Below, in pieces: positions 1-64,000 of a stretch of DNA of 64,000 nucleotides; positions within the stretch are counted from its first letter, which is position 1, and every line of letters begins with the position of its first letter. Under the pieces are notes generated by a model. It was not told the DNA's origin, ran no database searches, and saw only the letters and a list, made by a program, of their open reading frames with translations. The stretch spans positions 62,001-126,000 of the forward strand of contig CAMNSS010000001.1 of the NCBI GenBank assembly GCA_946555345.1. The letters run 5' to 3'. Position numbers and translations under genes: made by a program. This DNA comes from an uncultured Eubacterium sp. (GTDB lineage: Bacteria; Bacillota; Clostridia; Peptostreptococcales; Anaerovoracaceae).

Positions 1-37
1 GCATGATCCCGCCCGCATACCAAGCACGGGAATCTTT

Positions 38-823
38 CTACCCCTCCGCATACCGGGACAAAAACTGCCTGGTCCTCTCATGCTGCGGGTTATCGATGAC
101 CTGCTTGGCAGCGCCCTGCTCCACGATATACCCATCATCCATGAAGATAATCTGGTCAGCGACATCCCTGGCGAATGCCATTTCATGCGTAACAATAATC
201 ATCGTCGTTTTCTGGTCAGCGAGGCTGCGGATTACTTTAAGCACCTCGCCCGTCAGTTCAGGGTCAAGCGCAGAGGTCGGCTCGTCAAAGCATAGGATAT
301 CCGGCTGCAACGCCAAAGCCCTGGCGATCGCCACCCGCTGCTGCTGCCCGCCGGAAAGCTGGTGCGGATAATGCCCCGCTCGTTCCGTCAAGCCCATCTG
401 CCCCAGAAGCTGCCGTCCATGCGCTTCGATTTCCGCCATGATTTCCGCCCTTTTCGCTTTAAAATCAGGACGTTCCTTTGCAAGCAGTTCTTCTGCGATG
501 GTAACATTTTTTAACGCTGTATACTGCGGAAACAGATTGAACTGCTGAAACACCATGCCAAAATGAAGACGCTTCCTGCGCATATCCTGCTCGTTTTCCT
601 TCTGGCTTCGCGCGGCATCAAAGAGCAAATCTCCTTTGACGGAAATCGCCCCACGGTCCGGCGTCTCCAAAAAGTTCAAACAGCGCAAAAGCGTCGTCTT
701 TCCCGATCCTGACGAGCCGATGATCGCCAGCGCCTTTCCTTCCTCCATCGAAAAGCTGATATCCTTCAAAACTTTCGTACTTCTAAAGCTTTTTTCGATG
801 TGTTTCACTTCCAAAATACTCAT
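38..823 (-). CDS. Amino-acid ABC transporter ATP-binding protein
   Basis: This is the cytoplasmic ATPase of a polar amino-acid importer (GlnQ/HisP-like), and it powers the permease and binding protein encoded just upstream. The sequence shows a Walker [10 protein letters not shown] near residues 36-44, a Q-loop in [10 protein letters not shown], the signature LSGGQQQR, Walker [15 protein letters not shown] and the switch histidine in VTHEM. About 261 residues is a little above the usual 240-250. I chose the ATG at 823 because AGGAGG lies seven bases before it; a GTG two codons upstream is poorly placed. It is the third gene of a three-gene transcription unit and starts just after the permease stop. 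The amino acid transported cannot be read from the ATPase. Confidence 0.93.
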
Positions 824-834
824 GTCCACGCCTC

Positions 835-1491
835 CTATTTGAAATAGCCCAGCTTTTTCTCAAGATAGTTAAACAGCAATGTTAAAATCCCGACGAAAAT
901 CAGGTAAAACACGCCCGTGTAAAACAGCGGCCAGGTGATTCCGGCAGACTTCATAAAAGAAAAGCCCGCAAACGTCAGCTCATAAGCAGCAATGATCCGC
1001 GCCAGCGACGTATCTTTGACCAGCGTGATAATCTCATTGGACATCGGCGGCACGATACGCTTAATCATCTGCAAAAGCGTCACTTTAAAGAAGATCTGGC
1101 TTTTTGTCATGCCAAGCACCTGCCCGGCTTCCCGCTGTCCGACCGGAACACCTTCAATTCCGCCCCGGAAAATAACTGAGAAATAACAGGCGTAGTTGAT
1201 GACAAACGATACGACCGTAGCCGTGATCCTGCCCGCTTCATTGCCGGACCAGATGTTATGCCCCAGCCACATGCCCGGACCATAAAATATGATGATGAGC
1301 TGCAGCATCAAAGGCGTTCCCCGAATTACCCAGATGATCGTCTGCACCAGGTATTTCAATGGCTTGAACTTGCTCATCGAACCAAATGCAAGGACAAGCC
1401 CCAGCGGGATTGCAAATATCAGCGTAAAAATAAAAATCTGGAATGTCGTCCATAACCCATTTGCTAGTTGCAGTGTTACTGTCGCAAACAT
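835..1491 (-). CDS. Amino-acid ABC transporter permease
   Basis: Membrane subunit of a polar amino-acid ABC importer (HisM/GlnP family), which probably works as a homodimer. The protein has an N-terminal hydrophobic segment, then several further membrane helices. The cytoplasmic coupling loop around EAGQVLGMTKSQIFFKV (EAA motif, here E-A-G) contacts the ATPase. About 218 residues is normal for the family. The open frame extends 42 codons further upstream, but those codons look non-coding, and AGGGAG sits just ahead of the ATG at 1491, so I place the start there. It lies between the binding-protein and ATPase genes on the same strand. About 180 bases separate it from the binding-protein gene, with no obvious promoter. 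Confidence 0.92.
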   Translation of the reverse strand: MFATVTLQLANGLWTTFQIFIFTLIFAIPLGLVLAFGSMSKFKPLKYLVQTIIWVIRGTPLMLQLIIIFYGPGMWLGHNIWSGNEAGRITATVVSFVINYACYFSVIFRGGIEGVPVGQREAGQVLGMTKSQIFFKVTLLQMIKRIVPPMSNEIITLVKDTSLARIIAAYELTFAGFSFMKSAGITWPLFYTGVFYLIFVGILTLLFNYLEKKLGYFK

Positions 1492-1674
1492 GAAAATTTC
1501 TCCCTTGAACATACAATCGACAATGAAGGAGCTGCCGCATTGAGCATAAAGCATACAGTATATGGCGTATGGTTTCATCCGTTTTGCCATATCCTGTGCT
1601 CCATTCCCTTCATGCAAGACAGCCCCTTGTGAAAAATCAATTTTGTGCGCTTTGCCCGCGCTTATATGCTTATG

Positions 1675-2472
1675 CTATTCCGCATCCTTCGGAACGACTA
1701 CAACCTGTGCATTCTTGCAATACGCATTCGTGCATTCCATTGCCGCTTTCACCTCATCCGTCAGCGTCATGCCGTTCCATACCACGTCGATATTCTTAGA
1801 ATCCAATTCCATTGTCTTCGTATCCCAGTCGATTTCCATAAACTGTACTTCTACGCCCAGCTTATCTGCTACCAGCCTTGCCATGTCAGCGTCAAATCCG
1901 ATCCATTCGCCGTTGTCGTCCTTGTAATCCATCGGCGCAAAATCCGTAATGCCGACGATAAGCGTGCCTTTTCCCTTGATGTATTCCACATCACTATCGG
2001 ATTCAGCCGCTTCATATGCAGCTTCGCCCTGCTCTACCAGCGCTTCTTGAACGCCATATTTTTCCGCTGTCGTTTTCATCGTTCCATCCGTATAGGATTC
2101 GGCGAAAACTGCGTTGATGTAGGATGCAAGGTCTGAATCCTTCCGGCAGCCAACTCCGTATTCTTCGCTGGTCAGCTCATCTGTATGTACGAGATCCGGG
2201 TAGCTCGTTCCCTCTCCAATCATCGCACCGGCCATGAGCAAATCGATGATCGCAGCATCGGACGTACCCGATTTTACTTCCATCAGTGCATCGGCCTGCG
2301 AACCAACGGAATTTATTTCCCAGCCCTGTTCCTTGGCAGCGGCCTCTCCTGCCGAGCCTGCTTCTACGGCGTACACTGTCCCTTTATCAGCGTCGTCACC
2401 TCCTCCACAGCTTGCAAGGCCGAAGCACAGAACCATCGCTAAGCTCAATACAATCGCTAACTTTTTCTTCAT
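1675..2472 (-). CDS. ABC transporter substrate-binding lipoprotein with swapped lobes
   Basis: Extracellular solute receptor of the amino-acid importer. Residues 1-22 form a lipoprotein signal ending in LASC, so Cys22 should be lipidated. The rest matches the type 3 solute-binding family, but in the wrong order. Residues about 31-146 (GTVYAVEAGSAGE through SYTDGTMKTTAEKYGVQ) correspond to the lobe normally found second. Residues about 167-260 (GTLIVGITDFAPMDYKD through NAQVVVVP) correspond to the lobe normally found first, and the protein stops where the hinge would continue. This is the pattern of a circular permutation, with an acidic linker at about 147-166 joining the old C- and N-termini. 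Total length (265) is normal. It is the first gene of the unit, with AGGAGG before the ATG. Confidence 0.92.
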   Translation of the reverse strand: MKKKLAIVLSLAMVLCFGLASCGGGDDADKGTVYAVEAGSAGEAAAKEQGWEINSVGSQADALMEVKSGTSDAAIIDLLMAGAMIGEGTSYPDLVHTDELTSEEYGVGCRKDSDLASYINAVFAESYTDGTMKTTAEKYGVQEALVEQGEAAYEAAESDSDVEYIKGKGTLIVGITDFAPMDYKDDNGEWIGFDADMARLVADKLGVEVQFMEIDWDTKTMELDSKNIDVVWNGMTLTDEVKAAMECTNAYCKNAQVVVVPKDAE

Positions 2473-2514
2473 GATGTCTTCCTCCTGTTAATTCCTATCG
2501 TATGTTGCCCCATC

Positions 2515-2543
2515 ATTCTATCATGTTAGTGCGCTAAAGTAAA
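2515..2543 (-). promoter_or_regulatory. Promoter of the amino-acid ABC transporter operon
   Basis: On the minus strand a -35 TTTACT (2543-2538) and a -10 TAGAAT (2520-2515) are separated by 17 bases, about 43 bases upstream of the binding-protein ATG. Only one mismatch per hexamer from a strong sigma-A form is seen. Confidence 0.6.
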
Positions 2544-2933
2544 GGAGTTTTCGGAAGTTTGGAAGGTTTGGGTTTTGCTATGCAAAGGTGCGGCCAATTC
2601 CAGCGAGCATATGAAGACGAACTATGGCGGTTAAAGAGGCGAAGGTCCCAATCTGCGGCGCAATCCGAAACCACGATATAAGCCAAACCAGCCAAAGAGC
2701 GGGACGCAACGCCGCACAAAATGCAATAAATGTCTCCGAAAGATACGACGCAATGCGCCAAGTTGCAAAAGCCGCTGCATCGGTCAAATCAACCAGCGAT
2801 ACGGCTGAATGCGCTAAAGGACACCTAAATCAGGTTACGACAGTGATCCAAGCGAACGCTGTTTCAAAGAGCAAAAACGCACATTAACAATCTGCTGCCA
2901 TCAAAACAAAAAGCAAAAAACAAAATACTAAAC
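2544..2933. other. Gene-free stretch between tyrS and the ABC operon
   Basis: No gene or RNA could be supported here. Short open frames on both strands have no ribosome binding sites and no recognisable similarity. The plus strand is A-rich with loosely recurring pieces such as gcgccaag and gccaaaccagccaa, like the filler seen in other gaps. Confidence 0.4.
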
Positions 2934-2968
2934 AAAAAAGCAGCCAATCATGACCGATTCACTGCTTT
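2934..2968 (-). terminator. Intrinsic terminator downstream of tyrS
   Basis: Minus-strand hairpin with stem AAAGCAGTGAATC pairing to GATTGGCTGCTTT (one internal mismatch, six-base loop), running straight into a T run. It lies about 130 bases past the tyrS stop. Confidence 0.75.
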
Positions 2969-3094
2969 CATTCTTTTTTTAATTTAATTGGATTGCCTGC
3001 AAAAGCTGCCTCTAATCCCTGCACCGTTTCATTTCCATAAACGTCCCCTCCCAGCCAGGCACAAAAACCCCGCCATCCACACAGCCCATGCTTC

Positions 3095-4432
3095 CTAAAC
3101 CAGCTCTACCACGACCTTTTTCTTCTTGCCCTTTTCCACCAGTAGCTTTCCGTCCGTAAACAGCGCAGGCGTTACCATGAGCTTCTTATCGGAAACCTTC
3201 TCGCCGTCTAGCTTCAAACCGCCCTGCTCGATGGTCATGAAGCCTTCCCGATTGCTCGGCACAAGCCCCAGCTCCTTGATGAAATTGACAACGCCCATTC
3301 CCTCGCCGGAAAGCTTCGCAGCCTCAAAGGAAACCGTCGGCAGATTGGACAGATCCCCGCCGCCGCCAAAAGCAGCACGAGCCGCATCCTGCGCCTTTGC
3401 AGCTTCTGCCTCGCCGTGAACCAGCTTCGTCACCTCATAAGCCAAAACTTCCTTCGCTTTATTGATCTCCTTATCTTCAAGGGAAGCCAGCCGCTTCACC
3501 TCATCCATCGGCAGGAACGTGAGCATCCGCAGGCACTTTTCCACGTCAGCATCGCCGACATTTCGCCAATATTGGTAAAATTCATACGGGGAAGTTTTCG
3601 CCGCATCCAGCCACAGAGCGCCCTTCTGCGTCTTGCCCATCTTCTGCCCCTCCGAATTGGTCAGAAGCGAGAACGTCATGCCGTAAACCTCTTTGCCCGT
3701 CTTTTTCCGCGTCAGATCCACGCCGCCGATGATGTTGGACCACTGGTCGTTTCCACCAAACTGAATCTTCACGTCAAAATCACGCGCCATCACCATGAAA
3801 TCGTAGCTCTGCATCAGCATATAATTCAACTCGAACATCGTCAGCCCGCCTTCACGGTCCATCCTCTGCTTGAAGCACTCGGCGCGGAGCATCGTATTGA
3901 CATTGAAGCAAGAGCCGATCTCCCGGATGAACTCGATGTAATTCAGCGGCCTGAGCCACCTGGCGTTATTGACTGCGATCGCCTTGCCTGGCTCTGGTTT
4001 TTTATTCTCATGCCCCGGCGTGTACACCCCGGCGTTTCCTTCATACTGCCACTCCTCATCAAACTCCAGGAACTGGTCGAACAAACGCTTGAACTGGTTA
4101 CAGTTATGCTCGATGGTTTCAGTGCTCATCAGCTGCCGCATATCGCTTCTGCCGGACGGATCGCCGACCATCCCCGTGCCGCCGCCAATCAGCACCACCG
4201 GCGTATGCCCGTACTTTTGCATATACATCATGATAATGACCTGCATGAAATGCCCCACGTGAAGGCAGTCCGCCGTCGGGTCAAACCCAATGTAAAATTT
4301 CACTTTTTCGTTTTGCAAAAGCGCACGAACCTTTTCTTCGTCCGTGGATTGCTCGATGAATCCTCTTTCCTTTAACACGTCGTATACGTTATCGTGTTTG
4401 CTAACGCTATCAGGTATAAAATCAAACCCCAT
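3095..4432 (-). CDS. tyrS: Tyrosine-tRNA ligase
   Basis: Charges tRNA-Tyr with tyrosine in the cytoplasm (class I synthetase). Visible motifs are the HIGH-type signature HVGH at residues 58-61, the [12 protein letters not shown] loop at about 84-95, the tyrosine/tRNA-binding QFGGNDQW at 224-231 and the KMSKS-type loop KMGKT at 264-268. A C-terminal S4-like RNA-binding domain follows. The ATG at 4432 follows AAGGAG by ten bases; the frame's upstream 19 codons are arginine-rich and look non-coding. At about 445 residues it is longer than the usual 400-420. Part of the excess is a small insert near residues 130-150 (around [13 protein letters not shown]), in keeping with the insert-prone genes elsewhere in this window. 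I looked for a T-box in the leader and did not find one. Confidence 0.96.
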
Positions 4433-4436
4433 TGTC

Positions 4437-4765
4437 TTCTTTCTCCTTATGCCGGGCCGCCTGCAATGCGGCCGCTTATTTCGTTTCATGAAGCACCGCC
4501 CATGATCCGCCGTTCATTATTCTCATCGGAAAACAGCTCATGAACGGCTATTTATTTCGTCTATCGAAGCGCCGCTCACAAGCCGCCTCTTATTTTCTTG
4601 CCAAGGGCTATCTGCGGACAGCCATTCTCTCTATCAGAAAGCTACTCGCAAGCCGCCTCTCATTTCTCATCCGAATTGCATCCGAAATCACCCGCTGGCA
4701 GCCGCCTCCTATCACTATCAGTTTCACCAGAAAGCCGCTCGCAACCTGCTGCCTGTCATTTTCAT
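4437..4765 (-). repeat. Degenerate repeats in the tyrS leader region
   Basis: The roughly 330 bases between upp's terminator and tyrS contain no gene. They hold five or more degraded copies of a unit built around AGCCGCC followed by a T-rich TCTTATTTTC-like stretch on the plus strand (for example near 4575, 4648, 4700 and 4732), mixed with GCGGC words. Spacing is irregular, about 45-75 bases. Confidence 0.45.
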
Positions 4766-4766
4766 G

Positions 4767-4787
4767 AAAAAGCCGCCCAATGCGGCT
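4767..4787 (-). terminator. Intrinsic terminator of upp
   Basis: On the minus strand AGCCGC-ATTGG-GCGGCT is followed by a T run, about 45 bases after the upp stop codon. Confidence 0.75.
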
Positions 4788-4829
4788 GCTTCCCCGCTTT
4801 CCTCATAACCTTGCAGTCTTGCCGCAAAT

Positions 4830-5459
4830 TTATTTCGTGCCGTAAAGCCTGTCGCCTGCATCCCCCAGCCCCGGCAGGATGTACTTGTTCTCATTGAGGC
4901 CTTCGTCCTTCGCCGCAATATAAATATCCACGTCAGGATGCGCCTTCTGAAGCACCTCGATGCCCTCCGGCGCTGCGATGAGGCAAAGGAAGCAAATCTT
5001 CTTTCCGCCCCTCTTCTTAATAAAATCAATCGCCGCTACAGCGCTTCCGCCCGTTGCCAGCATCGGGTCAACGACAAAGATTTCCCTCTTGTCGATATCG
5101 TTCGGCAGCTTGCAATAGTATTCCACAGGCAGGTGTGTTTCCGGATCTCTGTAAAGCCCCACATGCCCGACCTTTGCATTCGGAACGAGAGCCAGCATTC
5201 CGTCTACCATGCCAAGGCCCGCCCGCAAAATCGGCACGATGGCGATATCCTCCCCATCCAGCATATTGACCGTAGTCGGCTGCATCGGCGTGGTAATTTG
5301 AACCTCTTTCAACGGAAGCGTCCTCGTCGCTTCATAAGCCATGAGCATTGAAATCTCTTTTACCAGCTCCCGGAAATCCTTAACGCTTGTCTCTTCTTTT
5401 CGGATCATTGCAGTTTTGTGCTGAATTAACGGATGATCGAATACATATACTTTGCTCAT
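4830..5459 (-). CDS. upp: Uracil phosphoribosyltransferase
   Basis: Pyrimidine salvage enzyme making UMP from uracil and PRPP. The 209-residue length is standard. The PRPP-binding motif is clear in [18 protein letters not shown] near residues 125-142, and the uracil-binding region near the C-terminus ends in [15 protein letters not shown], typical of bacterial Upp. The start ATG at 5459 fits the conserved N-terminus [15 protein letters not shown]. It lies about 140 bases downstream of rpiB on the same strand and is followed by a clear terminator. Confidence 0.97.
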
Positions 5460-5600
5460 TTACTACCTGCCTTTCATTATAAAAAAGTGTTATCTTTACA
5501 AACAACTTACAGCTTATCTCCATAATCCTGTCTCCCCATGGTCTCGCCTTCGGGGGGCATCTCCGTAAAAGCGAAAGCAGACAAGCTGGACGCTACAGCA

Positions 5601-6023
5601 CTACAGCATATCCACGCGCTTTTGATGCCTTCCCCCCTCAAAGCCCGCATCGAGCCATGCCGCCGTGATATCCAAGGCAGCCTGGGTTTCGGTAGTCCTG
5701 CCGCCCAGGGCCAGGATATTGGCGTTGTTATGCTTTCTGGACATCTCGGCCATATGGACATCCGTGCAAAGCGCACAGCGTATGCCGTCCACCTTATTTG
5801 CCGCAATGGAAATACCGATTCCCGTGCCGCAGCATACGATTCCCCGCTCCGCCTGACCGCTGGCGACAGCCTCTGCGCAGGCCTTTCCATAAACCGGGTA
5901 ATCCACCGATTCTTCGGAGTCCGTGCCCAAGTCCAAAACCTCGATACTTCTAGACACAAGATATTTCTTGATTTCTTCCTTTAATTGATACCCGCCATGG
6001 TCGCTGGCAATCGCTATTTTCAT
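5601..6023 (-). CDS. rpiB: Ribose-5-phosphate isomerase B
   Basis: Interconverts ribulose 5-phosphate and ribose 5-phosphate in the pentose phosphate pathway (RpiB/LacA/LacB family). The protein opens with the typical MKIAIASDHGGYQLK, and carries the active-site cysteine region IVCCGTGIGISIAANK near residues 64-79 and the RKHNNANILALGGR region. About 140 residues is normal. The ATG at 6023 has GAGGAGGG seven bases upstream; the longer open frame adds 27 residues of repeated CVNxQVTKCVN-like sequence with no homology, so I reject it. It sits 77 bases after the Sua5 gene and is probably co-transcribed with it and with upp. Confidence 0.95.
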   Translation of the reverse strand: MKIAIASDHGGYQLKEEIKKYLVSRSIEVLDLGTDSEESVDYPVYGKACAEAVASGQAERGIVCCGTGIGISIAANKVDGIRCALCTDVHMAEMSRKHNNANILALGGRTTETQAALDITAAWLDAGFEGGRHQKRVDML

Positions 6024-6100
6024 ACCGTCCCTCCTCGCATTTACGCACTTGGTCACTTGTTCATTTACACACTTGTTCACTTTACGCTTTATCGCACTTA

Positions 6101-7135
6101 TCATACTTTTGCGATGTTGTATCCCGCCGATTTGAGCATCCTGTTCATCACTGCAAAGCCTACGCCGTCGGTATCGCTGAGTGCGCCTGCCAGGATCAGG
6201 TCTGTGCCTTCGTTATCGAGATCGCGCAGTTTTGCGAAAAAATCGTGTGCCGCTTCAATAAAAGCCCTTTCTTCAAACAAGATCACGCCGACTTTCAGCC
6301 CCAGCCGTTCATTGAGGCCTTTTAGCCGCTCAATTTCCTGTTTCACCCTGTCCCTCTGCCCTTCGATCACGGTCATTTGAGCTTTCGGCGCATAGTGCCT
6401 GTACTTCATTCCCGGCGATTTCGGTGCAAAGCCCGCCATCCCGCCTATGCCCGCACTTGGGTCAAGGTCGTGAAATTGTCCGTCTATCAATAAAGACTCA
6501 TCATATTTGACTTCCTTCCCCAGCGCAGCTTCGATGTTTTCCGCTGTAATGATACCTGGCCTTAAAATCGCCGGAACGCCAGAGGTCATGTCCACCACAG
6601 TCGATTCAATCCCCACGCGGCAATCTTCCCCGCAGAGAATCGCATCGATTTTACCATCCATATCGGCGATCACATCCTTCGCCCTCGTCGGGCTTGGCCT
6701 CCCCGATATGTTTGCGCTCGGTGCGGCAATCGGCGTATCCGCCATAGCGATCAGGTCAAGAGCCGCTTTGCTGTCCGGCATCCGCACCGCCACCGTATCC
6801 AGCCCGCCCGTGGTCCTGTCCGGCACATCAGCCTTTTTCTTCACCACCATCGTCAGCGGGCCCGGCCAGAAGTTTTCGATCAAAGCCACAATATCGGCGC
6901 TGAGCATCGGCGTCAGCCTGCCCATGTCGCTCGCCCTGGCGATATGGACGATGACCGGGTTATCGCTCGGCCTGCCTTTCGCCTTATAAATATCTGCGAC
7001 CGCTTCAGCGTTGAATGCGTCAGCCCCCAGCCCGTAGACCGTCTCCGTCGGAAGCGCCACTAAGCCGCCCTGCCGGATGATGGCAGCCGCCTCGCTAATA
7101 TCTTTTTCAGTTGTCGATAAAATTTTTGTCTGCAT
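6101..7135 (-). CDS. tsaC: L-threonylcarbamoyladenylate synthase (Sua5/YrdC type)
   Basis: Makes threonylcarbamoyl-AMP from threonine, bicarbonate and ATP for the universal t6A37 tRNA modification. Residues about 10-200 form the YrdC fold, with GGLVALPTETVYGLGADAF and the nucleotide-binding KGRPSDNPVIVHIA, plus the S-A-N-I-S-G motif APSANISGRPSPT. A linker leads to a C-terminal Sua5 domain (about 220-344), so this is the longer Sua5-type form, as in Bacillus YwlC. The start at 7135 matches family N-termini, but I see no Shine-Dalgarno sequence before it, which is unusual in this window. Confidence 0.93.
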   Translation of the reverse strand: MQTKILSTTEKDISEAAAIIRQGGLVALPTETVYGLGADAFNAEAVADIYKAKGRPSDNPVIVHIARASDMGRLTPMLSADIVALIENFWPGPLTMVVKKKADVPDRTTGGLDTVAVRMPDSKAALDLIAMADTPIAAPSANISGRPSPTRAKDVIADMDGKIDAILCGEDCRVGIESTVVDMTSGVPAILRPGIITAENIEAALGKEVKYDESLLIDGQFHDLDPSAGIGGMAGFAPKSPGMKYRHYAPKAQMTVIEGQRDRVKQEIERLKGLNERLGLKVGVILFEERAFIEAAHDFFAKLRDLDNEGTDLILAGALSDTDGVGFAVMNRMLKSAGYNIAKV

Positions 7136-7495
7136 ATTAATTTGATGTTATTGGTGGCACGATTCATGCGGACTGTCTCATGCCTAACGGTTTTGCCAAG
7201 AAGTAACGGTTGTTTCTTAGTCTTCTGTAAGCGTGCGAGGTTTGCAAATTATGCGGGACACGGATTCTGCGGGATTGCATCGTAAAGCTTCGGGATTTTA
7301 CAGAATGCAGAGATCCAAGAAGCGCAAAAGCTTTCTGGACTTTGCCAGTCCTGCGGATTTGCAAACGCCACAGGGAATACAGGGTTTTGAAGGGTTTTCC
7401 ACAAAGCCCCGCACAAGAATCCGTCAGCATTTCCCATGATATGCTCCGCCAGGCGCTTCGCAAAAATCTTTTGCAGAAATCGCCGCAAATTCTCC
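7136..7495. other. Gene-free stretch between prfA and the Sua5 gene
   Basis: No supported gene or RNA. Several open frames exist on both strands, but none has a ribosome binding site or a recognisable motif. The plus strand contains recurring GCGGGA/GCGGAT words. Loose repeat structure is the only pattern I see. Confidence 0.35.
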
Positions 7496-8557
7496 CTAAA
7501 AGCTCTTCATTTTCTCCGCCTGGTCATTCGTAATCAGACCATCGACGATTTCATCGATATCGCCGTCCAAAAAAGTATCCAGCTTATAAAGCGTCAGGCC
7601 GATCCTGTGGTCGGAAACCCTCCCTTGCGGGAAGTTGTAGGTCCTGATCCGTTCGCTCCGGTCGCCAGAGCCGACCATGCTTTTTCTCTGGTCTGCGATC
7701 TCCTTATTCTGTTCCTGCATTTTCAGGTCGTAAAGCCTCGACTTTAAAACCTTGAACGCCTTGTCTTTGTTTTTGATCTGCGATTTTTCATCCTGGCAGG
7801 TTACGACCAAGCCAGTCGGCTCATGCGTAAGCCTGACAGCAGAATCGGTCGTGTTGACGCACTGCCCGCCGTTGCCGGACGCCCTGTAAACGTCAACCCT
7901 GACGTCGTTTGGATTCAAATCCACTTCCACATCGTCCACCTCCGGCAGTACGGCCACCGTTGCCGCCGACGTATGCACCCTGCCGCTGGATTCCGTTTCC
8001 GGCACACGCTGTACCCGGTGCGCCCCGCTCTCGTATTTCAGCCTGGAATATGCGCCCTTTCCTTTAATCAAGACAACGGCTTCCTTGATTCCGCCAAGCC
8101 CTGTATCGTTGACATCCATCATCTCCGTTTTCCAGCGGTTTCTTTCGGCATACCTCGTATACATCCTAAGCAGGTCCGCCCCAAACAGCGCTGCTTCTTC
8201 ACCGCCCGTTCCGGCCCTGATTTCGAGGATAACGTTCTTTTCATCGTTCGGGTCTTTCGGAAGGAGCAAAAGTTTCAGGTCTTCCTCCTGCCGCTCGATC
8301 TTTTCCTCCAGCTCGCCGATTTCCATCTTCGCCAGCTCGCGCATCTCCTCGTCGCCGTCTTCTAAAATTTCCTTCGCATCTTTTAATTCTATCTTTGCCT
8401 TTTTATATTCTCCATAAGCCTTTACAATCGGTTCCATCTCGCCCATTTCCTTCACGCACTTCTGCCATACAGGCTGGTTGCCTATAATTTCGGGATCGGA
8501 AGCCTTCTGCGCCAGCTCATCGTATTTCTCGGTTATAAAATCCAATTTATCAAACAT
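7496..8557 (-). CDS. prfA: Peptide chain release factor 1
   Basis: Terminates translation at UAA and UAG. The 353-residue protein has the N-terminal coiled-coil domain, the codon-recognition region around [18 protein letters not shown], and the catalytic GGQ in [17 protein letters not shown]. The C-terminal region around [17 protein letters not shown] is also typical. Its start [16 protein letters not shown] is typical. In many Clostridia prfA follows prmC, the gene for its methyltransferase. Here prmC is about 15 kb away beside DUF1385 and rho, so the usual cluster is split. Confidence 0.97.
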
Positions 8558-8689
8558 ATTATACTCCTGCTTTTATCTTTCCTTTTCCATGCGCGTTCCA
8601 TGCCTTGGGCGCACTTTTTCTAACTATTTATTGTAACAGAAATCCACAGGAAAAAAAAGAGCAAATGGCGCATCTGCCGAAAAAACCGA

Positions 8690-8733
8690 AAACCCGCCCT
8701 GCTAAAATCCCCGAATGCAAAATACAGGGCGGG
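8690..8733 (-). terminator. Second terminator-like hairpin downstream of the decarboxylase
   Basis: Minus-strand CCCGCCCTG pairs with CAGGGCGGG across a 23-base loop and is followed by TTTTCGG and TTTTTT. It sits below the stronger hairpin at 8777-8811. Confidence 0.55.
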
Positions 8734-8776
8734 CACGGGCAAATTCGGAAACCGTTTCGTTCTGTCCCTATACCAC

Positions 8777-8811
8777 AAAACTGCCGCCCCAGATCGCCTC
8801 TGGTGCGGCAG
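8777..8811 (-). terminator. Intrinsic terminator of the decarboxylase unit
   Basis: Minus-strand stem CTGCCGCACCAGA pairs with TCTGGGGCGGCAG (one mismatch), followed immediately by TTTT, 14 bases after the decarboxylase stop. Confidence 0.8.
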
Positions 8812-8824
8812 CCTTTCCCAATCC

Positions 8825-10234
8825 CTATTTCCCGACGAGAACCTCCCCTTTGTCATTTACGCCGATTACCTTTTCACCGTCAGAGCGGAGGGCTTTGATA
8901 TACCTGACCGTATCCGCTGTGATCTCCTCGCCAGGGCATACGAAAGGAATCCCCGGCGGATAAGGAATGATCGACCCTGCGCAGATCCTGCCTTCGGCCT
9001 CATCCAAAGCAACAAACCCTTTTTCCCGCGGCACTTCACAAAGCTTGCCGGCCTCCGGTATCTTGTATGCTTTCCTGTGTTCAACATCGTCCGGTTTCGC
9101 ATCAACCCCGTTTGCCGCAATCTCCCGCAATGCGCCTAACGTCCGTTCCATATGCTCCCTGGTATTTCCAATGCCAGTCATCAGCATCAGGATATCGCCC
9201 GTATAAAGCTCCGAGAAAATCCCTTTTTCCATCAGAAGCTGTTCGAGCTTCGCCCCGTCGATCCCAAGCGCACCCATGTCCAAATTAATTTTCGTAATGT
9301 CCATGTTGTTCGTTTTCATGATATTAAGGCCGCCGACCGACTTCGCTTCCCGGTAAAAATAGTCGATATGCTCCCGCCACTGTCCCATGGCCTGCGCACC
9401 ATGTTCATTGAGCAAATCTGCGTTGATATCGAGAAAGCTCATGAGTATGTACGACGGGCTTGTGCTTTCGATCGCCTGAATCTTATCCTCCAGCACATAG
9501 CGGTCAACCAAATCGGAATTGAGGTTCAAAACCGCACTTTGCGTCAAGGAAGCCAGCGTCTTATGTATGCTGTTGATCACCAAATCAGCGCCGCAAGCCT
9601 CCGCCGCCATCGGCATTCCTTCCCCACAGCCAAATTTATGGAAAAATTTCAAATGCGCTCCATGCGCCTGATCCACGATCAACACTTTTCCCGCCTTGTG
9701 CGCAATATCGGAAATCGCTTTGATGTCGCTGCATATGCCGTAATAATTCGGGCTTGGAAGAATGACCGCATCAGCATCTGGGTTTTCCCGGATGCAACGC
9801 TCGATTTCCGCAGGAGATATCGCGCCCGATATGCCGTATTCTGGAATAAGCTCCGGCTGGGCGTATACCGGCTGTATATTTCCCAGCGTCAACGCATTGA
9901 AAACGGATTTGTGGCAGTTCCTCGCCATGATCAGCTTCCGCCCTGGCTTCACCGTCGCCAATATGGAAGCAATAATGCCGCCGCTCGTTCCGTTGATTTG
10001 CAAATATGAATGCTTGACGTCGTAAAGCCCGGCATATTTGCGCTGGGTCTCCATAATAATGCCCTCTGCCTGGAACAGGTTATCAGCGCCTGGAATCTCT
10101 GTCACATCACAATCCGCAAAATGATCCAGAAATTCTCCATATCCATATTTTCTAAAAATCGCAGAACCTTTATGTCCGGGCATATGAAATGATACCGGAT
10201 GCTTGCTTGCATGCTGTAACAAAAAATCTCTCAT
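8825..10234 (-). CDS. Orn/Lys/Arg decarboxylase family PLP enzyme
   Basis: Pyridoxal-phosphate enzyme of the Orn/Lys/Arg decarboxylase major domain, probably converting a basic amino acid to the corresponding di- or polyamine with release of CO2. The N-terminus HPVSFHMPGHKGS and the lysine that should bind PLP, in NSIHKTLASLTQ near residue 225, are typical. The catalytic region LIVDQAHGAHLKF precedes it. At 469 residues it belongs to the short, wing-less Gram-positive group (SpeA/YaaO-like). It starts five bases after the cyclase-family gene, so the two are translationally coupled. Exact substrate (lysine, arginine or ornithine) cannot be told from sequence. Confidence 0.9.
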   Translation of the reverse strand: MRDFLLQHASKHPVSFHMPGHKGSAIFRKYGYGEFLDHFADCDVTEIPGADNLFQAEGIIMETQRKYAGLYDVKHSYLQINGTSGGIIASILATVKPGRKLIMARNCHKSVFNALTLGNIQPVYAQPELIPEYGISGAISPAEIERCIRENPDADAVILPSPNYYGICSDIKAISDIAHKAGKVLIVDQAHGAHLKFFHKFGCGEGMPMAAEACGADLVINSIHKTLASLTQSAVLNLNSDLVDRYVLEDKIQAIESTSPSYILMSFLDINADLLNEHGAQAMGQWREHIDYFYREAKSVGGLNIMKTNNMDITKINLDMGALGIDGAKLEQLLMEKGIFSELYTGDILMLMTGIGNTREHMERTLGALREIAANGVDAKPDDVEHRKAYKIPEAGKLCEVPREKGFVALDEAEGRICAGSIIPYPPGIPFVCPGEEITADTVRYIKALRSDGEKVIGVNDKGEVLVGK

Positions 10235-10238
10235 AGCT

Positions 10239-10883
10239 TTACTCCCAAAATGCGATCGCCCTGATTGGTGCGCCGTCTGCGTTTTCCCATTTTACCGGCA
10301 ATGCAAAGAACCAGAACAAATCGTCGCCGCATTGATCAAGGTTTTTAAGGTTTTCGATGTTCACGATCTCATGCTCCTTGAACAGCTTCTTGTGAATTGG
10401 CAGGTCTTCATCCGGGATCGGGTCGATGCCGATCACATCCAGCCCCACGCCTTTTTTGTTGGTGGACAAGATGAAATCAACCACGTCGTCATCTATGCAC
10501 GCATAATCCTTGAAATAATCATCCGTACCCCATCGTGCGTCCCAGCCCAGGTTAAACAGAAGATAATCCGCTTCCTCCGCTTTCTTCCCATATTTCTTGA
10601 TACGCTCCAGGGTAATCGTGCCGCCCTCTTGCAAATCCCTGCAATCTATGACCAAAGCCCTGCCTACAAACTGGCTCACGTTAAACTGATCGAGCGTCGT
10701 CCTGCCTGCAAAGAGATGAGCTGGCGGGTCCATATGCGTCCCGGTGTGGGAATACATCGTCATCAGTGTTTCCTTAAAGCCATCCTTTTCGTACGTGTTC
10801 GCTTGCGCCAGCTTCGGCGTTTCTGTTCCCGGATATACCGGCATATTTTCAGAAATTACGTGCGTTAAATCGATTACTTTCAT
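10239..10883 (-). CDS. Cyclase family protein (kynurenine formamidase-like hydrolase)
   Basis: Metal-dependent hydrolase of the cyclase family, which includes arylformamidases such as KynB. The metal-binding motif HTGTHMDPPAHLF near residues 46-58 is complete. The N-terminus MKVIDLTHVISENMPVYPG and the length of 214 residues are typical. It overlaps nothing but is only five bases upstream of the PLP decarboxylase, which suggests joint function or regulation. There is no other tryptophan-degradation gene nearby, so I would not call it a kynurenine formamidase on context alone. Confidence 0.88.
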   Translation of the reverse strand: MKVIDLTHVISENMPVYPGTETPKLAQANTYEKDGFKETLMTMYSHTGTHMDPPAHLFAGRTTLDQFNVSQFVGRALVIDCRDLQEGGTITLERIKKYGKKAEEADYLLFNLGWDARWGTDDYFKDYACIDDDVVDFILSTNKKGVGLDVIGIDPIPDEDLPIHKKLFKEHEIVNIENLKNLDQCGDDLFWFFALPVKWENADGAPIRAIAFWE

Positions 10884-11110
10884 TTTTTCTTCCTTTCTTT
10901 TTTATTATATCAAATTTACTGTAACAGTTCAAAGCGATCAGTCCTTGTTTCAAAAGGAAATCCGCTTGCGCTTCGTTAAGGCAAATTGCCGTTTTGCCAA
11001 AGCCCGCTCCGTTTGACATGGCGCTAACCCGCGCCTTCGTCTTTCGCGATTCAACCTGTTTATCTTACTGTTTATCTTACAGTGATCATTTTTGCGGCGG
11101 TCTGCCCTTC

Positions 11111-11240
11111 CGTCAATCCAGTCCGTGCTTCTTGCAGCCATCGCTTCCCTGGCGGCCTGCCCCGTGCTTCTTGCAGCGGCCCGCTTTTCCTGCCAATCCA
11201 GCCTGTGCTTCTTACAACCATCGCCCTCCCGGCAATGCGC
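11111..11240. repeat. Three tandem copies of a roughly 40-bp unit
   Basis: Within the gene-free stretch 10884-11386, copies 1 and 3 (about 11114-11154 and 11194-11234) share CAATCCAG, TGCTTCTT and CCATCGC in order, and a more degraded middle copy lies between them. The spacing is 39-41 bases. Nothing else in the 500-base gap can be supported apart from a short palindromic GC-rich hairpin near 11322-11342. Confidence 0.6.
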
Positions 11241-11386
11241 CCGTCTACGATTTTATCATTGCCACGCCTATCCATCCCAATCCGCTTACCTTTGCCCCGC
11301 AAACCTTGACGCTTTATATAGCCGGCCTGCAGCAGGCCGCAGGATTTCGGATCCGGCAGTCTTGCAGCGCTTTCTATGTTTTATTT

Positions 11387-12739
11387 TTAGTTTTCAAGCT
11401 TTCCAGCCGCAATCCTTCCGCTATTCGGTTTTGAATAAAACTGATAGAACAGCAGGATGATTACAAAGATCACGATTACGCATACCAGTGTCTCCAGGCT
11501 TGATGAGAAAGATCCCCAGAACAGGATCAAACATCCCGCTATGCCTAAAATGAAGACCAGGGCTTTGCAAGGCAGCTTCCACACAAGACCGCTGTATTCT
11601 TCGGCGAACTTCTTCTTGTATACCCAGCTTGAAATTACCGTGATGAACATACATGCCACGCCGCAAGCAGTCGCCGCATTCGCAAGCATTGTGTACGCAT
11701 TGCCAAACTGCGGAACAATGCCCATGAGCAACAAGAGGATGCCGATCACAAATCCAACGGTAAGGCCTATATGCGGGACATTCCGCTTATTTGTCTTAGC
11801 AAAACACTTCGGCACCATCCCGTGGAGGCTCATGCCATAAAGCAGCCTGGATACGGTAAAGATCTCGCTGATCAAGCAGGTGATGCACGCTACCCATGCC
11901 GCGAAATTAATCACAAGGCCAGCCGCGCCGCCAAAGACATACTCTGCCGCAATCGTAAACGGAGAAGCCATCGTGGAATATTCCTGGTAATTAACAAGTC
12001 CGAGGCAAACGATGATCGCCGCCGCATAAAGAAGGATAATCGTCACAAATGCCCAAAACATGGCCTTCGGAAGAACCTTGATATTCTTTACTTCTCCCGC
12101 TGTGGATAGCAAGGAAAGCGGTCCCATATACGCATATGTCCCCGCACATACAGCAAGCCATATGCCATTTCCGCCAAACGGTGCGAACGGCGTATAATTT
12201 TCCCGCTCAACGTGTCCCGATACAACCCCCACGATCGTGAATATTACCATAATGCCGACTAATACGATGATTAGCGCAAACTGTGCTTTCCCCGTCACAT
12301 CTCCGCCAAGCAAGGTTATGCCGTATATGATTGCTACAATCAGTATCCCCCATATAACTGCGGATATGTTTTCATTTGAACCCCACATGAAGAAATAATT
12401 TGAAATATAGCCCGTCCCCAACCCTACCGAACCGAGAAAGACGATATTCATCACGATATTTCCGAAAGCGGCAAGCATCCCCCACTTTGCACCGAGAATC
12501 CTGTTGTTCCAGTCAAACATCGATCCAGCGACAGGCATGCCAACCGCAAGCTCAGACGCATTCATGCAAATGCACATCAGGAACAGCCCTGCGACCAAAT
12601 ACGATATGACGCAAGCCGGACCAGCCTGTTCTGCGCCTGATGCTACCATGAGAAAAATGCCATCCCCGACAACTGCCCCTACGCCAAGCGCCCAAACTTG
12701 CCAAAATCCCATTTTTCTGTTTAAGCCTTTTTCTTCCAT
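11387..12739 (-). CDS. APC family amino-acid permease
   Basis: Integral membrane transporter of the amino acid-polyamine-organocation superfamily, 450 residues with about twelve hydrophobic segments. The first helix carries the family's glycine-rich signature (GVGAVVGDGIFLMVASGAE) that forms the substrate site. AAAGGAGG lies six bases before the ATG at 12739. The gene is divergent from a PucR-type regulator, a common pairing in which the regulator controls the transporter. Downstream on the same strand, after a 500-base gap, are the cyclase-family hydrolase and basic amino-acid decarboxylase, so the substrate could be the decarboxylase's amino acid. That link is inference. Confidence 0.9.
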   Translation of the reverse strand: MEEKGLNRKMGFWQVWALGVGAVVGDGIFLMVASGAEQAGPACVISYLVAGLFLMCICMNASELAVGMPVAGSMFDWNNRILGAKWGMLAAFGNIVMNIVFLGSVGLGTGYISNYFFMWGSNENISAVIWGILIVAIIYGITLLGGDVTGKAQFALIIVLVGIMVIFTIVGVVSGHVERENYTPFAPFGGNGIWLAVCAGTYAYMGPLSLLSTAGEVKNIKVLPKAMFWAFVTIILLYAAAIIVCLGLVNYQEYSTMASPFTIAAEYVFGGAAGLVINFAAWVACITCLISEIFTVSRLLYGMSLHGMVPKCFAKTNKRNVPHIGLTVGFVIGILLLLMGIVPQFGNAYTMLANAATACGVACMFITVISSWVYKKKFAEEYSGLVWKLPCKALVFILGIAGCLILFWGSFSSSLETLVCVIVIFVIILLFYQFYSKPNSGRIAAGKLEN

Positions 12740-12876
12740 TTTTTACCTCCTTTACTCCAAACAACGGTACGAAATCCGGCGGCCGAATCGACAGGATCGT
12801 TTTCATGCCTAAATATTATAATAATCTAAATTTTCATTCAATATACAGATTGATGAAGTTATGAAACTACTTTTTG

Positions 12877-12905
12877 TTTGTTTTGTATAAATATTGTTGT
12901 ATAAT
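12877..12905 (+). promoter_or_regulatory. Candidate promoter of the PucR-type regulator
   Basis: A perfect -10 TATAAT (12900-12905) is preceded by a weak -35 TTTGTT with 17 bases between. If used, the mRNA would carry a leader of about 360 bases. That leader contains two copies of an AAAGCTACAACAATGCCAA-like sequence near 13116 and 13162 and no supported gene. Confidence 0.45.
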
Positions 12906-13269
12906 AGCGATAGCGAGCCGAAACGAATTCAGGAATGCAAAGGATACAGCAGTGCGGGCGGCTGGCGCCACCGTTCTGTATTGGCGGCATGAGGATAGGA
13001 TGCACGAAAAACCTCTCTCATCGCAAAACGCCCGCCTGCCCTGCTACAAACCAAATGGATATAATAAAAACCTGTACGAACGCCCACCAAAAAACGCCCG
13101 CAAAACAGTAAAGCCACCCAAAGCTACAACAATGCCAAACGAACCCTGCCCAAGCCGTCCAAAAGCTACAGCAATGCCAAGCTGGATTCCGCCCGCAAAA
13201 CAAGAGATCTTCCCAAAATCCACAGTTGCAACAAACCGGCCCGGCCCGCAAAACAGAAAGGAGCTGCCG

Positions 13270-14775
13270 ATGTTTACCATCAAAGACTTCATCAATTTAG
13301 AGCTGATGCCCTGGACGAAAAACCTCACTGGGCTATCCCCAAATATGAACAGAAAAATCGAATATATCTCTGTAAACGATCTCCCCCTTGATGATTTTAT
13401 CCGAAAAAACGAAGCTGTAATCACGATCGCCACGCCTTATGCCAACGATCCCGCCCTGATGCTGCAATTCATGAAAGGACTCGTCGATGCCGAAGCAAGC
13501 ATATTTATCCTTGCCATCCCCAGCGATGAGATCACGCTTACGGAAGAATGCAAAAAATACGCAGCAGGAAACAACCTCGCTGTTTACCAGATCCCATGGT
13601 CCGTCAGGTTCGCAGATATCGTAGAAACCGTTTTGGAAAAGCTGCACCACAGCGATTTAGACATTTTCGAGGAGTTGCAAACCGAACTTTTGGTGGCGTT
13701 TCTCAACAACAAAGACATCAATGCCGCATCAAGCATCATTTCAACAACGCTCTCCTGTGATACGACGATTACGCATATCGATAATACCATCATCGGCAAC
13801 GGCAAAATATTAGACGATATGGGCAGGATATCCCTCGAAACAGATAAAGTCGCCTATGGTTACCTCTATTTCAACGCCAGGCTCACGAGCAAAAGCACGT
13901 CCATACTCAGGCATACGCTTTCGCCCCTGCTTTCCCTGTGGTTTTACCGGGACGAACTCATAGAGGCCACACAGCGCGCCGCAAAAGATGATTTTATCTT
14001 AAACCTCGCAAACGGCAGCAACCCGGACAGCGACGAAGCTATCCGCACCGCAGAGCTGATGAACCTGCAAATCAATATCCCCTATGCTTGCATCGTTGGG
14101 AGGATCAGCCTCAAAAACCAATACCGCAAGGAGGATGCGGAACACTGGATTTCGTCAAATATCCTCTCAATACAAGCCCAAATCATCAACATTGCAAAAT
14201 CGCTTTCCTGCCGGATTATGATCACGCACAGCCACAATATGCTGATTATTTACTTTGCGAACCAGTTCTCATCCAGCAAAACAAAAATCTCCGCATTTTT
14301 GGATACGGTTGAAGACAAGCTTTCCGCGCTTTACCGCAACATCAAATTTTCCTGGGGAATCAGCGAGATCAAAGAAACCCCGACGAATTACCACGGTTAC
14401 TACCTTCATGCAAAACTCGCAGAAGAGCTTTGTTCCAACGATTTGAAGCTTTCAAACAGGTATTTTTACGAGAATACGCTGATATACACGATGATGTCCA
14501 TCCTCTATGCGGACGCCGAATTTGTTTCGGACTCATACGGTATGCTAGCGTCCATTTTAGAATATAACAAAAATGGAAACCAAGAATTGATGGAGACGCT
14601 AAAAGTTTACCTCACGACCAGAAATGTATCGGAAACCGCTAAAATCATGGATCGCCATCGGCAGACGATCATATATAGAATATCGAAAATAGAAGAGCTG
14701 ACCGGATTATCCCTGAAAAACCCAGATGATTTGTTCCTCTTGGAAACAGCGGTGCGCCTTCACTGCGGGCTTTAG
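13270..14775 (+). CDS. PucR/CdaR-type transcriptional regulator
   Basis: DNA-binding activator or repressor of the PucR family, which usually responds to purine or amino-acid metabolites. The N-terminal half resembles the PucR sensor domain (MFTIKDFINLELM onward). The C-terminus has the helix-turn-helix of the family, seen in LTTRNVSETAKIMDRHRQTIIYRISKIEELTG. The open frame reaches back to 12874, but those 132 codons are low-complexity and lack homology. AAAGGAG lies six bases before the ATG at 13270, giving a normal 501 residues. It is divergent from the APC permease and probably regulates it. Confidence 0.88.
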   Translation: MFTIKDFINLELMPWTKNLTGLSPNMNRKIEYISVNDLPLDDFIRKNEAVITIATPYANDPALMLQFMKGLVDAEASIFILAIPSDEITLTEECKKYAAGNNLAVYQIPWSVRFADIVETVLEKLHHSDLDIFEELQTELLVAFLNNKDINAASSIISTTLSCDTTITHIDNTIIGNGKILDDMGRISLETDKVAYGYLYFNARLTSKSTSILRHTLSPLLSLWFYRDELIEATQRAAKDDFILNLANGSNPDSDEAIRTAELMNLQINIPYACIVGRISLKNQYRKEDAEHWISSNILSIQAQIINIAKSLSCRIMITHSHNMLIIYFANQFSSSKTKISAFLDTVEDKLSALYRNIKFSWGISEIKETPTNYHGYYLHAKLAEELCSNDLKLSNRYFYENTLIYTMMSILYADAEFVSDSYGMLASILEYNKNGNQELMETLKVYLTTRNVSETAKIMDRHRQTIIYRISKIEELTGLSLKNPDDLFLLETAVRLHCGL

Positions 14776-14989
14776 CTCCGTGCATTGTTTCTTTGCAGGC
14801 GTTGACGCTGTGCGGGTCTTTTCCCGCCCGCCTTGTTCCTGCACATCGTGTTTTCCCTTTCCCCTTGGTTTCCCCGGCGGGGCTTTCCTTTCGGTTTTTA
14901 ATGTGGTTCAGGTCTTTGCTAACTAATACCGTTGTTGTGGACAGCGCAGGTCTTTGCTGTGGATTTGACCGATCCTTCCAGCAAACCTT

Positions 14990-15023
14990 CCCCGCAAACC
15001 CTTCGGCTTTAAACCCTGCGGGG
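14990..15023 (+). terminator. Weak terminator-like hairpin after the PucR gene
   Basis: CCCCGCA pairs with TGCGGGG over a 20-base loop followed by CTTTCT. It is about 215 bases past the stop. The surrounding 14776-15060 sequence is T- and C-rich filler with no supported gene. Confidence 0.35.
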
Positions 15024-15060
15024 CTTTCTGCGAGCCTTCCGCCGGATCTGCATTCTCTGC

Positions 15061-15088
15061 TTGCACTTCAAAATAATTGTGCTATAAT
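15061..15088 (+). promoter_or_regulatory. Promoter of the ClC gene
   Basis: -35 TTGCAC (15061-15066), 16-base spacer and a perfect -10 TATAAT (15083-15088), placing transcription start near 15095, just upstream of the three possible ATG codons of the ClC protein. Confidence 0.65.
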
Positions 15089-15119
15089 TATCACTATTAT
15101 GAAAACGAGGCTTATGGCT

Positions 15120-16394
15120 ATGCGAAACGAACCCAAAGAATTTCAATATATATTTGTGCTAGAAGGAGCTGTAATCGGAATCCTGGCTGGATTCTCCGTA
15201 GCGCTTTTCCGATTCATGGTTTCCCATGCCGAATCCATCCACGATATGGCGGCAGGCAGCGGCACTCCAATTCACATATTTGTTTTTTTGATCGCTGCCT
15301 ACATTGCGGTTTGCCTGTGTTTAAAACTGGACATCAACTGTTCGGGGAGCGGCATTCCCCGCGTCAAAGGGGAACTTTCCGGCCTGCTCCATACGACATG
15401 GTACAAAGCCTTTGCCACTATGCTCGCCGGAAGCACATGCGCAATCGGTTCAGGGTTGTCGATGGGACAAGTCGGGCCATCAGTTCAATTAGGCGCTATG
15501 GCAGCAAAAGGCTTATCAACGCTCTCCAGCAAACGAAAAAAACATACAGCCCGCTTCATGTGCGCCGGGTCGGGCGCAGGTTTTGCCGCAATCCTCAACG
15601 CTCCCCTAGCGGGGCTTGCATTTTCCATCGAAGAAATGCACAAGAAATTTTCCACCGAGACCCTGCTCACCTCATTAACGGCATGTATTTGCGCCAATTT
15701 CATCACATCCAGCCTATTCGGCTTTGCGCCATTGTTTGCAATCACTGTGGAAAACGCCTTGCCAGCAAGCAAATGGCATCTCCTGATTATCCTGGGAATC
15801 ATAACCGGAATATGCGGCGCCATCTACAACCTAAGCATAAAAACACTGCAAGGCTGCTATCAGCAGATCAAAAGCATTTGGCTCAAGGTTGCGATTCCCG
15901 TCTCCTGTGCCGCAATCCTGGCGTTTACCTACCCTGCTGCGCTGGGCGGCGGGAACACGCTGATCTACGATGTTATGAACGCTGGCTGGACGGTCCAAGC
16001 CCTGCTTATCCTGCTTGCGGTCAAATACATATTTACAATCGTGTGCTTTAGCTCAGGCGCACCGGGCGGCTTGGTCGGTCCAGTGCTGGTCATTGGCGCA
16101 ATCATCGGCTGCCTGTTTGCGGGAATCACTGAATATGACGCATCCATGAATTATTTCATGCTGCTCGGAATGGCGGGATATTTCACGGCAATCGTCCGCA
16201 CGCCGCTTACAGGTATCCTGCTTGCGGCAGAATTATCCGGCAGCCTGGCATATGTGCCATCGGTAACCATCATATGCCTGCTCTCGCATTGCACGGCAAA
16301 TTTATTGAACGCCCAGCCGATATTCGATCAGCTCCTTGAGAATATCAGAAAAACAAACAGGAAGGGAACAGGGGCAGTCCTTGGAGAAAAATAG
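15120..16394 (+). CDS. ClC family chloride channel or transporter, gating glutamate replaced
   Basis: Membrane protein of the ClC family, 424 residues with about ten helices. The chloride-site motif GSGIPRVKG is intact near residues 74-82, and so is the GAPGGLVGP motif. In the second signature the usual G(R/K)EGP reads GQVGP near residue 119, so the external gating glutamate is a valine. In ClC proteins this change is known to uncouple proton exchange or leave a channel-like pore, so function may differ from the antiporters. I chose the ATG at 15120 because the promoter lies at 15061-15088 and GAGG is nine bases upstream. The open frame's extra 109 codons fall upstream of that promoter and look non-coding. 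Confidence 0.88.
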   Translation: MRNEPKEFQYIFVLEGAVIGILAGFSVALFRFMVSHAESIHDMAAGSGTPIHIFVFLIAAYIAVCLCLKLDINCSGSGIPRVKGELSGLLHTTWYKAFATMLAGSTCAIGSGLSMGQVGPSVQLGAMAAKGLSTLSSKRKKHTARFMCAGSGAGFAAILNAPLAGLAFSIEEMHKKFSTETLLTSLTACICANFITSSLFGFAPLFAITVENALPASKWHLLIILGIITGICGAIYNLSIKTLQGCYQQIKSIWLKVAIPVSCAAILAFTYPAALGGGNTLIYDVMNAGWTVQALLILLAVKYIFTIVCFSSGAPGGLVGPVLVIGAIIGCLFAGITEYDASMNYFMLLGMAGYFTAIVRTPLTGILLAAELSGSLAYVPSVTIICLLSHCTANLLNAQPIFDQLLENIRKTNRKGTGAVLGEK

Positions 16395-16506
16395 GAAATA
16401 TAAGAGAGCCGAAAGCTTGAAAAAATCAAAAGGAGCGGTTCAAAAGGCAATTAAGTATAAGGTCGGTTTTCGCAAACCTTATTTTACCAATTTTAGGAAT
16501 AAATTC

Positions 16507-16535
16507 TTGATTCTTTCCCAAAAAGGTGTTATGAT
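16507..16535 (+). promoter_or_regulatory. Toxin promoter of the type I toxin-antitoxin locus
   Basis: -35 TTGATT and -10 TATGAT separated by exactly 17 bases. Transcription should begin near 16541, at the sequence TAGTGCTACC, leaving a leader of about 95 bases before the toxin start. Confidence 0.75.
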
Positions 16536-16636
16536 ATCCATAGTGCTACCAGGGACACGGTAGGCGGTCAGCTACTTCCGCTAAAGCTGCAATTATGGTG
16601 AAAAATCCAAATCGCGCGGAAAGGAGGCAGCGAAAT

Positions 16637-16720
16637 ATTTCTACATATGAGGAATTCACGATTATTCTTGGCGTTGCCATGCTGGTCGTTGCAATCGTAA
16701 ATATGGAAAGAAAAAAGTAA
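16637..16720 (+). CDS. Small holin-like type I toxin peptide
   Basis: Encodes a 27-residue hydrophobic peptide (STYEEFTIILGVAML... ending in ERKK): one membrane helix with a basic tail, matching the putative holin-like toxin family related to Bacillus TxpA/BsrE peptides that damage the membrane. AAGGAGG (16621-16627) stands nine bases before codon ATT at 16637, immediately ahead of the conserved STYE. No ATG, GTG or TTG exists in this frame, so initiation appears to be at AUU. Leader bases TTCCGC (16576-16581) can pair with GCGGAA (16616-16621) next to the Shine-Dalgarno sequence, as in known type I toxins whose translation is masked. The stop codon lies inside the terminator stem shared with an antisense RNA. 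Confidence 0.8.
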   Translation: MSTYEEFTIILGVAMLVVAIVNMERKK

Positions 16721-16751
16721 CCGCCACCCGCTATGGTAAGGTTACTTTTTT
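16711..16751. terminator. Bidirectional terminator between toxin mRNA and antisense RNA
   Basis: AAAAAAGTAACC (16711-16722) mirrors GGTTACTTTTTT (16740-16751), so the hairpin has a U tail when read on either strand. It would end both convergent transcripts and create a base-paired 3' overlap of about 40 bases. Confidence 0.8.
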
Positions 16752-16790
16752 AACCAACTATGGCTAGCCGTCTATCGGTAGCACTTTTCT
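16711..16790 (-). ncRNA. Antisense antitoxin RNA
   Basis: Inferred from a strong minus-strand promoter (16797-16825) and the bidirectional terminator. The RNA of about 80 bases would be complementary to the toxin stop codon and 3' end. Its 5' region carries AGTGCTACC, the same nine bases that begin the toxin mRNA (16542-16550); on DNA they form inverted repeats with 16777-16785. The layout matches TxpA/RatA and BsrE/SR5 type loci. Confidence 0.65.
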
Positions 16791-16796
16791 ATTTAT

Positions 16797-16825
16797 AAGA
16801 TAGCATCATTCGCCCGATATGTCAA
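16797..16825 (-). promoter_or_regulatory. Antitoxin RNA promoter
   Basis: Perfect -35 TTGACA (16825-16820), 17-base spacer and -10 TATCTT (16802-16797) on the minus strand. It is stronger than the toxin promoter, as expected when antitoxin RNA must exceed toxin mRNA. Confidence 0.75.
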
Positions 16826-17005
16826 GAGGCTGCGCAAAGCAGTTTTGCCTATTTTTTTCCAAAATAATTCTGATTTATAAAAGTAAGAACATTGGCAAAA
16901 CGCTTACATCAGGCATTAATTCCACAAGCAAATCTCCCTCGTTACAAAAATTCTGATTAAGCCAGTGCGTTTTGCACACGCCGCCCTTTCCACCCCAAAA
17001 ACGTG

Positions 17006-17032
17006 AAAAGCCCCGCCGAACTGGCGAGGCTT
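17006..17032 (-). terminator. Intrinsic terminator of rpmE
   Basis: Minus-strand AAGCCTCGCC-AGTTC-GGCGGGGCTT followed by TT, 10 bases beyond the rpmE stop. Confidence 0.8.
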
Positions 17033-17041
17033 GGAATTGCA

Positions 17042-17242
17042 TTAATCCAAATTGTACTTATTCTTAAATTTCTCAACACGTCCGCCTCTGTGTGCGAATT
17101 TCTGCTGTCCTGTAAAGAACGGATGGCACGCTGAGCAAATGTCCGTACGGATTTCGTCCTGTACCGACTTTGTCATAAATGTGTTACCGCATGCGCAAGT
17201 TACTTTACATTCCTTGTACTTAGGATGGATTCCTTCCTTCAT
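17042..17242 (-). CDS. rpmE: 50S ribosomal protein L31, zinc-binding form
   Basis: Large-subunit protein bridging to the small subunit. It has 66 residues starting [19 protein letters not shown]. The cysteines C13/C17 region (CKVTCAC) and CSAC near 37-40 mark the zinc-containing (C+) paralogue, not the zinc-free form used under zinc limitation. The start at 17242 follows GAGGTGAT; an ATG three codons earlier has no properly spaced site. In many Clostridia rpmE lies between rho and DUF1385, whereas here those two genes abut and rpmE is about 8 kb away with its own promoter and terminator. Confidence 0.96.
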
Positions 17243-17313
17243 GCTAATCACCTCTTTCCTGCTCAGGTTTCACCCCTTCGCATAATTACCGCTGCAACTA
17301 TAACAGCGTTTAC

Positions 17314-17342
17314 AGTCTATCACAGGGTTTTGATAAGTGCAA
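17314..17342 (-). promoter_or_regulatory. Promoter of rpmE
   Basis: Minus-strand -35 TTGCAC (17342-17337), 17-base spacer and -10 TAGACT (17319-17314), about 70 bases before the L31 start. Confidence 0.65.
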
Positions 17343-17914
17343 GCGTTTTTTGCGATTTTCCTTTGTTCAGTCCCATTGTCCGCTTTACGCTTTGGCGAAC
17401 TGCTGATGTGTATAAGAAACGCCGCTACATTTACGAAAATGTAAAAAGTTCAGATGCAAATATTTCATCATTATACTAATTTCATAAAAATATGTCAATT
17501 AAACAAAGACACTGGTCTGTAAATAATACTTGCTTTTTTCATATTCATGAAAGTGTGCGCTGCTAAATTCTTAGTTGCCAAAACATATACCGCACGGTAA
17601 AAATATTGGGCGGTAATCGATTTTGGCATTTTAGCCATTATCGCCACCAGCCAGCAACTTCACGCCTTGCGGCTTTCGGGCAAACGCCGCGTTCCTTGCG
17701 GGTTTCCACTTTATGCCGAAACCATTGCAGCTGGCATATTGTCAGGTCTTGTGCCGTGTACGCACCGCATCATTTATTAAAAGAGCCTCTTTTTCAATCG
17801 CCAAATGCCCCAACCGGGTATCCACCGCAAGCGTACTGCATCCCATCACAACTCATCGCTATTTTTCATGTTGCCGTGCGGTTTATCATAAAAATCCATG
17901 CGCTTGCGAGCCGA
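17343..17914. other. Gene-free stretch between rpmE and hydF
   Basis: About 570 bases with no supported gene. Short frames on the plus strand have no ribosome binding site. The half nearer hydF repeats words such as CTTGCGG, GCCGTGCGG and TTTATCATAAAAATC in degenerate form. Confidence 0.35.
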
Positions 17915-19396
17915 TTATGCTTCATATGCTCCCGCAGCTTCGCCGTGCGGCTTATTGCAAAAATCTACGTGCTTGTCAGCCTGCTGCGGCAACCGGACTT
18001 TATCGAGGATTCCCGCAAGCTTCGCCAATACGATCCCATAATTCGTAATCGGCACGCCCGCCGCCTCTGCTGCCGCAATTCTGTTCAGCACGTGCTTCCG
18101 GTTGAACATGCACGCACCGCAATGAATCACCAAATCAAATCGTTTCAGCTCCGCCAATTCCGGGAAATCGTTTCCGCACACATTGACGATTTCAAGTCCC
18201 TCCCCAAATTTTTTATGCAAAAGCTTCGGGATTTTTTCTCGTCCAATGTCCTCGGAAAGCGGCACGTGCGTACAAGCTTCGGCGATTAAAATCCTTGATT
18301 TTTCATCCATATCGTCTAATGACAATGCGCCTTTCAAGAACGCCCCCATATCGCCTTTATATGCTGCAAAAAGAACGGAAAACGATGTCAATGCGCTTTC
18401 CTTCGGCTTCTTCTGGTAAACCATATTGAAACATTGTGAGTCGGTTATGATGAGTTCCGGCTTTTCTTGCAAAAATGCAAGCGCACGTTCAAAGCCATCG
18501 GCAGTCGTAGCAACGGTCGTGCATTTTTGGTCGAGCAGTTCCCGCAGGGTCTGAACCTGCGGCAAAATCAACCGACCTTTCGGCGCTTGGATATCCTGTG
18601 GCATGACTAGCATCACAAGGCTGCCGGGCATAACGAGATCTCCAAGGATTTTTTCCCGCAGAAAATCCTCCGGAACTGCTTGTTCGATTGCCTTGCGAAA
18701 ATTATCAAGCCCTTTTTTTTGCGTTGCGCTTACAGCGATAACCGGATATGCCCCTGCCAAATCCAAAATTTCCGCCAAAGGCTGCCAAGCGGCGGAATGA
18801 CCGCCCGTATGTTTTTGCGCAGCAAGCCAGCCACTAAAATTTTCGCCCATTGCATTTTCCATAAAAGCATCCAGCTTGTTAATCGCGATAATCACGGGAA
18901 TGCTTTTTTCTTCCAGAGCCTTAAGCCACCGCTTTTCATCCGCAAATCCAATAAGCGCTTTCTGCTTTAAATTCGACTCCGAGTGCGCCGGGGCGCACTC
19001 ACCACTTTTGTAATTTATCGTATTAACTGGATTACGCCCCGTCTCCGCTTCTTCTTTCCCGCCCTCCTCAGACTTCACCGCCGACGCCAATTCCGTGCCG
19101 TCTATCACCAAAACGGCAAGATCCGTCTTGTTAAGCACCTCTTGCGTCCGCTTAACCCGAAGCTGTCCCAGTTCCCCCTCATCATCAAATCCCGCAGTAT
19201 CGATAAAAACCACCGGACCGATCGGATGCAGCTCCATGGATTTAAAAACCGGGTCCGTCGTCGTCCCCGCCTCCGCAGAAACCAAAGCAATATCCTGCCC
19301 AGTCAGTGCATTAATCAAAGAAGACTTTCCGCTGTTTCGCTTCCCGTAAATTCCTATATGCAGTCTGTTTGCTCTCGGTGTGTCATTGAAACCCAT
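17915..19396 (-). CDS. hydF: [FeFe]-hydrogenase H-cluster maturation GTPase
   Basis: Scaffold GTPase on which the diiron part of the hydrogenase H-cluster is assembled before transfer to the apo-enzyme. The N-terminal GTPase domain has the P-loop GKRNSGKSS (residues 18-26), the switch TTTDP (45-49), DTAGF (66-70) and NKLD (173-176). The C-terminal cluster site is C375-T-H377 ... H425-C-G-A-C429. The start at 19396 has AGGAGG seven bases upstream. At 493 residues it is well above the usual about 400. The excess sits in two loops of the GTPase domain, residues about 104-150 (rich in E, K, G, S, N) and about 183-208. It is the last of the three maturases (hydE, hydG, hydF in minus-strand order). 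Confidence 0.95.
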   Translation of the reverse strand: MGFNDTPRANRLHIGIYGKRNSGKSSLINALTGQDIALVSAEAGTTTDPVFKSMELHPIGPVVFIDTAGFDDEGELGQLRVKRTQEVLNKTDLAVLVIDGTELASAVKSEEGGKEEAETGRNPVNTINYKSGECAPAHSESNLKQKALIGFADEKRWLKALEEKSIPVIIAINKLDAFMENAMGENFSGWLAAQKHTGGHSAAWQPLAEILDLAGAYPVIAVSATQKKGLDNFRKAIEQAVPEDFLREKILGDLVMPGSLVMLVMPQDIQAPKGRLILPQVQTLRELLDQKCTTVATTADGFERALAFLQEKPELIITDSQCFNMVYQKKPKESALTSFSVLFAAYKGDMGAFLKGALSLDDMDEKSRILIAEACTHVPLSEDIGREKIPKLLHKKFGEGLEIVNVCGNDFPELAELKRFDLVIHCGACMFNRKHVLNRIAAAEAAGVPITNYGIVLAKLAGILDKVRLPQQADKHVDFCNKPHGEAAGAYEA

Positions 19397-19850
19397 GAAT
19401 GCGCCTCCTGTTTTTATCATTGCGCTTTACGAAAAGATTGAGTTCTTTTAACTTTTGGTTTTTGTTAAAATCAAGAGAATTTTTGCTGTTTACTTGTTTT
19501 ATTGACTGTAAGCCGCACGCCTGCGTGTGTAATTCTCTTAAAACTTTATTTTTGGCTGCTTTCCAGAGAAATTTCATCCGAAGATTCCCTGAAATCGTTT
19601 CTTTTTTACATTTTTAAGAAAATTTTTCGTTACCATATGCTTTTAATTGCGCTGGTGACCGTTTCCCGGCCTGGTTTTCTCTCAAAATTGCATCTTTACA
19701 AATTTTAAGGGAATCCACAGAGCAAGCCAAAATTCAGATGCCCCCGCCAGCAGCTCTCTGATTTGCATTATAATGCACAACACGAATTGGGTTTACCTGC
19801 GCCGCCTATAAAGCTTTCCCGTCCCTTTCGGCTACCCTGCGCCAATTCCT
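19397..19850. other. AT-rich gap between hydG and hydF
   Basis: No supported gene. It contains the words TCAAGAGAATTTTT (near 19473) and AATTCTCTTAAAAC (near 19530), which form an interrupted inverted pair. Similar words recur in the gap at 31500-31800. Confidence 0.35.
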
Positions 19851-21272
19851 TTAAAACCTGAAATCCCGATTGCCGCCTTCGATTTCCTTCAAATGCTCCG
19901 CACAGACCGCCCGCACCTTTTCATTCGGAATCATCGCAAGCCGCTTAGAAATGATTTCATCGCCCTTCTTGCGGGTCTCCTCATCAGCATAATCCAGCAA
20001 AAATTCCTTCAATGTCATGAGCGCATTCGGCTGGCATATATTAGCAATTTGCCCCGCTTTCAGAAGGCTCATGAAGCGATCGCCGGTCCGGCCTTCCCTG
20101 TAACACGCAGTACAGAAGCTCGGCACATAACCCAAATCGATCAGCCAGCCAACCACCTCCGCAAGGGAACGCCTGTCCTCCACATCAAACTGAACGGTAT
20201 CCTCATCGCGCTCCTCCTCCACATAACCGCCAACGCTGGTTCTGCTGCCGCCGCTAATCTGGGTAATGCCAATTTCAAGACATTCCCGCCTGGTCTTTGC
20301 ACTCTCACGGGTAGACATAATCATCCCCGTATACGGAACGGCAATCCGCAGCACGGCAACGATCCGCTTGAACACATCATCCGGCACGCCATTATCAAAC
20401 GTATCCGGGTCGATATCATCTGCCGGCCTGATTCGCGGCACGCTGATCGTATGAGGACCGCAGCCGTAAACCTCTTCCAAATGATGGGCGTGCATCAGCA
20501 TCCCCACGAAATCATACCTGTAATTTTCCAAGCCAAACAGAACGCCGCAGCCCACATCGTCAATGCCCGCTTCCATCGCCCGGTCCATCGCCTCCGTATG
20601 ATAAGCATAGTCGCTTTTCGGCCCAGTCGGATGCAACGCCTCATAGGCTTCTTTATTGTAAGTTTCCTGGAACAAAATATACGTGCCGATTCCCGCATCT
20701 TTGAGCATTTTGTATTCCTCCACGGAAGTAGCGGCGATGTTCACATTGACCCGCCTGATCGCTCCATTCTTATGCTTGATGCTGTAAATGGTTTTAATGC
20801 ATTCCAGGATATACTCAATCGGATTGTTGACCGGGTCTTCCCCCGCCTCAATCGCCAGCCGCTTGTGTCCCATATCCTGGAGCGCGATAACCTCCTGCTT
20901 CACTTCCTCTTGCGTCAGCTTTTTTCTCGGAATATGCGTATTCTGCCCGTGATAAGGGCAGTATACGCATCCGTTGACGCAATAATTGGAAAGGTACAAA
21001 GGCGCGAACATGACGATCCTGTTGCCGTAAAAATGCTCTTTGATTTCCTTCCCCAGACGGAAGGTTTTCTCAATGATATCAGGGTCTTCGCACGCAAGCA
21101 AAGTTGCGGCTTCTTTATAGGTCAGGCCGTTATATTGCCTGCCTTTTTCAAGAATCTGCTCCATTAATTGCAAATCGTCTTTGTGCGCATCCGCATATGC
21201 TAACGTTTCCAAAATGTGTTCATGATTGATAAATTCCTCTGCTTTTTTTGATTTGCTGTTATAAACTGCCAT
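19851..21272 (-). CDS. hydG: [FeFe]-hydrogenase maturase HydG, tyrosine lyase
   Basis: Radical SAM enzyme that splits tyrosine into p-cresol, CO and cyanide to supply the diatomic ligands of the H-cluster. The 473-residue protein has the radical SAM motif C-x3-C-x2-C in YCVNGCVYCPYHG near residue 100. It also has the C-terminal cysteine set TACYREGRTGDRF that holds the second, dangler-iron cluster. Length is normal and I see no insert here, unlike hydE and hydF. AAGGAGG precedes the ATG at 21272. The clustered hydE/hydF support the call; no hydrogenase structural gene lies in this window. Confidence 0.97.
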   Translation of the reverse strand: MAVYNSKSKKAEEFINHEHILETLAYADAHKDDLQLMEQILEKGRQYNGLTYKEAATLLACEDPDIIEKTFRLGKEIKEHFYGNRIVMFAPLYLSNYCVNGCVYCPYHGQNTHIPRKKLTQEEVKQEVIALQDMGHKRLAIEAGEDPVNNPIEYILECIKTIYSIKHKNGAIRRVNVNIAATSVEEYKMLKDAGIGTYILFQETYNKEAYEALHPTGPKSDYAYHTEAMDRAMEAGIDDVGCGVLFGLENYRYDFVGMLMHAHHLEEVYGCGPHTISVPRIRPADDIDPDTFDNGVPDDVFKRIVAVLRIAVPYTGMIMSTRESAKTRRECLEIGITQISGGSRTSVGGYVEEERDEDTVQFDVEDRRSLAEVVGWLIDLGYVPSFCTACYREGRTGDRFMSLLKAGQIANICQPNALMTLKEFLLDYADEETRKKGDEIISKRLAMIPNEKVRAVCAEHLKEIEGGNRDFRF

Positions 21273-21299
21273 AATATCCTCCTTTTTTTGGCGTTTGAT

Positions 21300-21720
21300 T
21301 GTCCTTGTTATTTAGTATTTGGTGGTCTTAGCATTTGGCGTTTGGTTTTTAGTTTTTAACTATTAATTCAAATATTTGGTTATTCATTCGGTTAGCCAAT
21401 TTTACTTGGATATTCCGGGTTTTGGCTTAAATGCCTAATCGTTCGATTTCTCCTAAACATTCCTATTTTGGGTTTTTTATATTCTGCGATTCGTTTTTAG
21501 CTTAAATACCCAGTCGTCCGATTCGTTGTTTTGATACCTAGCCATTTAATTGTTTGCTCGAATATCCGGTTGTGTGTCCAGGTATTTTCTCGAATGCTCT
21601 TTCATTTCAGCATTCGATTATTTGCTTGAATGCTCCGATGTTTATTTCAGCATTCGGGCATTTGTTGATATGTTCTATTTTTCATTCGGGCGTCCAGCGA
21701 TTTGCTTCGATACCCGGCTT
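21300..21720. repeat. T-rich degenerate repeats between hydE and hydG
   Basis: No gene. The plus strand repeats short units such as TTTGGTTTTT, ATTTGCTTGAATGCTCCG, ATTTTCTCGAATGCTC and TTTCAGCATTCG (twice, about 21605 and 21646), each followed by a GATT/GGCATTTG-like tail. Spacing is about 40-50 bases. Read in the direction of hydE/hydG transcription the filler is A-rich. Confidence 0.55.
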
Positions 21721-23073
21721 TCATTCCGGTATCCTGTGAAATCTCTTTATAAGCTGTTCCAGCTCCTGCCTGTCTGCAAAAATATCCGTTTTCTTAAATT
21801 CCGCAGGATATATTTCGTAAGCCGCTTTGTATTGATCCGGCGTCACTTTTTTCATCACCACATTAGCGCCAAAGGAGAATGGATTTTCCATCGGCGCACC
21901 ATTGCCGCCATCATCTGTTATCGGGGTGCAGTCTTCGCCCAGCCGAAGACCTGCCTTTTTCACGCAATCACAATTTGCCAGCTTGCCAGCGCTTTCCCAC
22001 CTGCTTGCATCTGCCCGCTTAGCTTTTGATACGTCTGTTTGCCGCCCAGATGTTTTCGCTTCGCTTTCATTGCCCGCCTCGCCTGCCTGCTGCCCGGCCG
22101 CACTTCCCTGTATGCTTTTCCCTTTCCGATTCCCTTCCAGCCTAGCTGATTTCTTCCCGCTGCCTTGCCCAACCGGTCTGCTTGCTTTCGATTCGTTTAC
22201 ATTGCCCGGCCCATCTGCCCTAATCCGTTCGCTTGCTTTCCTGCTCCTGTTTTCATCCTCCTGGGAAAGCACCGATAACGCAGTGGTCAGCGGCAGATTC
22301 GCCTCCGGCAAAAGCAACCGCGCAATGGCTACTGCCCGCCTCGTCAGCTCCGGATCGCCGTTTCGTTCCCCCGCCAGTAAGGTCTTCGGGTTTGCGATAA
22401 ACGGCCCGATTCCCGCCATTTGGCAAGGAATTTCTTTTAGCAACAATAAGTCCGCCGCAATGGTTTCCAATGTCTGTCCCGGCAGCCCAACCATGAATCC
22501 ACTGCCCGTTTCATATCCCAGCCCGCAAATCGTTTTTAGGCAATCTACCCGTTCTCTCAATGTCCCGCATGGGTGCAAACGGTCATAAAGCGCCGCATCC
22601 GCCGTTTCATGCTTTAACAAATACCGATCTGCGCCTTTTGTCTTAAAATATGCAAAATCCGCCCGGCTTCTCTCCCCACAGCTTATGGTGACGGCTGGAG
22701 GGTTTGGCAGCTTTTTGATTGCCGAAATGATTTCGCCTAACCGCTTGGCCGTGAAATAATCATCCTCGCCGGATTGTAACACGATCGTCCGGTATCCTGC
22801 CTTCACAGCCTGCGCTGCCGTCTCTAAAATCTCCTCATGGCGCATACGGAATCTCGGCAAGCTTTTATTTTCCCGGTTAAGCCCGCAATACTTGCACTGC
22901 CTTTTGCATACATTGGAGAACTCGATAATCGCCCGTAAATGCACGACATCTCCCACGTATTCCGCCCGCACGCGATCCGCCGCCTGATATACGGGGGAAA
23001 AATCTGCAAGCTCCAATAGACTAACGATATCGTCTCTATTTAATTGTTCTTTTTGCAAAATTTTTTCTATCAC
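21721..23073 (-). CDS. hydE: [FeFe]-hydrogenase maturase HydE with a large insert
   Basis: Radical SAM enzyme acting in H-cluster assembly, on the route from the HydG product towards the dithiolate bridge. The cluster motif is C56-x3-C60-x2-C63 (CKRQCKYC), followed by family features such as LQSGEDDYFTA and GFMVGLPGQT. The normal fold runs to TTALSVL at residue 269 and resumes at FGANVVMKKVTPDQY near residue 400. Between them lie about 128 residues of K/R/S/G/A-rich low-complexity sequence (nt 21880-22263) that HydE proteins do not have, where the family has a loop of roughly 10-15 residues. Total 450 residues against the usual about 350. The insert keeps frame and both flanks look intact, so the enzyme is probably functional. 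Confidence 0.93.
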   Translation of the reverse strand: MIEKILQKEQLNRDDIVSLLELADFSPVYQAADRVRAEYVGDVVHLRAIIEFSNVCKRQCKYCGLNRENKSLPRFRMRHEEILETAAQAVKAGYRTIVLQSGEDDYFTAKRLGEIISAIKKLPNPPAVTISCGERSRADFAYFKTKGADRYLLKHETADAALYDRLHPCGTLRERVDCLKTICGLGYETGSGFMVGLPGQTLETIAADLLLLKEIPCQMAGIGPFIANPKTLLAGERNGDPELTRRAVAIARLLLPEANLPLTTALSVLSQEDENRSRKASERIRADGPGNVNESKASRPVGQGSGKKSARLEGNRKGKSIQGSAAGQQAGEAGNESEAKTSGRQTDVSKAKRADASRWESAGKLANCDCVKKAGLRLGEDCTPITDDGGNGAPMENPFSFGANVVMKKVTPDQYKAAYEIYPAEFKKTDIFADRQELEQLIKRFHRIPE

Positions 23074-23139
23074 GCTGTCTCAATTCTGGGCGCTGCTGTT
23101 TTTGCAGTTCCCTGATTTAATGTTAGAAGCTTAAATTGT

Positions 23140-23470
23140 GCAGCTTTCACCGTTTCACGCCGCTTTTCGCCTTCAAACGGTGAAACAATCCCAGTCAATC
23201 CCCACAAATCCATCATTTTTCTTTTTTTATGCAAGCTTTCACCGTTTCCACCGTTTTTTCCCTGTCAAACGGTGAAACAGAGATATGCCGTCTACCGATA
23301 TCCCAAAATTTGATTTCCTGGCATAAGAACAAACCTGGCTTCGCCGATTCTGTTTCAATAGCAGGCTTTGTTGATACTCCCCAAATATTCACTTGGCATT
23401 CGAGCCAAGACGGAAATATCGCAAATGTTATTCCCGGCATAACAAAAACCGGTCTCCACCTGCCAGATTC
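23140..23470. repeat. Hairpins and dispersed repeat element (copy A)
   Basis: Within the gene-free gap 23074-23665. Two hairpins each pair TTTCACCGTTT with AAACGGTGAAA (23145-23155 with 23175-23185; 23237-23247 with 23267-23277). Adjacent sequence 23335-23440 shares an ordered set of words with 61841-61955, starting GGCTTCGCCGATTCTGTTTCA and ending AAGACGGAAATAT. Read on the minus strand both copies could encode related peptides containing ETESAKP, but neither has a credible ribosome binding site. Confidence 0.6.
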
Positions 23471-23665
23471 CTAGCCTGGTCCTGCGAGATCGGTTCAATA
23501 ACAAAACAAAATTATCTTGAAAACTGAAACCGCTCCTGCATCAGACGCCTATCCTCTTCTGCGTGAGCACAGCTTCAAGCTTTATTTTCCATCGCCTTTT
23601 CCCGCGGTCAAACCCTTGGAATCAGTACGGATTGTGACGCCCTGCCGCACACTGCCGCCTAGCGT

Positions 23666-24556
23666 TCACTCCTGCTTTACTTGACATTTTACCACACGAT
23701 CCTTGCCCGGTAAATCCTTAATTACTTCCGCCGCTGTATATTTTTGGGAATCCTTGAGCATTTTCCGCAAATCCTCACCCTGGTCATGCCCAATTTCCAT
23801 CAGCAAAAACCCATCCTTCTTCAGATGATCCGCCGCCTTTTCCACGATAATGCGGTAAAAATCCAGCCCATCCCGTCCGCCATCCAGCGCCGCCAGCGGC
23901 TCATGGGATTTGACCTCCTCCTGTAAAATCGAAATCATCGCCGTTTTAACGTATGGCGGATTGGTCACAATCATATCAAACTTCTTATCCTGATGAGGCG
24001 CAAACATATCCCCTTGCACAAACTTCAGCTTCGCATGCAGATTGCTGGCGTTTTCCTCCGCCACGGCAATCGCTTCCGCACTGATATCGGATGCGGTCAC
24101 CTTGATATTAGAACAAATCTTTGCCAGGGAAATACCAACCGCCCCGCTGCCGCAGCAGAGATCCAATATATCCCACTCTTTGTTCCCTTTCAGTCTTTCG
24201 ATCAAGGAAAGCTTCTCCTTCGGGGTATTCTGGATGGTCTTGGCGGCCTCCGTCACCAGCGTTTCGGTATCCTGCCTCGGAATCAGCACCTGAGGATTTA
24301 CTCGGAAGGTATGACCCATAAATTCCTGTTTTCCGGTGATATGCTGCAAAGGAATGCGCTCTGCCCTTCGTTTGATCAGCTCCATGTATTTGGCCTCGGT
24401 TTCCAGGTCAACCTCCTCTTCTGCTTTTAAGAACAGAGTGACCTTATCGAGACCTGTCAAAAAGCAGAAAAGCTCCTCGGCGTCTATTTTCGGGTCCATG
24501 CAAAAAGCTTTCGCCAGCTTATACTCTCCCTCTTTTACAAGTATTCTCGTCTTCAT
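23666..24556 (-). CDS. prmC: Release factor glutamine methyltransferase
   Basis: Methylates the glutamine of the GGQ motif in release factors using S-adenosylmethionine. The 296-residue protein has an N-terminal helical domain, the SAM-binding ILDLCCGSGAVGISLAK near residue 115 and the catalytic NPPY in IVTNPPYVKTAM near residue 190. It is downstream of rho and the DUF1385 gene on the same strand, with a 229-base gap holding a perfect palindrome GGCGGCATATGCCGCC near 24693. Its substrate gene prfA lies 15 kb away. Confidence 0.95.
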   Translation of the reverse strand: MKTRILVKEGEYKLAKAFCMDPKIDAEELFCFLTGLDKVTLFLKAEEEVDLETEAKYMELIKRRAERIPLQHITGKQEFMGHTFRVNPQVLIPRQDTETLVTEAAKTIQNTPKEKLSLIERLKGNKEWDILDLCCGSGAVGISLAKICSNIKVTASDISAEAIAVAEENASNLHAKLKFVQGDMFAPHQDKKFDMIVTNPPYVKTAMISILQEEVKSHEPLAALDGGRDGLDFYRIIVEKAADHLKKDGFLLMEIGHDQGEDLRKMLKDSQKYTAAEVIKDLPGKDRVVKCQVKQE

Positions 24557-24785
24557 CGTTTATCCTCTCCAGGTTTCAGGCGGTATGCCACCAATTTTCA
24601 TTTTATTGGAAATCTGCTTTTCGCCTGCCTTCTACCGGCGGGCGGTATGTCCGCTTTCGGTTATTCGGTTAGCAATGCATTTTGGGCTATCCAGGCGGCA
24701 TATGCCGCCGATCATTCATCTTGTTTTTCTAAAATTTTCAATTTTTCTGTATGTGTTCTTGCCGCTGTATCAGGGATCTGGGGTT

Positions 24786-25904
24786 CTACTCGCAAAGCTC
24801 ACCCGTCTGCTCTGCCCGTAATTCGCTAACAGTCCGGTTCGCTTCAATCTGTGTTTCGCCAGCGGCCTCGCCCGATGCCTCTTGCGGCTCAGCACCAGCC
24901 CCATCTGCTTCCCCCTGCGCTCCAGTTTTTCCCGCGCTCGCCGCTGTCCGCAGCTCGCTTTCGGCCGCATCCGTCTCCGCCTGCACCGCATGAATAGCGG
25001 CGATGGCCACCTCCAGTTGGGAATCATCAGGCTCCTTCGTCGTGATCTTCTGCAAATACAGCCCCGGCAGGCTCAATACCTTTACCACGATATTATCACT
25101 CCTGCCTGCCCAGCGCAACAGTTCATAGGAAAGCCCCGCAATCACGGGCAAAAGCAACAGCCGGGACAAAATCCGCAAAAAAAGATTCGGCCACCCCAGC
25201 AAAAAATGCAAGGCAAACGCAATGATAAATACGAACATCAGGAAGCTCGTCCCACAGCGGGGATGCAAGGTCGGAAACTGGCGGCAATTCTCTGGCGTCA
25301 GCGCAAGCCCATTTTCAAAGCAATGTATGGTCTTATGCTCTGCGCCATGAAATTGGAACACCCGCTTGATTTCCCCCATAAAGGAAATCCCCCATACATA
25401 AAGCACAAACAAGCCGATCCGCACTGCGCCTTCTGCAAAATTAAGCCAGAACACGCTGTCAGTCACCAGACCGATCAGATTCACCACGCCCGTCGGCAAG
25501 ATGATAAACACACCGATGGTGAACGCCAGCGCCAGGATCATCGAAAGATACATCATCAGATTCCAAGCCCTTTTGCTGCCGAGCTTGTCATTGATCCAGC
25601 TTTCAAAACGGCCCGCCTCGCCCGGCTCGTCGTCGTATTCTTCCAGGATGTCCGCCGACTTCATCAAAATTTTAGTCCCCGTCACCAGCGAGCCTATGAA
25701 CGCAACCACGCCGCGGATCAGCGGGATTTTCATCCACTTGCTCTGCAGTTTTGCATCTTCCACGTCCAATACGATTTCGCCGCCCGGCGCCCTGACAGCC
25801 AAGGCGATTTTTTTCTCGCCCTTCATCATAATCCCTTCGAGAACCGCCTGCCCGCCCATCTTCGCAGGACAAGCATTCTTGATAAAAATTTTGCTTAAAT
25901 CCAT
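24786..25904 (-). CDS. DUF1385 family membrane protein
   Basis: Function unknown; the family (Bacillus YqhQ-like) is commonly encoded between rho/rpmE and prmC/prfA in Clostridia. The conserved N-terminus GGQAVLEGIMMKGEKKIALAVR and the central HGAEHKTIHCFENG and HPRCGTSFL blocks are present. Several hydrophobic segments lie between about residues 60 and 280. After about residue 300 the protein has an A/E/G/T-rich tail of roughly 70 residues with no fold-like pattern, similar in composition to other inserts here. It starts one base after the rho stop, so translation is coupled. Confidence 0.9.
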   Translation of the reverse strand: MDLSKIFIKNACPAKMGGQAVLEGIMMKGEKKIALAVRAPGGEIVLDVEDAKLQSKWMKIPLIRGVVAFIGSLVTGTKILMKSADILEEYDDEPGEAGRFESWINDKLGSKRAWNLMMYLSMILALAFTIGVFIILPTGVVNLIGLVTDSVFWLNFAEGAVRIGLFVLYVWGISFMGEIKRVFQFHGAEHKTIHCFENGLALTPENCRQFPTLHPRCGTSFLMFVFIIAFALHFLLGWPNLFLRILSRLLLLPVIAGLSYELLRWAGRSDNIVVKVLSLPGLYLQKITTKEPDDSQLEVAIAAIHAVQAETDAAESELRTAASAGKTGAQGEADGAGAEPQEASGEAAGETQIEANRTVSELRAEQTGELCE

Positions 25905-25905
25905 G

Positions 25906-27654
25906 CTATCCCTCGAGCTTGATCTTCTTGATTACTTCAATAAAAGTCCTGTTGTCTCTCGTATGCGCCAGATTGTCCAGTATGGTTTCCGTAACCTCCT
26001 GCGTGTCGCGGCTTCCCAGCGCGCGCCGCATATACCAGATCGCTTCCAGTTCATCCTGCTGCATCAGCAAATCCTCCCTGCGCGTTCCCGACTTGTTCAG
26101 GTTGATGGCAGGGAAAATCCTCTTTTCGCTGAGCTTCCTGTCGAGATGAAGCTCCATGTTTCCGGTGCCTTTAAATTCTTCAAAAATCAAATCGTCCATG
26201 CGGCTGCCCGTTTCCACCAAAGCCGTTGCTAAAATCGTGATGCTGCCGCCTTCTTCCAGCTTTCTCGCCGCACCGAAAAATTTCTTCGGTTTATGCAAAG
26301 CGCCCGGATCAAAGCCGCCGGAAAGGGTTTTTCCCGATGCGGGCACGACCAGGTTGTACGCCCTGGCAAGCCTTGTGATGCTGTCCAAAAGCACGACCAC
26401 GTCTTTTCCATGCTCCGCAAGACGCTGCGCCCTGGCGAGGACCATCTCTGCGACCTTTACATGATGCTGCGGCAGCTCGTCGAAGGTGGAATAGATTACT
26501 TCGCCGTTGCCCTTTAAGCTCCGCTTCATATCGGTGACTTCCTCCGGCCGTTCATCCACCAAAAGGACGATCATCTCCACGCTGGGATATTTTTTTTCAA
26601 TGCTGTTTGCCAGTTTTTTGAGCAGGACGGTTTTGCCTGCTTTTGGCGGGGCTACGATGAGTCCGCGCTGGCCCATGCCGATCGGCGCAACCAGGTCGAT
26701 CAGCCGCAAGGAAAGCTCCCTGCCATCTTCCAGCGTAAAACGCTCTTTTGGAAAAATCGGCGTCAGGGAATCAAAGTCCGGTCGTTTAATCGCCACGCCC
26801 GGCTCGTCGTCATTGACGGTCACGACATAAAGAAGCGCCCCGAATTTATCGCCTTCGTTTGGATTTCTGCATATCCCTTTCACTTTATCGCCTGTTTTTA
26901 AGTTAAAGCGCCTGATTTGTGCAGGAGATACGTAAATGTCTTTTTCACTGGTGAGGAAATTATGGAATCTAAGGAATCCGAACCCGCCTTCGGCAAGCTC
27001 CAAGATGCCTTCCACTTCAAAACGATCGTCCCGGTCGGGAACGATTTTATCGGAACGTTTGCGCCGGTCATTTGATTGCTGGCGTTCCGGCTGCTGTTCG
27101 CTGCGTTGCGTTTGCTGATAGCCCGATTGCTGCCGCCCGCCTTCCTGTCCACCCCGCTCCGACGGCTGATCGCCATTTGACTGCTGGCCGCCCGCCTGCT
27201 GGCTCTGGCGGCGGTCGTCGTCTTGCCCGCTATGTTCTGCGGTTCTGCGACCGCTCACCTCCATATCACTTCCCGCTTGGCGGCTACCGACAACGTCCGA
27301 ATCACTTTCCATCTGGCGGTTGCCTGCGGCGCCCTGCTGCTCCAATCCCTGACGGGGGTTCGCCTTCCCGTCCTCTGCCTGGGTGCGTTTCCCTTTGCGC
27401 TGCCGCAGCGGCGTTTTTGCCTGCGCTGCCTCTGCGGTATTTTCACCTGCGCTGTCTTTTCCGTCACCTGCTGCCCTGCCAGATTCTTTGGCTGTATTTT
27501 CCTCCGAGGCAGGCTTTTCATCCGTCATAAGCGCCTCGATTAACTCCGCCTTTTTCATTTTCTCATATCCCGCAAGCCCAAAAGTTTTCGCAATTTCACG
27601 AAGTTCAGCCACCTTTTTCGTTTTCAGTGTCCGCTCATCCATTGTTTTCCACAT
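25906..27654 (-). CDS. rho: Transcription termination factor Rho
   Basis: Hexameric RNA-dependent ATPase that ends transcription. Order: Rho N-terminal helix domain (about 1-45), a Q/G/R/E/S-rich low-complexity region (about 48-195), and the cold-shock RNA-binding domain starting VEGILELAEGGFGFLR. The ATPase core follows, with Walker A APPKAGKTVLLKK, VLLVDERPEEVTD, and Walker B VVVLLDSITRLARAYN. The long disordered insert between the first two domains occurs in other high-G+C or clostridial Rho proteins, but here its glutamine-rich run (around SQQAGGQQSN) is extreme. 582 residues. AAGGAGAGG lies ten bases upstream of the chosen ATG. Confidence 0.96.
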   Translation of the reverse strand: MWKTMDERTLKTKKVAELREIAKTFGLAGYEKMKKAELIEALMTDEKPASEENTAKESGRAAGDGKDSAGENTAEAAQAKTPLRQRKGKRTQAEDGKANPRQGLEQQGAAGNRQMESDSDVVGSRQAGSDMEVSGRRTAEHSGQDDDRRQSQQAGGQQSNGDQPSERGGQEGGRQQSGYQQTQRSEQQPERQQSNDRRKRSDKIVPDRDDRFEVEGILELAEGGFGFLRFHNFLTSEKDIYVSPAQIRRFNLKTGDKVKGICRNPNEGDKFGALLYVVTVNDDEPGVAIKRPDFDSLTPIFPKERFTLEDGRELSLRLIDLVAPIGMGQRGLIVAPPKAGKTVLLKKLANSIEKKYPSVEMIVLLVDERPEEVTDMKRSLKGNGEVIYSTFDELPQHHVKVAEMVLARAQRLAEHGKDVVVLLDSITRLARAYNLVVPASGKTLSGGFDPGALHKPKKFFGAARKLEEGGSITILATALVETGSRMDDLIFEEFKGTGNMELHLDRKLSEKRIFPAINLNKSGTRREDLLMQQDELEAIWYMRRALGSRDTQEVTETILDNLAHTRDNRTFIEVIKKIKLEG

Positions 27655-28283
27655 TATCGTGAATCCTCTCCTTGTCCATAGATCGTTAATCGTCGATTAT
27701 CAGTTGTCAGTTATATCCGTACATATTTCTTTGAAAAAATTATCCGATTGGATATTAGATTACTGCTAAAATGATTACCAAAAATCCATTGAAATGATTT
27801 ATAGCATAATACTCATTTATACTATACACCTAATTCCCTGCCGTTACAATTCATTTTATCCATTTTTTGTGAAAACTACTAGGAAAACATTAAGAAAAGC
27901 GGGTAATGCAAAAGCGAAGATCCCTGTATACACATACCGCACACTTCGGGCAGTATTTCAAAAAAGCGGCGCACGGCGGCACAAGCTTGCCAAGGCGATG
28001 CGCGCGGTGGCGTAGCACGACCCCAAAGGCAATGCCGCATTATAGTGATAACGTAAAGCCGGCACAAGATCCTTCCGCACGATAGCACAGATAACGGCGA
28101 AACAATGAAACGCAATGCGTGACAACATATGCACGCCCTAAAGCAGTATTACAGCAATATATTATAGTAACGAAGCGTAATGCGGTACAAATGCATGATG
28201 CACGATAGTACAGCACACGGCGTTATGATAAATTAGTAAAATGACGAAGCAATAAAGCGCAACGCTTGGCACCCTAGCGCGCA
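27655..28283. repeat. Degenerate repeats between hbd and rho
   Basis: No supported gene in about 770 bases. The stretch 28070-28275 is made of loosely repeated units of about 60-70 bases containing ACGATAGCACAG / ACGATAGTACAG and GCGAAACAATGAAACGCAATGCG / GACGAAGCAATAAAGCGCAACGC. Divergence is high, so the tract looks old. Confidence 0.45.
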
Positions 28284-28284
28284 C

Positions 28285-28312
28285 GAAAAAACCGGCGGGA
28301 AACCCCGCCGGT
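28285..28312 (-). terminator. Intrinsic terminator of hbd
   Basis: Minus-strand ACCGGCGGG-GTT-TCCCGCCGGT stem followed by TTTTT, about 110 bases downstream of the hbd stop. Confidence 0.85.
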
Positions 28313-28420
28313 ACATATCACGAAACGATTAATCTGCCATACTGCCAAATGACCTGCATATCGAAAAATTAACATACAGCCTGGCCAAAAAAGGCAATCG
28401 GCATATTTTGCATATCAATA

Positions 28421-29263
28421 TTAATACTGGTAGAAGCCCTCGCCGCTCTTTCTTCCTAGCTTGCCGCCTCTTACCATCTTTCTCAGGAGCGGATGCGGCC
28501 TGTACTTCGTATCGCCATATTCACGGTACAGCGTTTCCATGATCGCCAAGCAAACATCAAGGCCGATCAAATCGCCCAGTGCGAGAGGTCCCATCGGATG
28601 ATTTGCACCAAGCTGCATCGCCGTATCAATGCCCTTTGCATCAGCAACGCCATCAGCCAGGATGCCAATGCCTTCATTGATCATCGGAACGAGGATTCTG
28701 TTTACGACAAATCCCGGCGCTTCTTCTACTTCTACAGGCGTCTTGCCCAGCTTCTTCGTCAGGTCAAGGATCGTTGCCTTGGTTTCTTCCGAGGTCGTAA
28801 GTCCTTTAATGATCTCAACCAGCTTCATGGCAGGAACCGGGTTGAAGAAGTGCATTCCGATAATTTTGTCCGGCCTGTTCGTTGCTGCCGCGATTTCGGT
28901 AATGGAAAGCGCAGATGTATTGGTCGCAATGATTGCTTCCGGCTTGCAAAGCTCATCTAACTCTTTGAAGAGCGCTTTCTTTGCTTCCAGATCTTCTGTC
29001 GCCGCTTCGATCACCAGATCTGCATCCTTGATGATCTGAATGTCGGTCGAGCCTTTTACCCTGCCCATGATCTCAGCTTTATCGTCTTCCGTAATCTTTT
29101 CCTTTTTAACCAGCCTAGCCAGTCCTTTTTCAACTGTCGCAAGGCCTCTGTCAACTGACGTCTGTCTTCTTGCCCTCAGTACGACATTGTATCCGTTCTG
29201 GGCCAGGATTTGGATGATGCCTGCTCCCATTGTGCCTGTACCGAGTACACCGATCGTTTTCAT
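28421..29263 (-). CDS. hbd: 3-hydroxybutyryl-CoA dehydrogenase
   Basis: NAD(P)-dependent enzyme that reduces acetoacetyl-CoA to 3-hydroxybutyryl-CoA in butyrate-type fermentation (or the reverse). The 280-residue protein has the Rossmann motif [14 protein letters not shown] at the N-terminus, the catalytic histidine/glutamate region [17 protein letters not shown], and the C-terminal domain ending in GEGFYQY, all typical. AAGGAGG precedes the ATG. Unlike in many butyrate producers it stands alone, without crt, bcd, etf or thl beside it, and has its own promoter with an operator-like palindrome. Confidence 0.96.
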
Positions 29264-29523
29264 AATATGTTCCTCCTTAAAATTAAATTTATCAATTTCT
29301 TGCTCATATAGGAATTATCGTCCCTAACGATACGACGACCTGCTCTAGCCCTTCGCACAGCAGCATTTTCACTGCCCGCCGATAAAAACTTTTGCGCCGG
29401 CTTTGCTTCGGTCATCAACCCTTCTTGTAGTACGGCTTTTAACCTTCGCCGTCATAAAAACCTTATTGTTTATTGTAAATTATTTTGCCATTATTGGAAA
29501 GTGTTTTTTTGAATTTTATTCCT

Positions 29524-29560
29524 GTGTATACAGAATACACCCACACTCGGACCTTGTCAA
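29524..29560 (-). promoter_or_regulatory. hbd promoter with overlapping palindromic operator
   Basis: Minus-strand -35 TTGACA (29560-29555), 17-base spacer, -10 TATTCT (29537-29532). The palindrome GTGTAT-N5-ATACAC (29524-29540) covers the -10, so a dimeric repressor bound there would block polymerase. About 260 bases separate it from the hbd ATG. The rest of the gap to pgi (29561-29921) has no gene, only a 9-bp inverted repeat AGTGACTGC/GCAGTCACT at 29660-29687. Confidence 0.6.
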
Positions 29561-29921
29561 TGTTTTGACCGCGGTTTTTCGTTATTTTTTTATCAATCCC
29601 GTGTGTTGCCGTTACGGCGGCATCACCAGCTTGATGGCTTTAATGGTTTCGATCGCCTTAGTGACTGCCGCCACGACCGCAGTCACTGCGCCTGCCCTTA
29701 TTGCCCCAAGGCGGCTAACGGTACCGATGCGGTTTCATCAGGATTAAAGCACGCACCTGTTCCGATTGCCAAGTTGGTTAGCCAAACGGCGCAAGCTGCC
29801 CGCGCGGCCGCCCCAGCGTTGCCGTTTCTTTGCCACTATCCAAACGGCAAAAATTTCTGGATCGGCTGAACCATCGATTTCCGCCGCTATTTTTACAGTG
29901 CGCACGCCGCCCGGACTGCTC

Positions 29922-31148
29922 CTATTGTTCCAGCGCCTGCCGCATTTCCCGCTTATAATCCTCAACGCCAGGCTGGTCGAATGGGTTAACGCCCATCAGC
30001 ATTCCCGTAACTGCGCAAGTAGTTTGCAGGAAGTACAAAAGCTGCCCATAATGATATGCATCCAATCTTGGAATGTGAATTTCGATGACAGGCACGCCAG
30101 CCTTGCGATGCGCCGCAATAACGCCCTTGACTGCGGCCCGGTTCAGGTCTTCCAATGTCTTTCCCGCAAGAACGCCTTGCGGAATCACAAGCTCCTCTTC
30201 GTATTCATCGATTACGATCACGGTCTCAAAAAATATCTGGCTGCCCTGCTGCAGAAATTGCCCCATTGAATGCAAATCCCTGGAAAAACTCAATGCTGCA
30301 GGAAAAAGCCCTTTGCCTTCTTTGCCCTCGCTTTCTCCATAAAGCTGTTTCATCCACTCGCCCAGGTACACAAGCCGCGGATCATAAAACTCCGCAACTT
30401 CGATCTGTTTTCCCTTCTCCATCAAAAGGTATCTGGCGATTGCATAATCACAGGCTGCATTATCCCATTCCGGGGAAGACGCCATCGCCGCTTCCCCTTC
30501 GATCAAAGCCCTCACGTCAATGCCTGCGACTGCCATCGGAAATAGCCCGGCGGGAGTCATGGCAGAATACCTGCCTCCGATATCACGCGGAATCTCAAAA
30601 GAAACATACCCTTCCCGGTCGGTTTCTTCCCGCAGCGTCCCATTTTGCCGGTCCGTGATGGCGATAATCCTTTTGGCGGCGGCTTCTTTGCTTCCGTATT
30701 TTCGTTCCATCAGGTCGCGGAACATATCAAAGGCGGCGCGGATTTCCAAGGTGTTTCCTGATTTGGAAACGACGCAGAGGACGGTTTCCCTGCGGCTCAT
30801 TTCATCCATCAACGTTTTATGGTACGGGCTGCAAAAGTTAATGCCTGCAAATTTCACGTCAATACCGTCTTCTGCTTTCGGGAGCGCTTCAATGGCGGCT
30901 TTTGCACCCATATAAGAGCCGCCGATCCCGATGACTACCATCAGATCCGCTTCCTGCTTGACGAGATCCGCTACGTTGAGCAACCGTTCGAGTTCTGCTT
31001 GATCCTGGTGCAGAGGGGCTTCAACCCATCCCGTCATTTCTTCCTTTCCTGACCAGAGCCTGTCAAGCGCCTGCCCTGCGTCCGTTTTTTTACGTTTGAC
31101 CGCATCCTGCGCAAGATCTGCGCCTTGTAAATTTATCTTGATATCCAT
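29922..31148 (-). CDS. pgi: Glucose-6-phosphate isomerase
   Basis: Interconverts glucose 6-phosphate and fructose 6-phosphate. Recognisable blocks are the sugar-phosphate site VVIGIGGSYMGAKA near residue 72, VVSKSGNTLE (the second phosphate-binding segment) near 127, the RDIGGRYSAMTPAG block near 190 and the C-terminal NPFDQPGVEDYK. At 408 residues it is shorter than the usual roughly 450-residue Firmicute enzyme, but all these blocks are present. The gene stands alone between long repeat-filled gaps. Confidence 0.96.
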   Translation of the reverse strand: MDIKINLQGADLAQDAVKRKKTDAGQALDRLWSGKEEMTGWVEAPLHQDQAELERLLNVADLVKQEADLMVVIGIGGSYMGAKAAIEALPKAEDGIDVKFAGINFCSPYHKTLMDEMSRRETVLCVVSKSGNTLEIRAAFDMFRDLMERKYGSKEAAAKRIIAITDRQNGTLREETDREGYVSFEIPRDIGGRYSAMTPAGLFPMAVAGIDVRALIEGEAAMASSPEWDNAACDYAIARYLLMEKGKQIEVAEFYDPRLVYLGEWMKQLYGESEGKEGKGLFPAALSFSRDLHSMGQFLQQGSQIFFETVIVIDEYEEELVIPQGVLAGKTLEDLNRAAVKGVIAAHRKAGVPVIEIHIPRLDAYHYGQLLYFLQTTCAVTGMLMGVNPFDQPGVEDYKREMRQALEQ

Positions 31149-31886
31149 AGCGTTCCTTCCTTTCTTCCCATTTTTATGGATGAGGGATTTACCTATTGAT
31201 TTATTTGCCTTTTATTTTGGGTTTCTGAATTTCCAGCTTCTAGCTCTTTCGTTTTTGATTTTGAATTTTTGGGTTTCAGGTTTTGCGTTTTTTGAGCTAG
31301 GCTTTGGATTTGAGCTGAAGCTGGGCTTTGGGGTTTTGGTTTTGCCTAGTCTTTGGAGCTGAGCTTTCGGTTGTTGCATTTTAGCTGAACTCTGAGGTCC
31401 AGTTTTCCCGGCTTAACTGCCTGCTTTCTGTTTCCTCGTTTATTTTATCGATTTTAATTGCCTGGTTCAATAGCCTGACAAGAAAATTATCAAGAAAAGC
31501 GCTGGTTTAATCGCTTTCTATGAAGATTCTCTTACTTTTATAAAATAATCAGGATTTAAAGGAATTTTTGGCAATTATTTTAATATTTTAAGGTATAATC
31601 CGGGGGTTTTCCTCCATTTCCCTTGCTTGAATCGATTTTTTTGAAATCAAGAGAATTTTAAGGTGATTTTTCTCTGAAAATCGCTGTTTTCCAAAATTCA
31701 AGAAAGAATTGACCTGCCGCCAAATCATAATTAGCCCAGAATGGGATTTCAGCAAGCTTTTTTCTGAAAAGGTTATTTTCTACAAAAGATAAGAGAATCC
31801 TTCGCGCAATCGCAAGCACATCCATTTCCAGCGATTGTTTTTTGAAGTGGCGTGAATATTTGCATGACATTCACAATACATTTGAA
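31149..31886. other. Long AT-rich gap between pgi and a secreted protein gene, first part
   Basis: No supported gene. The part 31190-31400 is T/G-rich filler on the plus strand (repeated TTTTGG, GAGCTG and TTTGGAGCTGAG words), so A-rich in pgi's sense. The part 31500-31810 contains AAGATTCTCTTAC (31528-31540), approximately inverted as GATAAGAGAATCCTT (31786-31800), with TCAAGAGAATTTTAAGG near 31653. This could be a degraded mobile miniature element, but I see no target-site duplication. Confidence 0.35.
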
Positions 31887-32107
31887 ATATGCCAATGATT
31901 CAATTCAGCCAAGCGATAGCGCAATCCAAAATGCATCAATGGGCCAACTCAGCAAATCAATAATATTACCTAGGATATATCAACGATACAATTCAATGAA
32001 TCGATAATGGCTCCGAGATATGCTAACGATGTAATTCAGCAAATCGATAACGCAATCCAAGCCATATCAATGGTTCGGCTCAGGCCATAGTTAGTATGCA
32101 ATCCAAG
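31887..32107. repeat. Five tandem units of about 44 bp
   Basis: Units begin at about 31887, 31931, 31975, 32018 and 32064. Each has the order ATAT(G)C-x-AATGATTCAATTCAGC-AATCGATAA-GCAATCC with substitutions and small indels. This is the clearest tandem array among the non-coding fillers. It is not CRISPR-like because there are no spacers and the copies vary throughout. Confidence 0.75.
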
Positions 32108-32315
32108 ATACAAGCACTATTTAGGGATGTCGAAAAATGCAGAAATTTATCGCTATATTTTTCCTTTTTGATCGATTTCGCCATATTGCCAAAGAAAATG
32201 TTTTTGCAGGTGTCCTAATTCTTGTTCCGATGCATCTCTTCTCTTAAAATCCCGCTATTACAAACGTATTTTTATACAGCGAATTGAAAAGCGAAATTGA
32301 AAGGAGAAAAATATC

Positions 32316-32765
32316 ATGAAAAAGAGATTAACTAGTTTTATTGTAGCGGCAGCGCTCGTGTTATCTATGCCAACCGCATTGTTCGCCGCAGAACAACACG
32401 CAGAGACATTTGTCCCTAACGCTAACACAGCGGGAAACGAGGGCGGGATTATGCCAATGATTATTGATAATACCACTATCAGCGCAAATAGAATCAATAG
32501 CACCAGTGCCGAGGTAGCCGCCTACGCCGCTTTCGATAAAATAGCATCAAAGGCAACTTGCACGATCATCTTACAAGAAAAATCTGGCAGCTCCTGGGTG
32601 ACACCAACGGGATTATCGGTAAAATCCTACGTAAAAACCGTATACAATCAAAACTCTATTGCGGCGGGGAGAGTATTTACCGTAAAAAGCGGCAAAGTCT
32701 ATCGGGCAAAAATCGTATTTTCCGATGGCAGTTCTATCAAAACAAGATATACAGGTTCTTTTTAA
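32316..32765 (+). CDS. Small secreted protein of unknown function
   Basis: I do not recognise a named family with certainty. The 149-residue protein has a clear signal peptide (MKKRLTSFIVAAALVLSMPTALFAAE, cleavage likely after the second AxA-type alanine). About 120 residues follow that alternate hydrophobic and polar residues in a beta-rich pattern (INSTSAEVAAYAAFDK, GKVYRAKIVFSDGSS), resembling small exported beta-sandwich proteins of Clostridia. AAAGGAG precedes the ATG. Its TAA stop overlaps the TAA stop of the convergent anti-sigma gene within TTAA, leaving no room for a terminator between them. Confidence 0.75.
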   Translation: MKKRLTSFIVAAALVLSMPTALFAAEQHAETFVPNANTAGNEGGIMPMIIDNTTISANRINSTSAEVAAYAAFDKIASKATCTIILQEKSGSSWVTPTGLSVKSYVKTVYNQNSIAAGRVFTVKSGKVYRAKIVFSDGSSIKTRYTGSF

Positions 32766-33661
32766 TCCCTAAGATTTTCAATTAATTTAATTATAATCGT
32801 ATCAGAAAAATTATACCATATACATACGCTAATGCCATCATCCATCTGGATGGTGGCTTTTTTACTCTCCCCCTCTTGGATATATATATCACCTTTACTG
32901 CTAGAAACAATGCTCGACACCCTATCAATATTTGCTGCCGTTTCACTTGTGCCTGTAGCAAAAATCTCTAATTTTATTGTTTTTCCGTTATCTTTTAAAA
33001 AGGTATATCTATAAATGACATTTTCAGGAGTTATTTGTTCCACCGTCAATTTTTCAAACACATACCCTTCCGGAATATACCCTGGAATCATCAAATCCGG
33101 AAATGCCGCTTTCACAGTTTGAATCTCATCCCAGCTCGTAATCGTCCAGCAATCCTCGCCGCTGCTGCCCCAGCCTTTGTCCTCAATCACCACGCCATCC
33201 TCCGTGATAATTTCCTCTGGTGCGTTCTTATTTGCTCCGACATCAGCAGTGAACGCATGGAAAGCCAGCGCCGCACCCACGATCGCAATCATAAACAATG
33301 CTGCCAGGCCCGCAATCCGTAATCCGCGATTGGAACGACCCTCCATTCCTGCAATCCGTCTCCTGCGATTTTTCCGTTCCTCCCGTTTGTTGCCAGAAAG
33401 CATCGACTGAAATTCCTCATAAGACATCGGAGATGGCGCCGCATCCGCTGCATCACGGTCAAGCGCCTCACCGAGAATCTCCCGCAAGCTTTTATCGCTA
33501 TTTTTTCGTTCATTTATGGTGCGCTTCTTCTCCAAAGACTCCTGTTCACTTATGGCACACCCTTTCTCCAGGGATTCCTGCTCATTCACGGCGCGCCCCT
33601 TCTCCAAAGGCTCTTGCTCACTCATGGCGCACCCTTTTTCCAAAGATTCCTGCGCACTCAT
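32762..33661 (-). CDS. Membrane anti-sigma-like protein with DUF4367 domain
   Basis: Probably the regulator of the sigma factor encoded just upstream. Residues 1-50 consist of four to five 12-residue repeats (consensus like AMSEQESLEKGC), then a charged segment, one transmembrane helix (about 114-136) and an extracytoplasmic DUF4367 domain (about 160-299) containing DLMIPGYIPEGYVFEKLTV. The cytoplasmic N-terminus is where an anti-sigma would bind its sigma. I chose the ATG at 33661, six bases after GGAGAGGAGG. Three or four later in-frame starts inside the repeats have their own SD-like sequences. The gene overlaps the sigma gene's end by 44 bases. Confidence 0.82.
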   Translation of the reverse strand: MSAQESLEKGCAMSEQEPLEKGRAVNEQESLEKGCAISEQESLEKKRTINERKNSDKSLREILGEALDRDAADAAPSPMSYEEFQSMLSGNKREERKNRRRRIAGMEGRSNRGLRIAGLAALFMIAIVGAALAFHAFTADVGANKNAPEEIITEDGVVIEDKGWGSSGEDCWTITSWDEIQTVKAAFPDLMIPGYIPEGYVFEKLTVEQITPENVIYRYTFLKDNGKTIKLEIFATGTSETAANIDRVSSIVSSSKGDIYIQEGESKKATIQMDDGISVCIWYNFSDTIIIKLIENLRD

Positions 33662-33693
33662 GGCGCGCCTCCTCTCCAAAGATTTCCTTATAA
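33514..33693 (-). repeat. Five 36-bp tandem repeats spanning the sigma/anti-sigma junction
   Basis: Units start at 33514, 33550, 33586, 33622 and 33658. On the minus strand each holds a purine-rich SD-like stretch (GGAGAGGAGG, GGAAAAAGGG, GGAGAAGGGG, GGAGAAAGGG, GGAGAAGAAG) six bases before ATG, ATG, GTG, ATA and ATA. The period is 12 codons, so all starts are in frame with the anti-sigma. The sigma gene reads the same DNA in another frame and stops at 33618. Confidence 0.85.
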
Positions 33694-34205
33694 TTCTTCA
33701 ACAACTTTCTCCGGCTTCTGCTGTAAATGCTCTTTGCCGTATTGATATTAATTTTCAAGTCTTCTGCAATCTCCCGGTATTTCCGCCCCTCATAAGCACG
33801 CATGAGAAAGATTGCCCTTTCCAGCGGCGGCAGCGTATACAGCAGCCTGGTGACATTCCTGCTTCTTTCGATGCTTTGAAAGACCTCTTCCAAAGTCTTT
33901 TCCGCCGCTGCTTCTTCCACCAAATCAATTTCTTCTCCGGATTCCATCCTGGCAAAATGCGGACGCATCCGTTCCTCTTCCTGCGCCATTTCCCGAAGGC
34001 GCAAATTTCTTTCATTGACTGCAATGCGCATCAGCCAATTCTCCAATTTATCTTCATCCTGCAATCCTGCGACACTTTCCACAGCTTTGATCATCGTCCT
34101 GCCCGCCATGTCCTCAGCTTCATCCCGCATACCCTTGCGAACGAAATACCGAATTAACATATCCCGTCTGCAATATATCTCATTCCTAAGCTTAATTATG
34201 TCCAA
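33618..34205 (-). CDS. Sigma-70 family (ECF-like) RNA polymerase sigma factor
   Basis: Alternative sigma factor. Region 2 is visible in YCRRDMLIRYFVRKGMRDEAEDMAGRTMIKA and DKLENWLMRIAVNE. Region 4 is visible in LPPLERAIFLMRAYEGRKYREIAEDLKININTAKSIYSRSRRKLLK. I favour a TTG start at 34205, seven bases after AAGGAA and four bases after the stop of the XRE gene; an ATG at 34238 would overlap that gene and has a poor site. The last 15 or so residues are translated from the 36-bp repeats. It forms a cassette XRE - sigma - anti-sigma, all on the minus strand and closely coupled. Confidence 0.85.
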   Translation of the reverse strand: MDIIKLRNEIYCRRDMLIRYFVRKGMRDEAEDMAGRTMIKAVESVAGLQDEDKLENWLMRIAVNERNLRLREMAQEEERMRPHFARMESGEEIDLVEEAAAEKTLEEVFQSIERSRNVTRLLYTLPPLERAIFLMRAYEGRKYREIAEDLKININTAKSIYSRSRRKLLKNYKEIFGEEARHECAGIFGKRVRHE

Positions 34206-34209
34206 ATTT

Positions 34210-34578
34210 CTATTCCTTGTTAACAACACCTTCCACATACAGCCTTGCGATCTGCTCCATGCAGCCCAGCTGCGGAACAGAACATACGCTCAAAGAACCC
34301 ATGATGTTTTCATTGAGCATCTTCCGCTTTTCTTCATCCGTAACGAAAGCAGCATCGCCCTCCATCAGATAATCAACGCTGACGCCAAAAATTTGTTTCA
34401 GCGTATACAGCCTGGTTATGGTCATCCCCTTTTCGCCATATTCTATATTGGATATAGTTTTTTCTGACACCCCAAGAGCTTTTGCAAGATCACTTCTCGT
34501 CCAGCCCAGCATCTCGCGTCTTGCCCGTACCCTTGCGCCCATCTCTTTCTTGTTCAGCTCTTTTGGTTCTGCAATCAT
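34210..34578 (-). CDS. XRE family regulator
   Basis: Helix-turn-helix protein of 122 residues. The Cro/CI-type domain is at residues about 11-68 (MGARVRARREMLGWTRSDLAKALGVSEKTISNIEYGEKG...). The C-terminal part (about 70-122) is unassigned and may be for dimerisation. It is the first gene of the sigma/anti-sigma cassette. The nested inverted repeats just upstream (34584-34663) are a natural operator for autoregulation and for the divergent XRE genes. Confidence 0.85.
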   Translation of the reverse strand: MIAEPKELNKKEMGARVRARREMLGWTRSDLAKALGVSEKTISNIEYGEKGMTITRLYTLKQIFGVSVDYLMEGDAAFVTDEEKRKMLNENIMGSLSVCSVPQLGCMEQIARLYVEGVVNKE

Positions 34579-34583
34579 CTAAC

Positions 34584-34663
34584 AGCTCCCTCTGTAAGTT
34601 ATCTTATTTCCCACTTACAGTTTAATCCCCGCTCCTATTGATGTTATTCTCTATAAGGGAGCT
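34584..34663. promoter_or_regulatory. Nested inverted repeats between divergent XRE genes
   Basis: AGCTCCCT (34584-34591) is mirrored by AGGGAGCT (34656-34663), and directly inside it CTGTAAGT (34592-34599) is mirrored by ACTTACAG (34613-34620). All arms are perfect. They lie a few bases upstream of the minus-strand XRE start. Confidence 0.55.
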
Positions 34664-34827
34664 TAATATGAACTTTTGGAGGGCGCTTTTAAAAATTTAT
34701 CATTTTTGTTTTCTGTATTTGACATATTTCGACAAATTTTGCAACCAAATCACCTTTCTACCCATCTATATAAGTAGCAGCATTGCTATTGTCCCGTACA
34801 ATAAACTGCAATTCAGGAGGTCTGAAA

Positions 34828-35265
34828 ATGAGAGGACGTATCAACACAAACAAGCTAAAGAAAAAAATGTACCGGGCGCATACCATTATCTCTAACAATA
34901 TCCGTATGCTGAGGTTGCTCAACGGATACACGCAAGAACAGCTTTGCGGCGTACTCCATATGTCCCGGGCAGCGTATGTAAACCTTGAACGCGGCGGCAA
35001 ACTATTGGATTATGAAACACTGCTTACGCTATCCATATTTTACGGCATAAAGCTAGAATACATCATATCCTTCGATATCTCAAAACAAATGCTTGCCCTG
35101 ATTGGCGTGAACCGGGAGGAAATATCGGCAGCAAATTTCATAACAAAATACCTGATGCTATCTTACCACAGCCAGCATCATATCCGTAAGCGGATTGCTG
35201 ATCTACAGGAATTTGAACATTCCTGCAATATATTTCCATGGGATTACGAAAAGGAGGCGATTTAA
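34828..35265 (+). CDS. XRE family regulator
   Basis: Helix-turn-helix protein of about 145 residues. The DNA-binding domain is at about 20-75 (ISNNIRMLRLLNGYTQEQLCGVLHMSRAAYVNLERGG...). The remainder (ISFDISKQMLALIG and onward) is unassigned. The ATG at 34828 has AGGAGG seven bases upstream; the open frame's extra 15 codons are rejected. Its TAA stop is immediately followed by the ATG of the next XRE gene, so the two are co-translated and may form a hetero-oligomer. Confidence 0.82.
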   Translation: MRGRINTNKLKKKMYRAHTIISNNIRMLRLLNGYTQEQLCGVLHMSRAAYVNLERGGKLLDYETLLTLSIFYGIKLEYIISFDISKQMLALIGVNREEISAANFITKYLMLSYHSQHHIRKRIADLQEFEHSCNIFPWDYEKEAI

Positions 35266-35670
35266 ATGGCTGTAAACTTGGAAACACTTCGGAAAAATAT
35301 AAAGCTCCTGCGGACTGTGCGGGGAATCAGCCAGGAAAAGCTATCCGAGGCCATCCATCTGGCACGAACCACGTATTCATCCTACGAAAATGGCGCAAAA
35401 CCAGTAGATTTGCAAACCCTTGACGCATTATCTGCCATTTATAACATCAGTTTGGAAAGTCTCGTAAACTATGATCTTTCCGAAGGCCTGTTTCACCGCA
35501 TTTATTTGATGCAAGAAAACGAAGCGCTGGCAGATTTGCTCAACGACTACCAAGGGCTTTCTGTAGCGTCAAAAGCCCTCATCGTGCAACAGTTAGACTT
35601 GCTTTTAAAACGAGAGGAGGCGCTTTACCCTGATTTCAGCACGGCGCAGAAACCATTGCGAAATGAATAA
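35266..35670 (+). CDS. XRE family regulator
   Basis: Helix-turn-helix protein of 134 residues with the Cro/CI domain at about 8-63 (IKLLRTVRGISQEKLSEAIHLARTTYSSYENGAKP...). The C-terminal half is helical and unassigned. AAAGGAGG lies inside the end of the preceding gene, and the start codon abuts that gene's stop. The two tandem plus-strand XRE proteins share the same layout (for example LDYETLLTLSIFYGIKLEYII against VDLQTLDALSAIYNISLESLV), which suggests an old duplication. Confidence 0.84.
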   Translation: MAVNLETLRKNIKLLRTVRGISQEKLSEAIHLARTTYSSYENGAKPVDLQTLDALSAIYNISLESLVNYDLSEGLFHRIYLMQENEALADLLNDYQGLSVASKALIVQQLDLLLKREEALYPDFSTAQKPLRNE

Positions 35671-35694
35671 CCATACGAAAATTATATGAAAAGA

Positions 35695-36642
35695 CTACAG
35701 AAACAAAAAATGAATGACATTCACTGCGGCAGGAACGGTGGCGATAGATGCTACCGTGCTTAAAAACAGGGTTTTGCTGGCAGGTCCCGGATCAAGTCCC
35801 TCCTGCTCGGCAAGCATGGAAACCGTAGCGGCAGTCGGGAAGCATATCCCCAGGACCACAATGCATTTTATAATCGGTTCAACCGGCAAAAAGTACACCA
35901 GCCCAACCGTTATGGCAGGAAGGAGGAACAACTTGACCACGCTGGCTTCAATGATGCGCACGTTTTTTATGATGTCACGGAACCGGTATTCCGTCAGGTT
36001 CGATCCGATAAAGATCATCGCCATCGGCGTGGAAATGCTTCCGATATAGACGAGGTATTCGTCGGCAGCTTCCGGGATGATCCCGCCCGCAAGGCTTATC
36101 ACAAAGCCGATAAACAACGCCAATATGTTCGGATTCATAAGGAGTTTCAAGGTTGCTTTGAAGAATCGTTTTGACGTCGCAGGCCTCTTATCTTCGTTAT
36201 TGCGGCGAAGCAATTTCAGGCCATAGGTAAAAACGAAAAAATTCATGGCGGCATTATGGGCAAGCATCAAAAGCATCCCCATTTCCCCGAAAAAAAGCAA
36301 AGCAACGGGAAACCCCATGAATCCGTTATTGGGCGCAGCCATGGCAAACTCTATGATATTGGCTTCTTTTTCAGGGAACCTCCTTGCCCTGGAATAGCCA
36401 TAGCATATGAGACCGTACAGAAAAAAGCAGGCAAGACTGATCGCAAAGGTGAGGGCAAACGCTATAATGACACTTCTGCTCATGTCCAAGCTGCCAATAT
36501 TATGTACGATCATGCATGGATACGCAAAATAGACGATAAGTTTGTTTATGCTATGATTCATCTTATCGTCTATAAAATTTATTTTTCTCAAAAACCATCC
36601 AGTAAAGAGAATGGCAAAAAGCACAAAATACTTTCCGTACAT
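35695..36642 (-). CDS. AEC family transporter
   Basis: Membrane carrier of the auxin efflux carrier family, which in bacteria usually exports or exchanges organic acids such as malate or malonate. The protein has about ten hydrophobic helices in two five-helix halves, with LIVYFAYPCMIVHNIG in the first and TPMAMIFIGSNLTEY in the second. The ATG at 36642 follows AGGAGCGG by 11 bases; a start nine codons earlier lacks a site. Substrate unknown. It is convergent with the XRE pair, 24 bases apart. Confidence 0.88.
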   Translation of the reverse strand: MYGKYFVLFAILFTGWFLRKINFIDDKMNHSINKLIVYFAYPCMIVHNIGSLDMSRSVIIAFALTFAISLACFFLYGLICYGYSRARRFPEKEANIIEFAMAAPNNGFMGFPVALLFFGEMGMLLMLAHNAAMNFFVFTYGLKLLRRNNEDKRPATSKRFFKATLKLLMNPNILALFIGFVISLAGGIIPEAADEYLVYIGSISTPMAMIFIGSNLTEYRFRDIIKNVRIIEASVVKLFLLPAITVGLVYFLPVEPIIKCIVVLGICFPTAATVSMLAEQEGLDPGPASKTLFLSTVASIATVPAAVNVIHFLFL

Positions 36643-36669
36643 TTCAGTTTTTTCCGCTCCTATCCGCAT

Positions 36670-36976
36670 ATCGCCCAGGCCAGCCTGTCAAAAAACGAAC
36701 GAGCCGCACCATCAACAACCCGGCAAAACCAAAGCGCGCCTGTCAACCTGGCAAAACCAATGCGCCCCGCAAGAGTTCCGATCTGCTTCCCCCTTGCGGC
36801 TTGCAGCCGCCAGCAGCCCTGCAAAACCAATACGTTCTGCAAAACCAACGCACCCCGCTAGCGGGATGCCAGCCGGCCGCACCATCATTCAATTTCCTGG
36901 CAGGCCGCCTTTTCGCCCAATTTTCCAGCCTGATCAGCCACCTCTTTATTGACCGCTGCTCTGCTTACGCACCATA
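36670..36976. repeat. Degenerate repeats between the AEC and DUF1846 genes
   Basis: No gene. GGCAAAACCAA or GCAAAACCAA occurs at about 36721, 36749, 36818 and 36838, each followed by a GCGCC/ACGCACCCCGC-like tail. Confidence 0.5.
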
Positions 36977-38494
36977 TCACCCATAATACAAATTATTGGT
37001 CACATACTCCGGATCGCTCGTCACGTCGATCCCCAACGCTTTCAGCGTATTCTCGTCCTTATCGCTCAAAATTGCGGTACAGTGCGCCCTGCATCCGCGT
37101 AGCTCGCTGAGTTTTCCTAACGCCGCCTCCGCAGACGGATTCGTAGCCGCCGAAATGGTCAGGGCCGTTAAAATTTCTTCACAGTTTAAACTGCTCTTCT
37201 CCGCCAGCAATACGTCAGTCTTGAGATCCTGGATGCTTTTTAAAATATTCGGTGAAATCAAATGCAAACTGTCGGTCATGCCGCTCAAATACTTCACGGA
37301 ATTAAGGATTGCCGCCGCCGCCGCAACCATCCTCCTAGAGCTTCTCCCCGTGATGATCGTCCCGTCCTCCATTTCCATCGCCATCACGACCACATTGGTA
37401 TACCGGTCATGCGTCTCCCGTTTCTTGTCCGCATATTCCCTGGCAGGCAATACCACGCGCCTGTCCTCCACAGTAAGCGCCATTTCGTCCATCAGCAGCT
37501 TTGCGCGTTCTAAAACCGTGTTATCGATTTTGCCTTTCTTATAATCGCATTCGGCGATTATGTATCTTCTTATGATTTCCTGGCGAGCCGCTTCCTGGAC
37601 GACCTCATCGTCAGTAATGCCGAACCCCGCCCTGTTGACGCCCATATCCGTCGGCGACTTGTATTCGGATTCTTCCCCTGTAATCTTTTCGATGATTCTT
37701 TTCACGACCGGGAACACTTCCAGGTCCCTGTTGTAATTTACCGCTTTTTCCCCGTATTCCTCCAGATGGAACGAGTCGATCATATTGACATCCCGCAAAT
37801 CCGACGTAGCGGCCTCATATGCCACATTGACAGGATGCTTCAGCGGGATGTTCCAGATCGGGAATGTCTCGAACTTCGCATAGCGCACCTTGCGCCCCCG
37901 CCTGTACTCATGGTATAGCTGGGACAGGCAGGTCGCCAGCTTGCCGCTGCCGCCGCCAGGTCCTGTAACGACTGCCAAAGGCTTCGTTACTTCTATGTAA
38001 GGATTCGCCCCGTAGCCCTCATCGCTTACGATGGTATCCACGTCGGTGGGGTATCCTTTGGTAAATCTATGCTTATAGGTTTTAATGCCCCTCCGCTCCA
38101 GCTTCGTGAGGAACTTGTCCACTGCCGGGGAATTTTCCTCGTACCTCGTCACGACAACGCTGTTGATTGCCAGGTCATACTTCCTGAACATATCGATCAG
38201 CCGCAGCACTTCCAGGTCGTAGGTGATGCCGAAATCCTGCCTCGTCTTGCTGGTGGTGATATCGCCTGAATAGATGCACATGATGATTTCCGCCTGGTCT
38301 TTCATCTTCTGCAGCAGCTTAATCTTAGCATTTTCATCGAATCCAGGCAAAACCCGCATCGCATGCTTGTCCTGCACCAGCTTGCCGCCAAACTCCAGGT
38401 AAAGCCTGTTGCCGTCGCCCTCGTTTATCCGCTCCAAAATCGCCCTGGACTGTTCCTCAATATACTTTTCCGCACTAAAACCCGTTTCCTTCAT
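36977..38494 (-). CDS. DUF1846 domain-containing protein
   Basis: Conserved Firmicute protein of unknown function, about 505 residues. Typical blocks are [22 protein letters not shown] near the N-terminus, IYSGDI near residue 82 and the glycine-rich [21 protein letters not shown] near 180, which looks like a nucleotide-binding loop. I place the start at the ATG at 38494 with GGAGG five bases upstream; the frame continues to a TTG four codons earlier inside that site. No insert is visible. It is preceded by a tiny membrane-protein gene, DUF1934 and hslO on the same strand. Confidence 0.9.
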
Positions 38495-38517
38495 GTCTTC
38501 CTCCAATGATAAAAAGT

Positions 38518-38610
38518 TTAAATATATGCGATTGCCATAGTCAGTGTAGTGATCACCATAACAGCGATGATCGCTATCGTAATGATCCGAATTGTTTTTT
38601 TGCTCATCAT
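38518..38610 (-). CDS. 30-residue single-helix membrane microprotein
   Basis: Not in a long frame but well supported. GGGAGGAGG sits eight bases before ATG-ATG, and the product is MMSKKTIR followed by an uninterrupted helix of about 20 hydrophobic residues ([20 protein letters not shown]). It lies between the DUF1934 and DUF1846 genes, 18 bases after the former and about 25 before the latter. It resembles tiny proteins annotated as DUF4044 in Firmicutes; the assignment is tentative. It probably inserts with the basic N-terminus inside. Confidence 0.65.
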
Positions 38611-38628
38611 TTTGGCTGCCTCCTCCCG

Positions 38629-39054
38629 CTACATCAGGGTAATATTCAGTTTATTCCGCCCTTCCAAAAGCCCTTTCAGGCTTATGCTGTAATCGATATC
38701 GATCTGGCCGCCCCCATCAGGCGACAGCGTATTTTCCAATTTATTAGTCAGGACCTCCAGTTCGATCGCGCCAAACGGCGTATTATAGAAACCCTCATAC
38801 CGTTTGCCCTTTTCAAAACGGATCTCATGGCCAATGCCTGCGCCTCGCCCAATCCGCTTCATATGCACCTCATCGCCCTTGAGCCGCAGCCTCGTCTTGC
38901 AGCCGGGGATTCCCGAAAGCTCCGTCTCCTCGTAAATCAAGTACATCGCATCCCCCCGTTCATAAAGCTTCGCTTCCGTGATGAATTCCATGGTGCTTTC
39001 CCCATCCGTATCAGATGCCTGCTGCCCTCTGATTTTTACGAATATCTCTTTCAT
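38629..39054 (-). CDS. DUF1934 family beta-barrel protein
   Basis: Small protein of about 141 residues in the DUF1934 (YwiB-like) family, with a calycin-like beta-barrel and unknown role. Typical features are [12 protein letters not shown] at the start, the central [14 protein letters not shown] and the C-terminal [20 protein letters not shown] lies four bases before the ATG at 39054. It is 31 bases downstream of hslO. Confidence 0.85.
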
Positions 39055-39085
39055 ATTTCTCTCCAATTCTCTCTATTCCTGTTTT

Positions 39086-40003
39086 CTATTTCATATCGCT
39101 TAACATCTCTGTCAGCTCTGTTTTATCAAAATTGTACTTTTTCAAGCAAAAATGGCATTGCAGCTCCGCCTGCCCGTCCTCTTCGATAATTTCCGCCATA
39201 TCCTTCTGGCCGATGGTCATCAGAGCCTTCCACATCCTGTCGTGGCTACAGTCGCACTCCCAGCGGATTTCCCTCGCCTCCAGAACCTGCGGTTTATATT
39301 CCTGCGGCATACCATGGAAAATTTCATCCAGCAGTTTCTGCACCATTCCAGCATCCGTCAAGCCTGCGGCATTTTCCCTTACCCTGCTTATTGTAGTCGT
39401 TACAGGCTCAATATGCGCCAGCATTTTTTCCAACGCATCTATTGCGCCTTCTTCTGCATCCGGAAGCATCTGGATGATCATCCCGCCCGCAGCGCCGATG
39501 GAAAGATCCCGTTCAACCTTGACGCCAAGCGCTACGGATGTGTTTTGCTGTTCAGAAATGAAAAAGTACGCCGTCAGGTCTTCTGCGATTTCACCACTGA
39601 CCAGCGCAATCGTCCCGACATATGGTTCTTTCATCCCCAGGTCCTTGATCACCGTCAGCTCGCCGATTCCCAGCGATGCGCCTACATCCAGTTTTCCATT
39701 TTCTCTGAGCGGCAAATCTGCATAGGGGTTGGCGATATAGCCTTTGACCCGCCCGTCGCCGTAAGCTGTTGCCAGAATTTGCTTCGCAGGCCCGTCGCCC
39801 TTAAAGTTTACCGTTAACTTATCGCTGTCATTTTTGAGCATGATCCCCATAAGGCCTGCCGCCGTCAGCACCCTGCCCAGGCCTGCCGAAGCGAGCGGCG
39901 TAGTATCGTGAATCCGCGCAACTTTTTGCACCATATCAGTGGTTATCGTAATATATACGCGGTAAGATTTGCTTTTATCGATTGCAATCATCGCATTCTT
40001 CAT
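39086..40003 (-). CDS. hslO: Hsp33 redox-regulated chaperone
   Basis: Cytoplasmic holdase chaperone activated by oxidation and heat. The 305-residue protein has the N-terminal folded domain and the C-terminal redox switch C250-D-C252 ... C283-H-F-C286, which binds zinc when reduced. The N-terminus resembles other Hsp33 proteins (VARIHDTTPLASAGLGRVLTAA). It heads a minus-strand group with DUF1934, the microprotein and DUF1846. Confidence 0.96.
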   Translation of the reverse strand: MKNAMIAIDKSKSYRVYITITTDMVQKVARIHDTTPLASAGLGRVLTAAGLMGIMLKNDSDKLTVNFKGDGPAKQILATAYGDGRVKGYIANPYADLPLRENGKLDVGASLGIGELTVIKDLGMKEPYVGTIALVSGEIAEDLTAYFFISEQQNTSVALGVKVERDLSIGAAGGMIIQMLPDAEEGAIDALEKMLAHIEPVTTTISRVRENAAGLTDAGMVQKLLDEIFHGMPQEYKPQVLEAREIRWECDCSHDRMWKALMTIGQKDMAEIIEEDGQAELQCHFCLKKYNFDKTELTEMLSDMK

Positions 40004-40289
40004 AGTTTCATGTCCTTTTTTGTCATGTAAAAAGCGTGCAAGACGGAATCAAAGATTCCTTTGCACATATGCCGCCCGCTCCGGGGCGGCGCTTCGCAAG
40101 GCGCTTTCTTTGCCTTTTTGCCCCGGCTTTAGCTGGCTCGGCAAAACGGACAGCGCAGGTGAAATTCCGCCATATCGCCCTAGCGATATTTCCTGCATTA
40201 TGAAAGATTCACAGCGCATCACCTTATTCTGCGCTAAATATTCTGCCGCCATTTCCGAAAAACATCAAAAACTGCCGCCGCCAAAAGAA

Positions 40290-40440
40290 AACCAGCAAGG
40301 CTGGCTTCCCATATAGCAAAGAATATCGGCAAGACCAGCTTCTTTATTTATGCAACAAACAGAATCGGCAAGGCCAGCTTCTTTTTCCACACAGTAACGA
40401 ATATCGGCTGGACTGGCTCTATTTTTCCATACAGTTTAGA
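40290..40440. repeat. Three tandem units of about 40 bp upstream of htrA
   Basis: Units around 40313, 40355 and 40392 share GAATATCGGC or GAATCGGCAAGGCCAGCTTCTTT followed by a T-rich tail and CACACAGTAACG-like end. The core AGAATCGGCAAGGCCAGCTT resembles the reverse complement of the dispersed element at 23335 and 61841. The rest of the 40004-40579 gap has no supported gene. Confidence 0.6.
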
Positions 40441-40579
40441 TTCTATCATATTATGAAGAAAATGTTTAATCTTTTCTTCAAATATTAACATATTTTCAAC
40501 ACGAAAACCACATAATGGATTTGTATATTTAGCTTAATAACAAACGATACCGAATATAAAGAGTTATGAGGTGATAAGA

Positions 40580-41890
40580 ATGAACGATTATCGGGATAAT
40601 TTTGAAAACAATAACGGGGATGCTCCGCAGCAGGAGAATTTCGGTTATCATTACGGTTCTAATTTCACCATGACGGACAGCGAGCCACAGTCCGCTTCCT
40701 GGGACAATAAACACGGCTATCGGGAGCCTCGGCGGAAAAGGGCGAAGAAAACTGCGCGGCCAATCACTTTTACAAGGAAAACTTTAGCGCTGCTAATTGC
40801 GCTCTGCGTGCTGGTTTCGGGCGGCGTAGGCTTTGGCAGTGCGGCGGCAGGCAACCTGCTGTTTGGAGATGCGGGAACGCCAGGCTCTGTCAAAACTGGA
40901 AAAGCCTCTGCAACAGGATACACGCTGGAAAACGCCACCGGCAGTAACCTGACCGTACAACAAATTACCGAAGCAGCCAAATCAAGCGTCGTTGAAATAA
41001 AGACGGAAAGCGTCACTTCTGATGCGTGGATGCAGCAATACGTAACGCAGGGAGCAGGCAGCGGCGTCATCATCTCCAAGGATGGATATATCGTAACCAA
41101 TAACCATGTAATCGACGGTGCAGGCAAGATCAGCGTTACCACGATCGATGGGACAGAACACGAAGCGAAGCTGATCGGCACGGATTCCATCACAGATGTT
41201 GCAGTCCTCAAAATCGATGCGAAGGATCTATCCCCTGCTACTTACGGCAACAGCGACCAGCTGGCAGTCGGCGACCTGGCGGTAGCGATTGGAAATCCGC
41301 TGGGCGAGCTGGGCGGCACTGTAACCGCAGGCATTATCAGCGCGCTGGACAGACAGCTTTCCCTGGACGGCAAAACGATGACGCTTTTGCAGACAGACAG
41401 CTCCATCAATCCAGGAAATTCCGGCGGCGGCCTGTTTAACAGCGATGGACAGCTCATCGGCATCGTCGTTGCGAAATCTTCCGGCTCTGATGTGGAAGGC
41501 CTCGGATTTGCCATCCCAATCAACACGGCTGCCGATGTAGCCCAGCAGATCATGGATAAAGGCTATGTAAGCGGCCAGCCGTCCACAGGAATGACCTACA
41601 CTGAGTCCAGCGGGCAGGGAAGCTCCGGAATCGATTCATTTTTCAGCGGCGGCAAAACATCCACCAACGTATATATCTATTCGGTGGATGGGGAGAATGC
41701 AAAAAAGGCAGGATTCCAGCGCGGCGACATGGTCTTTGCGGTAGACAACACGGAAATCAGCACATTCAACGAGCTTTCTTCCATTATTACTTCCCACAAG
41801 GTCGGGGATAAACTCACTTATACGATCGTGCGGAACGGCCAGACCATGGATATCAGCTTTAAGCTGGAAGAACGGAAAGCGACGCAGTAG
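40580..41890 (+). CDS. HtrA/DegP-like S1C serine protease with PDZ domain
   Basis: Membrane-anchored quality-control protease. The order is a polar cytoplasmic N-terminus (about 1-60), one transmembrane helix (about 67-90), a linker, a trypsin-like domain and a C-terminal PDZ domain (about 345-425, SVDGENAKKAGFQRGDMVFAV). The triad is His176 (TNNHVI), Asp206 (SITDVAVL) and Ser281 (NPGNSGGGL). GAGGTGATAAGA precedes the ATG at 40580; the frame also allows a GTG three codons earlier, which overlaps the site. 436 residues is normal for Gram-positive HtrA. Confidence 0.95.
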   Translation: MNDYRDNFENNNGDAPQQENFGYHYGSNFTMTDSEPQSASWDNKHGYREPRRKRAKKTARPITFTRKTLALLIALCVLVSGGVGFGSAAAGNLLFGDAGTPGSVKTGKASATGYTLENATGSNLTVQQITEAAKSSVVEIKTESVTSDAWMQQYVTQGAGSGVIISKDGYIVTNNHVIDGAGKISVTTIDGTEHEAKLIGTDSITDVAVLKIDAKDLSPATYGNSDQLAVGDLAVAIGNPLGELGGTVTAGIISALDRQLSLDGKTMTLLQTDSSINPGNSGGGLFNSDGQLIGIVVAKSSGSDVEGLGFAIPINTAADVAQQIMDKGYVSGQPSTGMTYTESSGQGSSGIDSFFSGGKTSTNVYIYSVDGENAKKAGFQRGDMVFAVDNTEISTFNELSSIITSHKVGDKLTYTIVRNGQTMDISFKLEERKATQ

Positions 41891-42018
41891 ATCCGATGGC
41901 ATTGGCAGGCATAACGAAAGGGATGCATATGCGGTTAAGTCTGTTTTCTTGATTTTACGAATAAGCATAGCTTCCTTAATCGCCAAGCCGATTTTTTCAA
42001 ACTTTATCTAAAAAACCC

Positions 42019-42047
42019 TTTACATCTGATTTTTCAGGTGGTAAAAT
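42019..42047 (+). promoter_or_regulatory. Promoter of the aromatic amino-acid operon
   Basis: -35 TTTACA (42019-42024), exactly 17 bases, -10 TAAAAT (42042-42047). A start near 42054 would include the whole leader peptide and attenuator. A second weaker pair (TTGTGG/TATAAA, 42059-42088) is possible. Confidence 0.6.
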
Positions 42048-42110
42048 CAGTGCATACGTTGTGGTTTTGCACATAGAAACCGTATAAATCTTAGTTAAGA
42101 GGACAGAAAT

Positions 42111-42197
42111 ATGTTGAACAGAGTCTTTGCAGCTGGATACTTTTATTTTTACTTTACTTTCTTTCGGGGTAAGGTGAATTTCGCTGCAATAAGATAG
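42111..42197 (+). CDS. Phe/Tyr-rich leader peptide of the aro operon
   Basis: A 28-codon open frame with AAGAGGACAGAAAT directly before its ATG. Residues 10-18 read YFYFYFTFF: three tyrosines and five phenylalanines in nine codons. Phe and Tyr are exactly the end products of the downstream operon. Codons 21-24 (AAG GTG AAT TTC) contain the antiterminator strand AGGTGAATTTC (42172-42182), and the stop is at 42195-42197, 36 bases before the terminator. This is the classical arrangement of a ribosome-mediated attenuator, as in enteric pheA, pheST and trp leaders. It is too short for routine gene finders. Confidence 0.82.
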   Translation: MLNRVFAAGYFYFYFTFFRGKVNFAAIR

Positions 42198-42233
42198 ACG
42201 GTCTGTTCCCAGATTAACCAGTCAACAAATCTT

Positions 42234-42265
42234 GCCGCAGGTGAAATTCACCTGCGGCATTTTTT
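42234..42265 (+). terminator. Attenuator terminator of the aro operon
   Basis: Perfect 11-bp stem GCCGCAGGTGA (42234-42244) with TCACCTGCGGC (42248-42258), three-base loop, then ATTTTTT. Bases GAAATTCACCT (42243-42253), covering loop and 3' arm, are the exact complement of AGGTGAATTTC (42172-42182) in the leader peptide frame, giving a mutually exclusive 11-bp antiterminator. Confidence 0.88.
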
Positions 42266-42579
42266 ATGGCTTAGCGGGATCATCCGCATGGGCTAACGGC
42301 TTGGCAAATAGCCAGTAAAGCAGGAACATCTCTTTCGGCGGCTTTCCCGCCCAGAGAAAAGAGGCAACGGCTCGCATACGATTTTACCAATGCCAAAGAA
42401 AACGGAAAGTTGGGTTCTTCCGTCTGCCGGCCGCCAGAAAGCACACAAAGCAGCGGTTCACAGTCGTACGCGGCCGAGGAGTTCAGCAGTCCGCCGCCCG
42501 CAAAAAATCACCAAAAGCAATCAAAAGTTCAAAACAAACCAAAGCGAATCAAAATCAAAAAAGAAAGAGGGAAACGAAA
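42266..42579. other. Leader region between the attenuator and aroF
   Basis: No gene. The last 150 bases are strongly A-rich on the transcribed sense (repeated CAAAA, AAAGCAATCAAAAG and AACCAAAGCGAATC words) and end in AAAGAGGG before the aroF start. Confidence 0.4.
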
Positions 42580-43590
42580 ATGATAGTTGTATTAAAAGAC
42601 AACCCGGACCAAAAACAATTAGACAATTTAGTATCATGGCTAAAAAGCATGGGGCTTGGCATCCACATGAGCGAAGGACAGTCCTCCACCATCATGGGCC
42701 TGATCGGCGACACATCCTCTGTGGACATGGATCTGATCAACGCCCTGGACATCGTCGAAACGGTGAAACGCGTCCAAGAACCATACAAAAATGTCAATCG
42801 GAAATTCCACCCCGAAGACAGCGTGGTTGAAATTGTTCCCGGCGTAAGCATCGGGGGCGGAAACTTCCAGGTTATCGCAGGACCTTGCTCCGTAGAATCG
42901 GAAGAACAAGTATGCGAAGTTGCCGCAGAAGTGAAAAAGGCAGGGGCAGGCCTTTACAGAGGCGGCGCATTCAAGCCGAGGACATCACCTTACGCATTCC
43001 AGGGAATGCGGGATGAGGGCATCAAACTACTTTTGGAAGCGAAAGAACATTCCGGCCTTCCGATCGTGACCGAAGTCATGGATATTTCCCACCTTCCGCT
43101 TTTTGAAAATGTAGACGTAATCCAGGTTGGAGCGAGGAATATGCAAAACTTCGAGCTGCTGAAGGAGCTTGGCCATATTGACAAGCCGATTCTTTTAAAA
43201 CGCGGACTTTCCAGCACCCTGCAAGAGCTGCTCATGAGCGCTGAATATATCATGGCAGGCGGAAACGAGAGAATCATCCTCTGCGAACGGGGAATCAGGA
43301 CCTTTGAAACGGCAACGAGGAACACGCTTGACCTGGCGGCAATCCCGCTGCTCAAAACCATGACCCACCTGCCAATCGTAGTTGACCCAAGCCACGCCAC
43401 AGGTATCGCACACCTGGTAAAGCCGATGGCCATCGCAGCAACCGCAGCAGGAGCGGACGGACTTATGATTGAAGTCCACAACAACCCAGCCGCAGCCCTG
43501 TGCGACGGCGCACAATCACTTACCCCAGCGGCTTTTGCAGATGTAATGGAATGCGTGAACGCAGTAAGGCCTGTCGCATATAAAGGCTAA
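42580..43590 (+). CDS. aroF: 3-deoxy-7-phosphoheptulonate (DAHP) synthase
   Basis: First step of the shikimate pathway: phosphoenolpyruvate plus erythrose 4-phosphate to DAHP. The protein (336 residues) has a short N-terminal ferredoxin-like regulatory domain (about 1-70, MIVVLKDNPDQKQLDNLV...) fused to the TIM barrel, as in the type I-beta enzyme of Thermotoga, whose N-terminal domain mediates feedback inhibition by Tyr or Phe. Typical blocks are VIAGPCSVES, RGGAFKPRTSPYAFQG, ILLKRGLSST and VVDPSHATG. It is the first structural gene after the Phe/Tyr attenuator. No insert is visible. Confidence 0.96.
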   Translation: MIVVLKDNPDQKQLDNLVSWLKSMGLGIHMSEGQSSTIMGLIGDTSSVDMDLINALDIVETVKRVQEPYKNVNRKFHPEDSVVEIVPGVSIGGGNFQVIAGPCSVESEEQVCEVAAEVKKAGAGLYRGGAFKPRTSPYAFQGMRDEGIKLLLEAKEHSGLPIVTEVMDISHLPLFENVDVIQVGARNMQNFELLKELGHIDKPILLKRGLSSTLQELLMSAEYIMAGGNERIILCERGIRTFETATRNTLDLAAIPLLKTMTHLPIVVDPSHATGIAHLVKPMAIAATAAGADGLMIEVHNNPAAALCDGAQSLTPAAFADVMECVNAVRPVAYKG

Positions 43591-43939
43591 ACGGTTTTCA
43601 GCAATAGGCGCGGTGAAACAGCAGGCGCGAAAAACAAATAGCAGAATCAAGCCGCAAAAGGCGGCATCGGGCAACGACAGCGGTATCGGCATCGGCAACA
43701 AGCGATGCCGACGATACCGGGCGGCAAACTGCGAAAAGATCACATGAAAGAAATAGCACGCCTCTGGGCAAAGGCGGCAGGCAATGAAAACTGTCCGCCA
43801 GAAAAACCGCAAGCTGCCGGCAAAAGGCGGCAGAAACGAAAACAAACCGCACGCCGCCAGCTAAAGGCGGCAATGACAAAAACAAGCCACTAAGGCAAAC
43901 AATGTGCCGCCAACCACAAGCGGCAGAATGGAGACAATT
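43591..43939. repeat. Degenerate GGCGGC repeats between aroF and tyrA
   Basis: No gene in about 350 bases. The stretch 43770-43930 repeats AAAGGCGGCA followed by an AAAAC-rich tail (near 43771, 43823, 43862) and matching GCCGCC words, spacing about 40-50 bases. The sense strand is A- and G-rich and poor in T. Confidence 0.55.
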
Positions 43940-44779
43940 ATGGAAATCGGGATTGTAGGGCTGGGGCTGATCGGGGGATCGCTCGCCAAAGCCATCAGCC
44001 AAAATACAGACCATACGGTATACGGCACGGATTTATCAGAACAGGTCGTGAAAAAAGCCGTACTGGTAGACGCCATCGAACAGCCCCTGACGGACGAACT
44101 GCTACACCTTTGCGATATCGTAATTGTGGCGCTTTACCCACAAGATACGATCGATTATGTAACAGCACACGCTTCCCTGATCAAAAAAGATGCAATCGTG
44201 ATGGATTGCTGCGGTGTCAAAAGCATCGTCTGTGATGCGCTCATACCACTTGCTGAAAAAAAAGGGTTTCTCTTCATCGGCGGCCATCCAATGGCCGGCC
44301 TGGAGCATTCAGGCTTCGCATATGCAAAGAAATCGCTCTTTCACGATGCGTCCATGATTTTTACGCCGACCAAAGGACCGATCGAAAGCATGGAAACTTT
44401 GAAAAACCTTTTCACGTCCATCGGCTTCACCAATATCGAAATCGCCACGCCAGCCGACCACGACAGGAAAATCGCCTTTACCTCGCAGCTGGCGCACGTG
44501 GTTTCCAATGCATACATTAAAAGCCCGACTGCACAGGAGCATATGGGATTTTCGGCAGGCAGCTATAAGGATTTGACGCGGGTAGCCAAGCTGAACGAGC
44601 ATATGTGGACGGAGCTTTTTCTGGAAAATGCAGATAACCTGGCTCATGAGATCGACACCGTTATCGAAAACCTGCAAAAATACAGCGCCGCCATCAAGGA
44701 AAATGATGCGGACACGTTATGTGCGCTTTTGAAAGACGGGCGGGAAAAGAAAGCGCTCATCGACGGGGAAATTTTTTAG
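43940..44779 (+). CDS. tyrA: Prephenate dehydrogenase
   Basis: Oxidises prephenate to 4-hydroxyphenylpyruvate, the tyrosine branch. The Rossmann motif GIVGLGLIGGSLAKA opens the protein, and conserved parts include FIGGHPMAGLEHSGF (substrate-binding histidine) and FTSQLAHVVSNAYI. The start at 43940 follows GGAGA and fits the conserved N-terminus; the frame's extra 12 codons lie in filler. About 279 residues, without a C-terminal ACT domain, so feedback may come mainly through the operon's attenuator and AroF. Confidence 0.95.
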   Translation: MEIGIVGLGLIGGSLAKAISQNTDHTVYGTDLSEQVVKKAVLVDAIEQPLTDELLHLCDIVIVALYPQDTIDYVTAHASLIKKDAIVMDCCGVKSIVCDALIPLAEKKGFLFIGGHPMAGLEHSGFAYAKKSLFHDASMIFTPTKGPIESMETLKNLFTSIGFTNIEIATPADHDRKIAFTSQLAHVVSNAYIKSPTAQEHMGFSAGSYKDLTRVAKLNEHMWTELFLENADNLAHEIDTVIENLQKYSAAIKENDADTLCALLKDGREKKALIDGEIF

Positions 44780-44955
44780 GAAGCATGGCTTCCGGGCGCA
44801 TCTGTGCATTTGCTGAACGTCCATCTGAGTTTTTGATTCCACTTCCGCTAGATACCCGGCGTCCATAAACCGCACACCCGTTATTTGGCGCACCCCATTA
44901 AGCGCAACACTGAAATTAGGAGGATTGCATGAAACTTTTTCATGCAGAAAATTAA

Positions 44956-46560
44956 ATGATCAAAATACCTGTTTCCGCATCGCGTAATTACGATGTAATT
45001 ATGGAACGAGGCGCACTGGCGCAAGCTGGGACATATATAAAAGAAGCCCTGCATCTCAAATTTTCTGCGCATCCGGAAGCCGCCGAGACTTCTGGAGCTT
45101 CGGAGGTTTCCAAGCCTTTTAGCTCTCCCAGGCTTTCTGCGCTTTCCGAAACCGCTGTACATCCTAAGCCATCTGGCCGCTCCAGATTTGCCAAGCTTTC
45201 CAAACCGTCGGAGGATTCCGCCAATATGGATGCTGCTAATAAGGATTCCACCAATAAAATTTCCGCTAGCGGCACAAAACTGTGCATCATAACAGACAAA
45301 ACCGTAGATAAATTGTACGGGCAAGAACAGCAGGCTTTATGGAAGTCTTTGGCAGCAGCAGGTTTTCACATCCATAAATATATCTTCCCTGGCGGTGAAA
45401 AACACAAGAATATGGCTACCATCGAAAGCATCCTCAATTACCTGGCGGACAATCAATTCACGCGAAGCGATATCTTATTAGCTTTGGGCGGCGGCATCAC
45501 CGGGGATATCACGGGATTTGCGGCGGCATCCTTTTTACGCGGCATTAGATTTGTCCAAGCGCCGACTTCACTGTTAGCCATTGTGGACTCCTCCGTCGGC
45601 GGAAAAACAGGCGTAAACCTCAATGCTGGAAAAAACCTGGCAGGGGCATTCTGGCAGCCATCGCTGGTGCTTTTCGATCCCGATGTGCTGTCTACCCTTT
45701 CATGCGATTTCAAGCTGGATGGCGTGGCGGAAGCGGTGAAAGCAGGATGCATCGCCGATAAACACATTTTGAACATAGTTCAGCATTATGGAAAATCCTG
45801 TAACGGCGGAAATGCAAAAGGCGTGGCGAACGGCACGGCAACGGATAGCACAACAGAAATTTCGGCAGATTCCCCTCGCTTTGCGGACGGCAACACAGCG
45901 GCAGGCAACACATTGGCGGACAGTAACACGACGGCAATTCAAACAAATTCCCCGCTCTTTACAAACAGCAACGCCGCGGCGGACAGCGGCACGGCAACCA
46001 ATCGCATCGAAGCCAATACCGCTCCTGGCGACGCATCAGCCGCCGCCAGGAGCAATAGCACGCCGCCATTTTCCGCCATGCTCGATGACAACGATTTCCT
46101 CACCAGGCTGGCGGCGCGTGCAATCGAAGTCAAACGGCAAATCGTAGAAGCTGATGAACGGGAAAACAACCTGCGCCAGCTTCTTAATTTCGGGCATACG
46201 ATCGCTCATGCCATCGAAAAATGCAGTAATTACCAAACGAGCCACGGACACGCAGTCGCCATAGGCATGGTCATGATATCAGCCGCCGCAGAAAAATTTG
46301 GCTTAACAAAGGAAAACTGCCATGATACAATTCTGAATATCCTCCGCCGCTTTCAATTCCCGCTGGACTGCCCATACACGGCAGAAGCCTTAACCGAAGC
46401 GGCTCTGCAGGATAAAAAACGGCGCGGGGAAACCATCACGCTGGTAATCCCCGAAAGCCTTGGGCATTGCACGTTGCAATCCATTCCAACAAGCGAGCTG
46501 CGAAAATTCGTCGCTTACGGCTTGGATTCTCTAATAAATCCGAAAGGAATCACGAAATGA
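44956..46560 (+). CDS. aroB: 3-dehydroquinate synthase with two low-complexity inserts
   Basis: Second step of the shikimate pathway, cyclising DAHP to dehydroquinate with NAD and zinc. Conserved blocks are the NAD-binding FPGGEKHKNMATIESIL, LALGGGITGDITGFAAASFLRG (172-196), PTSLLAIVDSSVGGKTGVN, KAGCIAD and the zinc histidines in NFGHTIAHAIE (411-421) and SHGHAVAIGM (429-438). At 534 residues it is about 175 longer than usual. Insert 1 (about 36-106) is S/P/A/E-rich; insert 2 (about 280-373) is N/T/A/S-rich and repeats about 26-residue units starting SPRFADGNT and SPLFTNSNA. Both fall in surface loops and keep frame. The last bases overlap the aroA start (ATGA). Confidence 0.93.
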   Translation: MIKIPVSASRNYDVIMERGALAQAGTYIKEALHLKFSAHPEAAETSGASEVSKPFSSPRLSALSETAVHPKPSGRSRFAKLSKPSEDSANMDAANKDSTNKISASGTKLCIITDKTVDKLYGQEQQALWKSLAAAGFHIHKYIFPGGEKHKNMATIESILNYLADNQFTRSDILLALGGGITGDITGFAAASFLRGIRFVQAPTSLLAIVDSSVGGKTGVNLNAGKNLAGAFWQPSLVLFDPDVLSTLSCDFKLDGVAEAVKAGCIADKHILNIVQHYGKSCNGGNAKGVANGTATDSTTEISADSPRFADGNTAAGNTLADSNTTAIQTNSPLFTNSNAAADSGTATNRIEANTAPGDASAAARSNSTPPFSAMLDDNDFLTRLAARAIEVKRQIVEADERENNLRQLLNFGHTIAHAIEKCSNYQTSHGHAVAIGMVMISAAAEKFGLTKENCHDTILNILRRFQFPLDCPYTAEALTEAALQDKKRRGETITLVIPESLGHCTLQSIPTSELRKFVAYGLDSLINPKGITK

Positions 46561-48146
46561 ATGTACGATTGGAACCGTCAAAACTACAAGGAACGCTCGA
46601 TGCGATTCCTTCCAAATCCCATGCGCACCGCATCCTGATCGCACAAAAACTGGCACAGCTCCAAGGACAGCAAAAGCTCGGCAGCCTAGCCATTCCTGCA
46701 TTCTCCGAAGATATCGAGGCAACGAAAAACTGCCTGGTGCAGATGGATAAAAATATGCCTTATCTCGATTGCAAGGAAAGCGGCTCTACGCTCAGGTTTA
46801 TGCTGCCCGTAGCAATGGCGCTTAAAGACGAAGCGGTCTTCATCGGTTCGGGCAAGTTGCCCCATCGGCCGATCTCGCCCTTGAAGGAAGAAATGGAAAC
46901 GCACGGCTGCCGTTTTTACATGGGAGGCAAAAAGCAAAGCCCTGGCGATAAGTATCGGGAAATCTGCAACATCCGCGGCAGGTTGCAGCCAGGAGAATAC
47001 AGTCTGCCTGGCAACATCAGCTCTCAATTTATCACAGGGTTGTTGTTCGCCCTGCCGATTCTTGATGGAGATAGCGTTTTAACGCTGACGACCGAACTGG
47101 AATCCGCAGGTTATGTGGATTTGACGCTGGACGTCCTCCAAACGTTCGGCATCGAAATCAAAAGCAAAGCTTCGCCGGAAGGTTTGCTGATATATGAAAT
47201 TGCCGGGAATCAGCGTTACCTTGAACCGGATGGACTGACGGTGGAAGGCGACTGGTCCAACGCCGCCTTCTGGCTGGCTGGCGGTGCGCTCGGCGGAAAC
47301 GTCACCGTGCGGGGGCTTAATTTGCACTCATCACAACGTGATAAAGAAATTCTCGATGTTCTGCGGGACATGGGCGCAAATATCAGCATTACGGAATTGC
47401 CAGAACCCTCATATGCAAAAATTTCATGCGCAGGCGAGGGAGGATTGGCAGAGAAAGCATCAGCAGAAAGAACATCAATAGAAGATACGCCAATGGGTAC
47501 TCTGATGGAGGGCAAAGATAGATCGATAAATCCAACAGGTGATTCGGCAGATGCTCCCAGCGCATATAAGCAAGCAAGACAAGCAAACTCCGCCACCGAT
47601 TCAGTAAACCGGATTAAAAACGCAACAAAACCAGCTCTGCCCGCTTGCGAAGAAATGCACGATGCAAGCGCAGCATACGAGCCAGCAAAACCAAACCCGC
47701 CCGCTTGCAAAACAACAAACTGCATGATAACAGTTTACTGCAAAAATGCGCTGAAAGGCACAGAGGTAAGCGTAGCACAAACGCCGGACATGGTTCCCAT
47801 CCTCGCAAGCGTCATGGCGCTTGCAAATGGCGCCTCCATGATAACCAATGCGGAACGCTTAAAAATCAAGGAATCCGACAGGCTTCGCACCGTTTATGAT
47901 TTTCTCTTTAAATTAGGAGCGGATATCACCGACGGCGGCTCAGGGCTTTCCCTGACCGGCAAGCCTCGTCTAAATGGCGGGGAGGTGGAAAGCCACAACG
48001 ATCACCGCATCGCCATGGCCGCTGCAATCGCTTCATGCGGATGCAAGAATCCTGTTCTTATCCGTGGCGCAGAGGCCGTAAAGAAATCATATCCCGCCTT
48101 CTTTGAAGACTTCGCCGCATTAGGCGGCAGCATAAAAAAGCTTTGA
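46557..48146 (+). CDS. aroA: 3-phosphoshikimate 1-carboxyvinyltransferase (EPSP synthase) with insert
   Basis: Joins phosphoenolpyruvate to shikimate 3-phosphate. Conserved parts are SKSHAHRILIAQ near the N-terminus, ESGSTLRFMLPVAMA (74-88), GNISSQFITGLLFALP (152-167), EGDWSNAAFWLAGG (230-243), and VESHNDHRIAMAAAIA and GAEAVKKSYPAFFEDF towards the end. Total 529 residues against about 430 typical. The excess is one block at residues about 283-388 (nt 47403-47720), rich in A, K, S, E and P, lying before ITVYCKNALKGTEVSVAQTPDMVPIL. The start is the ATG at 46557, overlapping aroB's TGA, with AAAGGA upstream; the longer frame extends back into aroB. Confidence 0.93.
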   Translation: MNVRLEPSKLQGTLDAIPSKSHAHRILIAQKLAQLQGQQKLGSLAIPAFSEDIEATKNCLVQMDKNMPYLDCKESGSTLRFMLPVAMALKDEAVFIGSGKLPHRPISPLKEEMETHGCRFYMGGKKQSPGDKYREICNIRGRLQPGEYSLPGNISSQFITGLLFALPILDGDSVLTLTTELESAGYVDLTLDVLQTFGIEIKSKASPEGLLIYEIAGNQRYLEPDGLTVEGDWSNAAFWLAGGALGGNVTVRGLNLHSSQRDKEILDVLRDMGANISITELPEPSYAKISCAGEGGLAEKASAERTSIEDTPMGTLMEGKDRSINPTGDSADAPSAYKQARQANSATDSVNRIKNATKPALPACEEMHDASAAYEPAKPNPPACKTTNCMITVYCKNALKGTEVSVAQTPDMVPILASVMALANGASMITNAERLKIKESDRLRTVYDFLFKLGADITDGGSGLSLTGKPRLNGGEVESHNDHRIAMAAAIASCGCKNPVLIRGAEAVKKSYPAFFEDFAALGGSIKKL

Positions 48147-48479
48147 TCAAATAGACTGGTTGAACAACTCTGCCATCCAATCGATAAGACCCGGGCAAAA
48201 CAAACAGCGAAAGCCCGAAAATTTGGAAGGCAAAACCGCCAGTAAAATTTCAAAAGCTTCCGCTGAAAATACAAGCATAAGCCAAGGGAACCCGGTAAGC
48301 ATTCCCAAGGCAAAGACCTTGACCGTCCACTGGACAGCCGCATCTGTTTACGGCAAGACATAAAACCCAGATAAGCTGAAGCGAAAAAGCTAGGCAGATT
48401 AAGGCACAAAACCTGCATAAATTGAGCGAAGATTAAAACTACGTGAACCTCATATAAATTGAATGGAGATTAAAACCAT
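48147..48479. repeat. Filler with near-duplicate of the aroC translation start region
   Basis: No gene. At the 3' end, CATAAATTGAGCGAAGATTAAAAC (from 48416) and CATATAAATTGAATGGAGATTAAAACC (from 48451) are imperfect direct repeats about 35 bases apart. The second carries the aroC ribosome binding site. A third, weaker copy lies at 48393-48413. Confidence 0.55.
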
Positions 48480-49820
48480 ATGAAATCGAGTTTTGGAAAA
48501 AACATCAAGGTCTCGATTTGGGGCGGCTCCCATGAGCCTGCCATCGGAGTCGATATCGAAGGCATCCCCATCGGAACAGAGATAGACATGACTGCGCTCG
48601 CCGCCTTTTTAAAACGGCGCGCGCCGGGAAACAGCCCGTTTGCGACGAAGCGAAAGGAAGCGGATATCCCGCTTCCGGTAAGCGGCCTTACAGAGCGCAC
48701 GGGCGGCACAGGCAACGACCCCGCTGGCGGCACAACAAGCAACAGTCCAGCAACTGCGACAGACCCAGCAAATCCCACTAACGGCATGACCGATGCGGGC
48801 TCCCCTGCAAATCCCGCTGGCGGCGCATCAGCCGAAAGCCACTACTTTAACGGCGCACCGCCAAGCTGCACCCTTAGCAATGTGCTAAATGGCGATGCGG
48901 CCTTCCCCGCAAACGCCGCTTGCATCCCTGCCTCCCCCGCAAACGCCCTTACCGTATCCGCCAGCCGCATTTCCCTGGAAATACGCAATACCGATACCCG
49001 CTCGCAGGACTACAAAACACTGCGGACGATTCCCCGCCCCGGCCATGCCGACTACACGGCGCGCCTCCGCTACGGCGACGCCTTGAACATGGCGGGCGGC
49101 GGACCTTTTTCCGCAAGGATGACCGCCCCCCTCTGCATCGCAGGCGGCATCGCCCTGCAAATATTACAAAAACAAGGCATCTGCATCGGCGCGCACATCT
49201 ACTCGATCGCTGATGTCAAAGATATGCCATTTGATCCAATCGCAACAGACACCAGGCTTTTGGAAAAACTCAAAACAAAAGAATTTGCCGTAATCAACAA
49301 CACTGCCGCAACCCATATGCAGGAAATTATCATGAGCGCCCAGCAGGACGGTGATTCGGTAGGCGGCATCATCGAAGGCTGTGTCCTGGGGCTTCCTGGC
49401 GGGATTGGCGGTGCGATGTACGAAGGCCTCGAAAGCGCGCTCGCCCCGATTTTCTTTGGCATCCCGGCCGTAAAAGGCGTGGAATTTGGCGCAGGCTTTG
49501 GCGCAGCGGCCTTAAAAGGCTCGGAAAACAACGACCCGTTTTACTATGACGGCAAATGCATCAAAACCCGCACCAACCACCACGGCGGTATCTTAGGCGG
49601 CATCACGACAGGCATGCCGCTCATCGCACGGCTCGCCTTTAAGCCAACCCCGTCCATAAGCCGCCAGCAGGATTCGGTGGATTTAGAAAAAGGCGAAAAC
49701 GCAAAACTCGTTATCAAAGGCAGACACGACCCTTGCGTCGCAGTCAGGGCAGTTCCGATCGTGGAAGCTGCGCTCGCCTTGGGAATTTTAGATTGTATGA
49801 TGGAGGAGAATCATGACTGA
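48480..49820 (+). CDS. aroC: Chorismate synthase with insert
   Basis: Last common step, making chorismate from EPSP with reduced FMN. The protein begins with the conserved SSFGKNIKVSIWGGSHEPAIG and keeps RPGHADYTARLRYG, MAGGGPFSARMTAP, EIIMSAQQDGDSVGGIIEG, GFGAAALKGSENND and RHDPCVAVRAVPIVEA. Total 446 residues against about 360-390 usual. Residues about 72-162 (nt 48693-48965) are G/T/N/P/A/S-rich low-complexity sequence that replaces the short loop before ISLEIRNTDTRSQDY. It overlaps pheA by eight bases, so the two are coupled. Confidence 0.94.
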   Translation: MKSSFGKNIKVSIWGGSHEPAIGVDIEGIPIGTEIDMTALAAFLKRRAPGNSPFATKRKEADIPLPVSGLTERTGGTGNDPAGGTTSNSPATATDPANPTNGMTDAGSPANPAGGASAESHYFNGAPPSCTLSNVLNGDAAFPANAACIPASPANALTVSASRISLEIRNTDTRSQDYKTLRTIPRPGHADYTARLRYGDALNMAGGGPFSARMTAPLCIAGGIALQILQKQGICIGAHIYSIADVKDMPFDPIATDTRLLEKLKTKEFAVINNTAATHMQEIIMSAQQDGDSVGGIIEGCVLGLPGGIGGAMYEGLESALAPIFFGIPAVKGVEFGAGFGAAALKGSENNDPFYYDGKCIKTRTNHHGGILGGITTGMPLIARLAFKPTPSISRQQDSVDLEKGENAKLVIKGRHDPCVAVRAVPIVEAALALGILDCMMEENHD

Positions 49821-50964
49821 ACTAAACTTAAACAACATCCGAAAAGAAATCGATGACATCGATACGCAAATCACGGACCTTTTCAAACAGCGCATGGAAA
49901 AGTCGCTCGAGGTAGCAAAATACAAGCAGGAAAACAATCTCCCGGTTTTTAACGGCAACAGGGAAAAGGAAATTCTCCACAGGGTTTCCGAACATATCGG
50001 CGAACCGTTTGACGGATACGCCCGCCTGCTATTCAACACCATGTTCGACGCATCCAAGTCCTATCAGAACGACTACCTGGCGAGACGATCCGACTTAGCC
50101 GCACGTATCGAAAAAGCATTGGAAGAAACGCCTAAAATCTTTCCCAAAAAAGCGGTCGTTGCCTGCCAAGGCGTCCAAGGTTCTCATTCACAGGCGGCGT
50201 GCGAAAAACTCTTTGAAGTGCCAAGCATCATGTATTTCAACAGCTTTGAAGGCGTTTTCAACGCTGTGGAAAAGGGCCTCTGCCAGTACGGAATCCTGCC
50301 GATCGAAAACAGCTCCTACGGATCAGTGGGAACCGTCTACGATTTAATGCAAAATTACAATTTCCATATCGCCAGCAGCCTGCGCCTGCGCATCAGCCAA
50401 AACCTGATGGCAAAGGCAGGCACGAAGCTCTCCGATATCAAAGAAATCGTATCACATGAGCAAGCCATCGGGCAATGCGGCGAATTTTTAAAGACACTGC
50501 ATGACGTAAAAATAACCGTCTGCGAAAATACCGCCCTCGCCGCCAAAATGGTTGCCGAAAGCGGCAGAAACGACATCGCTGCAATTTCCTCTAAAGAATG
50601 CCTGGAGCTGTACGGACTGGAGCTTTTGAAAACACAAATCCAGATCAGCGACAACAATTATACGCGCTTCATCTGCATTTCCAAGAAGCTGGAAATCTAT
50701 CCAGGCGCAAACAAAATCAGCTTGATTTTATCACTGCCCCACGTACCACGCTCCCTGTACCATACGATCGCTAAATTCGCAGCCCTGGGCATCAACCTGA
50801 CGAAGCTCGAATCGAGACCGATTCCGGGCAGTGATTTTGAGTTTCTATTCTACTTTGATTTGGAAGCGTCTGTATATTCAAAGGAACTGATTAACCTCCT
50901 CAGCCAGCTTGAAAACCAGCCGGAAACCTTCGCATTCCTCGGTTGTTATACGGAAGCCATTTAA
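49813..50964 (+). CDS. pheA: Bifunctional chorismate mutase/prephenate dehydratase (P-protein)
   Basis: Converts chorismate to prephenate and then phenylpyruvate, the phenylalanine branch. The 383 residues comprise a chorismate mutase domain (about 1-88, IRKEIDDIDTQITDLFKQRMEKSLEVAKYK), a prephenate dehydratase domain (about 112-285) with CQGVQGSHSQAACEK, ENSSYGSVGTVYDLM and the TRFICISK region, and a C-terminal ACT domain (about 298-378) with ESRPIPGSDFEFLFYFD, the phenylalanine-sensing motif. So it should be feedback-inhibited by Phe. GGAGGAGAATC before the ATG lies inside the end of aroC. No insert is seen. Confidence 0.96.
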   Translation: MTELNLNNIRKEIDDIDTQITDLFKQRMEKSLEVAKYKQENNLPVFNGNREKEILHRVSEHIGEPFDGYARLLFNTMFDASKSYQNDYLARRSDLAARIEKALEETPKIFPKKAVVACQGVQGSHSQAACEKLFEVPSIMYFNSFEGVFNAVEKGLCQYGILPIENSSYGSVGTVYDLMQNYNFHIASSLRLRISQNLMAKAGTKLSDIKEIVSHEQAIGQCGEFLKTLHDVKITVCENTALAAKMVAESGRNDIAAISSKECLELYGLELLKTQIQISDNNYTRFICISKKLEIYPGANKISLILSLPHVPRSLYHTIAKFAALGINLTKLESRPIPGSDFEFLFYFDLEASVYSKELINLLSQLENQPETFAFLGCYTEAI

Positions 50965-51274
50965 GAGACAGGCGAAAGCAAACGAAAGCCACAAGCTTGC
51001 AAACGGGAAAAATGATTGCAAGCGGCTATGCAAGGCCGTCCACGTGCGGACGGACAAGCAAAAATCCACACAAAAACAAATGACGGGCAGGCAGCTGAAC
51101 CAAATCACTGCCAGCGGACAAACAAAAAATCAAACGCAGACAGATGAAGCGACACAATATACAAAAACGCAGGAAAACCGAATGTAAAGCGGTCTTCCGC
51201 AAGCATGGCTGCTTTTATGCATCCTTATCCGAAACTGCTTTCACGCATACGGACAATACGAACAAACGGAGAAC
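50965..51274. other. A-rich gap between pheA and aroE
   Basis: No gene. The sense strand is rich in A and G with repeated ACAAACA, AAAAATCCACACAAAAACAAA and CAAACGCAGACAG words. An interrupted hairpin GTCCACGTGCGGAC lies near 51039-51052. There is no clear terminator, so transcription probably continues into aroE-aroK. Confidence 0.4.
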
Positions 51275-52843
51275 ATGATGAAATACGGATTGATCGGAAA
51301 AACGCTGGTTCACAGCTATTCCAAGGAGATACACGAAGCCTTGGGAAAATACCAATATGATTTATTCAGTTTACCGCCGGAAGAATTAAGCGGGTTTATC
51401 GCCGCACGGGATTTTGGCGGCCTCAACATTACGATTCCATATAAGCAGGATGTCATGCCCTTATGCGATGAGATTTCGGAACTGGCGTCAGCAATCGGGG
51501 CAGTAAACACATTGTATTGGGGAAAGGACGCTGATGCAAAGGGGCAGGCGGCAAGCGAACCAAAAACACAGCCCAGCACAGGCGGCAAACAGCAAGCTGG
51601 AAACATGGAAAATGCGGCAGGCGTTTGCGTGCTAAGCGAGCCTGTTTGCGATGCAGATGGCGCACCTGAAAGACCTGCCGCCACGCCAAACGCCAGCAAT
51701 TCATATAAGCTGGTCGGCCACAACACCGATTATGAAGGATTTCTCTACACAGCAGCACGCGCAGGCATTGATTTCGCGGGTAAGACCGTCCTCATCTTAG
51801 GCACTGGCGGCACATCGCTCATGGCGAGAAAAGCCGCCGCAGATCAAGGCGCTGCCAAAATTCTAATCGCTTCAAGATCCAAACATCCCCACCCGCAGGA
51901 CACTGCTATGCAAGACGCTATAGCGGACCCGGCGGCCTGCGCTGAGGCAGAAAACCCGCAAGCCCGCCGTGCCGCCGTAAAAAAGGCAACCGCAACAAAG
52001 CGGGCGGCGGACGACGACGCACAGCACGCCTGCCAACAGCTAACCTATGGCGAATTGCCAGCCATAGCCGCCGCCGTTGACATTATCGTCAACACAACGC
52101 CTGTGGGAACTTTCCCGAACAACCTGGAAAGCATCATAAGCCTTGCCGATTTTCCAAACTGTACTGCCGTAATCGATGTAATCTATAACCCATTTAAAAC
52201 AAAACTACTCCTGGAAGCAGAAAAGCGGGGCTTGCGATACGCCAACGGACTACCCATGCTGGTGGCGCAGGCGACTGCCGCCGCTGGCTATTTTCTCGGT
52301 ACGCAAGGCGCATTTTACGAAGAAAACGAGCGAATCATCATTATGCTGGCGAAACAAATGCGGAACATCATCCTCATCGGCATGCCCGGCTGTGGGAAAA
52401 CCACGATCGGAAAAATCCTCGCCCAGAAAACCGGCAAAAAATTCGTGGACATGGACGAGGCCATCACGCAAAAATCCGGGATGCCCATCCCGCAGATTTT
52501 CGAGCAGTCGGGAGAAAACGGCTTCCGGGATTTAGAGTCGGAAATCGCACGAGAGCTTGGCAAGGAACACGGCCTCGTCATCGCCACAGGCGGAGGCGTA
52601 ATCCTGCGCCCCGAAAACGTGGATGCACTCCGCCAAAACGGATTCGTTATTCACATCACCAGGCCGATCGATGCACTGCCGATGGACGGCAGGCCGCTTT
52701 CCAAAGACCTTGGCACACTGCAGAAAATGGAACAAGCCAGGATGCCGCTTTACAAGGCCGCTGCCGACGCAACCTTTTCCAACCACCGAACGCTTACCAA
52801 AGCCGAACTCGCAAAATCCATTTCCACGCTTTTGCATGAGTAG
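51275..52843 (+). CDS. aroE: Fused shikimate dehydrogenase and shikimate kinase with two inserts
   Basis: Residues about 1-360 are shikimate 5-dehydrogenase: substrate-site HSYSKEIHEALG (S-x-S region), GLNITIPYKQDV with catalytic lysine 57, NTDYEGF, and the NADP loop LGTGGTSLMARKAAADQG. Residues about 364-522 are shikimate kinase: P-loop GMPGCGKTTIGK (369-380), VDMDEAI, ATGGGVILRPENV and the lid GRPLSKDLG. It is an AroE-AroK fusion with no spacer gene. Two low-complexity inserts sit in the dehydrogenase: about 84-143, before YKLVGHNTDYEG, and about 203-255, after LIASRSK. ACGGAGAAC precedes two adjacent ATGs. It ends the aromatic operon. Confidence 0.93.
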   Translation: MMKYGLIGKTLVHSYSKEIHEALGKYQYDLFSLPPEELSGFIAARDFGGLNITIPYKQDVMPLCDEISELASAIGAVNTLYWGKDADAKGQAASEPKTQPSTGGKQQAGNMENAAGVCVLSEPVCDADGAPERPAATPNASNSYKLVGHNTDYEGFLYTAARAGIDFAGKTVLILGTGGTSLMARKAAADQGAAKILIASRSKHPHPQDTAMQDAIADPAACAEAENPQARRAAVKKATATKRAADDDAQHACQQLTYGELPAIAAAVDIIVNTTPVGTFPNNLESIISLADFPNCTAVIDVIYNPFKTKLLLEAEKRGLRYANGLPMLVAQATAAAGYFLGTQGAFYEENERIIIMLAKQMRNIILIGMPGCGKTTIGKILAQKTGKKFVDMDEAITQKSGMPIPQIFEQSGENGFRDLESEIARELGKEHGLVIATGGGVILRPENVDALRQNGFVIHITRPIDALPMDGRPLSKDLGTLQKMEQARMPLYKAAADATFSNHRTLTKAELAKSISTLLHE

Positions 52844-53119
52844 CATTGCGACGCCATCAGGAAAATCCAGGGTTGCGGCTTTGCAGCTTCGTTTTCCTGG
52901 TCAAGCGTTCTCATGTTCGCGCGATATTACGAAGGTGACGGGATATATCAAGGCCGGCTGTTCCCCGATTGACATGAATGCCTTCATTCGCCAAAGCCTG
53001 GTTTGCTTGCTGCATTTTGTCCGGTTCATTTTCACGAAACATTTTAAAATATTACTATTATATAGTCATTTATGTTATACTATAGGCGAATATCGGATTT
53101 ACGAAAGGAGGCTGTTATC

Positions 53120-54067
53120 ATGCACGGGAAATCACCTGTTTTTTATCGATTTCTTGCGTTATGCATTGCAGTTTTCTTTTTATTTACCGGATGCTCCGGC
53201 GGTTCGTCCGCTTCATCCTCAAACAACCACTCCGATGACGAGCAGCGCGCGACAATCAGCGATTACCTGCTCCCCTCAGCGCCTGGCGCTACCGTGTATG
53301 GAAACCAAGCCGTTTCCATCGATGCTTCCAATAGCTCGGACGGCTATTTCACCGTCCAATACCATGGGGCTGTAACGAAAGTCAAGCTACAGGTTACGAT
53401 CCCAGACGGGACAGTATACACATATACGTTGAAGAACAACTCCGCCCAGTCCGGAGAAGTCTTCCCGCTCTCTGGCGGAAGCGGCAATTACCGCCTTGAC
53501 GTACTGGAACACGCCCACGACGACCTGTATGCGGTTTCCTTTTCACAAAACATCCAGGTTGCGATCAGTGACGAATTGAAACCGTTTCTCTACCCGAACC
53601 AGTATGTCTGGTTCACCCCGGAGAATGAAGCGGTCAAATACGCAGCGGAGCTATCCGGCCAGTCGTCCAATGACCTGGACTACGTCGAACAAGTCTACCA
53701 TTATGTAACGGAGAACATCGAATACGATGACAAGCTGGCTGAAACCATAGAATCCGGCTATCTGCCCGACATCGATGCGACCATGGACACAGGAAAGGGA
53801 ATCTGCTTTGATTACGCTTCCCTGATGGCCGCAATGCTTCGAAGCCAAGGCATACCGACAAAGCTGGTCGTCGGCTATTCCGGCGATGCGTACCACGCAT
53901 GGATCAGCGTCCACCTGGAAGAAATCGGCTGGGTCGATGGTATCATAGAATTTGACGGCACGGACTGGGTTCTGATGGACCCGACCTTCGCCGCAAATAA
54001 CAGCAGCAAAAAAACCAAGGAATACGTTGGCGACGGGAACAATTATACAGTAAAATACGCATATTAA
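53120..54067 (+). CDS. Transglutaminase-like lipoprotein
   Basis: Exported, probably lipid-anchored protein (signal peptide ending LFTGC, Cys25) followed by a serine-rich spacer, a beta-rich domain (about 55-165) and a transglutaminase-core domain. The catalytic cysteine is in GKGICFDYASLMAAMLRSQG, the histidine in DAYHAWISVHLEE and the aspartate in WVLMDPTFA. Such proteins may act as cysteine proteases or cross-linkers in the envelope. AAAGGAGG stands eight bases before the ATG at 53120. It lies 37 bases before the pilus cluster on the same strand; a functional link is only inferred. Confidence 0.88.
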   Translation: MHGKSPVFYRFLALCIAVFFLFTGCSGGSSASSSNNHSDDEQRATISDYLLPSAPGATVYGNQAVSIDASNSSDGYFTVQYHGAVTKVKLQVTIPDGTVYTYTLKNNSAQSGEVFPLSGGSGNYRLDVLEHAHDDLYAVSFSQNIQVAISDELKPFLYPNQYVWFTPENEAVKYAAELSGQSSNDLDYVEQVYHYVTENIEYDDKLAETIESGYLPDIDATMDTGKGICFDYASLMAAMLRSQGIPTKLVVGYSGDAYHAWISVHLEEIGWVDGIIEFDGTDWVLMDPTFAANNSSKKTKEYVGDGNNYTVKYAY

Positions 54068-54104
54068 CGGATAAATGAAAACGCAATGCAAACGGAGGTC
54101 TATT

Positions 54105-55139
54105 ATGAAACCATTTACCAATACAGAGCTTTCTTCCTTTTGCGGGCAGGTTGCCTTGATTCTAAAGTCAGGAATTTCCGCCATGGAAGGCCTTACCATC
54201 ATGCTCGAAGACGCTTCCGCCAAGGAAGAACGGGCCGTATTGGAAACGCTGCTTTCCAATATGCAGGAAACCGGGAGCTTTTATGAAGCGCTGAAATCGG
54301 TGGGGATTTATCCCTCCTATATGCTTCATATGGTGCAAATCGGCGAAGAAACGGGTACGCTCGACGAGGTAATGGAAGCGCTCCAAAGCCACTATGAACG
54401 GGAAGATTCCATCAAAAAAAGCATCCGCAATTCGATTACATACCCGATGATCCTGACTGCGATGATGGTGATCGTGATCGTCGTCTTGCTCGTGAAAGTC
54501 ATGCCGATTTTCAATCAGGTATTCGTCCAGCTCGGCAGTGAAATGACTGGATTCTCCCGGATGCTCATGCACATCGGGACGGCAATCAACAGCTATTCAG
54601 TTGTATTGATTGTACTGCTGGTTATCGCCGCCGCATTTATCCTTTACGGCATACGCACCGCTTCCGGCCAAAAACTGTTCGCCAGCATCGGACACAAACT
54701 GCGGTTTACAAGAATCGTCTACGAAGAAATCGCCGCCTGCCGTTTTGCGAGCGCCATGGCGCTCACTTTAAGCAGCGGGCTGAACCCTGAACGCAGCATG
54801 GAGCTGGTAAACGCCTTAAACGACGACCCCGTTTTCCAGGAAAAGATTGACCTTTGCATGAAAAAAATAGAAGAAGGAACGGATTTGTCCCAGGCACTTT
54901 TCACCTCCGGCATGTTTACCGGCGTTTATGCGCGAATGGCCTCCATCGGCTCGAAAACCGGAGCGATGGACCAGGTGATGAACCAAATCGCCGATCTCTA
55001 CCAATCGGATATCGACACCCGCATGAATAATATTCTCGCTGTACTGGAACCGGCTCTCGTGATTGCATTATCGCTGATTGTCGGCGCCATCCTCCTATCG
55101 GTCATGCTGCCGCTCATGGGAATCATGTCCAGCATTTAA
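54105..55139 (+). CDS. Type II secretion / type IV pilus inner-membrane protein (PilC/GspF)
   Basis: Inner-membrane platform of a pilus-like machine. Two GspF domains are visible: FCGQVALILKSGISAMEGL with MLHMVQIGEETGTLDEVM, and CRFASAMALTLSSGLNPERSMELV with YARMASIGSKTGAMDQVM. There are three membrane segments (about 117-137, 165-185 and 313-335). 345 residues is shorter than the roughly 400 of PilC. The ATG at 54105 has CGGAGG six bases upstream. It is the first gene of a cluster ending with a PilT-type ATPase. Confidence 0.9.
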   Translation: MKPFTNTELSSFCGQVALILKSGISAMEGLTIMLEDASAKEERAVLETLLSNMQETGSFYEALKSVGIYPSYMLHMVQIGEETGTLDEVMEALQSHYEREDSIKKSIRNSITYPMILTAMMVIVIVVLLVKVMPIFNQVFVQLGSEMTGFSRMLMHIGTAINSYSVVLIVLLVIAAAFILYGIRTASGQKLFASIGHKLRFTRIVYEEIAACRFASAMALTLSSGLNPERSMELVNALNDDPVFQEKIDLCMKKIEEGTDLSQALFTSGMFTGVYARMASIGSKTGAMDQVMNQIADLYQSDIDTRMNNILAVLEPALVIALSLIVGAILLSVMLPLMGIMSSI

Positions 55140-55202
55140 GAAGCTTTTTTGTTTCGGAAGCCGCTTTGTTTCCGAAAACCGCCTCGGAAGGAGTGATTAG
55201 CC

Positions 55203-55535
55203 ATACGCCGTTTTCAATATCAAAAACAACCGAATAATCCGCCTAAGTTCCTTCTGTCCGTCTGCGTTTTCGTGATTTTCCTCCTGCTCTTCATCGAGGG
55301 CATTTCTTCGCTTTCCACAGGCACGGTAAACCGTCAAAAGGAAAGCCTTGAAAATGCGGTTGTGCGCAGCGTGACATACTGTTATGCGATGGAGGGGAGC
55401 TACCCGGGCGATCTTGCATATTTAAAGGAATATTACGGCCTTACATATAATGAAGATTTGTTTTTTGTCGACTACCATATTTCCGGCTCGAACATTTTCC
55501 CCGATATCACCGTTGTGGAAAGGAAGGATTTTTAG
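55203..55535 (+). CDS. Small pilus-cluster membrane protein, apparent AUA start
   Basis: I do not recognise a named family. The 110-residue product has a basic N-terminus (RRFQYQKQPNNPPK), one membrane helix (about 19-38) and an extracytoplasmic domain of about 70 residues with ESLENAVVRSVTYCYAMEGSYPGDLAYLKEYYG, which resembles the conserved segment of Firmicute pilus-assembly proteins. AAGGAG (55188-55193) lies nine bases before ATA at 55203, and the frame is closed by a stop just upstream; the first conventional start in frame is a GTG at 55272, inside the membrane helix. I therefore infer AUA initiation. The stop is directly followed by the next gene's ATG. Confidence 0.62.
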   Translation: MRRFQYQKQPNNPPKFLLSVCVFVIFLLLFIEGISSLSTGTVNRQKESLENAVVRSVTYCYAMEGSYPGDLAYLKEYYGLTYNEDLFFVDYHISGSNIFPDITVVERKDF

Positions 55536-56018
55536 ATGCGATTCCAGATGAAGCGTAAACACATGATCGATTTTCTTTTTCCAGTCGCATTGTTTTTCGT
55601 GTTTGCCCTCTCAGCGCTTGCAGTCATCCTTTTTGCGACCAGGACATACCAGGACACAACAGAGCATTCCGCTTTGAACTATACCGCCAGAACGAGCCTT
55701 TCTTATATCAGCGAAAAACTGCACCAAAACGATGCGGACGGTGCGATCGAGCTTGGCAGCCTCGACGGAAATGATGCGGTTATCATGAAGCAGGCCTATG
55801 AAAACGAAACCTATTGCACTTATATTTACGCTGACGGGCAAGAACTAAAGGAGCTGTTTGTCAAAGAAGGCACGGAGGTTTCCGCCGCATCCGGACGGAC
55901 GATTTTGAAGGTACAGGATTTTACGCTCACGCAGCCGGCCGATGATTTGATTCGGATTTCCTGTAGCGACGAGGATGGACGGGAGGCGGCCGCATTCATC
56001 TCCATAAAGAGCGACTAA
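55536..56018 (+). CDS. DUF4860-type pilus-cluster protein
   Basis: 160-residue protein with one N-terminal membrane helix (about 12-33) and a soluble domain (about 50-160), similar to DUF4860 proteins found beside pilC/pilT in Clostridia. The N-terminal layout MRFQMKRKHMIDFLFPVALFF recalls prepilin-like minor components without a classical cleavage motif. Start codon immediately follows the previous stop (TAG-ATG). A 263-base filler follows it. Confidence 0.75.
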   Translation: MRFQMKRKHMIDFLFPVALFFVFALSALAVILFATRTYQDTTEHSALNYTARTSLSYISEKLHQNDADGAIELGSLDGNDAVIMKQAYENETYCTYIYADGQELKELFVKEGTEVSAASGRTILKVQDFTLTQPADDLIRISCSDEDGREAAAFISIKSD

Positions 56019-56281
56019 CGCAGAACCGTACGACAAGACGGGAAAATGAAGCGGGACGTAACCTACAGCGAAACAGGAAAATGCGGCGGGGCAGGAAACC
56101 CAATCGCTAGCGGCCACCTATCGCCGCTAACTGCCGCTCAATATGCAGGAACAAGCCGCCAGACCGCCGCCAGCGCACCAAACAAAAACAAAGCGAGGCA
56201 AAACGGCAAAGCGTTCGAGCCGCCAGCGGATATAGCAAAGCAATATCCCCACAGAACCGAAAGAAAGGATACAATTTCTAC

Positions 56282-56893
56282 ATGATACGGAAAAACAGGC
56301 CCAGGGCATCCAGCTTATTTTTAATGGAGCTAATCATTGCGATTCTCTTTTTCTCAATCGCAAGCGCTGTCTGTGTGCAGTTTTTTGTAAAATCACATCT
56401 GCTCAGCCGTGACGCAGACGCCCTGAACCATGCGGTAAACGAATGCAGCAGCGTGGCTGAAGCGCTCAGTACGGCGGACAGCATTTCAAGCGGGTTCAGC
56501 CTGTTAAGCCAGCTATATCCAAATGCGGTGGAAGGAAATACAGCGAAAATGGGCGCAGCCGAACCAGGCACAACCACAGGGAATGGAGCAGAAGCCGCTG
56601 AAACGGACACGCCTGGCCCGAACAGCGATGCGATTGTCCAAAGCACAGGAACAGATTGGAAAAAATCGGGTTCGGCAATCAATTCCGCAGAAATCACCTT
56701 CTATTACGATGATGAATTTCTGCCGTGCAAGGCAAAAAACGCCGATTACGTTCTTTCCGTTCACCTGGAACAATCAGGACAGATGCTTTCCGCAAACATG
56801 AAATTTTGCCCAAGCGGCAAAGAGGCGGCCACAATCTACGAATTAAACACGAACCAGCACATCCCACGGAGGACAGGTCATGAAAAGCGATAA
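56282..56893 (+). CDS. Prepilin-like protein with a low-complexity insert
   Basis: 203-residue protein whose N-terminus SLFLMELIIAILFFSIASAVCVQFF is a type IV pilin-like hydrophobic helix with the E at position +5-like spacing after a short basic leader. The middle (about 81-132: NAVEGNTAKMGAAEPG onward) is G/T/A/E-rich low-complexity sequence similar to the inserts in the aro enzymes. The flanks SLLSQLYP and SAINSAEITFYYDDEFL look like one continuous domain. Overlaps the next gene by 14 bases. No prepilin peptidase is present in the window. Confidence 0.7.
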   Translation: MIRKNRPRASSLFLMELIIAILFFSIASAVCVQFFVKSHLLSRDADALNHAVNECSSVAEALSTADSISSGFSLLSQLYPNAVEGNTAKMGAAEPGTTTGNGAEAAETDTPGPNSDAIVQSTGTDWKKSGSAINSAEITFYYDDEFLPCKAKNADYVLSVHLEQSGQMLSANMKFCPSGKEAATIYELNTNQHIPRRTGHEKR

Positions 56894-57392
56894 ACAGCAA
56901 TCTTCTTTTGTAAATATCGGCTCATCTTCCCTGCTGATCATATTTCTGGTGCTATGCCTTGTGACCTTCGCCATTTTGTCGATTTCCAGCGCCAGCAGCG
57001 ATCATTCATTCAGTGAAAAACTTGCCGAGCGGAAGACACAATACTATGACGCCTCATCCCAAGCATCTTATGTCTTAAATGAAATCGATGCAAAGCTCGC
57101 AGGGCTGGCAAAGGTGAACGGAGCAACCAGCAAGGCGGCATACGAAGAGCAAGTGGCTTCAGCCTTGCAGGATACCACAATCGACGGCATTTCCATAAGC
57201 TGTGAGGTATCTGATGGACAGGTTTTGATTTCCTATCAAATTCCCGTCGGCGGCAAGCAAGCGCTCGATGTAAAACTGCACGTTACGGATTATACGCAAA
57301 ATGCGGCTTATTATGAAATCAAATCATGGCGCATCCTCTCTACGGAGAATTGGGAAGGCGATCAAAGCCTCAACCTGATTCCGGTAAATTAG
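56880..57392 (+). CDS. Pilus-cluster membrane protein
   Basis: 170-residue protein with one membrane helix (about 14-36) and a mostly helical then beta-rich outer domain (coiled-coil-like ERKTQYYDASSQASYVLNEIDAKLAGL). I do not recognise a family name. Its place between the prepilin-like gene and the PilT-like gene suggests a minor pilin or assembly component. The ATG lies 14 bases inside the preceding gene, with GGAGGACAGGTC upstream. Confidence 0.7.
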   Translation: MKSDKQQSSFVNIGSSSLLIIFLVLCLVTFAILSISSASSDHSFSEKLAERKTQYYDASSQASYVLNEIDAKLAGLAKVNGATSKAAYEEQVASALQDTTIDGISISCEVSDGQVLISYQIPVGGKQALDVKLHVTDYTQNAAYYEIKSWRILSTENWEGDQSLNLIPVN

Positions 57393-57488
57393 CAGGAACA
57401 GCAACAGGGCGAAATTGATGAAGCTGTCCGCCAAACCGAAACAAGCGCCAGACAGCAAAACCAAACGAAAAGAAAAGGAGTTTCTGCG

Positions 57489-59216
<1,728 letters not shown>

Positions 59217-59252
59217 TTTCTGCTTTTTCCTGTATTTTACATGAATCATCAT

Positions 59253-59649
59253 TATATTGCCTAGGCTAACTCGATAAAATACAGAAAAGCTGCCCGAAGT
59301 TCCATGCTACGGGTGCGCCTATGCGGGGAGAGGCCTATGCGAGCCAGCGGACCATTGAAGCACCGAGCCATTGGATCATTGGGGTGACATTCTTTGTCTT
59401 GGACATATGCCCAGTAAAGTAACCTAAGCGCAGATGACTAAGCGGAACGCTTGGCCTCTGGGGCGCTGCGCTGCCAGAACGGTCAGACCACTGAATTGCC
59501 AAACCGCTGAACCACTGGAGCGATTATGCCTAATAGCAAAACCCCTAAAAAACCCATTTACGCCTGACAACGGAATTTAATTTTTTGTTTTTGCAGGTTC
59601 AATAAAACCATTTTTTTGCGATTTTTCAACTTTTTGTTGATAACGGGAC
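59253..59649. other. Gap between the recombinase remnant and tRNA-Arg
   Basis: No gene. The part 59320-59530 repeats loosely related phrases such as GCGGACCATTGAAGCACCGAGCCATTGG and AACGGTCAGACCACTGAATTGCCAAACC, with spacing of about 20-60 bases. The words AGCGGAACGCTTGGC and GCGCAACGCTTGGCACC (28258-28272) are shared with the rho-hbd gap. Confidence 0.4.
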
Positions 59650-59679
59650 TTGAAAAACATATTAAATTTGTGATATGAT
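59650..59679 (+). promoter_or_regulatory. Promoter of tRNA-Arg
   Basis: -35 TTGAAA (59650-59655), 18-base spacer, -10 TATGAT (59674-59679), with transcription start expected about 20 bases before the mature tRNA. Confidence 0.65.
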
Positions 59680-59706
59680 AGAGAAGTCTTCTGGACATGA
59701 TTTTGG

Positions 59707-59781
59707 GCCCCCTTAGTTAAATGGATATAACAAGCCCCTCCTAAGGGTTAGTTGCTGGTTCGATTCCGGCAGGGGGTGCCA
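59707..59781 (+). tRNA. tRNA-Arg, anticodon CCU
   Basis: Seventy-five bases fold into a complete cloverleaf. The acceptor stem is GCCCCCT with AGGGGGT (one G-U pair) and the D arm is GTTA/TAAC. The anticodon stem is AGCCC/GGGTT with loop CTCCTAA (anticodon CCT, reading AGG), and the T arm is GCTGG-TTCGATT-CCGGC. The CCA end is encoded (59779-59781). No variable-arm or other anomaly. Confidence 0.95.
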
Positions 59782-59788
59782 TATTAAA

Positions 59789-59818
59789 TCAGTTTCATCT
59801 GACTTTTATGAAAAGATG
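59789..59818 (+). repeat. 30-bp direct repeat, copy 1 (before comFB)
   Basis: Identical over 30 bases to 59855-59884. This copy lies in the untranslated leader just after the tRNA and includes the bases that precede the comFB ribosome binding site. Confidence 0.9.
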
Positions 59819-59833
59819 AAAGGAGCTATCGAA

Positions 59834-60175
59834 ATGCCTGACGAACGAAATGTTTCAGTTTCATCTGACTTTTATGAAAAGATGGGGGAAGATGTTAAAA
59901 TTTCTGATGTGCAAAACGTCATGGAAACCCTGGTAGAGGAGCATCTGGATAAAATTATGGAAGGCTCCGGCGTATGCACGTGCGACTATTGCCGTGCCGA
60001 CATCAAGGCGCTTGCGCTCAATAAGCTGCCCGCCCGCTATGCGTCCCGCCTGGAAGGAAACCTGATCACCCGCGTGGACAACATGAGGCGTCAAGCATCA
60101 ACCGATGTAATTGCAGCGATTATGGAAGCAGTTAACACCGTTGGCACAAATCCACGGCACGAGCCGCGAAAATAG
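59834..60175 (+). CDS. comFB: Late competence development protein ComFB family
   Basis: 113-residue protein of the ComFB family. The conserved core is VMETLVEEHLDKIM, the cysteine cluster CTCDYC (about 55-60), then DIKALALNKLPARYASRL and a C-terminal helix. In cyanobacteria related proteins bind cyclic dinucleotides and influence pili and competence; the Bacillus gene sits in the comF operon, though its role is unclear. I start at 59834, after AAAGGAG, not at the ATG six codons earlier that lies inside a duplicated segment. It is about 1.3 kb downstream of the PilT-like gene, which fits a pilus/competence role. Confidence 0.85.
   Translation: MPDERNVSVSSDFYEKMGEDVKISDVQNVMETLVEEHLDKIMEGSGVCTCDYCRADIKALALNKLPARYASRLEGNLITRVDNMRRQASTDVIAAIMEAVNTVGTNPRHEPRK
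59855..59884 (+). repeat. 30-bp direct repeat, copy 2 (inside comFB)
   Basis: Encodes SVSSDFYEKM in the comFB frame. The distance of 66 bases to copy 1 is a whole number of codons, so copy 1 carries the same codons upstream of the real start. This fits a partial tandem duplication. Confidence 0.9.
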
Positions 60176-60291
60176 CAACAGCAGGCAAAATACCCGCCTT
60201 GGGCCAGGTGTCATGTGGGTGCTGAAATTGCGGCGGATCGAAACAAAATACAATGCGTTGCCATACGATAAACGAAATACTGATTATAACC

Positions 60292-60320
60292 ATCATCGGC
60301 TTGCTATGCCGGTGATTTTT
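60292..60320 (+). terminator. Intrinsic terminator of comFB
   Basis: ATCATCGGC-TTGCTAT-GCCGGTGAT (nine pairs, one G-U) followed by TTTTT. A second GGCCGGAAAT/ATTTCCGGCC hairpin (60331-60363) just after it lacks a U tail. Confidence 0.75.
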
Positions 60321-60380
60321 ATTTGAACCGGCCGGCCGGAAATTGAAAAATGGATTTCCGGCCAAAAGTCATTTCAAATG

Positions 60381-61040
60381 TCATTTTAACAACTTCGAGT
60401 AATACGCATTTGCTTGGTACAATGCGGCAGCCGGATTATGCGCCAGCACCCTGTCTTTGGTAACAAGCGTCGTGCAAAGCGCCTCGGAATATTTATAAAA
60501 CAAGCTGTCATGGCCTACGCATAATCCCATGACGATGTTCAGGTCCGTATTCTCTTCATTGAGAAGTTTTGCCTGCATAATCGGGTTGCACATATTTTTT
60601 CCCACAGCTTCGCACCGTGCATCAATTCCGGCGCTAGTCTTTTGCATTGCGCCGATCTTGCACGCTGCACCGAACACCTCAAAACCATGATGCCTGAAAA
60701 TCTTTGCCGCCATGCGCGCTTCTGAAATCAGCCCTACGCAGGTAGCAATTCCCAGCTTCCTTGCCTCTATTTTCCTGGCAAACTCCATAATTTCTTCAAT
60801 CCGGGTCATCGTACAATAGTTTTCAAATTCAACGTCTGCCGCCGCTAGCGTCACCCGCGCATTTTCTTCGTCATCTGTGTACTGCCGCCGTGTTTCGCAT
60901 ATAAATTCTTCATCCAGCTTCGCTGTCGGGCAAAAATCAGGATACATTTTGTCCTGCTTGTCGCAGTTAATTACGGCGCAGTCAATGCAGCTTCGCTTGA
61001 TTTCATCTCTGCCATTATCGTTTGTCATAACCTTTTTCAT
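60381..61040 (-). CDS. DUF1847 metal-binding domain protein
   Basis: Anaerobe-associated protein of 219 residues and unknown function. The N-terminal cysteine pattern SCIDCAVINC and PDFCPTA suggests a metal or Fe-S site. The middle has IATCVGLISEARMAAKIFRHHGFEV, and the C-terminal half includes NIVMGLCVGHDSLFYKYSEA and LVTKDRVLAHNPAAALY, all typical of the family. Start uncertain between ATGs at 61040 and 61028 because neither has an ideally spaced site. Confidence 0.85.
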   Translation of the reverse strand: MKKVMTNDNGRDEIKRSCIDCAVINCDKQDKMYPDFCPTAKLDEEFICETRRQYTDDEENARVTLAAADVEFENYCTMTRIEEIMEFARKIEARKLGIATCVGLISEARMAAKIFRHHGFEVFGAACKIGAMQKTSAGIDARCEAVGKNMCNPIMQAKLLNEENTDLNIVMGLCVGHDSLFYKYSEALCTTLVTKDRVLAHNPAAALYQANAYYSKLLK

Positions 61041-61286
61041 CCTTTCTCTTCTATCCTTATTGCTCTGCCTTGGAATACGGTTTTTTATTTATGCTCGTTT
61101 GGGCATGGTCTTTTATTTATTTTATCGGTATTTTTGCGCCCGTTTTCGCAAAATTCCCCTCTGTCCGTTTGCCGTTTTCTCCGCCGCTCATCCGATACGG
61201 TTTTTCCTTTTTCGTTTATCCTATTTCATTTGCCGCTTTTATCGCCTAATGACATTTTACTATAAGTTCATAAATTTGCAAGGGCA

Positions 61287-61337
61287 GGCGGATGCTTTGC
61301 ATCCTGCGGGAATCATGCAAAACGCAAAGCATCCGCC
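61287..61337. repeat. Perfect 14-bp inverted repeat
   Basis: GGCGGATGCTTTGC (61287-61300) is mirrored by GCAAAGCATCCGCC (61324-61337) with a 23-base loop. No T run follows on either strand, so it is not a standard terminator. The surrounding gap 61041-61430 has no supported gene. Confidence 0.7.
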
Positions 61338-61430
61338 GCAAGCGAAAACCGTGCAAACGCAAGGAGTCTATGGCAATTATACCGCACTTTTTTTGTCAAC
61401 ATTGTTTTTTTGATGTTTTTTTGCAAGATG

Positions 61431-61463
61431 CTATATACAAAATATAGTAGCTTGATGTATAAT
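61431..61463 (+). promoter_or_regulatory. Candidate promoter/operator of the NrdD-like gene
   Basis: A perfect -10 TATAAT (61458-61463) is preceded by the palindrome CTATAT-ACAAA-ATATAG (61431-61447), which covers the expected -35 position, so a repressor could act there. No good -35 hexamer is visible. Confidence 0.4.
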
Positions 61464-61521
61464 GAATCCCAGATGATGTGAAAATCATCATTTATTATAC
61501 ACTTTAAGAAGGGGGACTATT

Positions 61522-61815
61522 ATGTCAGTTATTATTACAGGGAACGCCAGCCCGCAGGAAGCACAGGCTTATGTTGAATATTTGCAGGAAAAATACAACC
61601 GGAAACTGGAAACGCTGGACGTTCAAATCGATGGGGATTATGCAGACTTGGATTTTACGTTTTCACACGTTCCATTTGAGCGTATCAGGCGAATCACGGG
61701 ATACTTAGTTGGCACGATGGACAACTGGAACGACGCCAAAGCGGCGGAAGAAGCCGACAGGGTAAAGCATTCTATCAGCGAGGGCGTTATCGGCACATTG
61801 GAAAAAATCTCATAA
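61522..61815 (+). CDS. Short NrdD-like protein
   Basis: 97-residue protein. The second half, RIRRITGYLVGTMDNWNDAKAAEEADRVKHSI, resembles the C-terminal segment of anaerobic ribonucleoside-triphosphate reductase proteins (GYLVG-x-N-x-AK-x-AE-x-x-DRVKH), and short proteins annotated as NrdD are common in Clostridia. The catalytic glycyl-radical region is absent, so it is not a reductase by itself; no nrdD or nrdG lies nearby. The first half (ASPQEAQAYVEYLQEKY) is helical. GAAGGGGG precedes the ATG. Function open. Confidence 0.7.
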   Translation: MSVIITGNASPQEAQAYVEYLQEKYNRKLETLDVQIDGDYADLDFTFSHVPFERIRRITGYLVGTMDNWNDAKAAEEADRVKHSISEGVIGTLEKIS

Positions 61816-61840
61816 TGGCTATTTGCCAGGGCAAGGACAA

Positions 61841-61955
61841 AGCCGGCTTTGCCGATTCTGTTTCAGCGGCAAGCTCTACTGATATTCCACGAACATCAAC
61901 CGGATATTCAAGACAGCTGCCAGACATCTGGGATAAGACGGAAATATTAAAATCA
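61841..61955. repeat. Dispersed repeat element (copy B)
   Basis: Shares with 23335-23440 the ordered blocks GGCTT-GCCGATTCTGTTTCA, GCAAGCTCTACTGATATTCC and AAGACGGAAATAT. It directly follows the NrdD-like gene and precedes its terminator. It lacks the AAACGGTGAAA hairpins of copy A. Confidence 0.55.
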
Positions 61956-62015
61956 ATATTTCCTGCTTAATAAAAAAGCGATACAAACACCGAATCTTCT
62001 TGCATTGCTTTTCTC

Positions 62016-62051
62016 ATGAATAAAACCCGCTATTGAGCGGGTTTTATTCAT
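62016..62051. terminator. Bidirectional terminator after the NrdD-like gene
   Basis: Perfect 15-bp stem ATGAATAAAACCCGC (62016-62030) with GCGGGTTTTATTCAT (62037-62051), loop TATTGA. The TTTTA run within the 3' arm provides a U-rich tail on both strands. Confidence 0.75.
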
Positions 62052-62589
62052 CGATTTTCACTTTCGGGCGTTACCACGCCTAAATTTATTTTAAATATGC
62101 AAAAGGCGCATTTTTGCATGGCATCCACGCAGTTTCATGCAAATGCTGCTTCATTTTCAACGCATTCAGCAGCCGAAGCATATTCAAACTGGAAAATGCG
62201 CAGATTTTCAATGCGGTACCGGCTACAACCATTGCAACAAAAACAGCAACCGCTTTCAAAAGTATATTTGCTGCTCAATTTTGCAGATTCCCTTATTTTG
62301 CCCCTCACGATTCACTGCTTTCGCTCACAATTCCATTTCGCCCGCCGCCATTTCCACTTCTTGCAAACCACTTCTGCCCACAGCCCTAATCGTATGCCCA
62401 GCCAGACTGCTTTACCCGCGTTCATGTCTCACCACCGCCAAAAAACTTCTCCCATGCCTCGCTGCATCCCGTGCGAAGGCCCGCACTCTTTTTGGTATGC
62501 AAATCTCCCAGATTATGCTATACTAAATACATATATACACAAATAACATCCTGGCTATAAAATCATTCAAAATAACAAGGAGCGCCACC
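62052..62589. other. Gap upstream of purB
   Basis: No supported gene; several short plus-strand frames have no ribosome binding site. The sense is C- and A-rich with CATTTTTGCA/TGCAAATG-type inverted words near 62106-62145. A TATACT -10-like hexamer lies at 62519 ahead of purB, without a clear -35. Confidence 0.4.
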
Positions 62590-64000
62590 ATGGACAACCG
62601 GCAAAACTACACAAGCTCATTATCAGAACGTTACCCAAGCAAGGAGATGAAATACCTCTTTTCCCCGGAAATGAAATTCAAGACCTGGCGGAAGCTCTGG
62701 ATTGCCCTTGCCGAAACGGAGCAGGAGCTGGGGCTTCCGATCACGAACCAGCAGATTGCCGAGCTGAAAGCCGCCGCAGGCGACATCAATTACGAAGCGG
62801 CAAAGGAGCGCGAAAAAGAGGTACGCCACGATGTAATGTCTCATGTCTACGCTTATGGGCTTCAATGCCCGAATGCGAAAGGGATCATCCATCTGGGGGC
62901 GACCTCCTGCTATGTCGGCGACAACACGGACCTGATTATCATGACGGAAGGCCTAAAGCTCGTTCGCAAAAAACTCATCAACGTGATTGCAAATTTAGCG
63001 GATTTTGCGGCAAAATACAAGTCGCTGCCGACGTTGGGATTCACGCACTTCCAGCCTGCGCAGCCAACGACGGTCGGGAAAAGGGCAACCTTGTGGATTC
63101 ACGACCTCCTGCTCGATTTGGAAGATCTGAATCACGTGTTAAATAATATGAAACTGCTTGGCTCGAAAGGGACGACTGGAACACAGGCGAGCTTTTTGGA
63201 GCTGTTCGATGGCGATATCGATAAGGTTCGCAAACTGGATATGCGAATTGCAGAAAAAATGGGATTTGCAAGCTGTTACCCAGTATCGGGACAAACCTAT
63301 TCACGGAAAATAGATTCCAGGGCGCTGAACGTGCTGGCGGGCATTGCGCAGAGCGCGCACAAATTCAGCAACGATATCAGGCTACTCCAGCATCTAAAGG
63401 AAATTGAAGAGCCTTTTGAAAAGAACCAGATCGGCTCGTCCGCCATGGCATACAAGCGAAACCCGATGCGGTCAGAGCGCATCGCTGCGCTTTCCAATTT
63501 CGTCATTTCCGGGGCGCTGAACCCAGCGATTACCGCCTCAACCCAGTGGTTCGAGCGGACCTTGGACGATTCAGCCAACAAACGCCTCAGCATTTCAGAA
63601 AGCTTCCTCGCCACGGACGGGATTTTGGAGCTTTACATGAACATCACCGCAGGGCTGGTGGTCTATCCGAAGGTCATCGAAAGCAGGCTGATGAGCGAGC
63701 TGCCGTTCATGGCGACGGAAAACATCATGATGGATGCGGTCAAGGCGGGCGGCGACAGGCAGGTCCTCCACGAAAAAATCAGGCAGTATTCCATGGAGGC
63801 GGGAAAGCGCGTCAAGGAAGAGGGCGCGGAGAACGACCTTTTGGAACGGATTGCAAAAGATGCGGCGTTCCATATGAGCCGCCAGCAGCTGGAAGCGGTC
63901 ATGAAACCAGAAAACTTCACGGGCTGCGCAGCGATGCAGACGGAGGACTTTCTCGAAACATATGTAAAGCCGATTCTCGATGCCAACCGGGAAAGCATCG
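62590..64000 (+). CDS. purB: Adenylosuccinate lyase (runs off the window end)
   Basis: Acts twice in purine synthesis, releasing fumarate from SAICAR and from adenylosuccinate. The 470 codons present show the three conserved fumarase-superfamily regions: HLGATSCYVGDNTDL (101-115), GFTHFQPAQPTTVGKR with catalytic histidine 153 (150-165), and the signature GSSAMAYKRNPMRSE (282-296). It is the longer Firmicute/eukaryote-like type of about 475-480 residues, so only a few residues are missing. AAGGAG lies seven bases before the ATG at 62590. No stop codon occurs before the window end. Confidence 0.97.
   Translation, partial: MDNRQNYTSSLSERYPSKEMKYLFSPEMKFKTWRKLWIALAETEQELGLPITNQQIAELKAAAGDINYEAAKEREKEVRHDVMSHVYAYGLQCPNAKGIIHLGATSCYVGDNTDLIIMTEGLKLVRKKLINVIANLADFAAKYKSLPTLGFTHFQPAQPTTVGKRATLWIHDLLLDLEDLNHVLNNMKLLGSKGTTGTQASFLELFDGDIDKVRKLDMRIAEKMGFASCYPVSGQTYSRKIDSRALNVLAGIAQSAHKFSNDIRLLQHLKEIEEPFEKNQIGSSAMAYKRNPMRSERIAALSNFVISGALNPAITASTQWFERTLDDSANKRLSISESFLATDGILELYMNITAGLVVYPKVIESRLMSELPFMATENIMMDAVKAGGDRQVLHEKIRQYSMEAGKRVKEEGAENDLLERIAKDAAFHMSRQQLEAVMKPENFTGCAAMQTEDFLETYVKPILDANRESI

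Follow-up and report, generated by a model that had tools for sequence, protein, structure and literature searches.

A ribosome-mediated transcription attenuator was predicted before the aroF operon in the window (the whole 64,000-nucleotide stretch of DNA that was analysed), which would sense charged tRNA-Phe and tRNA-Tyr; we put the probability of this reading at about 90%. The first-pass annotation had proposed that one leader senses both Phe and Tyr for the shikimate-to-Phe/Tyr operon, and sequence comparison supported this role, since the aromatic run was conserved, the pairing covaried and the codons tracked the enzyme encoded downstream. The aromatic genes would very probably be switched on only when Phe and Tyr run short.

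Leader region and downstream operon

The promoter, the Shine-Dalgarno (SD) site and the 28-codon leader with the run YFYFYFTFF, all reported in the first-pass annotation, could each be found in the sequence (Table 1), the promoter as a promoter-like match. A lone match to the promoter hexamers was not beyond chance, with 10 in the region against 9.4 in shuffles. TTTACA-17-TAnnnT was observed 59-100 nt upstream of the leader start in 9/9 sequences (the window and eight close relatives), and SD-like sites also preceded the leaders of many relatives. The aromatic run occupied leader codons 10-18 (42138-42164), and no Trp codon existed in the leader. The terminator was present as reported, with its stem being 12 bp instead of 11 bp through an additional A-U pair at the loop, and the reported 11-base complementarity was exact: AGGTGAATTTC (42172-42182) is the complement of GAAATTCACCT (42243-42253). 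The RNA of 42095-42270 folded with a z of -5.2 against dinucleotide shuffles.

Table 1. Features of the predicted attenuator, of the operon behind it and of T-box-like elements in the same genome
Feature	Position	Strand	Basis
Promoter-like TTTACA-17 nt-TAAAAT, TG preceding the second hexamer	42019..42047	+	hexamer match
SD-like AAGAGGA of the leader	42097..42103	+	sequence
Predicted leader ORF, 28 codons, ATG 42111 to TAG 42195-42197, peptide MLNRVFAAGYFYFYFTFFRGKVNFAAIR	42111..42197	+	
Segment 1, TTGCAGC, codons for FAA ahead of the run; partner 42183-42189	42127..42133	+	MFE fold, own-vs-foreign test, shuffles
Predicted antiterminator 5' strand (segment 2), AGGTGAATTTC-G-CTGC-AAT-AAGAT	42172..42195	+	duplex tests, covariation
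Predicted antiterminator 3' strand: terminator 5' arm, loop and inner 3' arm	42229..42253	+	duplex tests, covariation
Intrinsic terminator stem-loop, 12 bp, loop AAT	42233..42259	+	sequence
Terminator U-run	42260..42265	+	sequence
aroF, DAHP synthase with ferredoxin-like domain	42580..43590	+	PF00793, PF18152, NF006421
tyrA, prephenate dehydrogenase (start codon inferred)	43940..44779	+	PF02153, PF20463
aroB, 3-dehydroquinate synthase	44956..46560	+	PF01761, PF24621
aroA, EPSP synthase (start codon inferred)	46557..48146	+	PF00275
aroC, chorismate synthase	48480..49820	+	PF01264
pheA, chorismate mutase-prephenate dehydratase	49813..50964	+	PF01817, PF00800
aroE-aroK fusion, shikimate dehydrogenase-shikimate kinase	51275..52843	+	PF08501, PF01202
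T-box-like elements before trpB, ileS, leuA and a TrpB-like gene	G000 C5:21759-22014, C21:10634-10812, C1:257833-258076, C10:35266-35563		

The spacer from the terminator to aroF (42266-42579) was 314 nt in the window, against mostly about 20-65 nt at other loci with the element. A special folded element in this spacer was considered and rejected, with a fold z of -0.5.

The aromatic operon had been described as complete. It was confirmed as a seven-gene operon from aroF to aroEK; its completeness did not hold, as 3-dehydroquinate dehydratase is encoded elsewhere. One type I enzyme was identified in the genome on another contig (G000:C2:29128-29853), and no type II enzyme was found in the genome. 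AroB, AroA, AroC and AroE-AroK appeared to carry long low-complexity insertions rich in Ala, Ser, Asn and Pro within otherwise ordinary enzymes, with the Pfam matches showing gaps there.

Two profiles found no trpE in this genome, whose completeness was rated at 96%. Chorismate therefore seems to be used for Phe and Tyr here, fitting the leader without Trp codons.

Conservation of the leader and its codons

The aroF set combined 30 loci, the best places from a search of 61 whole genomes (50 of which matched), with the top-ranking 80 among 586 relatives from named genomes. A strict rule was applied to each locus, namely an SD site, 12-60 codons and at least six Phe or Tyr in nine codons, no more than 600 nt upstream. 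With L013 excluded, the rule was satisfied in 66/109 aroF loci (15/29 and 51/80), in 1/109 loci on the opposite strand and in none of ten shuffled sets. Conservation of the aromatic run in relatives, named in the first-pass annotation as a check on its reading, was therefore found, with 66/109 loci against 0 in shuffles. The 43 loci failing the rule included, by eye, members of the window's genus in which aroF lies behind a pheA end (L009-L012, L014, L016 and L017), besides leaders without an SD match and loci without a visible leader. A terminator was recognized by rule in 64 of the 66 leaders, one of them an artefact (L080), while L046 and L063 had none.

Named carriers included Angelakisella massiliensis, Yanshouia hominis, Anaerotignum neopropionicum, Aminicella lysinilytica and Emergencia sp.; Sporobacter termitidis possessed the leader without an SD match. 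Phe and Tyr swapped positions and synonymous codons varied among the nine closest sequences (window included), and the run codons of the 66 leaders were TTT (323), TTC (62), TAT (135) and TAC (134).

A covariance model (R2) was built from 39 rows, all of them aroF loci, and used at a cut-off of E <= 0.001. Matches were detected in at least 14/61 relatives, at least 29/393 genomes of the class, at least 29/78 genomes of one family, at least 31/142 genomes of that family's order (in 1/28 genera) and at least 8/398 genomes of the phylum; these sets overlap, and the counts are lower bounds with 7-47 candidates scored per genome. The 79 distinct matches were located before aroF (53), pheA (19), tyrA (1) and a sodium symporter (6), and none was before any other kind of gene.

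At each match, the short ORF with the highest combined content of Phe, Tyr and Trp was read as the leader, and the gene was assigned from the first ORF that matched the operon proteins of the window by BLAST. Tyr codons were present in 52/53 aroF leaders (no leader was read at L204) and absent from 17/19 pheA leaders. One pheA exception (L159) had a single Tyr outside the run, and the other (L143) had several Tyr, with a downstream protein only 32% identical to PheA. Seven genomes (G279, G468, G474, G478, G479, G496 and G507) held both elements, and in 7/7 the pheA leader had no Tyr and the aroF leader had six or seven. Because R2 was trained on aroF leaders, the missing Tyr before pheA is no product of the search; 18/19 of the pheA cases came from one genus. 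The identity of the leader codons thus matched the pathway downstream, as in an amino-acid attenuator.

The six symporters behind a Phe/Tyr leader (L119-L124, e.g. L119:1702-3156) belonged to the window's genus. The three that were scanned were PutP-like with PF00474, and the other three had their N-terminus in common with these. From the leader, the PutP-like symporter was predicted to be an aromatic amino-acid importer.

Antiterminator pairing and the proposed switch

The 11-bp pairing was the distal half of a longer predicted helix, in which AGGUGAAUUUC-g-CUGC-aau-AAGAU (42172-42195) pairs with AUCUU-gcc-GCAG-gu-GAAAUUCACCU (42229-42253). Duplexes of the locus's own leader part (X) with own and with foreign terminator regions were compared independently of any alignment, in 63 loci and in 25 loci after thinning at 75% identity, with L080 dropped. 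The composite duplex reached a mean of -24.4 kcal/mol with the own region and -18.3 with foreign ones in the 63 loci (z -12.7), and -26.7 against -19.8 in the thinned loci (z -8.7); the own sums were reached by 0/20000 permutations. The parts gave smaller values, with z of -4.6 (63 loci) and -1.8 (thinned) for X with the loop and 3' arm alone, and of -4.9 and -4.3 for the 15 nt with the 5' arm alone. Against 200 dinucleotide shuffles of X, the composite helix had a mean z of -2.25 with p <= 0.01 in 25/63 loci, the two halves had -0.68 and -0.69 (4 loci each at p <= 0.01), and control segments had -0.12 and -0.39 (0 and 2 of 63 loci). The duplex spanned the 5' arm, loop and 3' arm jointly in 57/63 loci.

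Covariation was measured in alignment A3 (from covariance model R1), with 39 rows hand-picked from 55 matches after setting aside near-duplicates and matches that were weak, truncated or doubtful, some of the doubtful ones lying on the wrong strand; the last AAGAT part of the antiterminator 5' strand was excluded from the model. The 18 pairs were formed in 91.1% of cells, and double changes occurred in 16 pairs and 80 cells, against 22.4 cells in shuffled alignments and at most 28 in slid registers. The score was 0.419 against at most 0.078 in slid registers, and 0/500 shuffles reached any of five measures. When all 55 rows were kept, doubtful ones included, 90.6% of cells were paired, with 116 double-change cells and a score of 0.370. 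Within the nine closest sequences only, 93.7% of cells paired, and double changes (2 pairs) were not above shuffles, 325/500 being as high. As the covariation alignments were fitted to the structure, the weight is carried by the own-versus-foreign and shuffle tests. Compensatory pairing, which the first-pass annotation expected in the 11-bp half, was thus found for the composite helix, the half being weak alone. By these comparisons the conserved element is the predicted composite helix including the terminator 5' arm, rather than the 11-bp half.

A protecting (1:2) hairpin was also indicated: TTGCAGC (42127-42133) paired with GCTGCAA (42183-42189) in the MFE fold. The segment before the run, paired with own against foreign X, had a z of -10.9 in 63 loci and -7.7 in the thinned ones, and a mean z of -1.23 against shuffles (9/63 loci). 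In most symporter leaders the protecting pair, read by eye, was ACATCGCA/TGCGATGT, another sequence at the same place. Neither the protecting hairpin nor the proximal antiterminator half had been noticed in the first-pass annotation.

In the proposed mechanism, 42172-42195 would have two exclusive partners, 42127-42133 in the protecting hairpin or 42229-42253 in the antiterminator. When Phe and Tyr are plentiful, the ribosome would reach the stop codon and mask much of the antiterminator strand, so that the terminator forms. A ribosome held in the Phe/Tyr run would mask segment 1 and leave the antiterminator strand free. This strand would then pair with the 5' arm and loop of the terminator during their exit from RNA polymerase, while the 3' arm is still inside, and transcription would proceed through aroF-tyrA-aroB-aroA-aroC-pheA-aroEK. 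On an RNA that carries no ribosome, termination would be expected through the protecting hairpin, which is the least certain step. The layout is that of a ribosome-mediated attenuator, in that the predicted antiterminator excludes the terminator and overlaps the stretch that a ribosome would cover on reaching the stop codon, and a protector pairing exists, whose no-ribosome effect was weaker in the model described below.

Equilibrium folding of the complete transcript gave a terminator probability above 0.5 in 63 of 63 loci with no ribosome, in 59, 53 and 58 with a ribosome at the first, middle and last codon of the run, and in 63 with one at the stop codon. For the window it was 0.96 and was lowered only to 0.86 by a ribosome mid-run. 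The terminator probability was higher at the stop codon than mid-run by more than 0.3 in 11/63 loci, with the reverse in 0 and a smaller difference in 52, so the switch was not reproduced by full-transcript equilibrium folding. Since the terminator was favoured at equilibrium in most loci and in every state, the switch would need to act during transcription.

A truncated-transcript model was devised after this result; it assumes the exposure points and a ribosome footprint of 12 nt, counted from the first nucleotide of the codon in the A site. With only the 5' arm and loop exposed, a ribosome stalled at the first, middle or last aromatic codon left X with at least five pairs in 58, 59 and 61 of the 63 loci, respectively, against 28/63 without a ribosome and 19/63 with one at the stop codon. 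Exposing 4 further nt of the 3' arm changed these counts to 61, 63 and 62 when stalled, 40 with no ribosome and 16 at the stop codon. Pairing mid-run exceeded that at the stop codon by at least two pairs in 51 loci, with the reverse in 5, and in 58 and 0 with the 4 additional nt. In the window, with 4 nt of the 3' arm out, the pairs of X numbered 13.4 with no ribosome, 14.2-15.6 when stalled and 4.2 at the stop codon. These modelled results fit a decision during transcription, less clearly so for the state without a ribosome.

A simpler switch, the minimal model of the first-pass annotation, in which the antiterminator is 42172-42182 with 42243-42253 only and competes with the finished terminator, would draw on the exact 11-base complement and on the z of -4.6 over 63 loci. 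It was judged improbable, for after thinning this half kept a z of just -1.8 with a shuffle-control mean z of -0.53 (1/25 loci at p <= 0.01), whereas the composite helix stayed strong, and the half would need to displace a finished 12-bp hairpin. The run could also be the site of an RNA-binding regulatory protein switching the terminator, with translation uninvolved, since TTT, TTC, TAT and TAC codons make it pyrimidine-rich. Yet the run kept its open frame and start codon, Tyr codons were missing mainly before pheA, and the order of Phe and Tyr differed among relatives, a pattern more in keeping with codons than with a protein-binding motif; such a protein site would be very improbable.

T-boxes are often used by Firmicutes for such operons, and this genome had four T-box-like matches, all below the Rfam cut-off, upstream of ileS, leuA, trpB and a TrpB-like gene. 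The terminator might therefore be driven by a T-box or by some other riboswitch that binds a tRNA or a metabolite, leaving the short ORF incidental. However, Rfam 15 at gathering score gave only a tRNA in the window and 0 matches in 16 related loci, and at E <= 5 the T-box (RF00230) was absent from the matches to 41950-42600. The highest sub-threshold score there belonged to trpB RF04312 (22.4 bits, cut-off 59); Spot 42 had the lowest E (0.24, 20.1 bits, cut-off 80). The conserved Phe/Tyr ORF, with codons tracking the downstream enzyme, speaks against an incidental ORF as well, and a riboswitch appears extremely improbable beside ribosome-mediated attenuation.

Known systems and extent of the family

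Ribosome-mediated attenuation is classical in enteric bacteria, with its 1:2, 2:3 and 3:4 logic. E. coli pheL-pheA, pheM-pheST, trpL-trpE and other enteric attenuators likewise have a product-rich leader peptide and a terminator before the gene. They differ from the present case, in which Phe and Tyr codons occur together before a shikimate-to-Phe/Tyr operon, and in which the predicted antiterminator 5' strand of the window sits inside the leader ORF. Pairing into the terminator loop and 3' arm was considered as a new architecture and rejected, because a crude duplex test found it in 5/7 E. coli attenuators as well as in 59/63 loci here.

Leaders of related kinds have been proposed outside Proteobacteria. 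Upstream of aroF in Acholeplasma, the uORFC-13-1 motif comprises a uORF that contains Phe codon(s) and a terminator behind it; attenuation was proposed for this motif, with 24 representatives only in Acholeplasma and unknown environmental organisms (PMC8632094). Compared by its description only, it has at least one Phe codon, and the passages on it give no Tyr run or antiterminator (PMC8632094). A putative short leader with Phe-Tyr-Phe, predicted in an RNA-seq study, lies before aroF of Corynebacterium glutamicum, alike in position and codons, although this organism is an actinobacterium, unlike the present host (PMC4046766). Leader-peptide attenuation was proposed for Bacillus hisZ/hisS* with His (PMC2965389) and was backed by reporter data for S. 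aureus ilv-leu with Leu/Ile (PMC5794164); as described there, these amino-acid-rich leaders are alike, with other amino acids and clades. Among the matches listed from titles and abstract openings of the open-licence PMC literature, no Phe/Tyr leader attenuator in Clostridia was found, and likewise no covarying antiterminator, codon-enzyme match or symporter of the present family.

The predicted element belongs to a widespread family of attenuators of the known, ribosome-mediated type, which recurs in many relatives. We regard it as somewhat probable that Clostridia and some neighbours share one large undescribed attenuator family as their main Phe/Tyr control, sensing Phe and Tyr before aroF and Phe only before a stand-alone pheA, that the PutP-like symporter under the same leader in the window's genus is therefore an aromatic importer, and that the family stands in one genome beside T-box-like elements for Trp, Ile and Leu genes. 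If this is true, the leader codons would be a readable code for what each aromatic operon senses, and a substrate would be suggested for an unassigned sodium symporter. Leader-peptide attenuation would then exist beside T-box-like elements in the amino-acid operons of one Firmicutes-type genome, giving a case for studying the replacement of one sensing system by another.

Leaders of about 26-57 codons preceded aroF in L018-L030 (order-level relatives), several with the recurring YFYF..(W)GFYFSAGYF, and were also seen about 1.1-1.2 kb upstream of aroF in the window's genus (L010, L016 and L017). They are possibly a second subclass; those of L018-L030 that satisfied the strict rule were kept in the pairing tests. 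Close aroF relatives were also found in bins labelled Treponema, Oligosphaeraceae, Lentisphaerae, Planctomycetia and Victivallales (L065-L067, L071, L087, L091, L097 and L110). The same leader type was seen in several bins labelled Treponema, Lentisphaerae, Planctomycetia or Victivallales, which may reflect transfer or mis-binning.
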